Both the position numbers and the translations under genes were made by a program. The notes under the pieces are model-generated. The model saw nothing but the letters and a program-made list of their open reading frames with translations, ran no database searches and was not told where the DNA came from. This document shows positions 1 to 51,209 of a stretch of 51,209 bases of DNA, piece by piece; position 1 is the first letter of the stretch, and each line of letters starts with the position of its first letter. Origin of the DNA: Tepidibacillus decaturensis (GTDB taxonomy: Bacteria > Bacillota > Bacilli > Tepidibacillales > Tepidibacillaceae); the NCBI GenBank assembly GCA_016841555.1, contig JAENYW010000002.1:1-51209 (forward strand). Reading direction: 5' to 3'.

Positions 1-1102
1 AATCAGGAGTATTTTTTAATAGAACCGTTTCATTCGTATTTGATAATAATACGGTATTATTTTTTAACTCCTTATAATGATCTGTGCTTTTTGAAATATT
101 TTGATGCTGTATAGGTAGCTGTTTCTCGACTTTCTTTGGAACTTGAGGTGTTATAGCATTCTTTTTAACATGCAATTTTTCTTTATTAGTTTTTTCCGTA
201 ATTCTTCCCTTAACCTTCATTAAGATATAGATGATATCTAACACCAAAAGGGTTAATCCTATGCTAATGTATAGCACACCTTCATTTTGATATGCTAGAT
301 AACCTCTCCATATGAGAGCAATAAGTAAAAAACCAACTGCAAAAATGATGGTTCTTCGTTGATTAGCTTTTTCTCTCTCTTCTACTTTCCCTTGCTCTTT
401 TTCTTTCTCTTTTTTAACTACAGGCTTATCCTTTTCCTTTTTACTCACGCTATTCTTTTGCTGCTTTATAGGAGAAGGAATTTCATTATTTTCGATATGC
501 TCTTGAGGTATAGTTACCCTTTTACGATCTAATAGAGCTATCAATTTTTGTTTTAATTCCGCTAAACTAAAGCTAGTCTCGTTATAGAAGTTCATTACCT
601 CTTCAAAGCTACTTTCAGCAGGATTTTCTACCTTTTCAATTAAACTGCCAGTTAAAGAACGTAATTCACTTTGAATACTTGCTTTATTAGCAATGTGCTG
701 TAGGGGGATATAAGTAAGAAATACTTCATTCAAATCATTTCCTATATAAATAAACTCCTTGTTAAGTACATAATTATTCTCATTCAGCATGAAATTCGAA
801 CTATCTTCTATTATTGTTATAATCATAAGAAGTAATTGTAAAAATTCATTCTTTGATGTTTTTTTACTTTTAAGTACATAGGGTAACATTCGTTTTGAAT
901 GAATGTTATATCTAAGCTTCACTTTAAAATCTTGTTCCTGTATCTCTATAGGAAGTAGATGAGGAATCTGATTGGATAGTAGCATATTAACCTGGATTTC
1001 CGCTAATTCGTTATTGTCAATTCCTTCTTGTTTACTCATTATTAGATAGTTTTTATGCTGTTGAACGTAATCATAGTTAAATCCATAAATTGTGTTATCC
1101 AT
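1..1102 (-). CDS. DUF6382-type (probable FHA) Tad-locus protein, 3' end outside window
   Basis: The frame stays open for 367 codons from an ATG at 1102 (preceded by AGGAAAGGAA) to the window edge, so the C-terminus is missing. The first ~200 residues form a soluble domain resembling the DUF6382 N-terminal region of proteins found in Firmicute tad loci. A Lys/Glu-rich linker (about 219-247) is followed by two hydrophobic segments (about 251-269 and 275-295) and a basic tail. Relatives usually end in a phosphothreonine-binding FHA domain; here that part would lie outside the window, so the FHA assignment is inference. It is the last visible gene of the tad operon, 16 bp after the prepilin peptidase. 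A role as a cytoplasmic or membrane adaptor of the pilus machine is plausible but unproven. Confidence 0.72.
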   Translation of the reverse strand, partial: MDNTIYGFNYDYVQQHKNYLIMSKQEGIDNNELAEIQVNMLLSNQIPHLLPIEIQEQDFKVKLRYNIHSKRMLPYVLKSKKTSKNEFLQLLLMIITIIEDSSNFMLNENNYVLNKEFIYIGNDLNEVFLTYIPLQHIANKASIQSELRSLTGSLIEKVENPAESSFEEVMNFYNETSFSLAELKQKLIALLDRKRVTIPQEHIENNEIPSPIKQQKNSVSKKEKDKPVVKKEKEKEQGKVEEREKANQRRTIIFAVGFLLIALIWRGYLAYQNEGVLYISIGLTLLVLDIIYILMKVKGRITEKTNKEKLHVKKNAITPQVPKKVEKQLPIQHQNISKSTDHYKELKNNTVLLSNTNETVLLKNTPD

Positions 1103-1118
1103 TACAACCATTCCTTTC

Positions 1119-1634
1119 CTACATCGGATGATACATATAGGCAGTTATTACTCCAGGAATTACCGCATACATAAAAGGGAACCTCATGCTACTCTCTTTT
1201 TTGAAATCCTGAATAGTTGTTAGATCCTTCATAAATAAAATTTCGAATAAATGAAAGAGCGTATGCGTCATCCGTCTAATAAATTCTTTTCTGTACAATA
1301 AAATCCCTACTCCTATAAGTCCTCCATAAAGAATGGAATACATCATCGTATTTAGTACAAAGATTGTTCCAGTTATTGCACCAATTGCAGCAAATAATTT
1401 AACGTCTCCTGCTCCAATCCCGCCTAATAGATATAGGATTAGTAATAAAACAGTAGCAATAATTAAACCAATAAACGAAAACTTTAGCCCATCAAAACCA
1501 TTGATGACACCATTATATAGTAGCCCTCCAACAATCCCGCTTACTGTAATAACATTAGGGATTTTTGAAGTTTTAATATCTGTATAAAAAGAAGAAATCA
1601 TTAATATAGACAATAAAATGATGTTTAGATACAT
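1119..1634 (-). CDS. prepilin peptidase, A24 family (TadV/CpaA-like)
   Basis: A 171-residue integral membrane aspartyl protease that cleaves the leader of Flp-type pilins. The two catalytic aspartates of the family are visible: D19 in the YTDIKTSKIPN segment and D77 in the GAGDVKLF (GxGD) motif. Several hydrophobic segments surround them. The length fits the short CpaA/TadV type, which lacks the N-terminal methylase domain of PilD. The start ATG follows a GGAGG with a rather long 12-nt spacer. The upstream Flp pilin and the TadE-like protein both carry class III-type leaders with Glu at +5, which are its likely substrates. Confidence 0.9.
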   Translation of the reverse strand: MYLNIILLSILMISSFYTDIKTSKIPNVITVSGIVGGLLYNGVINGFDGLKFSFIGLIIATVLLLILYLLGGIGAGDVKLFAAIGAITGTIFVLNTMMYSILYGGLIGVGILLYRKEFIRRMTHTLFHLFEILFMKDLTTIQDFKKESSMRFPFMYAVIPGVITAYMYHPM

Positions 1635-1652
1635 GGTTACTGTTTTCCTCCA

Positions 1653-3899
1653 TTAATACGCCATTACTGCTCTTCTCGTAATTCGATAGCGATTCCCTTC
1701 TACCGTTCCATCTAAAACTCCTATTATATTAAGAGCTCTCATCACTCCAGGTATAAACCAAAGATTGATAGAGGTAGTAATTTCTCCATCAATATAAGTA
1801 GGTACTCTAGTTAAATTCTTGTCTGTGTTAAAGTGAATCAACGCTTGAATACGAGATAATTTTGTATCATCTCCGTTATGAAATAAAAATATAAGTCGAA
1901 GATAATCTTTATAAGTAAAAGGTATTTTTGCATATTTTGAAAGGGTATGTTCTCCATCATGAATTAGCTTTAGCATATCTACCACAGATTTAGTAACACC
2001 ATAAATTAATGCTCCTATTAAAATAGCAAGGGGATGTGATGCAGCCCTAACCTTAGGGTCAGAAAAGCCTTCTAGCGTATTAATCCCTAATCGAATCAAG
2101 AAGATATCCCTAAATGCCTTTGCTATATTACCACTAGGAACATCAGAGCCATAGATAACATATTCAATTTCCTGATTTTGAATAGACAGTAGTTCGCCAA
2201 GTGTATCTGTTAAATGATTCTTATCTATACTTATATCTTCAGCCTTATTATCCCCTTCCTCTATATGGTCAGATTTTTTATATGTAATAACTTGTTCAAG
2301 GCTAGTGGGATCAAAATGATTAAATCGTTCAAAAACATATTCATTTACATACGCATCATCAATAAAATCTTCTAAAATATTTTCTATATCAGTAAATAGT
2401 TTACTTACCTTTCCGAGCGCATCTTTTGCATCATAATTTTGATTTTCATTATCTTTATTGGCTTTGTTATTTTTGTTATTTAAGTCTAAATAATAATCAA
2501 AATAGGTATCTACAAGCTGATATTCTTCTTGTTTTCCTTGGAAATCTCCTATTTCATCAAATAGAGTTAATAGTTGGTTATAGCTTGGTTGATTATCTGG
2601 TGTTTTTTTATCTGCATCCTTTTTTTCCTTTTCTACTTTATCTAATGTTTTATTTATATTTCCAAAGTTTTTTCCTATGCTGGTACCATATTCGATTATT
2701 GTCGTTCTTTCTTTCTGTATATCCTCTATTGCTTCGTTCATTTTTTTTATTGTTTTGTTTACTTCATTCCCATTTGCTTGTAAAGCATTATTAATAATAT
2801 TTTCACATGTGGAAAGCTTACTAACGAATGATTGATAATCTACTTTCTCTTTTTCTAGCGTATTCATCATTGTAGAAAATACCTCTTCAGATATGACTAA
2901 TTCCTTTTCATTCAATAAATCTCCATCTGTTTTTTCAGTTGAATCGATTGAAATCTGATTAACTTCACCTATTTCTTTTGCTATAATATTATTTAAACGC
3001 TCAGCCTCTTCTATATAGGCTATTGCCTTATCAATTGTTTGATTAAAAGCTTTCTGTTTTGATTGATAATACTCAGATAATTTTTCTGCTTTTTCCATAG
3101 ATTCTGATTTATAAATAGAAATTGCTTCTTCTAATTGCTTACGCTGTTGTTCAATTGCTATTATTTCTTCTAGAGATTTCGTTTCATCAATAACTAAGCT
3201 ATCTAAATTCTTAATATTACTTATATATTGATTGTAGCCAGCTGGTATAGACAGAAGAGTATCAGGATTTTTTTCATTTATTATTTTTGTTCCTTTCTCC
3301 TGTTCTTTTTCTGCTTGTTTTATTTTTTTCCATCTATCATCATAGTCATTTGATATGCTTTCAAGCGTATTGGTTACCTTTGAACCTTGTTCTAAAGAAA
3401 AGGATAGCTTGGATAGTTTATTAACCACATCTATCGTAAGATTAATAGGTGCTTTATATTTCATTTCTTCTTTCATTTGTCGTTCAAAAATAGCATGGTT
3501 CCAAAGTCCATTTGGTAATGGATCGATTATATCCTCATGTTCAGAAGCAGTTATTTCTATATCTTCATCAGAATAGCTGATCATTGTATTTTCTAGATTA
3601 ACATCTACAAATTGAAAATATCCTGGAGATGTGGTTAAATTTTTATCTAGCACTTCTTCATATATACTAGATATATCCTCTTCATTTACACCGTATAAAC
3701 CATACATTTCCTTTAATTCAATATCATATGCAGAAAGAACAGATCTTACAGCTGCTCTTACTGCCTGTTCAGTCTGCTTCTTAGCTGCCGTTACTCTTGC
3801 AAAATCGATCAGAACAGCATTGAAGAAAAAAATAGCTGCTGTAATAATAATTAAAAAAATAGATACGGACCCTTTTTCAGATGGAAGTATTCTTTTCAC
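1653..3899 (-). CDS. large Tad-associated membrane-anchored protein (DUF5702)
   Basis: A 748-residue protein with one N-terminal membrane segment (about residues 12-32) just after SEKG, similar to TadE/TadG-type leaders but without the Glu at +5. The long middle (about 200-480) is rich in Lys, Glu and Asn with heptad-like spacing, suggesting coiled coil. The C-terminal third has hydrophobic stretches around RAASHPLAILIGALIYG. The overall architecture matches the DUF5702 proteins found in Firmicute Flp/Tad loci. The start is GTG at 3899, 8 nt after AGAGG. It is probably an extracytoplasmic structural or assembly factor, with biochemistry unknown. It lies in the run TadE-like, this protein, prepilin peptidase. 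Confidence 0.82.
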   Translation of the reverse strand: MKRILPSEKGSVSIFLIIITAAIFFFNAVLIDFARVTAAKKQTEQAVRAAVRSVLSAYDIELKEMYGLYGVNEEDISSIYEEVLDKNLTTSPGYFQFVDVNLENTMISYSDEDIEITASEHEDIIDPLPNGLWNHAIFERQMKEEMKYKAPINLTIDVVNKLSKLSFSLEQGSKVTNTLESISNDYDDRWKKIKQAEKEQEKGTKIINEKNPDTLLSIPAGYNQYISNIKNLDSLVIDETKSLEEIIAIEQQRKQLEEAISIYKSESMEKAEKLSEYYQSKQKAFNQTIDKAIAYIEEAERLNNIIAKEIGEVNQISIDSTEKTDGDLLNEKELVISEEVFSTMMNTLEKEKVDYQSFVSKLSTCENIINNALQANGNEVNKTIKKMNEAIEDIQKERTTIIEYGTSIGKNFGNINKTLDKVEKEKKDADKKTPDNQPSYNQLLTLFDEIGDFQGKQEEYQLVDTYFDYYLDLNNKNNKANKDNENQNYDAKDALGKVSKLFTDIENILEDFIDDAYVNEYVFERFNHFDPTSLEQVITYKKSDHIEEGDNKAEDISIDKNHLTDTLGELLSIQNQEIEYVIYGSDVPSGNIAKAFRDIFLIRLGINTLEGFSDPKVRAASHPLAILIGALIYGVTKSVVDMLKLIHDGEHTLSKYAKIPFTYKDYLRLIFLFHNGDDTKLSRIQALIHFNTDKNLTRVPTYIDGEITTSINLWFIPGVMRALNIIGVLDGTVEGNRYRITRRAVMAY

Positions 3900-3925
3900 A
3901 AAAAAAACCTCTCTTTAATAATTAT

Positions 3926-4624
3926 CTATTTTTTCTTCTTCTTTTCCTTTTTTCCTTTGAAATATTCAGAAATAGTATCTTTGTTATCCATCAAAGCATT
4001 GCTATATTTACGTACAAAATCGATATTACGAATAAATTCAATTGGGTCTGTAATAGTAGCACTAGCAGTAGCTGTTACTTTATTACCTAAAATTGTTTGC
4101 AGAAATAAAGGTAATTTTATAGGGCTATAAAGTTCTACTGTTACCTTACGTTCTATCCAATTATTCTTATAGGTAAGCTTTCCTTCTATCCCCTTTGGTA
4201 TGATATTTGCTATATTATATAGTTTTTTTGTTGGTAATGGTACGTCATCAGCAGTGGGAAGGGACCTCTCATCTGATGAAAGGTTTACCGTTCTTTTGTA
4301 TTCACTGTTAGTATTAAATAAAATATCTAATATATTATCATCAGTCAGTCGCCAATAAAGAGGATCCCTATCTTCAATAGAGAAAGCACCTGTATATGGA
4401 TCTTTATTACTATTGTCCCAATGAAAGGCTACTCTTTCAGCAACCTCAGAAGCAATATAATAAAGTACAACCTTTTGATAGACAAATATACTAAAGAAAA
4501 TCATAGCTACTAAAGCCAAAAAAATGATAGGGAAAAGTAGAGAAGCTTCTATTGTAAAGCTCCCCTTTTCATTTTTCTTTCTTCTTAACAAGACTATTAT
4601 TCTCTTCATAATCTTCATTATCAT
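3926..4624 (-). CDS. TadE-like pseudopilin
   Basis: A 232-residue protein. A short basic N-terminus is followed by KGSFTIEASLLFP, a class III prepilin-type cleavage motif with Glu at +5 after the Gly, then a ~22-residue hydrophobic helix. The rest (about 50-220) is an extracytoplasmic domain, and the extreme C-terminus is Lys-rich. This is the layout of TadE/TadF minor pseudopilins. The gene begins 6 bp after the Flp pilin stop and lacks a strong ribosome binding site, so translational coupling to flp is likely; ATGs at codons 1, 3 and 6 are all possible starts. It was probably matured by the prepilin peptidase encoded two genes downstream. Confidence 0.83.
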   Translation of the reverse strand: MIMKIMKRIIVLLRRKKNEKGSFTIEASLLFPIIFLALVAMIFFSIFVYQKVVLYYIASEVAERVAFHWDNSNKDPYTGAFSIEDRDPLYWRLTDDNILDILFNTNSEYKRTVNLSSDERSLPTADDVPLPTKKLYNIANIIPKGIEGKLTYKNNWIERKVTVELYSPIKLPLFLQTILGNKVTATASATITDPIEFIRNIDFVRKYSNALMDNKDTISEYFKGKKEKKKKK

Positions 4625-4630
4625 CCATTA

Positions 4631-4822
4631 CTATGGATTTTTAACATCTAATTCTAAATCATTCATATTATCTTCCATGCCACCTAATAAGCCATTTACC
4701 CATGAAACGATATACTTCCTAAATGCTATAGCCACCGCAATTAAAACAGCTACTATTAATAGAATCTCTAAGGTTCCTAATCCTTCTTCGTCCTCCCAAA
4801 AATTCTTTAACCAATTCATCAT
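4631..4822 (-). CDS. flp: Flp-type (type IVb) major pilin precursor
   Basis: A 63-residue prepilin. The leader ends in WEDEEG, followed by LGTLEILLI, so cleavage after Gly leaves Glu at mature position 5, the hallmark of Flp pilins. A ~20-residue hydrophobic helix and a short acidic tail follow. The longer open frame reaching back to 4975 overlaps tadC; the tandem ATGs at 4822 and 4819 sit 9-12 nt after AAAGGAG and are chosen as the start. The gene lies between tadC and the TadE-like gene. The small size is typical of the family. It should be the structural subunit of the surface fibre. Confidence 0.88.
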   Translation of the reverse strand: MMNWLKNFWEDEEGLGTLEILLIVAVLIAVAIAFRKYIVSWVNGLLGGMEDNMNDLELDVKNP

Positions 4823-4842
4823 CTTTTTTCTCTCCTTTATTC

Positions 4843-5709
4843 TTAGTTCATAAACATGATGGCAGGTGATGCCACAATAATCATCACTACCAAAAAAATA
4901 AATACCATAGGAAAAACTAATTTGGATGAAGCCTCTTCTCCAAGAGTTCTTGATAATGCCTTTCGTCTTTCCCAAAGCGTATTAGATAACTCTCGTAACG
5001 CTACAATTAAATCTCCACCCCCTCTTTTATAATTAAGTAAAATAGTTGTTGTAAAAATAGAAACCTCCTGTACACCAATGCGTTTGTTGAATTCTTCCAT
5101 CACCTTTTGAAAGGAATGATTTATTTTTAATTCATTTGCTGCCAATTTTAACTCTTTATATAGCGGGCTTCCTTCTATATTCTTCTTTTGTTCTACACAC
5201 CGAATGATTGCATTTTGCAAGGTTTCCCCAGCATTAACTAGCAACGTTATCTTATTTAGTAATTCTGGTAGCTCTAAGATAACTTTTTGTTCTTTCTTTT
5301 TGATTTTTTTATCTAAGTCCTTTATTATTCCATAAACCAAAATAGGTAAGAAAAATACACCAAAAAAGAAAATCATGAAATCCCCATTAGCCAATATCGT
5401 AATTAATGTGACTAAAAGCATAACTAATAAAATAGCCGAAAAAATCTGAGCTAAAAACATTTTCGTATAAGCTAAACCATTTCTAGCACCATATATCCTA
5501 ATAATTTTATGATGAATCGTTTGTACGACTCCAGAACGTTCAATTAAATGAAATTTATTTACTAATACCAAGGAAGCAGCAGCCATAAAAACAAATTGAA
5601 AATCCATAGCATGGCTATTAGCAAACTCTTTAAGCTCGTTATTTGCTAATAAAAATAGTATTAGAATAAACACAAATAGCATTCCTAATAATGTATATAA
5701 AACAATCAT
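4843..5709 (-). CDS. tadC: TadC, type II secretion system F-family platform protein
   Basis: A 288-residue inner-membrane protein with N-terminal hydrophobic segments, a cytoplasmic central domain (about 150-255) and a C-terminal membrane helix. The central domain contains the T2SSF signature around LLNYKRGGGDLIVALREL. With TadB it forms the membrane platform on which the CpaF ATPase drives pilus assembly. The start ATG follows AAGGTG by 7 nt, and the gene starts 4 bp after the tadB stop, indicating a tight operon. The family is certain; the label TadC rather than TadB follows from its second position and its shorter N-terminal region. Confidence 0.88.
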   Translation of the reverse strand: MIVLYTLLGMLFVFILILFLLANNELKEFANSHAMDFQFVFMAAASLVLVNKFHLIERSGVVQTIHHKIIRIYGARNGLAYTKMFLAQIFSAILLVMLLVTLITILANGDFMIFFFGVFFLPILVYGIIKDLDKKIKKKEQKVILELPELLNKITLLVNAGETLQNAIIRCVEQKKNIEGSPLYKELKLAANELKINHSFQKVMEEFNKRIGVQEVSIFTTTILLNYKRGGGDLIVALRELSNTLWERRKALSRTLGEEASSKLVFPMVFIFLVVMIIVASPAIMFMN

Positions 5710-5713
5710 CCAA

Positions 5714-6595
5714 TCACACCTTAATTCTCATAATTCGTTCACTGATTATAAAAGAAGAAATCAGTAATAATAGAGCTATTGTCATAATAATGGGACCCCC
5801 CTCTTTTAAACTATATAAGGGATACATATAATCAGGAGAGCTGAAGCTTAATAAAGCCACAATAATAAATGGTGCAATATTCAAGATGCGTGATTCAAAT
5901 TTTTTCTGAGCTACCATAATGGCAATCTCCTGTTGAATTTCTATTTTATCGCCAATGATAGTAGAGGTTTTTCTAATGATTTCATTGAGGTCCCCACCAG
6001 TTCTTTTACTGATAATAAATACATCCGCAAAGCTAGCAATATCCTCTACATCTGTGCGGCTGCTAAAATCCAATAAAGCATTTTCTATTGTGTCCCCATT
6101 TTCTATTTTTCTGTTCATTCTTTCTATCTCATGAATGATATATGTATTAGGATCAGGATAAAGCATTTTTAAATCCTCAACAATTTCACGAAAAGCGTTT
6201 TCTACAGATTTCCCAACCGTTACGGATGATGATAATGAATATAAAAACTGTTTAAACTGCAAGGTTAGCTCCTGCTTACGTTTTTCTATCAATTGTTTTT
6301 TTCGATACCTTGGATAGATAAAGCCTACTAATGATAAAACGAATGAAACAATATGATTTTGATAGAATATAAAGCCAATAGCATAAAAAATAATACCTGC
6401 CAGTAAAACATTCAGTATACGTTCTCTTGTAGACATCATGTATAGCTTGTAATCTATTCCTTCTATGTTCCTATATGAGGTGTTTTCATCGACGTATTCA
6501 CTCGATTCGAGATGCTTATCCTGTTTTTTATCATAGATATAGAATCCTAACCAAGTGAATGCTCCAAGAAGTATTGCTACAATTACGATAATCAA
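5714..6595 (-). CDS. tadB: TadB, type II secretion system F-family platform protein
   Basis: About 293 residues. An N-terminal membrane helix, a pair of hydrophobic segments (about 70-100), a cytoplasmic T2SSF domain with SKRTGGDLNEIIRKT, and C-terminal membrane helices are visible. It pairs with TadC in the Flp assembly platform. The frame is open from a GTG at 6604, but that GTG overlaps the ribosome binding site AGGAGGTG; the TTG at 6595 is 8 nt behind GGAGG and is the better start. It follows the CpaF ATPase gene, the standard Tad order. Confidence 0.88.
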   Translation of the reverse strand: MIIVIVAILLGAFTWLGFYIYDKKQDKHLESSEYVDENTSYRNIEGIDYKLYMMSTRERILNVLLAGIIFYAIGFIFYQNHIVSFVLSLVGFIYPRYRKKQLIEKRKQELTLQFKQFLYSLSSSVTVGKSVENAFREIVEDLKMLYPDPNTYIIHEIERMNRKIENGDTIENALLDFSSRTDVEDIASFADVFIISKRTGGDLNEIIRKTSTIIGDKIEIQQEIAIMVAQKKFESRILNIAPFIIVALLSFSSPDYMYPLYSLKEGGPIIMTIALLLLISSFIISERIMRIKV

Positions 6596-6629
6596 AAAAT
6601 TCACCTCCTAAGATACTTTCTTTATTCCT

Positions 6630-7847
6630 TTAATCCTTGATTCCCGCCATTTTTAGCTTAAGTTTATTTTGTAGTATACCTGATTGCTGCAATGTCCCTA
6701 TAACTCTTGTATCCGTTTCTCCTTCTTCTACAAACTGATATAAAGGATTTAATTGTATCTCACCATTTTCTACTCCAATAATCTCACTGATTTCTAGTAC
6801 TCTACGTGTTCTATCACGCATTCGAGATAAATGGATTAATATATCAATGGCAGATGCAATTTGTTTGCGAATAACCTCTACAGGAAGGGCTGTTCCACTT
6901 AGCACCATCGTTTCTAATCTACTTAGCATATCTACAGTCGTATTTGCATGACCAGTAGATAAGGATCCGTCATGACCTGTATTCATAGCTTGAAGCATAT
7001 CCAACGCTTCAGCCCCACGCACCTCACCCACTATGATTCGATTAGGTCGCATTCTAAGCGACGTTTTTATCAAATCCCTAATAGTAATTTCTCCTTTACC
7101 CTCCGTATTCGCATTCCTTGTTTCTAAACGAACAAGGTTAGGTACACTTTTTATTTGAAGTTCAGCGGAATCTTCTATTGTGATAATCCTTTCATCTTTA
7201 GGAATGTAATTAGATAAAGCATTTAAGAAGGTTGTTTTACCAGAACCAGTACCTCCACCAATAAAAATATTATATTTAGCTATAATCAGCTTGTGTAAAA
7301 AATCTGCAACCTCTTCTGTTAAGCTTTCCTTCGCCACTAAATCCTGCATTAATAATGGCGTTTCGGGAAATTTTCTAATAGTCATCGTCGGTCCTTTTAA
7401 GGCAATTGGGGGCAATACCACATTTACCCTAGAGCCATCCTTTAATCTAGCATCCACTATTGGTGAAAATTCGTTTACTTGACGGTTTACTTTACTAACA
7501 ATGGTCTGTATGATATCTTCTAGCTTTTCTTGACTTTCAAAGCTTAATGGAGCCTGTGTAACCTGTCCTTCCTTTTCTATAAATATTTCATCAGCATTAT
7601 TAATCATAATTTCCGTTATTGAGCTATCATCAATCAAAGGCTGTAAAACATCTAACCCTCTATATGAATGAAATATTCGATCTACCAATGATATCTTTTG
7701 TTTAGCAGTTAATAGGTTCTCCTTCGAAAAAATAAATACTTGCTCTTCAATAAAAAGACGCAGTTCTTCATCTGAAACGGAACTAGTTAAATCAAGCTTG
7801 TTGTTAATTAATTCTTTTAGTAGCTTAATCATGTCTTCTTTTATCAA
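6630..7847 (-). CDS. cpaF: CpaF/TadA-family pilus assembly ATPase
   Basis: A 405-residue secretion ATPase that powers Flp pilus assembly. Visible motifs are Walker A GGTGSGKTT (about 198-206), the Asp-box region TIEDSAELQ (about 223-231), Walker B IVGEVRGAEALDM (about 272-284) and the His-box TGHDGSLSTGHANT (about 290-303). The N-terminal domain (1-130) matches the CpaF N-terminal region. The start is probably TTG at 7847, behind AGGAAGTGG at the end of tadZ; an ATG five codons inside lacks a site. The gene begins 11 bp after the tadZ stop. It would act as a cytoplasmic hexamer under TadB and TadC. Confidence 0.93.
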   Translation of the reverse strand: MIKEDMIKLLKELINNKLDLTSSVSDEELRLFIEEQVFIFSKENLLTAKQKISLVDRIFHSYRGLDVLQPLIDDSSITEIMINNADEIFIEKEGQVTQAPLSFESQEKLEDIIQTIVSKVNRQVNEFSPIVDARLKDGSRVNVVLPPIALKGPTMTIRKFPETPLLMQDLVAKESLTEEVADFLHKLIIAKYNIFIGGGTGSGKTTFLNALSNYIPKDERIITIEDSAELQIKSVPNLVRLETRNANTEGKGEITIRDLIKTSLRMRPNRIIVGEVRGAEALDMLQAMNTGHDGSLSTGHANTTVDMLSRLETMVLSGTALPVEVIRKQIASAIDILIHLSRMRDRTRRVLEISEIIGVENGEIQLNPLYQFVEEGETDTRVIGTLQQSGILQNKLKLKMAGIKD

Positions 7848-7858
7848 AAAACCACTTC

Positions 7859-8962
7859 CTATTGCTCAAGTATCAAAGCGTTAATAGATTTCATCATCTC
7901 TTCATTGAACTCCCTCTGATTTAATAATTGCTCCCTATTGCTGACTGCCTTCCATTGAGGAACATATGGCAAATAGCCGTTTATATGAATATCTAAGCTT
8001 TTCCAATCATTAACTAAGGAATCCCCTAAATATTTATTTACTATAAATTTTAATTTTTCCGAAAATTCATTATAGCTTTCAGCTAGTATTCGTCGGTATT
8101 GCTGTAAGAACTGTTTGTTCTTATTCATACTCTGTATATCATCTAATAGCAGCCACAAAATATAATCACTGTTATGTAAGGCTCCTATGTTCCTTTCGTG
8201 AATTGATGAATCTAAATCAATCACGATAAAATCATAGATTCCCATTTCAATAAAACCAGAAATTAACAACTCAGTCTCTTCCTTTGACATCTCTCCTACC
8301 TCAGTATGATTAGTAGAAGGCTCAAAATAATCGACTTTAAAGCTTGTATGCTGTTTTTTTAACGCTTCTATTTTTGTTGTTATTTGTTTTGGATAAGCCT
8401 TTAAATAGTATAGAATTTCTGCAAAGCCATTATCTCCATTTATAGGAAAGAAGGTTTCCATTGAATGAAAGTATTCTAAATTAAGATAAAATATATTGTA
8501 ATCTCTTAAAGCTAGCTCTTTGGACAAATTAACAGCTAATGTCGTCTTTCCACTTCCACCACTAGCAGAAAAAACAGTTAACACCTTTGTTTTTGACTTT
8601 CCACCATTACCAACAGGTAGATAATCGTTATTATCTAAATAAATACTCATCATCTGAGAAATTAATTGGTTTAAGGGTTGATATTTAAAAAGTATAGGAT
8701 ATAACGAATCTATTAATGACTTGCTAGAGTCTGATAAAATAAAGACCGTCCCAGCTTCACCTAGCAATTTTTCATTTGGAATCAACAAAGGAGCTACTAA
8801 TAGAATATAATCACTTACTCCGCTTAAAATAAATCTTTCTACATTTTCTTTACTAGTAAAGGACTTTATAACAAATTGATGTGTATATTTTGTCGTAAGC
8901 ATATATTTCGTAAATAGGTCAACATATTCTTTATTATCATCAGCAATGATGAAATGTATCAT
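7859..8962 (-). CDS. tadZ: TadZ/CpaE-like protein: receiver-like domain plus ParA/MinD-type ATPase
   Basis: About 367 residues. The N-terminal ~115 residues look like a degenerate receiver domain (IIADDNKEYVDLF at the start). A ParA/MinD-like ATPase domain follows, with Walker A ASGGSGKTTLAVN at about 133-145. The signature lysine of the deviant Walker A (KGGxGKT) is replaced by Ser, as in atypical TadZ proteins. FIVIDLDSS is the Walker B-like strand. The family helps localise the pilus machine, often to a pole. The frame opens earlier, but the ATG at 8962 sits 10 nt after GGAGG and is chosen. It is first in the operon after the small ORF at 8982-9083. Confidence 0.85.
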   Translation of the reverse strand: MIHFIIADDNKEYVDLFTKYMLTTKYTHQFVIKSFTSKENVERFILSGVSDYILLVAPLLIPNEKLLGEAGTVFILSDSSKSLIDSLYPILFKYQPLNQLISQMMSIYLDNNDYLPVGNGGKSKTKVLTVFSASGGSGKTTLAVNLSKELALRDYNIFYLNLEYFHSMETFFPINGDNGFAEILYYLKAYPKQITTKIEALKKQHTSFKVDYFEPSTNHTEVGEMSKEETELLISGFIEMGIYDFIVIDLDSSIHERNIGALHNSDYILWLLLDDIQSMNKNKQFLQQYRRILAESYNEFSEKLKFIVNKYLGDSLVNDWKSLDIHINGYLPYVPQWKAVSNREQLLNQREFNEEMMKSINALILEQ

Positions 8963-8981
8963 ATATTCCATTCCTCCACCT

Positions 8982-9083
8982 TTACATAAAACCAATTAGT
9001 TGCAATATGCCTCCTATAATAAAAACAATAGATATAGTACCTAATATAATTGCAAATCTAATAGATTTTCTTCTCTCTTCCAA
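8982..9083 (-). CDS. small single-pass membrane ORF (33 aa) at the head of the tad operon
   Basis: A TTG codon at 9083 lies 7 nt behind a clear GGAGG and opens 33 codons ending in TAA, 20 bp before the tadZ ATG. The peptide starts with a charged EERRKS segment followed by one long hydrophobic helix (about residues 8-32, with IILGTISIVFIIGG). Its good ribosome binding site, its membrane-peptide composition and its position in the operon argue for a real gene. I recognise no family. It could instead be a leader peptide coupling translation to tadZ. Confidence 0.5.
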   Translation of the reverse strand: MEERRKSIRFAIILGTISIVFIIGGILQLIGFM

Positions 9084-9125
9084 CAATATTCCTCCAAAAA
9101 TTACAAATATTTACCCTGTAACTTA

Positions 9126-9154
9126 ATATTACGGGAATTTTTGCTAAATGTCAT
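9126..9154 (-). promoter_or_regulatory. candidate sigma-A promoter of the tad operon
   Basis: On the minus strand ATGACA (9154-9149) and TAATAT (9131-9126) are separated by 17 nt and lie about 43 bp before the small ORF start. The -35 matches TTGACA at 5 of 6 positions and the -10 matches at 4 of 6. Long A tracts lie immediately upstream (about 9155-9174), as in UP elements. No experimental evidence. Confidence 0.4.
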
Positions 9155-9280
9155 TATTTTTTTTTACTTTTTTTTGACATTTTTATTTAAATTTATTTTT
9201 ATTACTATCAATATCTATATTTTCTTTATATTAATTAGTTATCTATCCATTAGGCTATATCTTAATAAATTGGTTGTCTA

Positions 9281-9312
9281 TGAAAAAACACACAGGAAAT
9301 TTCCTGTGTGTT
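9281..9312 (-). terminator. intrinsic terminator after the MFS gene
   Basis: A perfect inverted repeat with 13-bp arms (9287-9299 and 9300-9312, containing ACACACAGGAAA) is followed on the minus strand by a T run (9283-9288). It lies 30 bp after the MFS stop and isolates the rpe-MFS transcript from the tad operon. The arms have no central spacer, so a loop would have to form by opening the AT-rich centre. Confidence 0.8.
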
Positions 9313-9341
9313 CACTATATTCTATCTATATCCTCTTTTTA

Positions 9342-10577
9342 TTAAATATGCAAATCACTATAGGAGCTACTCAACCGTTTCGTATACAGTAAATACAACC
9401 AAGTAAAGCTGACAATAAAGCAAATGGAACCAAAAATGACGCCAATCACTTGTGGAGAAAACCATTCAAGCAATACTCCTGTAAAAAAAATAGAAAGTTG
9501 CATAATAGAGCCATAGATGGAGCCATGTAGTGAGAAGACTCTCCCTCTCATATCATCTGGTGTATTATTTTGAATTAATGTGGTATCTAAGGGAATGATT
9601 AAACCTCCTGCTATTCTCATTAACAATAAAAAGAAAGCACCAACCAGTAAGTTGTTAGATAAAGCAAAAAAAACGAAAAATAAGCCCTGCACTAAATAAG
9701 CCCAGCCAAAGACATTCTTCATTCTATTGTCATCGTTCTTAACAAATACCGTTACAAGCCAGCCCCCTATAATAACACCAATGCCTTGTATGGAGTATAG
9801 GATACCAATCCCTGTATCACCAGCTTGAAAAATATCAGCACCGTAAATTGGTAGCAATACCTGATAAACTCCTCCAACAACGCCCCAAGACATACCAACT
9901 AACATAAGACCTAGAATTATCGGTGTTTTTCCTACAAATCGGTAGCCTTCCTTTATACTAGTAAAGAAATCTTCTTCTTTTGATGCTATCATATCTTCAC
10001 TTTTTAGCTTCACTGTAGATACAATATAGGCAGATAGAAAAAAGGATAAGCTATTGATTGCAAATGCAGCTTCATGGCCTATCGATGCAGATAACAATCC
10101 TCCTAATGAAGCCCCAATAATACTAAACAAGCCCCATATGGTACTAGACAAAGCGTTAGCTGTCGAAAGTTCTTCCTTACTAACCACAGTAGGAACAACA
10201 GATTGTTTAGCAGGTGAAAAGAAAATTCCAGATATTGAAAGCAGTATATTCAAGATAATGATTAACCAAATGTGATGAATACTAAAGATCAAGCCAATCA
10301 CCAAGAAAGCTCGAACCAAATCACTATAGATCATAATTTTTTTGCGATCAATACGGTCAACCAAGGTTCCAGCAAAGGGACTTAGGAGTAATGCTGGTAA
10401 GGAACGAGATAATAAAACAATGCTTAACATCATTCCTGATTGAGTGGTTGTATAGGTATAACCAAGAAGTGCAATGGTTTGAAACCAATCTCCCAAAACA
10501 CTTCCAGCTTCGGCATAAAATAATTTTCGATAGATACGATTATGCTTTAATAAATGAATATAGGATGTACTCTTCAA
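9342..10577 (-). CDS. MFS transporter, MFS_3/EntS-like exporter family
   Basis: A 411-residue protein with about 12 membrane segments. The loop-2/3 signature appears as AGTLVDRIDRKKIMIYSD, and a second basic motif DDMRGRVFS lies in the C-terminal half. This pattern fits the TMEM/EntS-type branch of the major facilitator superfamily, which often exports drugs or small metabolites; the substrate cannot be read from sequence. The start is TTG at 10577, 10 nt after GAGG located inside the end of rpe, so it is translated from the rpe transcript. In B. subtilis rpe is followed by thiN, so this gene marks the synteny break with the tad locus. Confidence 0.8.
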   Translation of the reverse strand: MKSTSYIHLLKHNRIYRKLFYAEAGSVLGDWFQTIALLGYTYTTTQSGMMLSIVLLSRSLPALLLSPFAGTLVDRIDRKKIMIYSDLVRAFLVIGLIFSIHHIWLIIILNILLSISGIFFSPAKQSVVPTVVSKEELSTANALSSTIWGLFSIIGASLGGLLSASIGHEAAFAINSLSFFLSAYIVSTVKLKSEDMIASKEEDFFTSIKEGYRFVGKTPIILGLMLVGMSWGVVGGVYQVLLPIYGADIFQAGDTGIGILYSIQGIGVIIGGWLVTVFVKNDDNRMKNVFGWAYLVQGLFFVFFALSNNLLVGAFFLLLMRIAGGLIIPLDTTLIQNNTPDDMRGRVFSLHGSIYGSIMQLSIFFTGVLLEWFSPQVIGVIFGSICFIVSFTWLYLLYTKRLSSSYSDLHI

Positions 10578-10580
10578 TTA

Positions 10581-11231
10581 CTATTTACCTCGTTTCAGAC
10601 TTAAAATAGCTTTTTCACGATTCTTTTGTCCAAAAACATAGGAGCCTGCCACAATCACGTTTGCACCTGCTTCTACAACTGAATCAATCGTCTTGTCGTT
10701 AATGCCCCCATCCACTTCAATATCAATGTTTAAGCCTAGCTGTGTTATTCTATCCTTTAATTGCTTGATTTTTGGAAGAACGGAAGTGATAAAGGATTGT
10801 CCCCCAAAGCCAGGATTAACGGTCATTAATAAAACCATATCCAAATCCTCTAATACATAGTCTAAGCTTTCTAATGGTGTCGCTGGATTTAAAGCCACTG
10901 CTGCTTTTGCTCCTAACCCTTTAATTAGATGTACCGTTCGATGTAAATGCTTTGTCGCTTCAGCGTGAACAGAAATGATATCTGCTCCACTTTTCACAAA
11001 GTTTTCTATATATTGATCTGGATGCTCAATCATCAAATGAACATCTAATGGCAATGCTGTTATAGGCTTAATTGCTTCCACCACGAGCGGGCCTATCGTA
11101 ATATTAGGTACAAAATGCCCATCCATTACATCCACATGGATAAGGTCAGCTCCACCTTGTTCTACCTCTGTAATTTCTTCCTTCAGCTTCGCAAAATCGG
11201 CGGAAAGGATAGACGGTGCTATTTTTAACAA
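10581..11231 (-). CDS. rpe: ribulose-phosphate 3-epimerase
   Basis: A 216-residue TIM-barrel enzyme of the pentose phosphate pathway that interconverts ribulose 5-phosphate and xylulose 5-phosphate. Family motifs are visible: [12 protein letters not shown] at the N-terminus, [14 protein letters not shown] with metal-binding His and Asp, [17 protein letters not shown], and VDGGIN with the phosphate-binding AGSYVFG near the end. The start is TTG at 11231 with GGAGG 10 nt upstream. It follows rsgA by 6 bp, as in B. subtilis, where prpC-prkC-rsgA-rpe are contiguous. Confidence 0.96.
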
Positions 11232-11237
11232 TGGTTA

Positions 11238-12122
11238 TTACCTCCATTTATTTTCTTCTTTTTCTCGAATCTCCTGTAAAAATTCTACATAATGCTTATA
11301 TCGTTCCGCTGTAATTTTATTTTCAGAAACAGCAGCCTTTACTGCACAGCCTGGTTCATTCACATGCATGCAGCCTCTAAAACGACATTGCTCTGTATAG
11401 GCTTGAAACTCGATAAAGAGCGAGGATAAATCAGCGGATTCTATATTCTGAAAATCTAATTGGCCAAATCCAGGTGTATCTGCTACCTTACCACCATCAG
11501 GTAAGTCAATTAATTGAACAACCCTCGTTGTATGTTTTCCACGTCCTAACTTCTGACTGATTGGTGCTGTCTCTAGTTCTAGCGTTGGTAGTATCGTATT
11601 TAAGAGAGAGGATTTCCCCACTCCCGATTGACCTGCAAAAACAGATATTTTTCCTTTTAACACTTCCGTTAATTCTTCCTTACCTATTCCATACTTACTG
11701 GTTTCCAATACCCTGTAGCCAATGCTTCGATATATGTTAGCTACTTTTTCAAATATCTTTGTTTCATCATTTGCTAAGTCCAGCTTAGTCAAACAAATGA
11801 TTGGTTCAATGTCAGCATTTTCTACATGAATAATAAACTTATCTAATAAATTTGCATTATAGCTTGGTTCCTTAATAGAAAATACCAGTATCACTTGATC
11901 AACGTTACATATAGGAGGTCGATGTAATTCATTTTTACGTGGTTTTAATTCCGTAATATATCCTTTTTTCTCATCAGTAGCATCAAATACTACATAATCC
12001 CCTACTAAAGGCGACAAGTTTTTTTTCTTAAAAATGCCTCGGGCCTTACACTCCCAAATCACCCCATCAGCTTCTACATAATAAAACCCACTTAATGCAC
12101 GAATTATTCGCCCCTCAGGCAT
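11238..12122 (-). CDS. rsgA: small ribosomal subunit biogenesis GTPase RsgA
   Basis: A 294-residue circularly permuted GTPase that checks 30S subunit maturation. An N-terminal OB-fold is followed by G4 TKLD (112-115), then G1 GQSGVGKS (164-171) and G3 DTPGFG (215-220), the order typical of the family. The C-terminal zinc finger is intact (C246, C251, H253, C259). The ATG at 12122 follows GGAGGG with good spacing. It sits between prkC (15 bp) and rpe (6 bp). In B. subtilis the orthologue (YloQ/CpgA) is phosphorylated by PrkC, consistent with this neighbourhood. Confidence 0.97.
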   Translation of the reverse strand: MPEGRIIRALSGFYYVEADGVIWECKARGIFKKKNLSPLVGDYVVFDATDEKKGYITELKPRKNELHRPPICNVDQVILVFSIKEPSYNANLLDKFIIHVENADIEPIICLTKLDLANDETKIFEKVANIYRSIGYRVLETSKYGIGKEELTEVLKGKISVFAGQSGVGKSSLLNTILPTLELETAPISQKLGRGKHTTRVVQLIDLPDGGKVADTPGFGQLDFQNIESADLSSLFIEFQAYTEQCRFRGCMHVNEPGCAVKAAVSENKITAERYKHYVEFLQEIREKEENKWR

Positions 12123-12137
12123 AACTTCCCTCCAATC

Positions 12138-14045
12138 TTAATAATAACTAACCTGTTTTGTTTTGATTTGCTTACCGTTTTTATAGACGCTGACCAATCC
12201 TTGATCCTCTGGCATTAAAACCAGTTCAATATTATCATAGAACTTACTTCCATTAATTATTTCCTTTTTCCACTGAATTTCTTTTCCTCTTGAGTCCTTA
12301 ATAATAATTGTGATTTCCGCCTGTTCATCTTCATTAAGAGGAATCAATATGTCACTATATATTGTTTTTGCTTCCGTTGGATAACCTTTACTCACATAGA
12401 TATCCACTTGGTCTCCAGCAGTCACTTCTCTTCCTGGCTCAAACGGAAATTGCTTATATATTCTACCCTTCGATTGTTCAAAGGTATATTCTTCCTTTAC
12501 CTCTCCCAATTGTAAATTAATCTTGGTTAAAATTGCTTCTGCCTCCTGCTCTGTTTTACTAATTAAGTTAGGCATTTCAAATCTTTCTTTTCCTTTACTT
12601 ACAAATAACAGTACACGAACTTCATCAGCAATTACCATTTGTTCTGCCAAAGGCTCTTGTCTAAATACATGACCAATTGGCGTGTTTTCCTCGTAGGCAT
12701 CAACGATTTCAATCGTAGTAAATCCCTGTTGTTTAAGTAAAAATTCCGCTTGACTTTTCTGCATATTTAATAGATTAGGCATCGAAGTTCTCTCTTTACC
12801 CAAGCTTATAAATAATGTAACTACTTGATTTTCCTTTATAAATGTCCCTTCAAGAGGCTCCTGTTTAGTTACTAGTCCTTCTTTTACATCGTCATCAAAA
12901 CGTTCTATGATTTTATAAGATAAATGCAGGGTATCTAGTTCTTGAATTGCTTGGCTTTTCAATTTTTCTGTAAGGATAGGGACTTTAACCTCTGGTACAA
13001 TCCATTTATTCGAGATGATTTGAAAGCCAAAAATACCAGTAGCTAGTAATAGGCTAATAATGGATATAAAAGTAATCTTTCCTACCACATTTTTTTTGTT
13101 AGCTACACTTCTCGAATGAGGAGAGTAAGCTTTATTATTAATTACTTTTATTGGGGGCATCATCATTGTTTTATCAACATCTGGCATCTGTCCATGATCC
13201 AGTTGGACTTGAGGTTCATTAATCTTTTCTGGTAGCAGCGCTGTCTTGATATCCTCTAACATATCGTCAGCAGAGGAATAGCGCTGTGATGGATCCTTCA
13301 CTAGTGCTTTTAAAATAATATTTTCTACGCTCTGCGGAATATCTGGATTAATTTCCTTTGGATAAATAAATCTATCCTGAACATGCTTTAATGCAATGCT
13401 TATTGGACTATCTCCAGAAAAAGGTAAGCTCCCAGTTATCATCTCATATAATACGACACCTAAGGAATACAGGTCTGTTTTCTCATCTGTCCAGCCGCCT
13501 CTTGCTTGTTCTGGAGATAAGTAATGAACGGACCCCAATACAGAATCAGTATACGTGATGGTTGCAGAAGTTGTCGCTCTGGCAATACCAAAATCAGTTA
13601 CTTTTACTTCTCCTGATTTTCCTATTAAAATATTTTGTGGTTTAATATCCCGATGTATAATTTGGTTAAAATGAGCATGCTGCAAAGCCGAACCAATTTT
13701 TTCAGCAATAGCTAATGCTTCCTCGACTGGTAATCTTCCTTTTCTTTGAATCAACTCTTTAAGCGTTGAGCCTTCAATATATTCCATTACAATGTAGTAA
13801 ACATCCTTTTCTTCACCTACATCATAAATATCAATCACATTCTCATGGGATAGGCTCGCTACAGCATGCGCTTCTCTACGAAATCGCTTCACAAAATCTT
13901 CATCGTGTACAAATTGACGATGCAATATTTTGACAGCTACTTCGCGTTGTAATATGAGGTCTAGCGCCTTATACACTTCAGCCATACCACCGCCGCCAAT
14001 TAATTCTAATATTTCATATCTGTTCCCTATAATGGCTCCTATCAA
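12138..14045 (-). CDS. prkC: PASTA-domain serine/threonine protein kinase PrkC
   Basis: About 635 residues. The kinase domain shows the Gly loop GGGGMAEVY, the lysine in REVAVKI, IHRDIKPQN, and DFG in VTDFGIARA. A basic juxtamembrane region, one membrane helix (about 327-346) and three PASTA repeats (about 355-560) that bind muropeptides follow, then a C-terminal Ig-like domain. It senses cell-wall fragments in dormancy and growth control. The frame is open from GTG at 14054, but the TTG at 14045 lies 8 nt after GAGG inside GAGGTGATC, a near-perfect anti-16S match, and gives the usual N-terminus. Downstream of prpC, its cognate phosphatase. Confidence 0.96.
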   Translation of the reverse strand: MIGAIIGNRYEILELIGGGGMAEVYKALDLILQREVAVKILHRQFVHDEDFVKRFRREAHAVASLSHENVIDIYDVGEEKDVYYIVMEYIEGSTLKELIQRKGRLPVEEALAIAEKIGSALQHAHFNQIIHRDIKPQNILIGKSGEVKVTDFGIARATTSATITYTDSVLGSVHYLSPEQARGGWTDEKTDLYSLGVVLYEMITGSLPFSGDSPISIALKHVQDRFIYPKEINPDIPQSVENIILKALVKDPSQRYSSADDMLEDIKTALLPEKINEPQVQLDHGQMPDVDKTMMMPPIKVINNKAYSPHSRSVANKKNVVGKITFISIISLLLATGIFGFQIISNKWIVPEVKVPILTEKLKSQAIQELDTLHLSYKIIERFDDDVKEGLVTKQEPLEGTFIKENQVVTLFISLGKERTSMPNLLNMQKSQAEFLLKQQGFTTIEIVDAYEENTPIGHVFRQEPLAEQMVIADEVRVLLFVSKGKERFEMPNLISKTEQEAEAILTKINLQLGEVKEEYTFEQSKGRIYKQFPFEPGREVTAGDQVDIYVSKGYPTEAKTIYSDILIPLNEDEQAEITIIIKDSRGKEIQWKKEIINGSKFYDNIELVLMPEDQGLVSVYKNGKQIKTKQVSYY

Positions 14046-14066
14046 CGCGATCACCTCACATTTCCC

Positions 14067-14813
14067 CTAATTATCATGCTGTACAACAATAACGGAAATA
14101 TTATCTTCTCCACCTGCTTGATTCGCTAGTGATAATAAGTGCTCTGCCATATCCTGTGCTGAAAAAGTTCCACTTTGAACCACTTCAAATATTTCTTGAT
14201 TCGTTAGCTGATTCGTTAGACCATCTGTACATAAAAGCATTGTTTGTTCTTTTTCCCATTGAGTAACCTGGATATCTATTTTAGCCGTCGCTTCCGTTCC
14301 TAATGCCCTCATCAATATATTTTTTTTAGGATGGGAATCTGCTTCTTCTTGAGAAATTTGGCCATTTTGTAATAATTCATTAACCAAGGAGTGATCTGCC
14401 GTTAATTGAATAATACCTTCATTATTTATTAAATAAGCTCTACTGTCTCCAATATGACCTAAAACGATCCAATTGTCATGAAAAATACCAGCAACAATCG
14501 TCGTTCCCATTCCCTTATATTCTTCGTTGACCAACGATGCTTGATAAACCTTTTCATTAGCAAAAAAGATAGCCTGCTCCAAGGCAAATTTATATTGTTC
14601 AACAGAGGCTATCTGCTTATTTAATAAGGGATCTAATTCCTGATAGATAGCTTCTGCTGCCATTTTGCTAGCAACTTCCCCTGCTAAATGTCCCCCCATT
14701 CCATCAGCAACGATTGCTAGCATTAATCCATTGTTGTATGGTTCACTTAATAATACATAATCTTGATTCACATTCCTTACTTGTCCTATATCTGAACGAA
14801 CCCCAGCTAGCAA
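14067..14813 (-). CDS. prpC: PP2C-family protein phosphatase PrpC
   Basis: A ~248-residue manganese-dependent phosphatase that reverses PrkC phosphorylation. Metal-binding motifs are VADGMGGHLAGE, GTTIV, LGHIGDSRAYL, LCTDGLTN and GGEDNISVIVV. GTG codons at 14834 and 14822 also open the frame, but the TTG at 14813 gives MLAGVRSDIG, which aligns with the B. subtilis N-terminus MLTALKTDTG, and it follows GAGAGGTGA at suitable distance. With this start it does not overlap rlmN. prpC, prkC and rsgA are contiguous, the conserved Firmicute arrangement. Confidence 0.95.
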   Translation of the reverse strand: MLAGVRSDIGQVRNVNQDYVLLSEPYNNGLMLAIVADGMGGHLAGEVASKMAAEAIYQELDPLLNKQIASVEQYKFALEQAIFFANEKVYQASLVNEEYKGMGTTIVAGIFHDNWIVLGHIGDSRAYLINNEGIIQLTADHSLVNELLQNGQISQEEADSHPKKNILMRALGTEATAKIDIQVTQWEKEQTMLLCTDGLTNQLTNQEIFEVVQSGTFSAQDMAEHLLSLANQAGGEDNISVIVVQHDN

Positions 14814-14835
14814 ACTCCTCACCTCTCCTCTCACC

Positions 14836-15888
14836 TCATAATTTGAATTCGTGCTTCATATGCTTTGCTCTTAATTGACCACATGCTGCTTCAATGTCTC
14901 CACCCTGCTCTCTTCGAATAGTCACATTCACATGATGCTTTTCAAGGATATTTTTAAATTGATGAATTTGCTTTTTTGGCGTCCTGACATAATTTCTTTC
15001 AGGTACCACATTAACTGGAATTATATTGACATGACATTTTATCTCTTTGATTAGCTCTGCTAATTCCTCCGCGTGTTCATCACTATCATTTGTATTCCCC
15101 ATTAAAGCATATTCGAAGGTGATTCTGCGTCCAGTGGTGTTGATGTAATAATTACATGCTTCCATTAACTTAGAGATAGAATACTTTTTATTTATAGGCA
15201 TTACTTCTGAACGCAGCTTTTCATTCGCTGCATGTAATGAAATAGCTAGACCAACCTGCCATTTTAAATCTGAAAATTGGTAAATCATTGGTACTATACC
15301 ACTTGTAGAAACAGTAATATGTCTTTGTCCAATATTTAAGCCCTTTTCATCGTTAATAATACGGATAAACTGAATAGTCGCATCGTAATTATCAAATGGC
15401 TCTCCAGCCCCCATGACAACAATATGACTTACCCTTTCCTCTTCCTTATCTAATATTCGTTGAGTTTCAATTACTTGTAAAGCGATTTCTCCTGCTGTTA
15501 GATTTCTAGATAACCCTCCTAAGGTAGAGGCACAAAAGGTACATCCCATTCGGCAGCCTACTTGTGTCGTTACACATACACTATTACCATAGTTATGTCT
15601 CATGATCACTGTTTCAATGGCATGTCCATCCTTCAATTGAAACAGTAATTTAACCGTCCCATCTGCGGAGACATGCTTTGTTAGTATGTCTAACGATTGC
15701 AGTTCAAAATATTGATCAAGTTTTTCTCTCAATGACTTAGATAGGTTAGACATTTTTTCAATGGAATCGACCTTTTTTACATAAAGCCAATCAAAAATTT
15801 GCTTTGCTCTAAAAGCTGGATCTTGATGTTCTTTAAGCCAGACACCCCATTCTTCCATTGTTAAATCATATATGTTTTTCTTTTCCAT
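14836..15888 (-). CDS. rlmN: dual-specificity 23S rRNA/tRNA adenine-C2 methyltransferase RlmN
   Basis: A 350-residue radical SAM enzyme that methylates A2503 of 23S rRNA and A37 of certain tRNAs. The [4Fe-4S] motif CRMGCTFC gives C112, C116 and C119. The C-terminal catalytic cysteine lies in [11 protein letters not shown]. The [14 protein letters not shown] stretch before the cluster is typical. The ATG start is in place and the length is normal. It is separated from rsmB by 139 bp of structured DNA (see 15933-16006), whereas the neighbouring ylo genes overlap or nearly touch. Confidence 0.97.
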
Positions 15889-15932
15889 GTTTTATCACCA
15901 TTTCATTTCTTTCCATGTAGTAATCAGTAATG

Positions 15933-16006
15933 CTCCATTGATGGAGAAATCGAGAGTTGTCGATTTCAACAAGAATCTCACTTCCCACATCCCACTTCTC
16001 ACATCT
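15933..16006. repeat. tandem hairpins and a 14-bp direct repeat between rsmB and rlmN
   Basis: Three adjacent motifs lie here: the palindrome CTCCATTGATGGAG (15933-15946), a hairpin with perfect 8-bp arms GAAATCGA/TCGATTTC (15946-15967), and two tandem 14-bp units at 15979-15992 and 15993-16006 that agree at 12 of 14 positions (CACTTCCCACATCC and CACTTCTCACATCT). There is no T run, so a simple terminator is unlikely. It could be a leader structure of rlmN or a dispersed repeat. Confidence 0.45.
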
Positions 16007-16027
16007 ATTTATCATATCATAATTATT

Positions 16028-17395
16028 TTATTTATTTCTTAGTAAACGACTGATAAAAAAACCATCTGAGTGGAAGTGTTGGGGTAGAATTTGCAGCATT
16101 CCTGTCCTTGCATCCACTTTTTCATTCACGGTTTCCGATAAATAATTTGGAAGCTGTTGATCTAGGTAAAAATCATCATGCTTCTCCAGAAAGCGCTCCA
16201 CCATCTTTTGATTTTCCTCTAGTGTCATCGTACAGGTACTATATACAAGTACACCGTCAGGCTTTAATAGGGGGAATACCTCTTCTAATATTTCCTCTTG
16301 TATTTTTGTAATTTCTCTAATGTCATCCTCTGATTTCGTCCATTTTACATCTGGTTTTCTTCTTATGACGCCTAGTCCTGAGCATGGTACATCTAATAGG
16401 ATACGGTCAAACCTTTGATCTGTATAATCCTTGATTTTCCTTGCGTCCGCGTGAATGGCTTCAATGATATGTAAATGAAGCCTTTCCTGTTGTTCTTCTA
16501 TTAGCTTTATCTTATGCTTATGTATATCTGCAGCTATAACCTTTCCTTTATCCTTCATTAATTCTGCAATATGAGTAGTTTTTCCTCCAGGTGCTGCAGC
16601 AGCATCCAATACAAGCATATCCTCTTTTGGATTCAGAACCTCAGCGACTAACATAGAGCTCTCATCTTGAATCGTTATGTACCCATCTTTATACCATGAA
16701 GAGAAAGCTAGATTTCCTCCTCCTTTTATTCGAATACCCTGCTTTGATAATGGAGAAGGGATTATTTCAGCTTCTTCGTCCAATTCCTTTTTTAGTAGTG
16801 ATATCATCTCTTCCCTAGTAATTCTTAAAGGATTGACTCGAACCGTATGATATGGAGGAAGATTATTAGCTCGACAGATCTCCTTTGCTTCACCTTCTCC
16901 ATATTCTTGGATAAAGCGTTTTACTAGCCATTCTGGATGAGAATGCTCTAAGCTAATCCGCTTTGTATCGTTTATATGCTCTGGTAATGATATCGAATCC
17001 TTTTGACGAAGAATATTTCTTAATACACCATTTACCATGCCTACAATCCCTTTATGACCTTTTTTCTTCGCAATATTTACTGCTTCATTAACAACTGCAT
17101 GTGCTGGAACTCGATCTAGATACCATATTTGATAGATACTTAATCGAAGTAAATTTTTTACCCAAGTATCCATTTTATCTAGCTTTGTTTTAACAAATGG
17201 ATGCAATATCCAATCGATGGTATTTAAGCGTTGAATCGTTCCATAAATAATCTCCGTTGCAAATTGCACATCTTTTCTAGATAAAGTAGCTGTTTTAAGG
17301 GATTGATTAAGCTGTAAATTACTATAGGAATGTTCCTTCTCTACCTTTGTAAGAACATCTAATGCGACCTCTCTAGCTGTTTTCATTTTCTTCAT
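16028..17395 (-). CDS. rsmB: 16S rRNA cytosine-C5 methyltransferase RsmB
   Basis: About 455 residues. An N-terminal NusB-like RNA-binding domain (about 1-140) is followed by a SAM-dependent methyltransferase domain with VLDAAAAPGGKTTHIA (SAM loop), the catalytic motif LLDVPCSGLGV, and YSTCTMTLEENQ containing the second cysteine. It methylates C967-type positions in 16S rRNA. The coding end of fmt overlaps the start. The frame is open from 17422; the ATG at 17395 gives MKKMKTAREVAL, close to the B. subtilis N-terminus, while a GTG at 17404 sits 9 nt after GGAG and is an equally good candidate. Confidence 0.94.
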   Translation of the reverse strand: MKKMKTAREVALDVLTKVEKEHSYSNLQLNQSLKTATLSRKDVQFATEIIYGTIQRLNTIDWILHPFVKTKLDKMDTWVKNLLRLSIYQIWYLDRVPAHAVVNEAVNIAKKKGHKGIVGMVNGVLRNILRQKDSISLPEHINDTKRISLEHSHPEWLVKRFIQEYGEGEAKEICRANNLPPYHTVRVNPLRITREEMISLLKKELDEEAEIIPSPLSKQGIRIKGGGNLAFSSWYKDGYITIQDESSMLVAEVLNPKEDMLVLDAAAAPGGKTTHIAELMKDKGKVIAADIHKHKIKLIEEQQERLHLHIIEAIHADARKIKDYTDQRFDRILLDVPCSGLGVIRRKPDVKWTKSEDDIREITKIQEEILEEVFPLLKPDGVLVYSTCTMTLEENQKMVERFLEKHDDFYLDQQLPNYLSETVNEKVDARTGMLQILPQHFHSDGFFISRLLRNK

Positions 17396-18329
17396 GGAAG
17401 TCACCCATTTTATCTCCTTCATCTATATGGACACCCTGCATAAAGGATACAATGTCCATTTTTTTCTTACCTGCTGGCTGAACCTCTTGTAGCTCTATAG
17501 CCCCTTTTTTTGCTGCCACAATTAATTGTTCTTTACCCGCTTTGAGAATTGTTCCTGGCTCTACTTGGTGCTCATAAGCCATGGGTACTACTTGCCAAAT
17601 TTTAAAAATCTTATTTTGAAAAGTTGTAAAGGCAACCGGCCATGGATTCAAGCCTCTAATTTGATTATGGATTTCAGTAGCAGTTTTGTTCCAATCAATT
17701 AACTCATCTTTTCTTTTTAATGTAGGCGCAAAGGTTGCAAGCTTAACGTCCTGAGCAATAGGATTAATATCTCCTTTTATAATCCTTGCTATCGTCTCCA
17801 TTAAGAGCTTAGAACCCGCAATACTTAATTTATCGTGCAGACTACCAACAGTATCTCTATCATCAATGGTTACTTTCACTTGGGATAAAATATCCCCTGC
17901 ATCTAGTTCCTTGACCATATACATAATTGTAATTCCTGTTTCTTTTTCTCCTTGAATAATACTTTGATGAATAGGGGCTGCTCCACGATAAGCTGGTAAA
18001 AGAGAAGCGTGAACATTAATTGCCTTATAGGTAGGTGCCTCCAATATTTCATCAGGTATAATTTGACCATAGGCAGCAGTAACAATAATTTCTGGGCTCC
18101 AGCTTAATACTTTTTTAATTGCTTCTTTGTCTTTTATTTTTACCGGTTGAAACACTTCAATACCATATTTTTCTGCTAAATTTTTAATCGGAGATTTTGT
18201 CATAATCTGTTTTCTACCTTTAGGACGATCAGGCTGTGTAACAACCCCAACTATTTCATATCCCGCATCAATTAAATTTTGCAAAGAAGGCACCGCAAAA
18301 TCTGGGGTGCCCATAAAAACAACTCGCAT
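17373..18329 (-). CDS. fmt: methionyl-tRNA formyltransferase
   Basis: A 318-residue enzyme that formylates initiator Met-tRNA using 10-formyl-THF. The formyltransferase domain has the catalytic triad N105 and H107 (NVHASLLPAYRGAAPI) and D143 (ELDAGDIL). A C-terminal tRNA-binding domain follows, with LNPWPVAF in between. The ATG at 18329 follows GGAGTGG. The 3' end overlaps the start of rsmB, implying coupled translation. It is next to def, which removes the formyl group, the usual pairing. Confidence 0.97.
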   Translation of the reverse strand: MRVVFMGTPDFAVPSLQNLIDAGYEIVGVVTQPDRPKGRKQIMTKSPIKNLAEKYGIEVFQPVKIKDKEAIKKVLSWSPEIIVTAAYGQIIPDEILEAPTYKAINVHASLLPAYRGAAPIHQSIIQGEKETGITIMYMVKELDAGDILSQVKVTIDDRDTVGSLHDKLSIAGSKLLMETIARIIKGDINPIAQDVKLATFAPTLKRKDELIDWNKTATEIHNQIRGLNPWPVAFTTFQNKIFKIWQVVPMAYEHQVEPGTILKAGKEQLIVAAKKGAIELQEVQPAGKKKMDIVSFMQGVHIDEGDKMGDFHEENENS

Positions 18330-18366
18330 CTATTCCACTCCTTTTAGTTGGTACGATAAAGCATGT

Positions 18367-18846
18367 TCAATTCATCGTTTCAATATTAAGCTTCTCTTGT
18401 TGGTAAAACTCTTCCGTTAAATCTGTAAATAATACACCATTAAGATGATCTACCTCATGCTGAATAGCTCTTGCTAAAAAACCTGTAGCTTCCATCACGA
18501 TTTCTTTTCCATTACGATCTAGAAATCTAGCCTTTACATGTTCTGCACGTTTTACCTTTCCTAGAACGCCTGGAATGCTTAAGCAGCCCTCTGGACCTAC
18601 TTGTTCTCCATCCTTTTCCAAAATTTCAGGGTTAATCATTTCTAATAATCCTTCTCCAATATCGATGACAATTACTCTTTTTAATATCGCAATTTGCGGA
18701 GCAGCCAAGCCAACGCCCTCCGCATCATACATTGTTTCTGCCATATCGTCTAATATTTTATGAATTCTTGGCGTAATTTCAGGTACTGGTTTTGATATTT
18801 CTCTTAAAACTGGATCGCCGTCCTTAATAATGTATCGAATTGCCAT
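18367..18846 (-). CDS. def: peptide deformylase
   Basis: A 159-residue iron/zinc hydrolase removing the N-formyl group from nascent proteins. All three motifs are intact: EGVGLAAPQ (43-51), EGCLS with metal ligand C88, and QHEVDHLNG with H130, E131 and H134. The length and the short loop between motifs fit the compact type 1 (DefA) enzyme rather than the larger Gram-positive type 2 (DefB). It lies between priA (14 bp) and fmt (37 bp). Confidence 0.97.
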
Positions 18847-18860
18847 TTATCATTCCTCCT

Positions 18861-21299
18861 CTACATTAAAACATATGGATCAACATCAACACTAATTTGT
18901 AGCTGACGGTCATTTAATTGAGAATTCACCCATGAAATCGTTTGGTGAATCTGAAGTAATATGTTTGTTTCATCATTATATTTTACCATGCATTGAAAAC
19001 GATATCTATCTTTTAAGCGTGAAATAGGGGAAACAACAGGACCTAATACCTCAGTGTCGGACGTAATAAGCTGTTTTAAGCTTCTAACAAACTGTTCACT
19101 GGCTTTCATTACCCCAGGTAAATGCTCATGGGTAAAATGAATAATGATTAATTTGCTCAACGGAGGATAATTCAGCATCCTCCTATTCTGTAATTCCTTA
19201 TAAAAAAAAGAATGATAATCATGTTCTTTTGTATATTCTATGCTGTAATGCTCTGGAGTGTATGTTTGAATCACAACATCTCCTAAAAGTTCATGTCTAC
19301 CAGCTCGTCCACTTACCTGAGTCAACAACTGAAAGGTTCGCTCAGCAGCTCTAAAATCCGGCAGCTTTAACAGCGTGTCTGCTGCAATAACGCCAACCAA
19401 TGTCACTTTAGGATAATCCAATCCCTTCGCTATCATCTGAGTACCTAATAAAATATCTGCTTCTTCTTTTCTAAAGGAATGTAGAAGCTTCTCGTGGGAG
19501 CCCTTTTTACTAGTGGTATCTACATCCATTCGTATTACTCTGACACCCGGAAATCTTTTGGCTAAATCCTCTTCTACTCGCTGTGTTCCCGTCCCAAAAT
19601 AACGAATATGCTCACTGCCACATTCAGGACATACATTTGGAACCTGCTCTTCATAACCACAGTAATGGCAACGTAATGTATTATTTGTATGATGATAGGT
19701 TAAAGAAATATCACAATGAGGACATTTCATCACATAACCACATGTACGACACATCACAAAGGTTGAAAATCCTCTTCGATTAAGCAATAGAACAATCTGC
19801 TCTTTTTTATTTAGTCTATCTTCAATCATTTGCTGAAGTGTTCTGCTGAACATGGAACGATTGCCTGCTCTTAGCTCGTCACGCATATCTGCTACATGGA
19901 TAGTTGGCATAGACCTACCATGAACACGATTCGGCAATTCTAATAACTGATACTCCTTCTTTTGCGCTAGATAATAGCTTTCCAAAGAAGGGGTAGCGCT
20001 ACCCAATACTACAATCGATTGATGATAAGCTGCTCGCCAAATAGCGATATCTCTTGTATGATATTTCGGATGCTCTTCCTGCTTATAGGAGCTTTCATGC
20101 TCTTCATCAATGATAATAAAAGAAATGTTTTTTAAAGGAGCAAAAATCGCTGATCTAGCACCTATGACAATTTTTGCTTTTCCACGTTGAATGCGTCTCC
20201 ATTCATCCAGCCTTTCTCCCTGAGATAAACGACTATGCAATACTGCTACCAGGGAACCAAATCTACCTTTAAAGCGTTCTACCATTTGTGGAGTTAATGA
20301 TATTTCTGGTACGAGAACAATGGAATCCTTGCCTTGATCCAAACCATATTGAATGGCCTGTAAATAGATTTCTGTTTTTCCGCTACCTGTAACACCATGT
20401 AATAAAAATGGCTTAGATGTAGTTGTATGATAAGCATCTACAATCTGCTCAAATACTTTTTCCTGTTCATTCGTAAGCATTACCTTTTTATCCTGAAAGA
20501 AACGATCTTGATAGGGATCGCGCAGCTGTTCCTTTTCTACTACTTCAATATACCCTTTTTTCACCAAGGCTTGTATTGATGAATGAGTGATATCTAAAGC
20601 AGTCATTAATTTGGGTATTTCTATTTCTTCTATTGCATTAAAAAGGATATATTCGATTATTAGTTTTTGCTTCTGCGCATTTTTCGGTAGCTTATCTAAT
20701 TCCATACTAAGTAGCTCATGAGCGAGCTTTTTCTTTAATACACTTATCTTTTTTTTGGTTCCTTTATCCTTAAAATCTTTTTTTAATTGCAGATGACCAT
20801 CCTCTACTAATCGTTGAATAAGCATATGTTCATTAGGAAATCTTTTTAATAAACTAGATTCTTGTACAGGTTGTTTATCTAGGACCCATGCTAGAATGTT
20901 TATTTCCTGCTGTGAAAGTTGAATAGACAGAACCGTAATATCTATATCATCTTCTACAATAAAAACCTGTTCTACTTTTGTTTTTAGAGCAGAAGGGATT
21001 AATATCTGTAACGTGCGAAAAAGATGTGTAGAATACCGATTACTCATCCAGATTGCTAATTGAATTAATTCCTCTGATAAGCTTGGAACAACGTCCAAAT
21101 TATCCTTTATCGCTTTAATTTTATTACTTATCTTCGTTTTATCATGAATAGCAATAACGAAGCCCTGTGTCGTCCTTGATCCCAATGGAACAATAACTCG
21201 TGACCCTTTCTTTACGGTAGAAAGTAAGGCTGCTGGAATACTATAATCAAATCCACTATGCGTTAAATCTGGTATATCGACTACCACTGTCGCATACAC
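18861..21299 (-). CDS. priA: primosomal replication restart helicase PriA
   Basis: An 812-residue DEAH-type 3'-5' helicase that reloads the replisome at stalled forks. Motif I GVTGSGKTE, the DEEHESSYKQ box and RAGR (GRAGRHELLG) are present. The zinc-binding Cys cluster has the pairs CRTC, CPHC, CHYC and CPEC. The start is GTG at 21299, immediately after the coaBC stop (no gap), with GGGAGG inside the coaBC end. An N-terminal DNA-binding domain (1-100) precedes a winged-helix region. Length and order match B. subtilis PriA. Confidence 0.97.
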   Translation of the reverse strand: MYATVVVDIPDLTHSGFDYSIPAALLSTVKKGSRVIVPLGSRTTQGFVIAIHDKTKISNKIKAIKDNLDVVPSLSEELIQLAIWMSNRYSTHLFRTLQILIPSALKTKVEQVFIVEDDIDITVLSIQLSQQEINILAWVLDKQPVQESSLLKRFPNEHMLIQRLVEDGHLQLKKDFKDKGTKKKISVLKKKLAHELLSMELDKLPKNAQKQKLIIEYILFNAIEEIEIPKLMTALDITHSSIQALVKKGYIEVVEKEQLRDPYQDRFFQDKKVMLTNEQEKVFEQIVDAYHTTTSKPFLLHGVTGSGKTEIYLQAIQYGLDQGKDSIVLVPEISLTPQMVERFKGRFGSLVAVLHSRLSQGERLDEWRRIQRGKAKIVIGARSAIFAPLKNISFIIIDEEHESSYKQEEHPKYHTRDIAIWRAAYHQSIVVLGSATPSLESYYLAQKKEYQLLELPNRVHGRSMPTIHVADMRDELRAGNRSMFSRTLQQMIEDRLNKKEQIVLLLNRRGFSTFVMCRTCGYVMKCPHCDISLTYHHTNNTLRCHYCGYEEQVPNVCPECGSEHIRYFGTGTQRVEEDLAKRFPGVRVIRMDVDTTSKKGSHEKLLHSFRKEEADILLGTQMIAKGLDYPKVTLVGVIAADTLLKLPDFRAAERTFQLLTQVSGRAGRHELLGDVVIQTYTPEHYSIEYTKEHDYHSFFYKELQNRRMLNYPPLSKLIIIHFTHEHLPGVMKASEQFVRSLKQLITSDTEVLGPVVSPISRLKDRYRFQCMVKYNDETNILLQIHQTISWVNSQLNDRQLQISVDVDPYVLM

Positions 21300-22502
21300 T
21301 TAGCTTTTTCCTCCCCATTTTGTGTTTACTTCAGATAAAATATGATGAGCCAATTCCTTTTTGCTCATTATTGGATAGCTGATTTCATCGCCATCCCTCG
21401 TCAAAATGGTCACGATATTCGTATCCTGCTCAAATCCAGCACCTTTTGTTAGGATATGATTTCCTATTATCATGTCCATATTTTTTCTTATAAGCTTGTC
21501 CTTTGCATTATCTACAAGCTGATCCGTTTCTGCGCTAAATCCAATTAAAAGCTGGTCATCTCTTTTTATTTTTCCAACCTCCATGGCAATATCCTTGGTC
21601 CTTTCCATTTCAATCATCCATGGTCCTGCTTGTTTCTTTACCTTTTGATCGTGTACTTCCTTAGGTCGATAATCTGCAACAGCAGCAGCTTTAATAATAA
21701 TATCTGCTTGATTCATATGCTCCATGACTGCCTGATACATTTCTTCCGCTGTTTCAACGGAAACGATAGTAACCCCTGAAGGGATAGATAACGCTGTTTT
21801 CCCAGAAATTAAAATAACATCTGCCCCTCGTTCCTTTGCTGCTTCCGCTAGCGCATATCCCATTTTTCCAGTTGATCGATTGGTAAAAAAGCGTACAGGG
21901 TCTATCGGTTCCCTCGTCGCTCCTGCTGTAATGAGAAGCTTCTTCCCAATAAAGTCCTGCTTTTGTTCAAAATAGGCTTGGACGATATCTACAATTGCCT
22001 CAGGATCAGGCAATCTTCCTTTGCCAGCATACCCTTCTGCTAGCATGCCCTCAGTTGGCTCGATAAAGTGAACGCCTCTTTCTTCTAGTTTTTTTATATT
22101 TTCCTGTACAGTAGCATGATAGTACATGTTCACATTCATTGCTGGTGCAATAAATATCGGACTCCTTACCGCCAAAAGAGTGGTTGTCAGCATATCATCC
22201 GCCAATCCATGAGCTAACTTAGCAATAACATTAGCTGTTGCAGGAGCCACTAAAACCAAATCTGTATGGTCAGCCGTATGAATATGGGCTACATTTTCCG
22301 GATTATTCTCATCAAATGTATCAATCATGACGTGATTTTTAGATAATATTTGCAAGGTTAATGGCGTAATAAATTTTGTTGCGGCTTCTGTCATGATAAC
22401 TTGAACGTTAGCTCCCTTCTTAGTTAGTTGACTTGCTATAGAAGCAGCTTTAAAAGCCGCTATTCCACCAGTTATTCCTAATAGAATATTCTTCCCCTTC
22501 AT
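21300..22502 (-). CDS. coaBC: bifunctional phosphopantothenoylcysteine decarboxylase/synthetase CoaBC
   Basis: A 400-residue flavoprotein catalysing two steps of coenzyme A synthesis. The N-terminal CoaC half has GGIAAFKAAS and the substrate-binding APAMNVNM segment. The C-terminal CoaB half starts near LLITAGATREPIDPVRF and contains NRSTGKMG and the KKQ/KRDDQLLIGFSAET strands. The ATG at 22502 follows AGGAGG. A terminator-like hairpin lies about 20 bp upstream, which is unusual for this essential gene (see 22522-22554). Confidence 0.97.
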   Translation of the reverse strand: MKGKNILLGITGGIAAFKAASIASQLTKKGANVQVIMTEAATKFITPLTLQILSKNHVMIDTFDENNPENVAHIHTADHTDLVLVAPATANVIAKLAHGLADDMLTTTLLAVRSPIFIAPAMNVNMYYHATVQENIKKLEERGVHFIEPTEGMLAEGYAGKGRLPDPEAIVDIVQAYFEQKQDFIGKKLLITAGATREPIDPVRFFTNRSTGKMGYALAEAAKERGADVILISGKTALSIPSGVTIVSVETAEEMYQAVMEHMNQADIIIKAAAVADYRPKEVHDQKVKKQAGPWMIEMERTKDIAMEVGKIKRDDQLLIGFSAETDQLVDNAKDKLIRKNMDMIIGNHILTKGAGFEQDTNIVTILTRDGDEISYPIMSKKELAHHILSEVNTKWGGKS

Positions 22503-22521
22503 CAGTTTACCTCCTAGTTAG

Positions 22522-22554
22522 AAAAAAATAACAACCACATAAGGTTGTTATTTT
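22522..22554 (-). terminator. terminator-like hairpin between rpoZ and coaBC
   Basis: On the minus strand, a stem of 10 perfect bp (22543-22552 with 22527-22536, core AATAACAACC) with a 6-nt loop is followed by a run of seven T (22528-22522). Additional A-T pairs can extend the stem. The T run ends 20 bp before the coaBC ATG and only 6 bp before its ribosome binding site. It may be partly leaky, or act as an attenuator in the rpoZ-coaBC transcript. Confidence 0.72.
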
Positions 22555-22556
22555 CT

Positions 22557-22678
22557 CTGCTTATAGATAAAGCCCAATCCCTGCGTTGATACTCCAGCTA
22601 AGACTCTTACGTATGTCTGCATACGCTGCGATCCCTAGCTATCGTCTCGCCTTGACCTTGGGCTTTCTTTGCAAGCTG
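22557..22678 (-). repeat. 122-bp dispersed inverted-repeat element, copy 1
   Basis: Read on the minus strand this 122-bp unit aligns without gaps to 45880-46001 on the plus strand (about 101 of 122 positions identical). It begins with CAGCTTGCAAAGAAAG and ends with CTTTATCTATAAGCAG, imperfect terminal inverted repeats. Internally AAAGCCCAA pairs with TTGGGCTTT, GCTAGG pairs with CTTAGC, and CGTATG with CATACG. It lies 3 bp after the rpoZ stop. There is no coding capacity, so it looks like a small non-autonomous repeat (MITE- or REP-like) or a structured RNA element. Confidence 0.8.
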
Positions 22679-22681
22679 TTT

Positions 22682-22876
22682 TTACCTTTTAACTACCAAT
22701 ATTTTCTCACTTGCAATCTCTTCAAGAGCAACCCCTACATATTTATTTGAAAATGGTTTTTCAATCAAGTAATGCTCTCCCTCTCTGAATGTTCGTGCTC
22801 TCTTTGCTGCAGCAACTGCCAATGAATATTTACTATCCACCTTCGTTAATAATTTATCAATAGATGGTAATATCAT
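22682..22876 (-). CDS. rpoZ: DNA-directed RNA polymerase omega subunit
   Basis: A 64-residue small subunit that stabilises beta-prime folding in RNA polymerase. The family pattern LLTKVDSKYSLAVAAAKRAR is clear. The frame opens at 22897, but the ATG at 22876 lies 7 nt after GGAGG and overlaps the gmk stop (TAATG), so this start is chosen. Gmk and RpoZ are coupled, as in B. subtilis, linking GMP/GTP supply with RNA polymerase. A 122-bp repeat element follows 3 bp after the stop. Confidence 0.94.
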   Translation of the reverse strand: MILPSIDKLLTKVDSKYSLAVAAAKRARTFREGEHYLIEKPFSNKYVGVALEEIASEKILVVKR

Positions 22877-23493
22877 TATAATTCCTCCTTTAGCCATTGT
22901 TCATAGTAAGGTAATATTCGTTCTTTTCTTAATCTTTCTGCCTCGATAATCGATTGAATTCTTTCTACAGCCTTGGAAACTTCATCATTCATCACTAAAT
23001 AATCATAATGCTTCATCATCTGCAATTCATTTTTTGCTACATTCATCCGTTTTAGTATGCTTTCTGCTGTTTCTGTTCCTCTATTAATAATCCTATTTTT
23101 CAGCTCTGCCAATGTTGGTGGCATTAAAAAGATAAATATTCCTTCACCATACTTCTCTTTGACCTGTAACGCACCGTTTATCTCTATTTCTAAAATGACA
23201 TCTTTTCCTTGCTGCAATGTTTCTTCTACAAAAGCTCTTGGTGTACCATAATAATTGCCTACATACTCAGCCCATTCAAGTAATTGATCTTCTTTTATCA
23301 TCTGTTCAAATTCTTGGCGGGTTTTAAAGAAATAGTTTTCTGCATCTGTTTCACCACTACGAGGATTTCTTGTTGTTGCAGATACAGAATAGATTATATC
23401 ATCCTGCTTTTCTCGTAAATAGGAACACACTGTTCCCTTCCCAACACCAGATGGACCTGATAATACAATTAATAACCCCTTTTGCTTGACCAT
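22876..23493 (-). CDS. gmk: guanylate kinase
   Basis: About 205 residues. It phosphorylates GMP to GDP with ATP. The P-loop GPSGVGKGT lies near residue 13, and the GMP-binding region has SATTRNPRSGETD and YYGTPR. The LID region includes RIINRGTETAESILKR. The frame opens at GTG 23502; ATGs at 23496 and 23493 lie 5 and 8 nt after AGGAG, and the second is chosen. Located 17 bp after remA and overlapping rpoZ. Confidence 0.96.
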   Translation of the reverse strand: MVKQKGLLIVLSGPSGVGKGTVCSYLREKQDDIIYSVSATTRNPRSGETDAENYFFKTRQEFEQMIKEDQLLEWAEYVGNYYGTPRAFVEETLQQGKDVILEIEINGALQVKEKYGEGIFIFLMPPTLAELKNRIINRGTETAESILKRMNVAKNELQMMKHYDYLVMNDEVSKAVERIQSIIEAERLRKERILPYYEQWLKEEL

Positions 23494-23510
23494 CATATAC
23501 ACTCCTAGGT

Positions 23511-23771
23511 TTACTCATCCACACTTTCGTCTTTATTCACTAAACGATGTGCTACAGTTTCTGGTTGTACTGCAGATAATATCATATGATCACTGTCCAT
23601 GATAATTACCGCTCTTGTTCTTCTTCCATAGGTCGCATCAATCAGCATGCTCCTATCTCTTGCTTCTTGAATCATTCGTTTAATTGGCGCTGATTCTGGG
23701 CTTACAATAGATATAATTCGATTTGCTGAAACAATATTACCAAATCCAATATTAATTAGCTTAATTGACAT
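23511..23771 (-). CDS. remA: extracellular matrix regulator RemA (DUF370)
   Basis: An 86-residue DNA-binding protein. The B. subtilis homologue activates biofilm matrix operons and osmoprotection genes by oligomerising on DNA. Conserved segments are [28 protein letters not shown] split around residue 20 and [22 protein letters not shown]. Position between yicC and gmk matches B. subtilis. The few extra acidic residues at the C-terminus are variable in the family. Interesting neighbour for a genome with a Tad adhesion locus, although no direct link is visible. Confidence 0.95.
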
Positions 23772-23801
23772 TTCTTTTACCCCCTGGTATATAACCCATT
23801 A

Positions 23802-24683
23802 TCATTCTACATTTTGTATCTGTTCTCTCATTTTCTCCAATTCACTTTTCATATCAACAACCAGCTGACTTAAGGTTATATCATTTGCTTTTGATCCTAC
23901 CGTATTAACCTCACGATTCATTTCTTGTATCAAAAAATCTAATTTTCTTCCGTCTGGATCCTCCATTTCAATAAAGCTTACAAATTGCTGAAAATGGCTC
24001 TGCAATCGAGTTAATTCTTCATCAATATTCACTTTATCTGAAAATAAAGCAACTTCATTTAACAAGCGACTTTCATCCACCTCTGTATGGCTATTTAGCC
24101 ACTCTGTAACCCTAGCTTTCAATTTTTCTCGATATTCATCAATGACGAACGGAGCCCTTTTTTTCATTTTTTGCTGTAGTTCTGTTAAAGTCTGAATTTT
24201 AGAAGATAGATCATGATACAAATGTTTCCCTTCATTCTTTCTCATATTCATTAGATTCTGACAAGCTTCCTCTATGGTGCTAAATAGGTTAGGAGCCAAT
24301 AACTCCACATCAGGTAACTCTTGCCCCACCTGTATGAGTTCAGGAACATGAATCAAATCCTTTATTTCAAGTTTACCCTCAACCTGTAATCTTTGCTTTA
24401 GTTCTTCAGAAGCTTGTATTAGCTGTTTCGCTAAATTCCAATCAACCTTGATTTCTTGAAAGGGATTTTCTTCGACATCAATGCTAACAAAAACATCTAC
24501 TCTTCCTCTTTTTATGTAATTCTGAACGATTTTTTTCATCTGATCTTCAATCATAAGTAGATCCTTTGGCATTTTAAACATAATATCATGATATTTATGA
24601 TTGACGGATCTTATTTCAATTGTCAATTTTATTCCCTCTACATTTGCTTCCGCTCTACCAAAGCCAGTCATACTCTTTATCAT
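23802..24683 (-). CDS. YicC/YloC family endoribonuclease
   Basis: A 293-residue protein. The N-terminal YicC domain has MIKSMTGFGRAE, IEIRSVNHKYHDI and MKKIV; the C-terminal DUF1732 domain has EVALFSDKVNIDEELTRLQSH and GRKLDFLIQEMNREVNTVGSKA. Family members are now regarded as endoribonucleases (YicC in E. coli). It is first in the yicC-remA-gmk-rpoZ group, following a structured intergenic segment (24751-24852) after dapL. Confidence 0.93.
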   Translation of the reverse strand: MIKSMTGFGRAEANVEGIKLTIEIRSVNHKYHDIMFKMPKDLLMIEDQMKKIVQNYIKRGRVDVFVSIDVEENPFQEIKVDWNLAKQLIQASEELKQRLQVEGKLEIKDLIHVPELIQVGQELPDVELLAPNLFSTIEEACQNLMNMRKNEGKHLYHDLSSKIQTLTELQQKMKKRAPFVIDEYREKLKARVTEWLNSHTEVDESRLLNEVALFSDKVNIDEELTRLQSHFQQFVSFIEMEDPDGRKLDFLIQEMNREVNTVGSKANDITLSQLVVDMKSELEKMREQIQNVE

Positions 24684-24750
24684 CTATTATCACATCCATG
24701 ACACTATTCTAATCAATTTTTCCCTCTGGTACAAGGTTTAAATAAGAAAA

Positions 24751-24852
24751 GTTTGTATATTCCATTCCTGCTCCGTCATCCATGCTTTTCTATCAAAAAG
24801 AATGGTGTGAGAAAGACACGTTAGTAGATCACTACTCATGGAATATACAAAC
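24751..24852. repeat. 102-bp structured inverted repeat between dapL and yicC
   Basis: Perfect 15-bp arms GTTTGTATATTCCAT (24751-24765) and its complement (24838-24852) enclose 72 bp. Read on the minus strand, the interior can form three small hairpins: AGTAG/CTACT, GTGT/ACAC and CTTTT/AAAAG, giving a cloverleaf-like fold. A short T-rich stretch follows (24750-24739). It could be the dapL terminator with a branched stem, a small RNA, or a MITE; no target-site duplication is evident. Confidence 0.55.
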
Positions 24853-24874
24853 CATAATAATTTTAAAGGTATGA

Positions 24875-26113
24875 TTAAAATTCAAACTCTACAGTAGATA
24901 AACGATTTTTAATTTCATTCATCACTCGAACTTCATCCTCTTCATCCTTTGCAACAAACGTAACAGAGAAGCGTACAAAGCGCCCAGCATCATCCCAAGG
25001 AACAGTAGAAATTAATTTTTCCTTGATTAAATATTGTGAAAAATCCTCACCTGTTTCAAAGGAAGGTCCATTTTTTATTCCCTTTGGTGCTTCAACATAC
25101 ATAAAGAAGGAGCCTTTAGGCTTTTTTGCGTTAAAGCCCATGCTATTTAATGTATCCATTAATAGATTGTGACGTCTAGAATACTTATCCGCTGTCTTTT
25201 CTGTAATCTCTGGATGCTCAAGTGAATAGACAGCTGCTTCTTGAATCGCTAAAAATTGTCCTGAATCATTGTTATCCTTTACATCAGCAAATGCCTTAAC
25301 AATTAATTCATTTCCTGTTACAAAGCCAATTCTCCAACCTGTCATATTGTAGGATTTAGATAAGGAATGAATCTCAATTCCTACCTCTTTTGCTCCAGGT
25401 ACAGATAGGAAGCTGAATGGTTTTACACCATCAAAGGTAAGTGCTGCATAGGCCGCGTCGTGAATAACAATGATATCATTATCCTTTGCAAACTCAACAA
25501 CCTTTTCAAAAAATTCCTTTGTTGCACTAGCACCAGTTGGATTGTTTGGATAGTTTAAATACAATAATTTCGTACGCTTCAATGTATCCTTATCTATTGC
25601 ATCAAGATCTGGTAAAAATTTATTTTCCTTCAATAGCGGAAGATTGACAACCTCTCCCCCTAGCCATTTCGTATGCGTGCCCAAAATAGGATAGCCTGGT
25701 ACTGTCATTAATACAACGTCACCTGGGTTAATAAAAGCACTTGGTAGCATCGATAATGCCGTTTTTGCCCCAATAACATGAACAACCTCTTTATCTGGAT
25801 CAATACCATCAACTGCAAATACATTTTTCATATATGCTGCTGCTGCAACCTTAAACTCTCTACCACCGTTATCTGCATACCCTCTATTTTCAGGCTTTTG
25901 AGCAGCTTGATATAAAGCCTCAATTACTCCAGCGTCAGCCATTTGGTCTGGTTCACCAACACCTAAGTCTAATAATTCTACATCAGGGTAATTTTTTTTC
26001 GCTTCTACTTTTGCACGTTTAATTTTTTCAAACTTATAGATTTCGTTGCTTTTCCCGTATTGACTCCCACCAATACGTTCTGCAAATAATTGTTGAATAT
26101 ATATTTCTCCCAT
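24875..26113 (-). CDS. dapL: LL-diaminopimelate aminotransferase (DapL-type, class I PLP enzyme)
   Basis: A 412-residue fold-type I aminotransferase. The PLP lysine is K253 in SLSKSYNMTGWRIGF, and NYPNNPTGA (187-195) and HDAAYA are the typical class I motifs. The long N-terminal arm (GGSQYGKSNEIYKFEKIKR) and ELLDLGVGEPDQ fit the DapL group, which converts tetrahydrodipicolinate directly to LL-diaminopimelate. The adjacent dapF, which epimerises that product, strongly supports this over other class I aminotransferases. The ATG follows GGAGG by 10 nt. It lies 37 bp after dapF in one transcript. Confidence 0.85.
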   Translation of the reverse strand: MGEIYIQQLFAERIGGSQYGKSNEIYKFEKIKRAKVEAKKNYPDVELLDLGVGEPDQMADAGVIEALYQAAQKPENRGYADNGGREFKVAAAAYMKNVFAVDGIDPDKEVVHVIGAKTALSMLPSAFINPGDVVLMTVPGYPILGTHTKWLGGEVVNLPLLKENKFLPDLDAIDKDTLKRTKLLYLNYPNNPTGASATKEFFEKVVEFAKDNDIIVIHDAAYAALTFDGVKPFSFLSVPGAKEVGIEIHSLSKSYNMTGWRIGFVTGNELIVKAFADVKDNNDSGQFLAIQEAAVYSLEHPEITEKTADKYSRRHNLLMDTLNSMGFNAKKPKGSFFMYVEAPKGIKNGPSFETGEDFSQYLIKEKLISTVPWDDAGRFVRFSVTFVAKDEEDEVRVMNEIKNRLSTVEFEF

Positions 26114-26150
26114 TTAAATATTTCCTCCTTTTGCACTGATATAAGCAATA

Positions 26151-27002
26151 TTAAAATTCTACTGGTCCAAGCCACTCTCCAACAAATACTTCCTCTGCTG
26201 CACCAGTCATATACACCTTATTATCCTCTTCACTCCATACAACCTTTAAGTCGCCGCCTATAAGACGAACAGTAACATCCCTTGACGCTTGTCCTGTTAT
26301 CACTGAAGCAACACCAGTTGCACAAGCACCTGTCCCACATGCTAATGTTTGTCCTACGCCACGCTCCCACACTCTCATTTCTAATTCATGGTCTGAGTTG
26401 ACGGTAACAAATTCAACATTGGTTTTCTTCGGGAATAGTGTGTGGGTTTCAATTTTTGATCCCCATTTTTCTACATCAAAATCCTTTGCATTTTCTACAA
26501 AAATGACGGCATGAGGATTCCCCATCGATACTGCTGTAAAATGGAAGGTAACTCCATCTACCTCTACCGATTGATTCACGACCTGATCCTGATGAATAGC
26601 AGTAGGAACCAACTCTCCTTTTAAGATAGGCTCTCCCATATCCACTATCACTTTACTAACTATATCTTCATCCTCTTTTAGATGCAACTTTACATGCTGA
26701 ATCCCTGCCAAAGTTTCTACACTTAGTGCATCTTTTTTAATCATATTATGATCATATACGTATTTCGCCACACAGCGTATTGCATTACCACATTGCTCCG
26801 CCTCAGAACCGTCCGCATTAAAAATTCTCATCCTAACATCCGCTGTGGTAGAGGGTAAAATAAAAACCAAGCCATCTGCGCCTACACCAAAATTACGGTG
26901 ACAAATGTCGATGGCAAGATTATTTACTTCTTTTGGAACATCACTATAATCGGAAACAACTACAAAATCGTTCCCTAGACCATGCATTTTTGTGAATTTC
27001 AT
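26151..27002 (-). CDS. dapF: diaminopimelate epimerase
   Basis: A 283-residue cofactor-independent racemase making meso-diaminopimelate for lysine and peptidoglycan. The two catalytic cysteines are C71 (EQCGNAIRC) and C222 (ACGTGACAT). Substrate-binding MHGLGNDF and GNPHAV are present. It precedes dapL; together they complete the route from tetrahydrodipicolinate to meso-DAP. Neither is in this position in B. subtilis, so the pair is an insertion in the yloB-yicC interval. Confidence 0.96.
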   Translation of the reverse strand: MKFTKMHGLGNDFVVVSDYSDVPKEVNNLAIDICHRNFGVGADGLVFILPSTTADVRMRIFNADGSEAEQCGNAIRCVAKYVYDHNMIKKDALSVETLAGIQHVKLHLKEDEDIVSKVIVDMGEPILKGELVPTAIHQDQVVNQSVEVDGVTFHFTAVSMGNPHAVIFVENAKDFDVEKWGSKIETHTLFPKKTNVEFVTVNSDHELEMRVWERGVGQTLACGTGACATGVASVITGQASRDVTVRLIGGDLKVVWSEEDNKVYMTGAAEEVFVGEWLGPVEF

Positions 27003-27057
27003 TAGACCAAAACCCTTTCACTCTCTTTATTATTTTCACCATTATAATCATTATTCT

Positions 27058-27085
27058 ATTATAATACAATGAAATCTGTCATCAA
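27058..27085 (-). promoter_or_regulatory. candidate sigma-A promoter of dapF-dapL
   Basis: On the minus strand, TTGATG (27085-27080) and a perfect TATAAT (27063-27058) are separated by 16 nt, about 56 bp before the dapF ATG. No operator is obvious. Confidence 0.5.
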
Positions 27086-27088
27086 GGG

Positions 27089-27118
27089 AAAAAAAGAAAT
27101 AAACACCTAAAAGTGTTT
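27089..27118 (-). terminator. weak hairpin with T run upstream of the dapF promoter
   Basis: AAACAC/GTGTTT (27101-27106 and 27113-27118) with a 6-nt loop is followed on the minus strand by ATTTCTTTTT. It could end minus-strand transcription that crosses the toxin remnant. The 6-7 bp stem is AT-rich, so the call is weak. Confidence 0.35.
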
Positions 27119-27248
27119 AATTGTGTATTCATTAAAATGGAATTTTATGTTATGATTAATACGAAAATAAAGGTTTATTAAAAGTATTAAATATTCTTTT
27201 AAAGCGTACACTGTTTTTAGAATAATATTTATTGAAGGTGTGATACGC

Positions 27249-27435
27249 TTGACTAAGGGGGAGAAAAATTACCGATTTGAAAAGAAAAATAGACAAACTT
27301 ACTGATAATACTTTAAACCAATCATCTTATGTAAAATGTAAAAATATACATAGAATAGATAGTAATAGATTAGTACAAAAAATTGGTACCATCGATGAAA
27401 ATGATTTTATTAGAATCATTGAAAAAATTGTATAA
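27249..27435 (+). pseudogene. MazF/PemK-like toxin remnant
   Basis: A 52-codon frame (27277-27435, TTG start) ends with SSYVKCKNIHRID, RLVQKIGTIDENDF and IIEKIV, which resembles the C-terminal third of MazF/PemK endoribonuclease toxins (pattern: SYV..., I.tID..RL..KIG). In the other frame, 27249-27305 reads MTKGENYRFEKK, reminiscent of the KRGEIY-type N-terminus of the same family, shifted by one base. The ~60 central residues are missing and no antitoxin gene is adjacent. I read this as an eroded toxin gene with an internal deletion; the similarity is judged by eye. The whole stretch 27003-27513 holds otherwise only promoters and hairpins. Confidence 0.42.
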
Positions 27436-27448
27436 TTATTGATGCTAG

Positions 27449-27475
27449 AACCCTTAAATAATCCAGGGTTTTTTT
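27449..27475 (+). terminator. intrinsic terminator after the toxin remnant
   Basis: AACCCT (27449-27454) pairs with AGGGTT (27465-27470) across a 10-nt loop and is followed by a run of T up to 27475. It begins 14 bp after the remnant's stop. Confidence 0.65.
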
Positions 27476-27513
27476 GTATTTTCTTGCTCACTTCTCAAAA
27501 TGATTTTATAAAA

Positions 27514-27924
27514 TTACTCAACTATAGTAATTACAATTTCAGGTAAGTTTCTATCATGCTTTTTATTAATTCCAGCGAAATTTCCTACAAAGCTTACAGA
27601 CATACTTGAAGTAGATTGCTTTGCAATTACAAATTCATTGTTTGTTAATGCTTGATTATAGCCTTTCAAATTTTCATCTTTTAGCAAGCCTAACTCAACA
27701 TCATCTTTAAAAATAGCATTAAGTTTAAATGCTTTATTAACAGAGCTAGAATTTTTTATCGTAATCTCACATTGAATATATACTTTCTCACCTTTAACAT
27801 AAAAATCTGAAAAATAGCTTTTATCTTTTACAATATCTAAATCATCAACTTTAATGTTAAATAGAAGAATTATAGCTATAATAAAAGCCAATAAACTTAA
27901 GAGTATTAAAAGTAATTTTCTCAC
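27514..27924 (-). CDS. hypothetical membrane-anchored extracytoplasmic protein
   Basis: 136 residues. A short basic N-terminus and one strong hydrophobic segment (about 4-24) are followed by a soluble domain of beta-rich appearance (FYVKGEKVYIQCEITIKNSSS). There is no lipobox cysteine after the hydrophobic segment, so an uncleaved anchor or ordinary signal peptide is more likely than a lipoprotein. The GTG at 27924 follows GGAGAG. It is monocistronic between the Ca2+ ATPase terminator and the toxin remnant. I do not recognise a family; the alternating domain resembles small extracellular Ig-like/DUF4352-type domains only loosely. Confidence 0.65.
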   Translation of the reverse strand: MRKLLLILLSLLAFIIAIILLFNIKVDDLDIVKDKSYFSDFYVKGEKVYIQCEITIKNSSSVNKAFKLNAIFKDDVELGLLKDENLKGYNQALTNNEFVIAKQSTSSMSVSFVGNFAGINKKHDRNLPEIVITIVE

Positions 27925-28001
27925 TATATACTTTCTCTCCTTTTTTACTTAACTATCCGCGGTTATGTTTTATTATAGTTGATAAACAATAAAATGTGGG
28001 G

Positions 28002-28042
28002 CATAAAAACGAAAAGAGGAAGCTCAACCGTTGAACTTCCTC
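28002..28042 (-). terminator. intrinsic terminator after the Ca2+ ATPase
   Basis: GAGGAAG (28016-28022) pairs with CTTCCTC (28036-28042), continued by TCAA/TTGA after one mismatch. On the minus strand it is followed by TTTTCGTTTTT. It lies about 55 bp after the ATPase stop. Confidence 0.8.
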
Positions 28043-28096
28043 CTATATCTTTATACTCTTTTACTTATTCTTTTACCCCTACATCCCCTATTTCCC

Positions 28097-30823
28097 TTAC
28101 GCCTTTCTTAAAGATACACTGCGTCGTGTAAGCTTTCCTACGCCAAAAGCAAGGGTTGGTATAGCAGCTGCTCCTAAAGCGAATAACCAGTCACGTAGAC
28201 TTAAATCGACCGTACGGAAGATTGGCTGTAATGGATCTAAATAGATAACCCCTACTAATAAGAGAATGGATGATACAACTGCTAAGACTAAGGCCTTATT
28301 TTCAAAGAAATTGCGATGGAATACGGAAATATCACTTCGGCAATCAAAGACATGGATCAACTGTGCCATGACCAAGGTGGTAAATGCCATGGTTTGGGCT
28401 TTAACCAGATTAGAAGGGTCGGTTTTATAGGTTAACCAAAAGACCCCTAGTGTAACAATCCCAATTAAAAATCCTCTACTAAGAATCTTCCAGCCTAACC
28501 CTCTAGCAAAGATACTTTCACGACTATCCCTAGGAGGTCGATTCATGATGTCCTCTTCAGCGGGATCGATACCAAGTGCCATTGCAGGTAAGCCATCGGT
28601 CACTAGATTCACCCAGAGGATTTGAATAGGAACTAATGGCAAAGGAAGTCCAGCTAGCATCGCAAAGAACATGGTTAATATTTCACCCACATTGGAGGCT
28701 AGTAAATAGCGAATAAACTTACGAATATTATCATAAATCCCTCGACCCTCTTCAATAGCAGCAACAATGGTGGCAAAATTATCATCGCTCAAAATAAGGG
28801 AGGACGCTTCTTTGGTCACATCTGTTCCTGAAATCCCCATAGAAATTCCGATATCCGCTGCTTTAATCGCAGGAGCATCATTAACGCCGTCACCAGTCAT
28901 TGCTACAACATGACCCTTCTCCTGTAACGCTTTTACAATCTTTAATTTATGTTCAGGTGATACCCTTGCATATACATAGATATCATCCACTTTGTCCATA
29001 AATTCCTCATTCGACATATGATTTAAAGCTTGCCCGTTGACCGACAAACCATGAGGCGGTAAGATATGTAGCTGCTTTGCGATGGCATTTGCTGTAGTTT
29101 GATGATCTCCTGTAATCATTACTGTTTTCATACCTGCAAGCTTTGTCTTTAATATTGCCTGCTTCACCTCTTCACGTGGAGGATCAATCATTCCTGCTAT
29201 CCCAACAAAAATTAAATTTTTTTCTGTATCCTGTTCCCCTTTTATGTGCTCCCCTTGCTTCATCTCTCTATAAGCAAAGCCTAAATTTCGCAGTGCTTGA
29301 CTCGCCATCTGCTCGATTGATTCCTTTACCTTAGTCTTTAAGACTGGGGTCAAAGCTGTAATTTTCCCATTCCATATTATTGACGAACAACGATTTAAAA
29401 GAATGTCTGGTGCCCCTTTTACTGCAATTACTTTTTTTCCTTCCTTTTGAACAATAACAGACATCATTTTTCTAGCTGAATCAAATGGAAATTCATTTGT
29501 ACGATGCCATTTTCTTTCTACATCTTGCTTTAAAATATTCCCCTTTGCTCCCAATACAACTAAGGCAGCCTCCGTTGGATCACCTTGAATCGACCAAGTG
29601 GTTTTTTTCTTTTTAAACACTCCTTTTTCCTGTTCCTTTATTAAAGAAGCATTATTACATAGCACACCTATTTCTAATAATGTTTTAAGCGCATCATTTC
29701 TTTCAGGATTAATATCATAAGCTCCATGATAAAATTCTCCGACAGGCTCATATCCAGTCCCTGTCACGTTCATTTCCTGTCCGCCAAGCCATAGATTGGT
29801 TACTGTCATTTTATTTTGGGTTAATGTGCCCGTTTTATCAGAACAGATAACAGTTGCACAGCCTAAAGTTTCTACCGATGGCAGCTTTCTTACAATCGCT
29901 TTTCTTTTAATCATTCTTTGTACGCCAAGGGCTAATGCGATGGTAACAATTGCAGGAAGTCCCTCAGGTATCGCGGCGACCGCTAGACTAACTCCAGCTA
30001 AAAACATGGTATAGGTATCATGTCCATGCCATATTCCCGTTACAACAACCAAGGCTGTTAACGCCAAAGCTAATACAATGAGTATTTTCCCTAGCTGTTC
30101 TAGCCTTCTTTGCAGTGGAGTGTCCATCTCATCTGTATGTTGAATCAGATCTGCTATTTTACCCATTTCCGTATTCATTCCTGTTTCGACAACCACTCCT
30201 ACACCTGTTCCTTTAAGGATTAACGTCCCCATAAAGCCCATATTTTTTTGATCACCAAGAGAGATGTTTTCATCGCTTATATTGCTGTTTCGTTTACTTA
30301 CTGGTAAGGACTCCCCAGTTAACGCGGATTCCTCCATATATAAATCATGAACCTCTATTAGTCTGATATCAGCAGGAACACGGTCTCCTGCTTCTAGCTT
30401 TACTATATCACCTGGAACAACTTCAATGGCTGGGATTGTTTGTAATACACCATCCCGAATAGCCGTTGCGTTTGGTGCTGCCATTTCCTTTAAAGCCTTT
30501 AATGATTTTTCTGCTCGATACTCCTGGGTAAACCCCAGAATCGCATTAACAATAACAATCGCAATGATCGTCACCGCATCGGTGTATTCCCCTAATAAAC
30601 CAGATATTAAGGTAGCGATTAACAAGACGATAACCATGAAATCTTTAAATTGGCTGAGAAAAAGGGATATTGGTGAAATCCCTTCACTCTGGTCTAATTG
30701 ATTTAATCCGTATGCTTTTAAATGCTTTTCAGCAGTAGTAGAAGACAATCCCATCTCCTTTGTCACATGAAAATGTTCAAGGATATCCTCCGTCGTTATT
30801 GTATGCCATTTATATTTTGACAC
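28097..30823 (-). CDS. calcium-translocating P-type ATPase, SERCA/PMCA type
   Basis: A 908-residue P2A-type cation pump, the counterpart of B. subtilis YloB. Visible motifs are LTGESLPV (actuator), AIPEGLPAIV in the membrane (Ca2+-binding helix 4), CSDKTGTLTQNKMT with the phosphorylated Asp, KGAPD (nucleotide domain), and TGDGVNDAPAIKAADIGISMG. Membrane helices in the C-terminal half include NLVTDGLPAMALG. The start is GTG at 30823 after GGAGGG. It probably extrudes Ca2+ from the cytoplasm. It lies divergent from rqcH, whereas in B. subtilis yloA and yloB neighbour each other too. Confidence 0.93.
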   Translation of the reverse strand: MSKYKWHTITTEDILEHFHVTKEMGLSSTTAEKHLKAYGLNQLDQSEGISPISLFLSQFKDFMVIVLLIATLISGLLGEYTDAVTIIAIVIVNAILGFTQEYRAEKSLKALKEMAAPNATAIRDGVLQTIPAIEVVPGDIVKLEAGDRVPADIRLIEVHDLYMEESALTGESLPVSKRNSNISDENISLGDQKNMGFMGTLILKGTGVGVVVETGMNTEMGKIADLIQHTDEMDTPLQRRLEQLGKILIVLALALTALVVVTGIWHGHDTYTMFLAGVSLAVAAIPEGLPAIVTIALALGVQRMIKRKAIVRKLPSVETLGCATVICSDKTGTLTQNKMTVTNLWLGGQEMNVTGTGYEPVGEFYHGAYDINPERNDALKTLLEIGVLCNNASLIKEQEKGVFKKKKTTWSIQGDPTEAALVVLGAKGNILKQDVERKWHRTNEFPFDSARKMMSVIVQKEGKKVIAVKGAPDILLNRCSSIIWNGKITALTPVLKTKVKESIEQMASQALRNLGFAYREMKQGEHIKGEQDTEKNLIFVGIAGMIDPPREEVKQAILKTKLAGMKTVMITGDHQTTANAIAKQLHILPPHGLSVNGQALNHMSNEEFMDKVDDIYVYARVSPEHKLKIVKALQEKGHVVAMTGDGVNDAPAIKAADIGISMGISGTDVTKEASSLILSDDNFATIVAAIEEGRGIYDNIRKFIRYLLASNVGEILTMFFAMLAGLPLPLVPIQILWVNLVTDGLPAMALGIDPAEEDIMNRPPRDSRESIFARGLGWKILSRGFLIGIVTLGVFWLTYKTDPSNLVKAQTMAFTTLVMAQLIHVFDCRSDISVFHRNFFENKALVLAVVSSILLLVGVIYLDPLQPIFRTVDLSLRDWLFALGAAAIPTLAFGVGKLTRRSVSLRKA

Positions 30824-30967
30824 TTTCTTCCCTCCTTCACCTAATCCCTGTCAAGGTAACTTTATTCAGACGAGCTTTAAAAAATGCCAGAAAAAAAAGG
30901 TTCATTTTATCTAAAGCTTCATAATAATCCTTTTTAGTAGGTGAAAGCTATTACTTCCTCTAAAAAT

Positions 30968-30996
30968 TTGTCCTATCGATAAAAGTGAATTATACT
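30968..30996 (+). promoter_or_regulatory. candidate sigma-A promoter of rqcH
   Basis: TTGTCC (30968-30973) and TATACT (30991-30996) are separated by 17 nt and lie about 77 bp before the rqcH ATG. The -10 matches at 5 of 6 positions, the -35 at 4 of 6. Confidence 0.5.
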
Positions 30997-31072
30997 TATA
31001 GGCACAAACATTTACATTATTTAATGGTGTCAACATCCGATTATCTTTTAATCTAGTATTGAGGTGAAGAAA

Positions 31073-32782
31073 ATGCCCTTTGACGGCTTTGTGACTCGAG
31101 CGTTAGTTCATGAGTTAGAACAAGAAATTATCCATACAAGAATTCATAAAATATATCAACCACATCAAAGCGATTTAGTTCTTCATTTACGGGGAAAAGG
31201 AAACGCTTCTAGCCTTATTATATCGGCTAATCCAACCTATCCACGTCTCTATTTAACCGATAAAAGCTTCGTTAATCCAATAGAGCCACCTATGTTCTGT
31301 ATGCTACTAAGAAAGCATCTAGAAGGTGGAATTATTGAAAACATCCAACAGATCGACCTTGAACGAATCATTCATTTAGATATTAGAGTAAGAGATGAGT
31401 TGGGTGATTTACAACTAAAGCGTTTGATTATTGAAATTATGGGAAGGCATAGTAATATTATTTTGATTAATCCTGAAACCAATCTAATCATAGACGGGAT
31501 TCATCATGTAAATGCAGCAATCAGCAGCTATCGGCAGGTGTTGCCTGGAAGAGAGTACAAAGCACCTCCAGAGCAAAATAAAATCAATCCGCTAGAAGCA
31601 AATCAGGAACAATTTTTATCCAGCCTTCGTTTTAATGAAGGAAAATTAGATAAACAGCTTGTAGACAGCTTTACTGGATTAAGTCCAGCTATTGCTAAAG
31701 AGATTCTTTATCAAGCGGTATTACCTACAAAGGAAAAGCTTTGGAATGCCTTCAAGCAATGGATGGAGCAAACGAAAGGACACCATTATCAGCCGTCTAT
31801 CGTTAATGGCGAACAGAAAGCTGATTTTTCAATATTTCCATTAACCTATATAAAAGGAGAAACCAATTCCCTCTCCTCTATTAATCAATGCTTAGCCATG
31901 TTTTATGAACAAAAAGCAGAACGTGATACCGTTCGACAGAAGGCCTTGGATTTATCGAAAATAGTACAGATTGAAAAAAATAAAAACGAGAAAAAAATAG
32001 AACACCTATTGCAAGACTTAACTCAAGCAAAGGATGCAGCAACCTATCAGCTATATGGAGAATTAATTACTGCTCACCTTCATCTAGTAAAACGAGGAGA
32101 TAAAGAAGTGACAGTCATTAACTATTACGATGAAAATCAAAGAGAAATGACAATACCACTAGATCCAATAAAGTCACCCTCTGATAATGCACAAGCCTAT
32201 TTCAAGAAATATAATAAGCTAAAAACCAGCCTTACTTATATTGATAGGGAACAGAAAAAAACAAAAGCAGAACTAGAATACCTAGATACCATTTTGACTC
32301 AGCTAGAAAATGCAAACGTAAAGGATATTGAAGACATTCGAGAGGAATTAACCGAGCAAGGCTACTTAAAAGCAAAGAAAAAAATTAACCGAAGAAAAAA
32401 TAAAAAGCCAGAAATAGAGTCCTTCACCTCATCTGAGGGGATGACCATTTATGTAGGAAAAAATAACTATCAAAATGAATACTTGACTCACCATTTAGCT
32501 GCCTCAAATGATACTTGGCTTCATACCAAGAATATACCAGGCTCTCATGTTGTCATTCGATCAAAGGAATTTGATGAACAAACACTATATGAAGCAGCAA
32601 TGCTAGCCTCATATTTTAGTAAAGCAAAGCTTTCAAGCCAGGTGCCTGTAGATTATACGCTCATTAAATATGTAAAAAAACCAAACGGTGCAAAGCCAGG
32701 CTTTGTTATCTATGATAATCAAAAAACGCTCTATGTAACCCCTGATGAAAATCTTGTTAAACAATTACGTACCAACAGTTAA
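31073..32782 (+). CDS. rqcH: Rqc2 homologue RqcH (NFACT family ribosome quality control protein)
   Basis: About 569 residues. The NFACT-N domain (1-~220), coiled-coil/HhH middle and NFACT-R domain (~430-560, with SNDTWLHTKNIPGSHVVI) are recognisable. It binds obstructed 50S subunits and directs C-terminal alanine tailing of stalled chains. Formerly called fibronectin-binding protein FbpA/YloA. The frame opens at GTG 31064, which is part of the ribosome binding site GAGGTG; the ATG at 31073 is 8 nt behind GAGG. With this numbering, the functionally important Asp97-Arg98 pair of B. subtilis reads Glu97-Arg98. Confidence 0.95.
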   Translation: MPFDGFVTRALVHELEQEIIHTRIHKIYQPHQSDLVLHLRGKGNASSLIISANPTYPRLYLTDKSFVNPIEPPMFCMLLRKHLEGGIIENIQQIDLERIIHLDIRVRDELGDLQLKRLIIEIMGRHSNIILINPETNLIIDGIHHVNAAISSYRQVLPGREYKAPPEQNKINPLEANQEQFLSSLRFNEGKLDKQLVDSFTGLSPAIAKEILYQAVLPTKEKLWNAFKQWMEQTKGHHYQPSIVNGEQKADFSIFPLTYIKGETNSLSSINQCLAMFYEQKAERDTVRQKALDLSKIVQIEKNKNEKKIEHLLQDLTQAKDAATYQLYGELITAHLHLVKRGDKEVTVINYYDENQREMTIPLDPIKSPSDNAQAYFKKYNKLKTSLTYIDREQKKTKAELEYLDTILTQLENANVKDIEDIREELTEQGYLKAKKKINRRKNKKPEIESFTSSEGMTIYVGKNNYQNEYLTHHLAASNDTWLHTKNIPGSHVVIRSKEFDEQTLYEAAMLASYFSKAKLSSQVPVDYTLIKYVKKPNGAKPGFVIYDNQKTLYVTPDENLVKQLRTNS

Positions 32783-32787
32783 TTAAT

Positions 32788-32828
32788 AAGCTGGCATACT
32801 GAGGAAAAAACCATCAGTATACCAGCTT
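32788..32828. terminator. bidirectional stem-loop between convergent rqcH and the AI-2E-family gene
   Basis: AAGCTGGCATACTGA (32788-32802) pairs with 32814-32828 with one mismatch, and the 11-nt loop starts GGAAAAAACC. No strong T run follows on either strand, but its place exactly between two converging stops suggests a shared terminator. Confidence 0.65.
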
Positions 32829-32832
32829 GTAT

Positions 32833-33936
32833 TTACCCTTCTCGGTTGTACTCTTCCTCAGGTAAATGAATCCACTTTGTTAAATATCCTTGATCGTACA
32901 GTGCTTTAATTAAGATAAGCAAGACAGGAGAAAGAATAATTCCTGCTACCCCAAAAAGAGATAAGGAAATAACCATAAACGATAGCATGGTAAACGCAGA
33001 GACACCTAAAGAGTCTCCTGTGATTTTGGGCTCAGCAATTTGTCTAAAAACAATAACGATAAACCATAAAGCAGCTAACCATATTGCCGTAAATGTTTCC
33101 CCTACAATGATTAAATAGATAATCCATGGAATAAAAACAGTAGAAACGCCTAAAAGAGGGAGAAGATCAAAAACAGCTGCTAATACAGAAATCGAAAATG
33201 CATTATTTATCCCTAACAGCAAAAGCCCTATAAAAATAATCACAAAGGTAAAACTGATTAGCTTCAATTGTGCTTTCAAATAAAGTACGATTCCCTTTAG
33301 CACATTTTCCTTTAAAAAGAAATACGCTTGTTTAAAGGTGTTAGGCGTTTTTTCATCGGTAACACGCTTCCAGCTATCACTTTCAATACTTAAAAAGTAG
33401 GCTAAAATCAGCCCAATGATGAAGTTAATAATAAATGTTGATATAGAAGTTAGATAAGATGCAACACCTTGTAAAAATACTGATAGATTTGAAAACAATG
33501 CAGATCCTTTCTTCACTAGTTCAACAATGCCCTCTCTTGCTTTATCAACCCATTCTGGTGGAATTGCTTCAATCTTTTCGCTAATATATTTTTCTTGAAT
33601 GATTATATTTTCTTGTAAATAATCCACATATTTAGGAATAGCATCAGCTAAGTGATTAATTTGTGTAGTAAAGATTACACCCACTGTAACAAGTGTACCA
33701 ACGATGATTAAGATAAATATAATAATGGATATCGTCGAAGCTGTGATCTTTTTTAATCCTTTTTTATGTAAAAATGCTGCCAATGGCTCAATCATAAAAT
33801 AAATGATAATAGCAAAAAATATTGGTTTTCCAATACGATATAAATAGCTAAATATAAACATAATGAGAAATACCGTAAGAATAATTAGCCCAATATCAAA
33901 AGCTGTTCGTCCATATTTTTTATAAAATGATAGCAA
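32833..33936 (-). CDS. AI-2E family transporter (PF01594 membrane protein)
   Basis: About 367 residues with 7-8 membrane segments. The N-terminal helices are followed by an amphipathic/soluble stretch (about 95-165), then helices with the family pattern LLPLLGVSTVFIPW and GDSLGVSAFTMLSF near the C-terminus. Family members include the TqsA AI-2 exporter and Na+/H+ antiporters, so the substrate is open. The open frame reaches 34038 through a terminator, but the TTG at 33936, 9 nt behind AGGAGG, gives the usual N-terminus and length. A good sigma-A promoter lies at 33997-34025. Confidence 0.85.
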   Translation of the reverse strand: MLSFYKKYGRTAFDIGLIILTVFLIMFIFSYLYRIGKPIFFAIIIYFMIEPLAAFLHKKGLKKITASTISIIIFILIIVGTLVTVGVIFTTQINHLADAIPKYVDYLQENIIIQEKYISEKIEAIPPEWVDKAREGIVELVKKGSALFSNLSVFLQGVASYLTSISTFIINFIIGLILAYFLSIESDSWKRVTDEKTPNTFKQAYFFLKENVLKGIVLYLKAQLKLISFTFVIIFIGLLLLGINNAFSISVLAAVFDLLPLLGVSTVFIPWIIYLIIVGETFTAIWLAALWFIVIVFRQIAEPKITGDSLGVSAFTMLSFMVISLSLFGVAGIILSPVLLILIKALYDQGYLTKWIHLPEEEYNREG

Positions 33937-33996
33937 AACCTTCACTCCTCCTATTAAAACTCCTTCTCTTATTACCAAGTATATCCTAAAAAAACC

Positions 33997-34025
33997 ATTA
34001 TAATATCTTTCTATGCTTCTAGCAA
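33997..34025 (-). promoter_or_regulatory. candidate sigma-A promoter of the AI-2E-family gene
   Basis: On the minus strand TTGCTA (34025-34020), a 17-nt spacer and a perfect TATAAT (34002-33997) lie about 61 bp before the TTG start. This also argues against the longer reading frame starting at 34038. Confidence 0.6.
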
Positions 34026-34036
34026 AAATCCTGCAC

Positions 34037-34063
34037 AAAAAAACCTGCCAGAACCTTAGCAGG
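34037..34063 (-). terminator. intrinsic terminator after the PsiE-like gene
   Basis: CCTGC (34044-34048) pairs with GCAGG (34059-34063); on the minus strand a run of seven T follows (34043-34037). It lies 27 bp after the PsiE-like stop, just before the next promoter. Confidence 0.75.
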
Positions 34064-34089
34064 CTAATTTCACCTTATTTCACTTTTTA

Positions 34090-34467
34090 CTATATATTCT
34101 TTTTCTTTATTAAGGTTTTTCTAATGATAATTAATATCGTAAAGATAATTGCTGCAATTAAATAATCCATTGGTCTATCATATTCCAGAATTACTTTCCT
34201 CGCTAAAGCAATCATAAAAATATCTACAACAGCAAAAGGATTCTTACGAATTAACATAATTGCAAATTCAAGTGTTACAACCAAAATTAAAAAATGGTCT
34301 AACACTTCTTGGGATTGAGTAACGATGTTATGCGTTTTGATTAGCTCCAATAAATCAAAAACGATATATACACCTTCGGCTACAACGGTTAATACTAAAA
34401 TTATTGCTAAAATGACTTCGATCGATTTAATAATATTTTCTATTTTATCATCAATTTTTGGAAACAT
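34090..34467 (-). CDS. PsiE-like membrane protein (phosphate-starvation-inducible PsiE family)
   Basis: About 125 residues with four membrane segments. Conserved features of the PsiE family are the loop MLIRKNPFAVVDIFMIALARKVI split around an arginine-rich turn, and the final IIRKTLIKKK. Function is unknown; in E. coli psiE responds to phosphate starvation and cAMP-CRP. The frame opens at 34512 without a ribosome binding site, so the tandem ATGs at 34470 and 34467 behind AAAGGTGA are preferred. Monocistronic, with its own terminator. Confidence 0.75.
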   Translation of the reverse strand: MFPKIDDKIENIIKSIEVILAIILVLTVVAEGVYIVFDLLELIKTHNIVTQSQEVLDHFLILVVTLEFAIMLIRKNPFAVVDIFMIALARKVILEYDRPMDYLIAAIIFTILIIIRKTLIKKKNI

Positions 34468-34557
34468 CATCTCACCTTTTTCTCTATATTTATCACCCAT
34501 TTTACTATACATTTGTTGATGAAGTATATCCTTTTGGTTAAAAAAATGTGAAAAGTG

Positions 34558-35463
34558 TCACAACAAATCTCCTAACGCTTCATCTACTGTATGAAATGTG
34601 AACTCATAACCATCATCCACTATTTTTTTGGGGATAACACGTTGTCCCTGAACAAGCATATCTGCCATTTCTCCTAAAATCACTCGTAAGAGAAAGGATG
34701 GAACTGGTAGCCAGGAAGGTCTTTTAAGTACATGACCTAATATCTGATGAAAATCCTTCATCTTAACCGGATTTGGAGATGTAGCATTAATCGGGCCTTG
34801 AATATCTTCATTTGTTAAAGCAAAAATAATCATCTGTACGAGATCATAAATATGAATCCAGGAAAACCATTGTTCACCATTACCTATTGTTCCGCCCATA
34901 AAGAAGGTAAATGGGAGCTTCATTTGCTGCAATGCCCCTTCTTGACCGAGAACCACTCCTATTCTTAGTGTCACAACGCGGGTTCCTAATTCCTTTGCCT
35001 TATTTGCCTCTTCCTCCCATGCTTGACTCACATTAGCTAAAAAATCCTTTCCATTTCTATCCCTCTCCGTAATCAATTCATCCCTATGCGGACCATAATA
35101 CCCTACTGCAGATGCATTAATCAATGCCTTTGGAACAATTACCCCTTCTCTTATTGCTTGCACAATTCCATTCGTTGTATCTATTCGACTAGCTAATATT
35201 CTTTCCTTCTTCCCATTCGTCCAACGTCCACTTCCTATTGACTCTCCAGCTAGATTAATAACAAAATCTATATTCTTTAAAATAGGTAAATCTGGTAGCT
35301 TATGCGAAGGTTTCCATTCCACGATATCTACCTGATTATTAAAATAACTTTTCCACTGCTCTTTGTTCCTTGTCAAAATAACAACCTGAAAGCTATCAGC
35401 AAGTAATTGCTTAATCAATACCTTTCCTACGAATCCAGTCCCTCCAGCAACTAAAACCTTCAT
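34558..35463 (-). CDS. TIGR01777 family oxidoreductase (NAD(P)-binding epimerase-like)
   Basis: A 301-residue extended short-chain dehydrogenase-like protein with GGTGFVG at residues 7-13, NLAGESIGSGRW (typical of TIGR01777), and SAVGYYGPHRDE with the Tyr of the YxxxK region altered, as in this family. A C-terminal DUF1731 segment (about 250-295) is present. B. subtilis YfhF is of this type; the substrate is unknown. It starts 4 bp after the small gene at 35468-35764, whose end carries its ribosome binding site. Confidence 0.88.
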   Translation of the reverse strand: MKVLVAGGTGFVGKVLIKQLLADSFQVVILTRNKEQWKSYFNNQVDIVEWKPSHKLPDLPILKNIDFVINLAGESIGSGRWTNGKKERILASRIDTTNGIVQAIREGVIVPKALINASAVGYYGPHRDELITERDRNGKDFLANVSQAWEEEANKAKELGTRVVTLRIGVVLGQEGALQQMKLPFTFFMGGTIGNGEQWFSWIHIYDLVQMIIFALTNEDIQGPINATSPNPVKMKDFHQILGHVLKRPSWLPVPSFLLRVILGEMADMLVQGQRVIPKKIVDDGYEFTFHTVDEALGDLL

Positions 35464-35467
35464 TTTA

Positions 35468-35764
35468 TCACCTCTTATTCAAGCCTTCTTCTAACATTAT
35501 CTCTAATTCTGTTTGAACATTAATCATTAAAGGCGCAGGAACCTGTTCGATTAAATCCTTTACCTCAGTAATTGCCAACACTTCATCAATATGCTGAGGT
35601 TTTTCTTCACGTTGAAAAAACCATTCACGGAAAATATCAATAAATTGATAGAAGGAAGCCTCAAATTGGTCTGCATCCTCTTCAGCCTGGTCCATTTCAC
35701 TAGATAGCATCCTATTCCAATTATCCAGCATGATTTGAAACGCATTCCATAGATTATCCTTCAT
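35468..35764 (-). CDS. hypothetical acidic protein, coupled to the TIGR01777 gene
   Basis: 98 residues, very rich in Glu, Gln and Trp/Phe and predicted helical (WFFQREEKPQ). No signal peptide, membrane helix or motif is visible and I do not recognise the family. The ATG at 35764 follows GGAGG with good spacing and the gene ends inside the ribosome binding site of the next gene, so it is very probably real and cotranslated with the oxidoreductase. Confidence 0.7.
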   Translation of the reverse strand: MKDNLWNAFQIMLDNWNRMLSSEMDQAEEDADQFEASFYQFIDIFREWFFQREEKPQHIDEVLAITEVKDLIEQVPAPLMINVQTELEIMLEEGLNKR

Positions 35765-35997
35765 TATTCATTCCTCCAATTAACTATTTTTTCAAAGTAT
35801 ATATCTAAACCAATAGTAAATTTTGTGCTTTCTCTTCATGCAATAGATTGGTATACTTTTTGTAAAAGCTCTTATCCTATTCTACTTACTCTATATTATT
35901 CTATCATAGTCATTTTAATCCATCATTACCTAGTGAAAGAGAAACTGTTTATTAAGTAAAAAGCTTATACCCATTTATTCACTATAGAGGTGATTAC

Positions 35998-37230
35998 ATG
36001 AATTCACATCCAAAGGATTTAAAATTAGAGAATAACTTTGAAGATATAGAAGATTTTGTTGAGCACATAAGTAAGGAGTTAACATGTCCAATTACAATCG
36101 AAGATGCCAACCATCGTTTAATCGCATACAGCACACACGATGACCGTACTGACCCTGCTAGAGTGGCGACAATTATTGGTAGGAGAGTCCCTGATAGGGT
36201 AATAAATAGCCTTTGGAAGCATGGTGTTATCCCTTCCCTATTAAAAAGTGAAAAAGCAATACGTGTAAAAAAAATCGATGAGATTGGTTTAGGGGATCGA
36301 GTCGCTATTTCTATATTAGATAACAATCATGAAGTAATAGGTTATATATGGACACTAGAAATTGAGCGTCCTTTAGAAGATAGTGAATTAATCTTTTTAG
36401 AAAAGGCAGCCCTAGTTGCAAAAAAATACCTTATTCAGCTACATAACCGAAAAAATAAAAAGGAAGAAGGAAGACAAGAAATATTTTGGCAGCTTCTTAC
36501 TGGACATATAAAAAAGGAGATAGAAATAAATAAAAAGCTTATTTCTAAAGGGATTACTCCTCCTTCTTATTCAACGGTTATTGTTTTCCATTTTCCAAAT
36601 GAAATCAATGCAAGCCTAGAAAATCAAATAGATTACTTACTAATAACACAGCAGTTAAATATTCATCTCTATACCATTGATCTAAACAATCTTATTTTAT
36701 TGGCATCTCCCTTTACATTGTTGCATTCACAAAGAGACGTTTATCAGTATATTGATACCTTTGTTAATCAGATGAAAGAAAAAATGGACCTTTCCGTTAT
36801 CGGAAGCTATGGAGGACTTTATAATGGTGTGGAAAATATCGAAGAAAGCTACAAGGAAGCGTTAACTGTATTAGAGATAAAGGACAAATTTAGTGAGGAA
36901 ACCAATACTATTCATAATTATCAGGACTTAGGTATCTATCAGTTTCTAGATGTTCTTTTGGAAAAGAGAAAGAAGGATAGGTATCAAAACCCTACCTTAT
37001 TAAAATTGAAGGAATATGATAAACAGCATGGAAGCCAGCTTCTAGAAACTCTTGAGGTCTATATAAACAAGGATAACAATTTTAACGAAGCGGCAAAGGC
37101 ACTTCATATTCATGTCAATACATTAAATTATCGCTTAAAACGAATTACTGAAATTGGCCAGATAGATTTAAAGAACCCAAATCAAAAAATTGCCCTTTAT
37201 CTTGATCTAAAAATGGAAAGATATAGATAA
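35998..37230 (+). CDS. adeR: PucR-family transcriptional regulator, AdeR-like activator of ald
   Basis: A 410-residue regulator. The N-terminal half (about 20-150) resembles a GAF-type sensor domain (CPITIEDANHRLIAYSTHDD), followed by a GGDEF-like PucR middle region (about 170-300) and a C-terminal PucR helix-turn-helix with NFNEAAKALHIHVNTLNYRLKRI. In B. subtilis AdeR (YukF) is a PucR-family activator of ald; the gene here lies 118 bp upstream of ald on the same strand, with a strong terminator between them. The ATG follows GAGGTGATT. Confidence 0.85.
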   Translation: MNSHPKDLKLENNFEDIEDFVEHISKELTCPITIEDANHRLIAYSTHDDRTDPARVATIIGRRVPDRVINSLWKHGVIPSLLKSEKAIRVKKIDEIGLGDRVAISILDNNHEVIGYIWTLEIERPLEDSELIFLEKAALVAKKYLIQLHNRKNKKEEGRQEIFWQLLTGHIKKEIEINKKLISKGITPPSYSTVIVFHFPNEINASLENQIDYLLITQQLNIHLYTIDLNNLILLASPFTLLHSQRDVYQYIDTFVNQMKEKMDLSVIGSYGGLYNGVENIEESYKEALTVLEIKDKFSEETNTIHNYQDLGIYQFLDVLLEKRKKDRYQNPTLLKLKEYDKQHGSQLLETLEVYINKDNNFNEAAKALHIHVNTLNYRLKRITEIGQIDLKNPNQKIALYLDLKMERYR

Positions 37231-37262
37231 TCCTTTGTAGAATTCTACAAAGGATTTTTTTT
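37229..37262 (+). terminator. intrinsic terminator after adeR
   Basis: A perfect 14-bp inverted repeat (37229-37242 with 37243-37256, containing TCCTTTGTAGAA) is followed by a run of nine T. It begins within the adeR stop codon and separates adeR from ald. Confidence 0.88.
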
Positions 37263-37271
37263 TCTTTCTCT

Positions 37272-37287
37272 TTTCTATACATAGAAA
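37272..37287 (+). promoter_or_regulatory. palindrome at the ald promoter, candidate AdeR operator
   Basis: TTTCTATACATAGAAA is a perfect palindrome with 7-bp arms and a 2-nt centre. A -10-like TATACT follows at 37305-37310, while the -35 position (about 37282-37287) is poor and falls inside the palindrome. This arrangement suits an activator-dependent promoter. The regulator assignment is inference from the adjacent adeR. Confidence 0.45.
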
Positions 37288-37348
37288 TATACTTTTTTCT
37301 TCTATATACTGAAGCTAAGAAATATTTATTTTATAAGGGGTAAGTAAA

Positions 37349-38467
37349 ATGAAAATAGGAGTACCTAAAGAAATTAAGAATAATGAAAATCGTGTTGCAA
37401 TTACTCCAGCAGGGGTAGAAGCTTTTCTTAAAGCTGGACATACTGTTTATATTGAAACTGATGCCGGACTTGGAAGCGGATTCACAAATGCAGACTTTAA
37501 AGAAGTTGGTGCAAACATATTAGATTCTGCAAAAGAGGTTTGGGATACAGCAGATATGATTATGAAGGTTAAAGAACCTCTTCCATCCGAGTATACCTAC
37601 TTCCGTGAAGGACTTATTCTATTTACTTATTTACATTTAGCACCAGAGCCTGAATTAACAAAAGCATTGATGGATAACAAGGTAGTAGCTATCGCTTATG
37701 AAACCGTTCAGTTAGACAATGGCTCTCTTCCACTTCTCACACCAATGAGTGAAGTAGCAGGAAGAATGTCTATCCAAATCGGAGCTCAATTTTTAGAAAA
37801 GCCAAAGGGTGGAAAAGGTGTCCTTCTTGGTGGAGTACCAGGAGTTCAACCAGCAAACGTAACAATTATTGGTGGCGGAATCGTAGGTACTCACGCAGCG
37901 AAAATGGCATTAGGATTAGGAGCAAATGTATCGATTATTGATTTAAATCCAGATCGTCTCCGTTATTTAGATGATATATTCCGTGGTCAAATTAATACCA
38001 TCATGTCCAACAGCTATAATATAACAAAAGCAGTAAAAGAAGCAGATTTAGTAGTCGGAGCGGTTCTAATCCCAGGAGCAAGAGCACCAAAGCTAGTTAC
38101 TGAAGATATGGTAAAACAAATGACTCCAGGTTCAGTGATTGTTGACGTTGCGATTGACCAAGGTGGTTCCATCGAAACAATTGATCGTGTTACTACACAT
38201 AGTGAACCTACCTATGTAACACATGGGGTTGTACATTATGCAGTTGCAAATATGCCTGGTGCTGTCGCAAGAACCTCCACATTTGCCTTGACCAATGTAA
38301 CGATTCCATACGCACTACAAATTGCTAATAAAGGGTATTTAAAAGCAATTCAAGATAACAATGCATTAGCAAAAGGTGTAAACGTAATAAACGGCTTTGT
38401 TACCTATGAAGCAGTAGCAAACAGCTTAAATCTAGAATATGTACCTCTAGACAAAGCAATTAACTAA
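37349..38467 (+). CDS. ald: alanine dehydrogenase
   Basis: A 372-residue NAD-dependent enzyme converting L-alanine to pyruvate and ammonia. Catalytic K75 (VKEP) and H96 ([11 protein letters not shown]) are present, and the Rossmann motif [18 protein letters not shown] lies in the middle. [17 protein letters not shown] at the N-terminus is typical. It permits growth on alanine and is needed for sporulation in B. subtilis. Under likely AdeR control. A strong terminator follows. Confidence 0.97.
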
Positions 38468-38509
38468 AAGTAGCTAATACCGAACATTAATGTGTATCCC
38501 TCATAAGTT

Positions 38510-38547
38510 ACCCCCCTATTGTTATTAAAAAACAATAGGGGGGTTTC
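38510..38547 (+). terminator. intrinsic terminator after ald
   Basis: ACCCCCCTATTGTT (38510-38523) pairs perfectly with 38531-38544 across a 7-nt loop, followed by TTTCTCT. It ends 4 bp before the stop of the converging peptidase gene. Confidence 0.85.
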
Positions 38548-38551
38548 TCTA

Positions 38552-39688
38552 CTAGTCTATGAAATTCCTTACCTTAAGTATCCCTTCAAAAGCCTGTCTT
38601 GCATCTGCCACTGCCTTATCTCTCCATTGAGGTTCACTTGGATAAAACAATTGTAGAAAAGCCTCCTTCACACGATCTGACTGCTTTTGATCAGTGGAAC
38701 CGTTCCAATACAATTGATTCTCCAAGATTAACGCCTTTAAAGACTTAATGTTCGCTATCAATGACTCTCCAAGGGTTCCAAATTCAAAAGCAGCAGCATA
38801 GAGATCCTTATTAGGAAATTCCTCATGCTGTAAGGAGTATAGATAATCCATCATATCGCCATTAATCGCATAAAATTCCTCTGGATTTGTTTTTTGAACT
38901 AAGGGATAAGAAAAAAGCTTACTTAACTCCTCTGAGCTTTTCTTCTCCAAGCCAGAATTTACAATTGACATTTGATTGCTTGGACCGTAACCAGTATGGA
39001 TATCTAACAAAACGATTTCTTCATATTGCGCTATATAGTTTCGATAGAGATCAATCATAAAGCTAGTATTCTCTTCATAGCCTTCTCCACCAAAATAGAT
39101 ACCTTTGGAAAATTCATATTGCCCAAGCAACAAGGCATTAGAAATCCCTTTAACACCTAAACGAGTAAGCATTTTTATAAAAGAAAAAGTAAAATTAGCT
39201 TGATTTTCAATTCCAGACTTTATCTTATCCAATGGATTAAAAAAAGGTTCTGCAGTTCTATATTGATGGTTAATACCGAGATCTAGCTTCTCCCAGTTGA
39301 AAATAAAATTACGATTTAAATCGACATTACTTTGATTAAATCTTCTTTTATGCTTCATTCCCCAAGGATTTATTGCATGAACCAATACGATACCAGTATC
39401 TAAAGGATTAAATGCTGAGAGAAATTCTTCAATAAATAGCTGTAGCACTGCAGCTCCAACATACCCTTCTACCCCATGCAACCCTGTAGTAAGAATAAGC
39501 AATTGTTTTTTTTCTTCAATTGCTTCCGCTTCTATGATATCAATGCTTAGATCCTCTTCCCCATTTCCTATCTGTTTTTTTATTAATCTAGCAGAGCTCC
39601 AATATTTTTTCACTTCTGAAAGGGAGTTGATAAATTGATCCTTAGAAACTTCATAGGTATCATGAAATAATTGTTTATTTTGTTTCAT
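38552..39688 (-). CDS. M14-like zinc metallopeptidase, DUF2817 family
   Basis: A 378-residue putative metallocarboxypeptidase. Candidate zinc and catalytic residues are in TGLHGVEG (HxxE), NVDLNRNF, LLDIHTGYG (second His) and AFEFGTLGE (catalytic Glu). There is no signal peptide, so it probably acts in the cytoplasm on imported short peptides. It starts 12 bp after a YfcC-type carrier gene and likely shares its transcript, which suggests uptake followed by hydrolysis. The substrate is not known. Confidence 0.83.
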   Translation of the reverse strand: MKQNKQLFHDTYEVSKDQFINSLSEVKKYWSSARLIKKQIGNGEEDLSIDIIEAEAIEEKKQLLILTTGLHGVEGYVGAAVLQLFIEEFLSAFNPLDTGIVLVHAINPWGMKHKRRFNQSNVDLNRNFIFNWEKLDLGINHQYRTAEPFFNPLDKIKSGIENQANFTFSFIKMLTRLGVKGISNALLLGQYEFSKGIYFGGEGYEENTSFMIDLYRNYIAQYEEIVLLDIHTGYGPSNQMSIVNSGLEKKSSEELSKLFSYPLVQKTNPEEFYAINGDMMDYLYSLQHEEFPNKDLYAAAFEFGTLGESLIANIKSLKALILENQLYWNGSTDQKQSDRVKEAFLQLFYPSEPQWRDKAVADARQAFEGILKVRNFID

Positions 39689-39700
39689 CGCTGTTCCTCC

Positions 39701-41152
39701 TTAGAATGGCCCATAATCAATCATTAAAGCAACCCAAAGTAGAATACTTGTAATAGCAAAAATGATAAGTTGTAGTTTAAAAATCCATTTAAACCAAGTA
39801 GTATAGTTTATATTAGCCAGTCCTAAACCAATTAGTAATACAGCATTGGTTGGATACAGTACATTACTAAATCCATCTCCAAACGCAAAGGCTAAAACCA
39901 TCATCTGTCTATTCATCCCTATTAAATCAGCTAAAGGCACAATAATAGGCATGATTAAAAACGCCTTTGCCGTTGCTGAACCAATGAAAAAGTTCAAAAA
40001 CAACACAAGAAGGTAAACTAGCATAATAGCAGTAAACGGAGAGGCATGAGAGATATAGTTAGAGGCATAGTAAAGAATGGTATCCATAATACCTGCTTGA
40101 AAAATAATATGCTTTACACTAGTTGCCATTAAAATAAGTACAATACCAGGAGCAATTCCCAATATTCCGATGCCAAAGGTTTTTATAATCTCTTTAACAG
40201 ACATTCCAGCTAGTGCACTGGCACCTATACCGCCAATTAAAAAGAGAAGACCAATAATCGGTAACAAATAGTCTGATAATCCTTCTACAAAAATTGTACT
40301 AATTATGATCATCACCATAATCACAATAATGCTAACAAAGAATAGATACGCCTTATTATATGTTGGGGAATCCTCCATCAGCTGATCTAATTGATTCGCC
40401 TCTACTTTATGCTTAATAAAATGTTCATAATCTAACGATGCCTTTGGCTCCCTTTCAATTTTTTTCGCATAGCGTATTAAAATAAATATTAATATCCCAT
40501 AAATAATAACAAAGGTAATTCCTCGGTACCAAGCTCCAGAAAACAATGGTAATCCAGCTAGCTTCTGTGCAATACCTACTGAGAACGGATTAGCTATAGC
40601 AGCAGAAAAACCAAAACCTGCGGCTAATAGACTCATCCCTAGCCCTGTAATCGCATCCCAACCTAAAAAGTAAGCTAAGGCAATGACAAAGGGAATCAAA
40701 GGAATAATTTCTTCAAAGATTCCCATAAACGCACCAAACAGCATAAATATTAATGTTGTACTAGCCATTAAATAATATTTACGGGTAGAAAATCTAGAAA
40801 CAATCTTTGATAATATGTACTGTAAAATTTGACTTTCATTTAATACAGTTATGGATCCACCTATAAGTAAAATAAAAAGGATTATTGCTATCACCATTAC
40901 CCCATCAGCACTCCATAATACCTCGATTGGAGCAGTAAACCAACGCCAAATAGGGTACGCTTCCAAATCAGTAAACTGGAACGATTCTGGATTAATCGTT
41001 ATTCGACCATCTACTTCAAACCTTTCATAGCTTCCAGTTGGAACAACTCTAGTTAAAATACCAGCACCAATCATAAGAATAAGTAAAATAACCATTGCAG
41101 TGATAAATAATTGTTTACTGATTTTAAAGCTTGTATCTGCCTTCCCTTCCAT
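39701..41152 (-). CDS. YfcC-family membrane carrier (basic amino acid/C4-dicarboxylate-type)
   Basis: About 483 residues with some 12 membrane segments. The family pattern is seen in GAGILTRVVPTGSYER near the start, GAFMGIFEEIIPLIP, and AIANPFSVGIAQKLAG. Members are annotated as YfcC or basic amino acid antiporters in the DcuC-like group; the substrate is uncertain. The frame opens at 41176 but the first codons overlap the GGAGG site, so the ATG at 41152, 9 nt after it, is chosen. Paired with the DUF2817 peptidase. Confidence 0.82.
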   Translation of the reverse strand: MEGKADTSFKISKQLFITAMVILLILMIGAGILTRVVPTGSYERFEVDGRITINPESFQFTDLEAYPIWRWFTAPIEVLWSADGVMVIAIILFILLIGGSITVLNESQILQYILSKIVSRFSTRKYYLMASTTLIFMLFGAFMGIFEEIIPLIPFVIALAYFLGWDAITGLGMSLLAAGFGFSAAIANPFSVGIAQKLAGLPLFSGAWYRGITFVIIYGILIFILIRYAKKIEREPKASLDYEHFIKHKVEANQLDQLMEDSPTYNKAYLFFVSIIVIMVMIIISTIFVEGLSDYLLPIIGLLFLIGGIGASALAGMSVKEIIKTFGIGILGIAPGIVLILMATSVKHIIFQAGIMDTILYYASNYISHASPFTAIMLVYLLVLFLNFFIGSATAKAFLIMPIIVPLADLIGMNRQMMVLAFAFGDGFSNVLYPTNAVLLIGLGLANINYTTWFKWIFKLQLIIFAITSILLWVALMIDYGPF

Positions 41153-41195
41153 TTCATCACTCCTCCTTTTTTTCATTCTATATCAAAGCAGGCAT

Positions 41196-41249
41196 ATAAA
41201 AAAGACATTTATCTGATTTATGCAAAAATACGCAAAAAGATAAATGTCT
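41196..41249 (-). terminator. intrinsic terminator after the membrane unknown
   Basis: AGACATTTATCT (41203-41214) pairs perfectly with 41238-41249 across a 23-nt loop; on the minus strand TTTTTT follows. It lies 21 bp after the stop of the 41270-41836 gene and separates it from the YfcC gene. Confidence 0.78.
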
Positions 41250-41269
41250 CTATCGCTCATTAAGTTTAA

Positions 41270-41836
41270 CTAATTTAATCTTCGATGAGAATTACAAAAC
41301 GTTTCATCCGCCTGCTTCATTAACATCATCATAAGAATAAATACAATAACACCAATAATGAATATTGGAATGATAAGCATAATCAGCAGATTAGGTACGA
41401 TAAACACTAAAAAGATAGTGAAATAGGATGCTAGTTTTATAAATAAATAATACTTCCATCTAGTTAAAGCTTTATTTTTTAAATCAAAATCATCATTTTT
41501 TTGTGCTAATTCCCCAATTCCAGATGTTATATGAAAAACGACCAGAAGGTCTAATACAAGACCAATTAAACCTATCAGCATGATTGCAAAATTAAATGCA
41601 CTGAAATGAAAGGAATCAATTGGTTGTTGTACTTGATATATATCAAATAATGATAACACAACTAATGGAATCGTATATTTATTTGCTTCAACAAAATGAA
41701 GGCTTTTTGTTGCCAAGGCAGATAATCCTGCATAAAAAAACAGATAACCTATGAAATCTGGTAGTACATCCACCCCTTGTAATCGAAAATCGAAAAAAAA
41801 CAAAAAACCCCAAAATAGCTTACTAAATCCACTCAT
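41270..41836 (-). CDS. hypothetical integral membrane protein
   Basis: 188 residues with about five membrane segments. The stretch VLPDFIGYLFFYAGLSAL near the N-terminus recurs in small Firmicute membrane proteins of unknown function, but I cannot name the family. The ATG start follows a GGGGGC-type site. Monocistronic with its own terminator. No catalytic motif is visible. Confidence 0.7.
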   Translation of the reverse strand: MSGFSKLFWGFLFFFDFRLQGVDVLPDFIGYLFFYAGLSALATKSLHFVEANKYTIPLVVLSLFDIYQVQQPIDSFHFSAFNFAIMLIGLIGLVLDLLVVFHITSGIGELAQKNDDFDLKNKALTRWKYYLFIKLASYFTIFLVFIVPNLLIMLIIPIFIIGVIVFILMMMLMKQADETFCNSHRRLN

Positions 41837-41881
41837 CTTATAGCCCCCACATCTTTATATATTATTCGTCCTTCATTATGG

Positions 41882-42418
41882 TTAATCTATCTCCATTCCC
41901 ATTTCAAAATTATCATAAAATAAGCCATTAATGTACATAGCTCTTGTAATCCGACCTTCACGTACAAAACCTATACTTTCATAAAGATGGATTCCCCGTT
42001 GATGATCAGCTCTAACCTTTAAATTGATTTTACGAACAACTTTAGATTCTTTTACCCATGTAATCAGATATTCCAATAGCTTCCTTGCTATTCCCTGATT
42101 CCAATATTCTTTTAAAACACTGACACCAAACTCACCGATATGCTTTGTTCTAGGTCGTTTCCCACCCATAAAGTTCAAAGACCCTACTATTTCACCATTC
42201 ATTTCAGCAAGAAGATATAGCTGATTATCTGCTCTTTGACTTGCTTCTAAGATTTCCTCCTCAGCTTCAACAGGAACATTAAATTCCCCTTCTCCAAAGG
42301 TAAGGAAATCTGATTCACCAGCAATCTGCTTAACATAATCTATTACAGCCTGAGCATCCTGCTTTACTGCTTCACGAATAATTAATATTTCTCCGTTTTT
42401 TAATGTGTATTCTTGCAT
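41882..42418 (-). CDS. GNAT-family N-acetyltransferase
   Basis: About 178 residues. Acetyl-CoA-binding motif A reads VLKEYWNQGIARKLLEYLI, and motif B follows with VRADHQRGIHLYESIGFVREG, typical of Gcn5-related N-acetyltransferases. The acceptor is not predictable; the RimI/RimJ- and spermidine-like members share these motifs. The frame opens at 42460, but the ATG at 42418 follows GGAGGAGAG and removes the overlap with the upstream gene. Confidence 0.87.
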   Translation of the reverse strand: MQEYTLKNGEILIIREAVKQDAQAVIDYVKQIAGESDFLTFGEGEFNVPVEAEEEILEASQRADNQLYLLAEMNGEIVGSLNFMGGKRPRTKHIGEFGVSVLKEYWNQGIARKLLEYLITWVKESKVVRKINLKVRADHQRGIHLYESIGFVREGRITRAMYINGLFYDNFEMGMEID

Positions 42419-42456
42419 AATCTCTCCTCCATTTCGTACAACAGTAGTATATAATA

Positions 42457-42999
42457 TCATCCCTCTTTGGGGTATATTTCCATCAACAAAGGATAACCAT
42501 GCCAGATTTTTATCCTTGCTAACAAGTTCCCTTCTCTAGACATTTCTTCTAAATGCTTTCCTGTATTCTCTGGAACAAAAAAACGGTCAATATCATACTC
42601 TACATGAACCTTATTCCAATCCATCTCATTAAGCGGGATGTACAAATTGATATTTGCTCTCAGGTAATATTCATGATCTGGTTTTGCCAATGTCATCCGT
42701 TCTACCTCGTAAACATTCCCATTCTTTTTTAAAATAGCATATAGCTTTTTATGTCTGTATTTTTCAACCATTTCCCTTTGATTCAATTCCTCAGGAAATA
42801 AGTCCTTATCCACTTCATTAATCACAAAATTTAGAAATACATAATCCCCTCGGAAAATATCTCTTGGATCTACAGGCACTGTTTCCAAAATAATTTCTTC
42901 ACCAAATAAATAGGTCATGATAGGGACAATACTCATACCCAGCATAATAATCATAGGGAAAACAATAGCAATAGATAGAAGTATCGTTTTTTTTCTCAT
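42457..42999 (-). CDS. GDYXXLXY-domain membrane-anchored protein
   Basis: 180 residues. An N-terminal membrane helix (about 7-32) is followed by an extracytoplasmic domain carrying VDPRDIFRGDYVFLNF, the GDYxxLxY motif with Phe at the last position. Such proteins are typically encoded next to DUF2157 membrane proteins, as here, with an ATGA overlap of the two reading frames. The function of the pair is unknown. Confidence 0.83.
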   Translation of the reverse strand: MRKKTILLSIAIVFPMIIMLGMSIVPIMTYLFGEEIILETVPVDPRDIFRGDYVFLNFVINEVDKDLFPEELNQREMVEKYRHKKLYAILKKNGNVYEVERMTLAKPDHEYYLRANINLYIPLNEMDWNKVHVEYDIDRFFVPENTGKHLEEMSREGNLLARIKIWHGYPLLMEIYPKEG

Positions 43000-44075
43000 T
43001 TATTTTCCTCCTTCAGCTGCTTTCGTTTTCGTTCAAAATAATAGCCAAAACCTAATAAGAGTAAACCAGAAGTGAGGAAAAAGATTGATTTCGGCATGAA
43101 ATCATACATTTCATCAAAATAAAATCTTAAAATGGTCAAGCCAATAAAAAATAATGCTATTAGACTCTCCCTGCGAACGAAATACAACAATAGCAGCACA
43201 TAGATAAGAGTAAATATTATGTTGAATGGAAGATCGATATTCCTAATCCAAACATAATCATTCCAAGTGTTATCGCATGTCAATACCCAACCAAAAATAC
43301 CAAATATCGCCATACCCTGCAATCTATATATCGCTTGATAAAAAGAAAAAGGAAAGTAATACATAAGTAATCCAATGATAAAAAAGAGTAATATAATCAG
43401 GTCATTCTCTACATGCATCCATTCATCTAAGATATACCAGACGAAATTTAAAGTAACAAGGTTCGTGAAGAAAATAGTCCAACTAACTTCGAATCGTTTA
43501 TTAGCATAGTAAAGAAATGGAATGATAATCAGTAAAAAAATAGGAAAATCATCATACACATATTGCCCATTTAGATATACAAGTAATAATAGATGAAGAA
43601 AAGTAAACATCCCTTTATCCTTTAGCATTATCGTCAACGGGATAATTCCAAGTGCCCATAATAAGAAAGCACTTGTAAAACGACCACCAAAATGAAAGGT
43701 TTGGCCAATTAGAAAAATTCCTGCACCAAAAATAACTATACTTAAGTAGATTAGACTTCGACCAGTTTTTGGATATATTTTCTCTATTTTCATTCCAGCG
43801 ATACTAGCCAATACATAAGCAATCACAATAATAAAGAACTTAGTTGCCTTTCCAAAAAGTATCCAATTACTTGCTATAAAGCTTAACACTCCTAGGCCGA
43901 TGAGAATAACACTTAAGGTAACAATTACTTTAATAAACGATATTTTTTCCTTTAGTTCATAGGTTTCCAACATTCCCCCTACTTGTTCTTCACTAATTCG
44001 CCCTTCTGCTTGATGCTTATTCAACTCTTCTTCAAACCGGTTATAGAAGTTTCGACTTACTAGTGTTTTCTTCAT
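42996..44075 (-). CDS. DUF2157 multi-pass membrane protein
   Basis: 359 residues. A cytoplasmic N-terminal region of about 55 residues (EEELNKHQAEGRISEEQ) is followed by about ten membrane segments, with FIASNWILFGKATKFF as the DUF2157 signature. It overlaps by 4 bp with the GDYXXLXY gene, indicating coupled translation. Function is unknown; a role in envelope processes is only inference. The ATG follows GGAGTGA. Confidence 0.83.
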   Translation of the reverse strand: MKKTLVSRNFYNRFEEELNKHQAEGRISEEQVGGMLETYELKEKISFIKVIVTLSVILIGLGVLSFIASNWILFGKATKFFIIVIAYVLASIAGMKIEKIYPKTGRSLIYLSIVIFGAGIFLIGQTFHFGGRFTSAFLLWALGIIPLTIMLKDKGMFTFLHLLLLVYLNGQYVYDDFPIFLLIIIPFLYYANKRFEVSWTIFFTNLVTLNFVWYILDEWMHVENDLIILLFFIIGLLMYYFPFSFYQAIYRLQGMAIFGIFGWVLTCDNTWNDYVWIRNIDLPFNIIFTLIYVLLLLYFVRRESLIALFFIGLTILRFYFDEMYDFMPKSIFFLTSGLLLLGFGYYFERKRKQLKEENK

Positions 44076-44198
44076 AGCTTCACTCCTTCATATTATCTTT
44101 TCATTCTAGATTAAAAAGAATAATTCCTTCAAAAGTTGTAATTATACATTTAGGCGTTCCTACACTTATATCGTTTCACCCTTTATACCTTTAAGGTA

Positions 44199-44228
44199 TT
44201 GTATTATACTTAACTCTTTGAGTATAAT
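44199..44228 (+). promoter_or_regulatory. promoter with embedded inverted repeat upstream of the drug exporter
   Basis: TTGTAT (44199-44204) and a perfect TATAAT (44223-44228) are separated by 18 nt. The arms TATACT (44205-44210) and AGTATA (44221-44226) form an inverted repeat that fills the spacer and overlaps the -10. A second palindrome, ATACCTT-T-AAGGTAT, lies just upstream (about 44185-44199). This layout is typical of repressor operators controlling efflux genes. Confidence 0.5.
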
Positions 44229-44267
44229 CTTTTATGTGGCCACATTTGGCAAAGAGAGAGGAAAAAA

Positions 44268-45782
44268 ATGAATGTAACGAAATCTAATATACGTTTTGTT
44301 GTAACGGGATTGTTATTTGGAATATTTATGGCTTCATTAGATCAAACGATCGTATCAACGGCAATGCCTACCATTGTTTCTGAGCTTGGTGGACTAGAAA
44401 AGTTTATATGGGTTTTTTCTGCTTACATGATTGCAAGCGTTGTATCTATGCCGCTTTTTGGTAAATTATCCGATATGTATGGACGTAAACGTTTTTTCTT
44501 ATTTGGGCTAAGTGTTTTTTTACTTGGTTCTATTTTAAGCGGCACAGCAGAAAATATGCTTCAATTAATTATTTATCGTGCCATTCAAGGAATAGGCGGG
44601 GGATCTATGATGCCAATCTCCTTTGCTATTATCTTTGATATATTCCCTGCTGAGAAAAGAGGAAAGATGCAGGGACTTTTTGGAGCTGTATTTGGATTAT
44701 CTAGTGTCTTTGGACCAATTATAGGTGCTTATTTCACAGACTATATCAATTGGAGATGGATATTTTATATCAATGTTCCTATAGGAATTGCCTCCTTTGT
44801 CCTATTGTTCAGATACTATGTTGAATCAATAAAGCTTGTGAAGAAAAAAATAGATTGGTTGGGAACGATTATACTTGTTTTTTCCATTCTAAGCTTAATG
44901 TTTGCTTTAGAATTAGGTGGGAAAGAGTATGCGTGGAATTCCTTGATGATTATTAGTCTTTTTATTTCCTTTGCACTTCTTCTCTTTATCTTTTTACAAA
45001 TAGAACAGCGAGTAGAAGAACCCGTCGTACCCATCGCCTTATTTAAAAGACGTTTATTTACCTCTAGTCAAGGTGTAAGCTTTTTATATGGAGCGATGCT
45101 CATTTCTGGAGCCACCTATATTCCACTCTTTGTTCAAGGGGTTTTTGGTGGTACTGCAAGCAGTGCAGGACAGATATTGACACCAATGATGCTTGGTGTT
45201 GTTACAGGAAGCCAAATAGGAGGATTTTCTGCAAATAAATTTACCTATCGACGTATCATGTTAGGCTCCGTATTATTATTACTCATTGCGATGTCATTAT
45301 TAAGTACCTTATCGGTAGATACATCCCGCTTACTGGTTACCTTATACATGATTATAGCTGGGATGGGAATTGGAATCTCCTTCCCAATTATGAGTTTGAC
45401 CTCTCTTCATCAATTGGAGATGAATCAACGTGGATCGGCAACCTCAACTGTTGTTTTTTTTCGAACCATTGGTTCTGCATTAGGAGTTACCGTTTTTGGT
45501 GCTATTCAAACGCAAATATTAAAAACACAATTGCAAAATATGATAGGGAATTCACCAATGGCAAGTAACATCGTAGATCCAAGAGTACTATTACAGCCGG
45601 AAGTACGTGCAACCATTCCATCATTTGTTCTGGATAAAATGACGTTGGCTTTAGCCGATTCTATTGCAACCGTTTTTCAATGGTCACTTATTGCAGTTAT
45701 TGCTGCATTCATTTTTATTCTTCTAATGGGAAATGATCGGATGGAAACCAAACAAGTGGAATTAAAACGAAAAACAGGTTAA
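44268..45782 (+). CDS. MDR family MFS transporter, DHA2 type (14 TM)
   Basis: A 504-residue drug:H+ antiporter of the EmrB/QacA type. Motif D1 DQTIVSTAMPTI lies in helix 1, motif A GKLSDMYGRKR in loop 2-3, and motif C GLSSVFGPIIGAYF in helix 5. About 14 hydrophobic segments are visible. It expels toxic compounds across the membrane; the substrate cannot be read from sequence. The ATG follows AGAGGAAAA. It is a single gene between the DUF2157 pair and the pyr operon. No regulator gene is adjacent, although the promoter carries an operator-like repeat. Confidence 0.87.
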   Translation: MNVTKSNIRFVVTGLLFGIFMASLDQTIVSTAMPTIVSELGGLEKFIWVFSAYMIASVVSMPLFGKLSDMYGRKRFFLFGLSVFLLGSILSGTAENMLQLIIYRAIQGIGGGSMMPISFAIIFDIFPAEKRGKMQGLFGAVFGLSSVFGPIIGAYFTDYINWRWIFYINVPIGIASFVLLFRYYVESIKLVKKKIDWLGTIILVFSILSLMFALELGGKEYAWNSLMIISLFISFALLLFIFLQIEQRVEEPVVPIALFKRRLFTSSQGVSFLYGAMLISGATYIPLFVQGVFGGTASSAGQILTPMMLGVVTGSQIGGFSANKFTYRRIMLGSVLLLLIAMSLLSTLSVDTSRLLVTLYMIIAGMGIGISFPIMSLTSLHQLEMNQRGSATSTVVFFRTIGSALGVTVFGAIQTQILKTQLQNMIGNSPMASNIVDPRVLLQPEVRATIPSFVLDKMTLALADSIATVFQWSLIAVIAAFIFILLMGNDRMETKQVELKRKTG

Positions 45783-45795
45783 TAGTACTCATGTT

Positions 45796-45850
45796 AAATA
45801 AAAAGAAACTGTAGTAAAACGAGCAAGAGTAGTACGATTTACTACAGTTC
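45796..45850 (-). terminator. terminator at the end of the pyr operon
   Basis: Perfect 12-bp arms (45808-45819, AACTGTAGTAAA, with 45839-45850) enclose 19 nt; on the minus strand TCTTTTTATTT follows. It lies about 140 bp after the pyrE stop, behind a repeat element. It may also serve the exporter from the other side. A second small hairpin CTGAC/GTCAG occupies 45857-45875. Confidence 0.68.
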
Positions 45851-45879
45851 CTCAGACTGACGAGAAGGTTGTCAGAAGC

Positions 45880-46001
45880 CAGCTTGTAAAGAAAGTACTA
45901 GGTCAAGGCGCGACGAAATCTAGGAATCGCTGCGTATACAGAAATACGTAAGAGTCCTAGATTGAGAAGCAACGCAGAAATTGGACTTTATCTACAAGCT
46001 G
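45880..46001 (+). repeat. 122-bp dispersed inverted-repeat element, copy 2
   Basis: Exactly the same length as the copy at 22557-22678 and ungapped against its reverse complement, about 101 of 122 positions identical. The ends CAGCTTGTAAAGAAAGT and ACTTTATCTACAAGCTG form imperfect terminal inverted repeats (14 of 17). An inner stem TCTAGG/CCTAGA replaces GCTAGG/CTTAGC of copy 1, a paired change. Its last 10 bp lie inside the pyrE reading frame and supply the final codons and stop. Confidence 0.8.
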
Positions 46002-46570
46002 CGACTTCCTGGTTTAATTGCTGGTAGCTTCCCTTCTATACATAAGGGACATTCTTCTGGATCATAGGATTTTATCTCTATTGATAATAGCGAATAAAAT
46101 GGATAGCCAAAATCTGTTTTTCCGTTACTACGATCCACTAAGACACCTACACCAACAACATCAGCACCTGCTTCTTCAACAACGGAGATTACTTCTTTTA
46201 CAGAACCACCCGTTGTAACTACATCTTCTACAACTAGCACCCGTTGTCCTGGCTCAATCTCAAAACCACGACGTAATGTCATCTGTCCGTTTTCTCTTTC
46301 ACAAAAAACGTTTTTCACACCTAAAACCCGTGATATTTCATAACCTACTATAATACCACCTACTGCAGGTGAAACGACAACATCTATTTGACTATCTTTA
46401 AAAGATTCTGCTAAGCTTGCACACAATGTAGATGTATACTCAGGATACTGTAAAGCCTGTGCCATTTGCATATATTGAGAGGAATGACGCCCAGACGTTA
46501 AGATAAAATGCCCTTCCTTCAACACTCCAGTCTTTTCAAATATAGATAAAATCTCTTCCCTTGATAACAT
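45992..46570 (-). CDS. pyrE: orotate phosphoribosyltransferase (short, clostridial-type)
   Basis: 192 residues. It converts orotate and PRPP to orotidine 5'-phosphate. The PRPP loop VVEDVVTTGGS (113-123) and SPAVGGIIVGYE are clear. FILTSGRHSSQYMQMA and the Cys-containing ending CPLCIEGKLPAIKPGSR follow the ~190-residue branch seen in clostridia and some other bacteria, not the ~216-residue B. subtilis enzyme. The last residues after PGSR and the TAG stop are formed by the terminal repeat of the element at 45880-46001. ATG after GGAGGG. It follows pyrF by 78 bp. Confidence 0.94.
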   Translation of the reverse strand: MLSREEILSIFEKTGVLKEGHFILTSGRHSSQYMQMAQALQYPEYTSTLCASLAESFKDSQIDVVVSPAVGGIIVGYEISRVLGVKNVFCERENGQMTLRRGFEIEPGQRVLVVEDVVTTGGSVKEVISVVEEAGADVVGVGVLVDRSNGKTDFGYPFYSLLSIEIKSYDPEECPLCIEGKLPAIKPGSRSL

Positions 46571-46648
46571 AATTCCCTCCTAATTATTACCATTTATTTG
46601 GTATTCTGCATTCCTAACACTTTCCATTATTGATCCTTTTTCTTTCGA

Positions 46649-47380
46649 CTATAGTAAGCTTCCCACAATTGAAGCAAAAACCTCTGCAGGGTTATCTGCT
46701 TGAGTTACTGCTCGACCAATAACAAGATAATCACTACCAATTTCTATCGCCTGCTTTGGCGTAGTGATTCTTTTTTGATCATGAACATCTCCTCCTGCTA
46801 AACGAATTCCTGGAGTAACCGTTAAAAAATCCTTTCCACAAGCTTGTTTAATCCCTTGCACCTCCATCGGGGAGGATACCACTCCGTCTAAACCTGCTTG
46901 CTTCGCTAACCGTGCATAGCGTATTACGGTGTCTGCTACTGTAGTAGCTATTCCTATTTCCTCTTGAAGCATTCGATCATCCGTACTGGTTAATTGCGTA
47001 ACACCAATCAGCCTTGGTCTTTGTTGTCCTGAAATCAGGACTTTTCCCATCTGATTTCTAGCTTCTTCCATCATGTGTATCCCACCTGCAATATGCAGAT
47101 TAAACATATCTACCCCTAATCGTGTTAGCTGAGCCGAAGCTTTGCCTACAGTAGTAGGTATATCATGCATTTTGACATCCAAAAAAATATGTAATCCCAT
47201 GCTTTTAAGCTTTTCATTACGAGCGTACCCTGTTCCATATAAGAGCTCCATGCCTACTTTAACATAGCTAGCCTGTCCTTCTAATTTCGCAATAAGTTCT
47301 AAAGCTTCATCGGAATTTTTCACATCAAGGGCAACAATCAACCGTTCTTCTATTCCTCTCTTTTCCATATCAAATGGCAT
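46649..47380 (-). CDS. pyrF: orotidine 5'-phosphate decarboxylase
   Basis: A 243-residue TIM-barrel enzyme making UMP from OMP. The catalytic motif FLDVKMHDIPTTVG gives D68, K70 and D73. TPGIRLAGGDVHDQKR and GSDYLVIGRAVTQADNP bind the phosphate. ATG at 47380 follows GTGGAG. The gene starts one base after the pyrD stop, so the two are coupled. It ends 78 bp before pyrE, a gap with no clear terminator. Confidence 0.97.
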   Translation of the reverse strand: MPFDMEKRGIEERLIVALDVKNSDEALELIAKLEGQASYVKVGMELLYGTGYARNEKLKSMGLHIFLDVKMHDIPTTVGKASAQLTRLGVDMFNLHIAGGIHMMEEARNQMGKVLISGQQRPRLIGVTQLTSTDDRMLQEEIGIATTVADTVIRYARLAKQAGLDGVVSSPMEVQGIKQACGKDFLTVTPGIRLAGGDVHDQKRITTPKQAIEIGSDYLVIGRAVTQADNPAEVFASIVGSLL

Positions 47381-47381
47381 A

Positions 47382-49086
<1,705 letters not shown>

Positions 49087-49090
<4 letters not shown>

Positions 49091-51209
49091 GAGCTACTCA
49101 CCGTTCTTTCCTGTGCTGTAATTGGCTTCGCTGTAAAGGTGATCGATTCTAACACATGAAGTAAAGCATGGGCTGTATCCAAGGAGGTGAGACATGCAAT
49201 GCCATATTCTACTGATTCTCTACGTATTCTGAATCCATCCCTTTCCGTATCCTTTCCTTTTGTTAGCGTGTTGATAACAAAATGAATATCACCCGAGCGT
49301 ATCTCATCAATAATATTTGGCGATCCTTCCTGCAATTTTTTTACTGGTGTTGCTGGTATTCCGTTGCTTTGTAAAAATGCTGCTGTTCCTTTGGTTGCTT
49401 TTATATTAAATCCTAGATAATGGAAATGTCGCATTAATTCAAGGGATTCCTCTTTATCCTTTTCTGCTATCGTAGCTAAAATTGTTCCATAATCACTTAC
49501 CTTAATTCCAGATGAAATTAATCCTTTATACAAGGCTTTAGCAAACTGTCGATCTATACCTATCACTTCACCTGTTGATTTCATTTCCGGACCCAAAGTA
49601 ACATCCACTCTTCTCAGCTTTGAAAAGGAAAATACGGGAACCTTCACCGCTACTAAATCAGCTACAGGAGTTAAATAGCCTGATTGATAGCCTAAGGATA
49701 TTAAATCCTGTCCTAATATCACCTTCGTCGCAAGCTTCGCCATTGGAACATTGGTTACCTTACTTAAAAATGGTACCGTTCTCGAGGACCTTGGATTTAC
49801 CTCAATCACATATATCTGATGCTCATATATCACAAACTGAATATTTAAAAGCCCTATAATCTGTAATCCGATAGCCAACTCCTTGGTAATGGAAATAATC
49901 TGCTCCAATTCATCCTCTGTTAATGATTGTGGGGGATAAACTGCAATGGAATCTCCTGAATGGACGCCCGCTCTTTCTATATGCTCCATAATCCCAGGAA
50001 TAAATACATTTTTCCCATCACTAATCGCATCTATTTCCACCTCTTTCCCAATCAAATAGCGATCTATGAGAACGGGATGATCAGGAGACACTTTAACTGC
50101 TTGCTCCATATAGCGAAATAGCTCCTGCTTCGTATAAATAATTTCCATTGCTCTTCCGCCTAACACATAGGATGGACGTACAAGTACTGGATATCCTAAT
50201 TTTTGAGCAATGGTTACAGCTTCCTCTACAGATCGTGCTGTTGACCCAGGTGGCTGCTTTATGGTTAGGTCTTGTAAAAGCTGTTCAAACCGCTTGCGAT
50301 TTTCTGCCTGATCAATGCTATCTAAGGTCGTTCCAAGAATCGGGATTCCTTCATTCGCTATTCTTTCTGCTAAATTAATCGCTGTTTGTCCGCCGAACTG
50401 TACAATGACACCCTTTGGCTTCTCCTTTTGTAGCACATGAAGAACATCTTCAAAGGTTAAAGGCTCAAAATATAATCGATCTGAAATATTAAAGTCTGTA
50501 GAAACGGTTTCTGGATTATTATTAATAATAACTGCATCATATCCTGCCTCTTGAATCGCCAATACCGCATGAACAGTCGAATAATCGAACTCAATGCCCT
50601 GTCCAATCCGAATAGGACCTGAGCCTAGTACAACGATAGATTGATTCTCACCTGTTCTGACTTCATCTTCTATCTCATAGGTAGAATAGTAGTATGGAGT
50701 ATAGGATTCAAACTCTGCAGCACAGGTATCTACCATTTTGTAAACTGGTTTAATCCCCCATTCTTCTCTAGCTTCCCTTATATCTGTTTCTTTCATTTCT
50801 TTTAATATCGCTATTTGCTTATCGGAAAAGCCAAGTCGCTTCCATTGATAAAGCTTTTCTTTTATTAAGGCTTCCTCTCTTATCTCTTTCTCCTTAATGA
50901 CAAGCTGTTCCATTTTATATAAGAAAAATTGGTCAATAAGCGTTGCTTGGTAAAGCTCCTCAAGGCTTCCCCCACGCCTAAACCATTCAGCAATCTGCCA
51001 TAGTCTTTCATCTGTAGCTACGGAGATTTGCTGTAATAAATCTCCGTTGTCTAATACGTTTAGATCTAAAGAGGGAGTAAATAATCCAACATGGTCTAAT
51101 TCCAATGAACGTATCGCTTTTTGTAGAGATTCCTCAAAGGTTCTGCCAATCGCCATCACTTCTCCAGTCGCTTTCATCTGCGTCCCTAATTTACGATTAG
51201 CGGTTTGAA
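49087..51209 (-). CDS. carB: carbamoyl phosphate synthase large subunit, 5' part outside window
   Basis: The frame is open to the right edge; codons beyond the first in-frame ATG (51177) read TANRKLGTQ, the expected CarB sequence, so that ATG is internal and roughly the first 350 residues are missing. Seen here are the end of the first synthetase half, the oligomerisation domain, the second ATP-grasp half ([44 protein letters not shown]) and the C-terminal MGS-like allosteric domain (about the last 150 residues). It makes carbamoyl phosphate from glutamine, bicarbonate and ATP. It overlaps pyrK by 4 bp in the order carB-pyrK-pyrD-pyrF-pyrE of Bacillus. As in pyrimidine-operon CarB, UMP control is expected. 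Confidence 0.96.

Follow-up and report, generated by a model that had tools for sequence, protein, structure and literature searches.

A 33-residue membrane peptide encoded upstream of tadZ in Tepidibacillus decaturensis looks like an overlooked part of a Gram-positive adhesion-pilus machine

Introduction

Tad pili, machines of adhesion and surface sensing, are widespread, and less work has been done on their Gram-positive forms. The described component that comes closest to the gene reported here is RcpC/CpaB (PF16976), the Tad alignment-complex protein, which has a single N-terminal membrane helix and an extracytoplasmic domain. RcpC is described as anchored by a helix (PMC12307814), and CpaB, anchored by one helix, is placed near CpaE by a model, with no direct evidence that the two touch (PMC13170226). 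The latter also reports for CpaE/TadZ an amphipathic C-terminal membrane helix of its own, which likely takes CpaE to the membrane. The Flp and TadE pilins are short proteins with one hydrophobic helix and a prepilin cleavage motif, in which an acidic residue stands at +5 according to PMC3244431.

We analysed a 51,209-nucleotide stretch of the Tepidibacillus decaturensis genome (hereafter the window), in which a 33-codon ORF precedes a tadZ gene. Like RcpC/CpaB, its product has a single membrane helix, and its gene occupies the slot directly before tadZ; unlike RcpC/CpaB, it stops after the helix and lacks the extracytoplasmic domain, with no Pfam hit. With the Flp and TadE pilins it shares its small size, its one hydrophobic helix and its operon, but we saw no prepilin cleavage motif in the 17 aligned peptides, inspected by eye. 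A conserved subunit that the tested family libraries lack would alter the list of parts of a Gram-positive Tad machine, and the short ORF, a single gene, would offer a way to learn what such machines have instead of a periplasmic alignment complex.

Results

The locus consists of the following features.

8982-9083, minus strand: short ORF, 33 codons, TTG start, read as a single-span micro membrane protein (ORF reading, profile)
9091-9095, minus strand: GGAGG ribosome-binding site of the short ORF, 7 nt before TTG 9083
7859-8971, minus strand: tadZ, start at ATG 8971 or ATG 8962 (Pfam AAA_31, over cut-off)
6630-7847, minus strand: tadA ATPase (PF00437)
5714-6604, minus strand: tadB platform protein (PF00482)
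4843-5709, minus strand: tadC platform protein (PF00482)
4631-4825, minus strand: flp-like pilin, start inferred, ORF open to 4975 (PF16982)
3926-4624, minus strand: tadE-like gene (PF07811)
1653-3899, minus strand: DUF5702 protein (PF18960, 26.2 bits against a cut-off of 26)
1119-1634, minus strand: prepilin peptidase, TadV (PF01478)
2-1111, minus strand: DUF6382 protein, running off the window (PF19909)
9115-9135, no strand assigned: imperfect inverted repeat (terminator-like on the plus strand in a scan; 1 found against 0.4 expected)
9287-9312, minus strand: self-complementary stretch into a T run (by eye; missed by the terminator scan)

The gene order is thus short ORF, tadZ, tadA, tadB, tadC, flp-like, tadE-like, DUF5702, prepilin peptidase and DUF6382, and the presence together of tadZ, tadA, tadB, tadC, flp, tadE and a prepilin peptidase identifies a Tad (Flp, type IVc) pilus operon. 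A profile built from relatives of the window TadZ matches 3fkq (E 7.4e-43), the TadZ structure from Eubacterium rectale; the TadZ-like ARD domain reached only 18.7 bits against a cut-off of 27.4. TadZ/CpaE is a two-domain ATPase with no membrane helix in common with the short peptide; its gene adjoins the short ORF, and the two presumably belong to the same machine. The operon has no RcpC gene of its own, and two further tad loci, of the RcpC type, lie on other contigs of the same genome (C326 and C348; L149, L155).

The initial annotation had placed a GGAGG site, a TTG start and one membrane helix at these coordinates; all are present, on the minus strand, which it had left unstated. The translation of minus 9083-8982, from TTG at 9083 to the stop ending at 8982, is LEERRKSIRFAIILGTISIVFIIGGILQLIGFM*, with a top 18-residue hydrophobicity of 2.7. 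A second in-frame TTG, at 9086, lies only 4 nt from GGAGG, too short a spacer, and the same frame on the plus strand contains stops. The distance to tadZ, given earlier as 20 bp, fits ATG 8962 (19 nt), which is better spaced than ATG 8971 from the GGAGG at 8977-8973; from ATG 8971 it would be 10 nt. Upstream lies an MFS gene, preceded by an rpe-like ORF. The stretch at 9312-9287 is likely the terminator of the MFS gene; the tad operon therefore probably begins downstream of it, and the short ORF is apparently the first gene. A promoter scan of 8500-9600 returned 9 promoter-like sites against 7.5 expected and pinned down no promoter. The repeat at 9115-9135 (CCCGTAA / TTACAGGG), about 20 nt ahead of the short ORF's ribosome-binding site, is a possible operator or 5' hairpin.

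Several lines of evidence support the view, drawn from sequence comparison, that the 33-residue ORF is very probably a real gene. A leave-one-out profile of 16 relatives, from which the window sequence was excluded, gave one match in the window genome, this ORF, at E 8.1e-9 and no second match at E<=10, the procedure being not fully blind since the relatives were first picked by position and look. Scored by profiles lacking them, Litchfieldia reached 37.5 bits, L120 44.6 and L140 only 17.4. In five pooled pairs of relatives we counted 42.7 synonymous changes over 110 sites against 33.3 nonsynonymous changes over 340 (pN/pS 0.25, Fisher 2.4e-11), a selection on the reading frame seen in the relatives and not in the window sequence itself, while the two other frames of the same pairs gave 0.95 and 2.19. 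Changes by codon position in the relatives were 22/8/46, and nine overlapping pairs gave dN/dS values of 0.09-0.38. Among 398 class genomes the profile had only 5 hits below E 1e-4, all directly upstream of tadZ and all members of the profile, the next hit standing at E 2.9e-4; in a sample of 398 genomes from the phylum, no genome but that of the window reached 0.001. The weak hits away from tad loci (best E 2.9e-4; L092, L093, L098, L114, L116) are other short or partial hydrophobic ORFs, with no tad neighbour seen by eye.

The suggestion that the tad operon begins with an unrecognised small membrane protein agrees with the library scans: Pfam, NCBIfam and PHROGs gave no significant match to the window peptide. 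Five of the 17 peptides were scanned in Pfam and NCBIfam and three in PHROGs, and the best score was 16.0 bits for PF20712 against 24.3. The open-licence papers that we searched contained no description of the short ORF.

Relatives were collected from TadZ searches, which had hits in 47 of the 398 genomes of the class and in 34 of the 159 genomes in the family that contains Gracilibacillus (DNA of 30 of the 34 was examined) and which yielded 51 named loci. Similar ORFs upstream of tadZ, which the initial annotation had proposed to look for in Bacillaceae, were found there and beyond. Of the 38 named loci L036-L073, 12 have a related short ORF in front of tadZ and on its strand, those of Caldalkalibacillus, Robertmurraya, two Neobacillus, Bacillus FJAT-29814, three Gracilibacillus, three Paenibacillus and Desulfosporosinus, and the profile adds Litchfieldia as a further carrier among the 38, with the ORF about 1 kb upstream of tadZ. 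In the 13 weaker named loci (L074-L086) nothing scored above 7.1 bits. Five of 30 family loci carry the ORF, two of them new (L120, L140), as do 4 of 28 class loci (L008-L035), three of which are the same records as named carriers. No match came from a single-protein TadZ query against genome contigs or from a plasmid search with the short peptide, and a gene-order search of G085 brought no new carrier, the 2 out of 5 being both already known.

From the end of the ORF to the first matched tadZ codon there are 16-98 nt in carriers and 1,000 nt in Litchfieldia. Most carriers inspected have a plausible ribosome-binding site. Not every start codon is certain: two Paenibacillus have the non-standard ATT where the spacing from GGAGG would place it, and that of Desulfosporosinus is ambiguous. 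In Litchfieldia alkalitelluris (L040, 3000-3990), about 1 kb without a convincing gene separates the short ORF from tadZ, and one ORF translation in it repeats itself.

A TadZ tree was built from the window, the 38 named loci and our own selection of 27 of the 58 class and family loci, carriers being marked by hand for the window and by a profile score over 12 for the others. Of its 66 rows 60 are different; carriers account for 17, all different, and 43 are without the short ORF, repeats having been left out of the tree together with many near-identical rows, most of which are non-carriers. The Tad machine can thus run without the peptide. Presence of the ORF changes 7 times on the tree against a shuffled mean of 15.2, gain and loss not being told apart, by a quick method with long carrier branches (L020, L063, L069, L140) and unsure deep placements. 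By these sequence comparisons, the short ORF is a tad-linked gene that is unevenly kept, in various Bacilli and in a single Desulfosporosinus.

The closest relative available for comparison was Vulcanibacillus modesticaldus, the other of the two same-family genomes out of five, the window's own included, that have this TadZ. Its TadZ is 44% identical to that of the window, and a homolog of the rpe-like ORF lies upstream in both, the window having the MFS gene in between. The short ORF is absent from its tadZ locus and, at E<=0.05, from the whole genome. tadA was not found within its 9-kb tad locus, which seems to have lost the motor ATPase or moved it elsewhere. Since this locus looks damaged, absence of the short ORF there is weak evidence. 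To the initial annotation a frame broken in close relatives would speak against the gene; Vulcanibacillus does lack the ORF, but with a tadA-less locus and so distant a TadZ it is a poor control. In the same locus (L036, about 5089-5161) tadB starts about 25 nt past the tadZ stop, and tadZ has no obvious ATG start.

Conservation was measured on 12 non-redundant sequences out of the 17. Mean pair identity reached 0.47 in the helix (10-26), against 0.19 at positions 4-9, where basic position 9 contributes half of it, and 0.21 beyond the helix; within the cytoplasmic tail (positions 4-8) it was 0.06-0.15. L14 and G25 are invariant, position 18 is S, A or G, position 24 is G or S and position 9 is K or R in all 12, and position 20 is V or I. 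The register was fixed by a pattern that itself calls for G at 25 and a small residue at both 18 and 24; in a MAFFT alignment without the pattern, the same L and G alone remain invariant. The helical moment of conservation was not significant (5854 of 20000 shuffles were as high), so that the exact conserved face is a guess and a one-sided interface is not demonstrated.

Discussion

The product of the short ORF looks, from its sequence and surroundings, like an overlooked part of the Gram-positive adhesion-pilus machine. The reading that we favour, and hold to be more likely than not, is that the ORF is translated into a conserved micro membrane protein that spans the membrane once and acts as an accessory subunit. 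The peptide would insert with its N-terminus inside and its C-terminus outside, as the basic residue at the helix start and the short C-terminal tail suggest. L14, the small residue at 18, V20 and the small-Gly pair at 24-25 may then pack against a helix of the inner-membrane machine; the partner would most likely be the TadB/TadC platform or copies of the peptide itself, and the contact could help to assemble or tune the pilus machine. By crude helix counts and by length, carriers and non-carriers showed no clear difference in TadA, TadB, TadC, Flp or TadE, and therefore no partner is singled out. TadB helix counts were 3-5 in carriers and 2-4 in the others. Among the TadB segments, two show slightly higher hydrophobicity in carriers (2.25 versus 2.00 and 1.67 versus 1.30); the two groups are not clearly separated by TadB or TadC segment hydrophobicity, and no helix is gained or lost.

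An unlikely alternative, suggested by gene position, is that the peptide stands in for RcpC/CpaB in monoderms, as a helix-only mini subunit in the same slot before tadZ, forming a collar around the TadB/TadC platform and coupling it to the TadZ ring in Tad machines without a periplasmic alignment complex. By eye, RcpC lies directly before a ParA/TadZ-type ORF in 6 of 8 RcpC loci (L148-L151, L153, L155), the frame of that ORF being interrupted in L149 and L153, and three of the six (G004:C21, G004:C33, G000:C348) are also TadZ search hits; in L152 the ORF after RcpC has no identification, and in L154 only a short ORF follows. RcpC also occurs elsewhere in 3 of 8 carrier genomes (the window genome, G085, G022) and in 2 of 12 non-carriers (G004, G330). 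The short ORF therefore does not simply replace RcpC, and we rejected replacement of an RcpC lost genome-wide. A truncated RcpC was likewise rejected: eight RcpC N-termini scored -1.2 to 1.1 bits against a median of -1.2 for 387 control segments, whose top scores are inflated by loci fetched with a version of the same profile. RcpC helices thus score like other membrane segments, though a distant origin would go undetected. In G022 (contig 4, 2750-9557; L151, L020), RcpC and a ParA/TadZ-type ORF lie about 5 kb upstream of a peptide-type tadZ on the same strand.

Equally doubtful is a role as TadZ tether or recruiter, in which the N-terminal tail would bind TadZ and hold it at the membrane; anchoring of TadZ had already been put forward by the initial annotation. 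Adjacency to tadZ, the common gene neighbourhood, and the likely inside position of the N-terminus fit this role, but with the likeliest starts the tail has only about 5-9 residues and is unconserved. Moreover, the membrane helix reported for CpaE/TadZ itself in PMC13170226 argues against it, as do the amphipathic TadZ C-termini, which occur in carriers and non-carriers alike. Anchoring of TadZ is thus not specifically supported. Since the constraint lies inside the membrane, packing of the helix with a membrane component, as in the accessory-subunit reading, is likelier than a tether through the tail.

A regulatory leader peptide, controlling tadZ as a nascent-chain sensor or translational coupler, would also be encoded by a short hydrophobic ORF immediately ahead of its gene, as here at 10 or 19 nt. 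This reading is improbable given that the distance to tadZ varies so widely among carriers and that the C-terminus is unconserved; the 201-nt leader folds no better than its shuffles (z -0.88, 30 of 200 as good), and ten loci searched gave no Rfam match. On these two results we also rejected an RNA leader.

That the peptide is a minor pilin-like subunit, assembled into the filament or priming it, is very improbable: it is small, hydrophobic and encoded with Flp-like, TadE-like and prepilin peptidase genes, but on inspection by eye the helix start is without an acidic residue in all 17 aligned sequences. Its size and hydrophobicity would also suit a toxin or antimicrobial-type peptide placed here by chance, a still more remote prospect in that the profile has no copy below E 1e-4 away from tadZ in the 398 class genomes. 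Finally, a chance ORF, for which the lack of the ORF in Vulcanibacillus, the nearest relative with this TadZ, might be cited, has a negligible probability and is already contradicted by the purifying selection in relatives and by the leave-one-out match.

Apart from the short ORF, tadZ is preceded in 25 of the 66 loci scanned (four of them repeats) by a hairpin, GGnAGCACCG...CGGTGCTTTTT, near-constant with a variable inner stem (L013, L014, L015, L025, L029, L053, L055, L063, L067, L070 and others). Six such loci searched gave no Rfam match. The hairpin stands 89-370 nt upstream of the tadZ match, always in Paenibacillus or in the family coded f4, and resembles an attenuator or terminator conserved in the tad leader.

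Follow-up and report, generated by a model that had tools for sequence, protein, structure and literature searches.

A gene-free element with IS1182-type ends at the rpoZ–coaBC terminator of Tepidibacillus decaturensis and the duplication of whole hairpins around its relatives

The space between rpoZ and coaBC of Tepidibacillus decaturensis is occupied by a 122-bp element. With a probability of about 90%, this is a non-autonomous MITE that carries IS1182-family ends and belongs to a branch targeting the foot of terminator hairpins, which are duplicated in full. The copy in the window (the whole stretch of DNA that was analyzed, 51,209 nt) is a 122-bp, gene-free and non-coding remnant of a MITE of ~150 bp. 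On this reading, what looked like a regulatory puzzle is explained by a mobile element that inserted next to a conserved terminator within an operon. Mobility, adjacency to hairpins and their duplication, IS1182-type ends and empty sites can all be recognized at the level of sequence.

All genes of the rpoZ–coaBC locus lie on the minus strand. Read 5′ to 3′ on this strand, the rpoZ stop codon is followed by three T's, the 122-bp element, 2 nt, the hairpin with its T7 run, AGGAGG and the coaBC ATG. Direct reading thus bears out the order given in the preliminary description (rpoZ stop, 122-bp element, T7 hairpin, ribosome binding site, coaBC). The features are as follows, the last one belonging to a second copy of the element in the window:

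22500–22502, minus strand: start codon of coaBC (gene 21300–22502, minus strand)
22510–22515, minus strand: Shine–Dalgarno sequence AGGAGG of coaBC, read from the sequence
22522–22528, minus strand: T7 run of the terminator (A7 on the plus strand), overlapping the A-U part of the 3′ arm
22525–22554, minus strand: native terminator hairpin AAAATAACAACC-TTATGT-GGTTGTTATTTT (arms 22525–22536 and 22543–22554, loop 22537–22542), from folding and relatives
22557–22678, plus strand (LE-first orientation): MITE, 122-bp core, a long imperfect palindrome
22557–22572, plus strand: left terminus (LE) CTGCTTATAGATAAAG, consensus CAGCTTGTAGATAAAG, separated from the foot of the hairpin by 2 nt
22663–22678, plus strand: inner inverted repeat CTTTCTTTGCAAGCTG, which can pair with the left terminus
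22682–22684, minus strand: stop codon of rpoZ (gene 22682–22897, minus strand)
45880–46001, minus strand: core of the second MITE copy (LE terminus 45986–46001)

The hairpin together with its T run (22522–22554) is A/U-rich. Folding of 22525–22554 gives −16.8 kcal/mol (z −5.9), the whole gap has a fold z of −5.5, and only three of the 12 stem pairs are G-C. This weak hairpin is absent from the list produced by a simple terminator scan. The coaBC ATG is 19 nt from the last T of the T7 run, so the earlier claim that a promoter has no space 3′ of the run stands. Since a T7 hairpin is present without room for a promoter behind it, read-through into coaBC is likely, as had been proposed.

An AACAACC/GGTTGTT stem with a T run is found in the rpoZ–coaBC gap of 11 of 25 Bacilli relatives that lack the element. 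The distance from stop to start is 40, 57 and 66 nt in three genomes of the same family and 42 nt in another. The gap of one relative (G004) reads AAAATAACAACC-CTCTT-GGTTGTTATTTTTTT with no element, and the gaps of two genomes of the same family (G003 and G001) contain a similar hairpin. By this comparison, the rpoZ–coaBC terminator is native and old, common to relatives without the element. Because the same hairpin stands as near to coaBC in these relatives, the closeness of the two, and hence the read-through, must, as far as the compared gaps tell, be older than the insertion. Expression of coaBC-priA-def-fmt-rsmB would have relied on read-through of the hairpin already before the element arrived, and the conserved hairpin could serve as a natural case of partial termination within a core-gene operon. 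The stem AACAACC/GGTTGTT is kept across several Bacilli families (L247–L271), with loops and gap lengths that vary.

The tight spacing had been taken as a sign that the element may carry transcription signals for the genes behind it. Since the spacing is ancestral and is equal in element-free relatives, it gives no pointer to a promoter in the element; the read-through part of that proposal holds, and the part on transcription signals is not supported. Promoter prediction on the minus strand returned nothing in 22503–22681, and hence nothing within the element. The only promoter-like matches on this strand lie at 22875–22903 and 22832–22860, and the count of such matches in the 1-kb region is not above that of shuffles. 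A regulatory insert supplying a promoter or an anti-termination signal to coaBC-priA-def-fmt-rsmB would agree with the position of the element directly before coaBC, and with the strong fold of its core, in which pairing is kept across copies. We regard it as very unlikely, since dozens of terminators that have nothing to do with each other adjoin copies of the element, which occur in either orientation, and the element has no Rfam match. As one of some 60 mobile copies, each beside a different terminator, and with no promoter-like match inside, the element is unlikely to carry transcription signals, as the preliminary description had suggested it may.

The repeat itself is genuine. A blastn search of its own genome (3.0 Mb, 356 contigs) gives 43 matches of 80–100% identity. 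The left-terminus probe CAGCTTGTAGATAAAG, with two positions left open, finds 115 sites within one mismatch, and the reversed control finds none. At least 59 left ends, belonging to copies or remnants, are present in the 3-Mb genome. Elements occur in size variants of ~60, 120, 178 and 240 bp and in two head-to-tail arrays. Other copies end in the right terminus TCATCCTGACGA-nnnn-TCGTCAGTCTG, which is missing in the window copy; the outermost ends LE and RE form only an imperfect inverted repeat (~10 of 15 positions). The second copy in the window has a sequence resembling the right terminus at ~45852–45879. A pyrE-like gene (45992–46570, minus strand) runs at its 3′ end into this copy (45852–46001, L022), whose left terminus includes the stop and last codons of the gene.

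When the copies are placed in one orientation, the left terminus directly adjoins a hairpin that is different at every locus. At 45 of 59 left ends, a stem with 7 or more base pairs lies within 3 nt of the terminus, compared with 1.4% of dinucleotide shuffles. Behind an intact right terminus, the same hairpin usually recurs, loop included and in direct orientation; in one copy (L012), for example, CAAACAAATGGGCACATTTAGGTCCATTTGTTTT stands on either side of the element. Both inner ends are present in 44 copies; in 16 of these the hairpin is directly repeated across the element over at least 15 bp, versus none of 1,888 mismatched flank pairs. The repeated flanking hairpin is a target-site duplication. 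Its length varies with that of the hairpin, so the recognized feature is probably the hairpin as a structure. At one further copy (L006), the two flanking hairpins have oppositely oriented loops and are inverted, not direct, copies. The neighbor genes of 40 copies are convergent in 18 cases, co-directional in 20 and divergent in two, as expected at terminators.

The pairing within the core could also suggest a dispersed structured RNA family (a riboswitch, a leader or an sRNA) which stands beside terminators by chance. In an alignment of 28 element copies (A1, L001–L030), ten base pairs are changed on both sides and 97.6% of cells are paired. Wobbles are mainly G-U and rarely A-C when the right-end-first strand is read, which is the strand transcribed at this locus. 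Such a family is nevertheless a most improbable explanation: direct duplication of a hairpin that differs from locus to locus is the signature of insertion, the copies show no orientation preference toward neighbor genes (co-directional 10 versus 10), and an Rfam match is lacking. Given that the copies are related to one another and showed no preferred orientation toward neighbor genes, an RNA function of the core is not claimed. A riboswitch or other described RNA family was rejected because no Rfam model matched above chance; a group IIC intron, which inserts after terminators, was set aside because the window has no Rfam match to one and the target is duplicated.

The assignment of the MITE to the IS1182 family relies on full-length elements. 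NCBIfam NF033551 was sought in 301 Bacilli genomes, and 30 of the resulting loci were inspected; both ends could be placed in 16 of them and were not found in 14. Around 10 of the 16 delimited IS1182 elements (10 of the 30 loci), a whole hairpin of 18–31 bp is duplicated, versus 0 of 240 cross pairs. These ten IS are 1.52–1.70 kb long and have ends such as CAGATTGTAGACAAAG...CTTTGTCTACAGTCTG, close to CAGCTTGTAGATAAAG. The MITE thus shares its termini with NF033551 elements (LE CAGCTTGTAGATAAAG compared with CAGATTGTAGACAAAG and others), and it shares with full IS the target and its duplication (16 of 44 MITEs, 10 of 16 delimited IS). The right-end motif of the MITE and a hairpin bound IS1182 genes in two MITE-bearing genomes, exactly in one (L211) and more loosely in the other (L212). 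In a tree of the 30 transposases, rooted at the midpoint and with two rows on extreme branches that are probably in a wrong reading frame, all ten duplicating IS fall within one of two clades; that they form a single clade is only suggestive.

Other Bacillota also have this 16-bp terminus directly at hairpins. In Seinonella peptonophila (L097), an element of ~277 bp stands between two copies of a 23-bp hairpin; Ruminococcus sp. UBA4275 carries the same MITE type on many contigs, and in an Oscillospiraceae MAG hairpin duplications of 30, 24 and 27 bp were found (L130, L136 and L155, respectively). A scan of genome contigs with the right-end pattern, the own genome being left out, gave no match. 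Isolated 16-mer matches within coding regions of many genomes were attributed to chance. A 34-bp repeat 1.5 kb apart in Flavobacteriaceae (L117), considered as a full IS, encloses an LRR-like protein and no transposase, and was rejected.

An IS1182-type transposase would have mobilized the MITE in trans, but the genome of T. decaturensis itself has only two IS1182 transposase fragments, both decayed, and the one examined for ends (C244) has another terminal repeat, TGACAAGGGGACGTTTCG; this counts against the reading. So do the imperfect repeat of the outermost ends, the IS1182 loci at which no duplication was seen, and the lack of a second hairpin and a right terminus at the window copy. The repeat end TGACAAGGGGACGTTTCGTTTGGCATATG of the decayed fragment at C244:16000–20500 (L081) suggests a second repeat family in the genome.

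Insertion could proceed as follows. The target palindrome would extrude as a cruciform, the transposase would join the element ends to the 5′ foot of each stem-loop, and gap filling would leave one complete hairpin on either side of the element. Duplication of a whole hairpin corresponds to the hypothetical ‘pathway b’ drawn for IS1272 (PMC5678879). In the rpoZ–coaBC gap, the target would have been the old, conserved and weak hairpin 3′ of rpoZ, with the element landing at the foot of this hairpin, on the side of the rpoZ stop codon. The duplication is not visible at the window copy, beside which only one hairpin stands. Like other eroded copies, this one lacks the right terminus and a second hairpin, here on its rpoZ side; the two could have been lost together at a later time.

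IS1272 and TnSha1 of staphylococci (PMC5678879, PMC4923244) are similar to this system in their IS1182-family transposase and in their stem-loop targets, which have no common sequence and include many terminators. IS1272 replaces the target hairpin (PMC5678879); partial hairpin deletion without duplication has also been described, and several of the hairpins were confirmed as terminators (PMC4923244). The stem-loop is thus deleted or replaced in those systems with no target duplication, whereas here the whole hairpin is kept and duplicated, so an element of the stem-loop-replacing IS1272 type was rejected. The intact Bacilli IS1182 elements (L216, L220, L222, L224, L226, L229–L232 and L235) are alike in having ends CAGNYTGNNGANAAA, insertion at terminator hairpins and duplicated hairpins of 18–31 bp; they differ in being ~1.5–1.7 kb long with a transposase gene, whereas the window element is gene-free. 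RUP, BOX and SPRITE of pneumococcus and other bacterial MITEs are likewise short, palindromic, intergenic, multicopy and non-autonomous, but a preference for terminator hairpins with duplication of the hairpin was not found in the review (PMC10969869). IS of the IS1202 group have unusually long target duplications as well (16–28 bp), but a different transposase, TGT...ACA ends and no recognized target (PMC10132070); the MITE ends are CAG...CTG, and this group was rejected.

No description of a duplicating form of IS1272-type transposition was found in the literature searched. Target duplications given in ISfinder for the IS1182 family range from 0 to 60 bp, and its curators may have seen long duplications already. 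The present comparison offers sequence-level evidence for a structure-guided duplication of whole hairpins of any sequence and length, previously only drawn for IS1272. It appears likely that a large IS1182 branch and its MITEs across Bacillota recognize hairpins by their structure and duplicate them in full, terminators being safe harbors that are multiplied by each insertion. Elements of this kind spare genes, can spread among distant Bacillota and alter the number and spacing of terminators. Should this be true, each landing leaves two terminators flanking the element, and terminators are re-spaced genome-wide.

The insertion may have had a consequence for termination at rpoZ, which we consider possible, though doubtful. 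In the closest relatives, the rpoZ stop codon lies 0–10 nt from the hairpin or within it, and in several relatives the 5′ arm includes the stop codon; in the window the distance is 127 nt. In E. coli, the ribosome deprives a terminator a few nucleotides behind a stop codon of nearly all its activity, and full activity is reached beyond ~27 nt (PMC4824070). If ribosomes cover the hairpin of the relatives, its shift by the MITE to 127 nt, out of their reach, could have strengthened termination. However, transcription and translation are functionally uncoupled in B. subtilis according to Johnson et al. 2020, as far as that work is cited in PMC7821165, so the ribosome-occlusion argument may not apply here or in Bacilli.

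Short terminators CTTGTAGATAAAGTCC...GGACTTTGTCTACAAG followed by a T run occur in Fictibacillus gelatini (L116) and Cytobacillus oceanisediminis (L157). They combine the left terminus with an inverted copy of itself, and could possibly be minimal elements that have become terminators.
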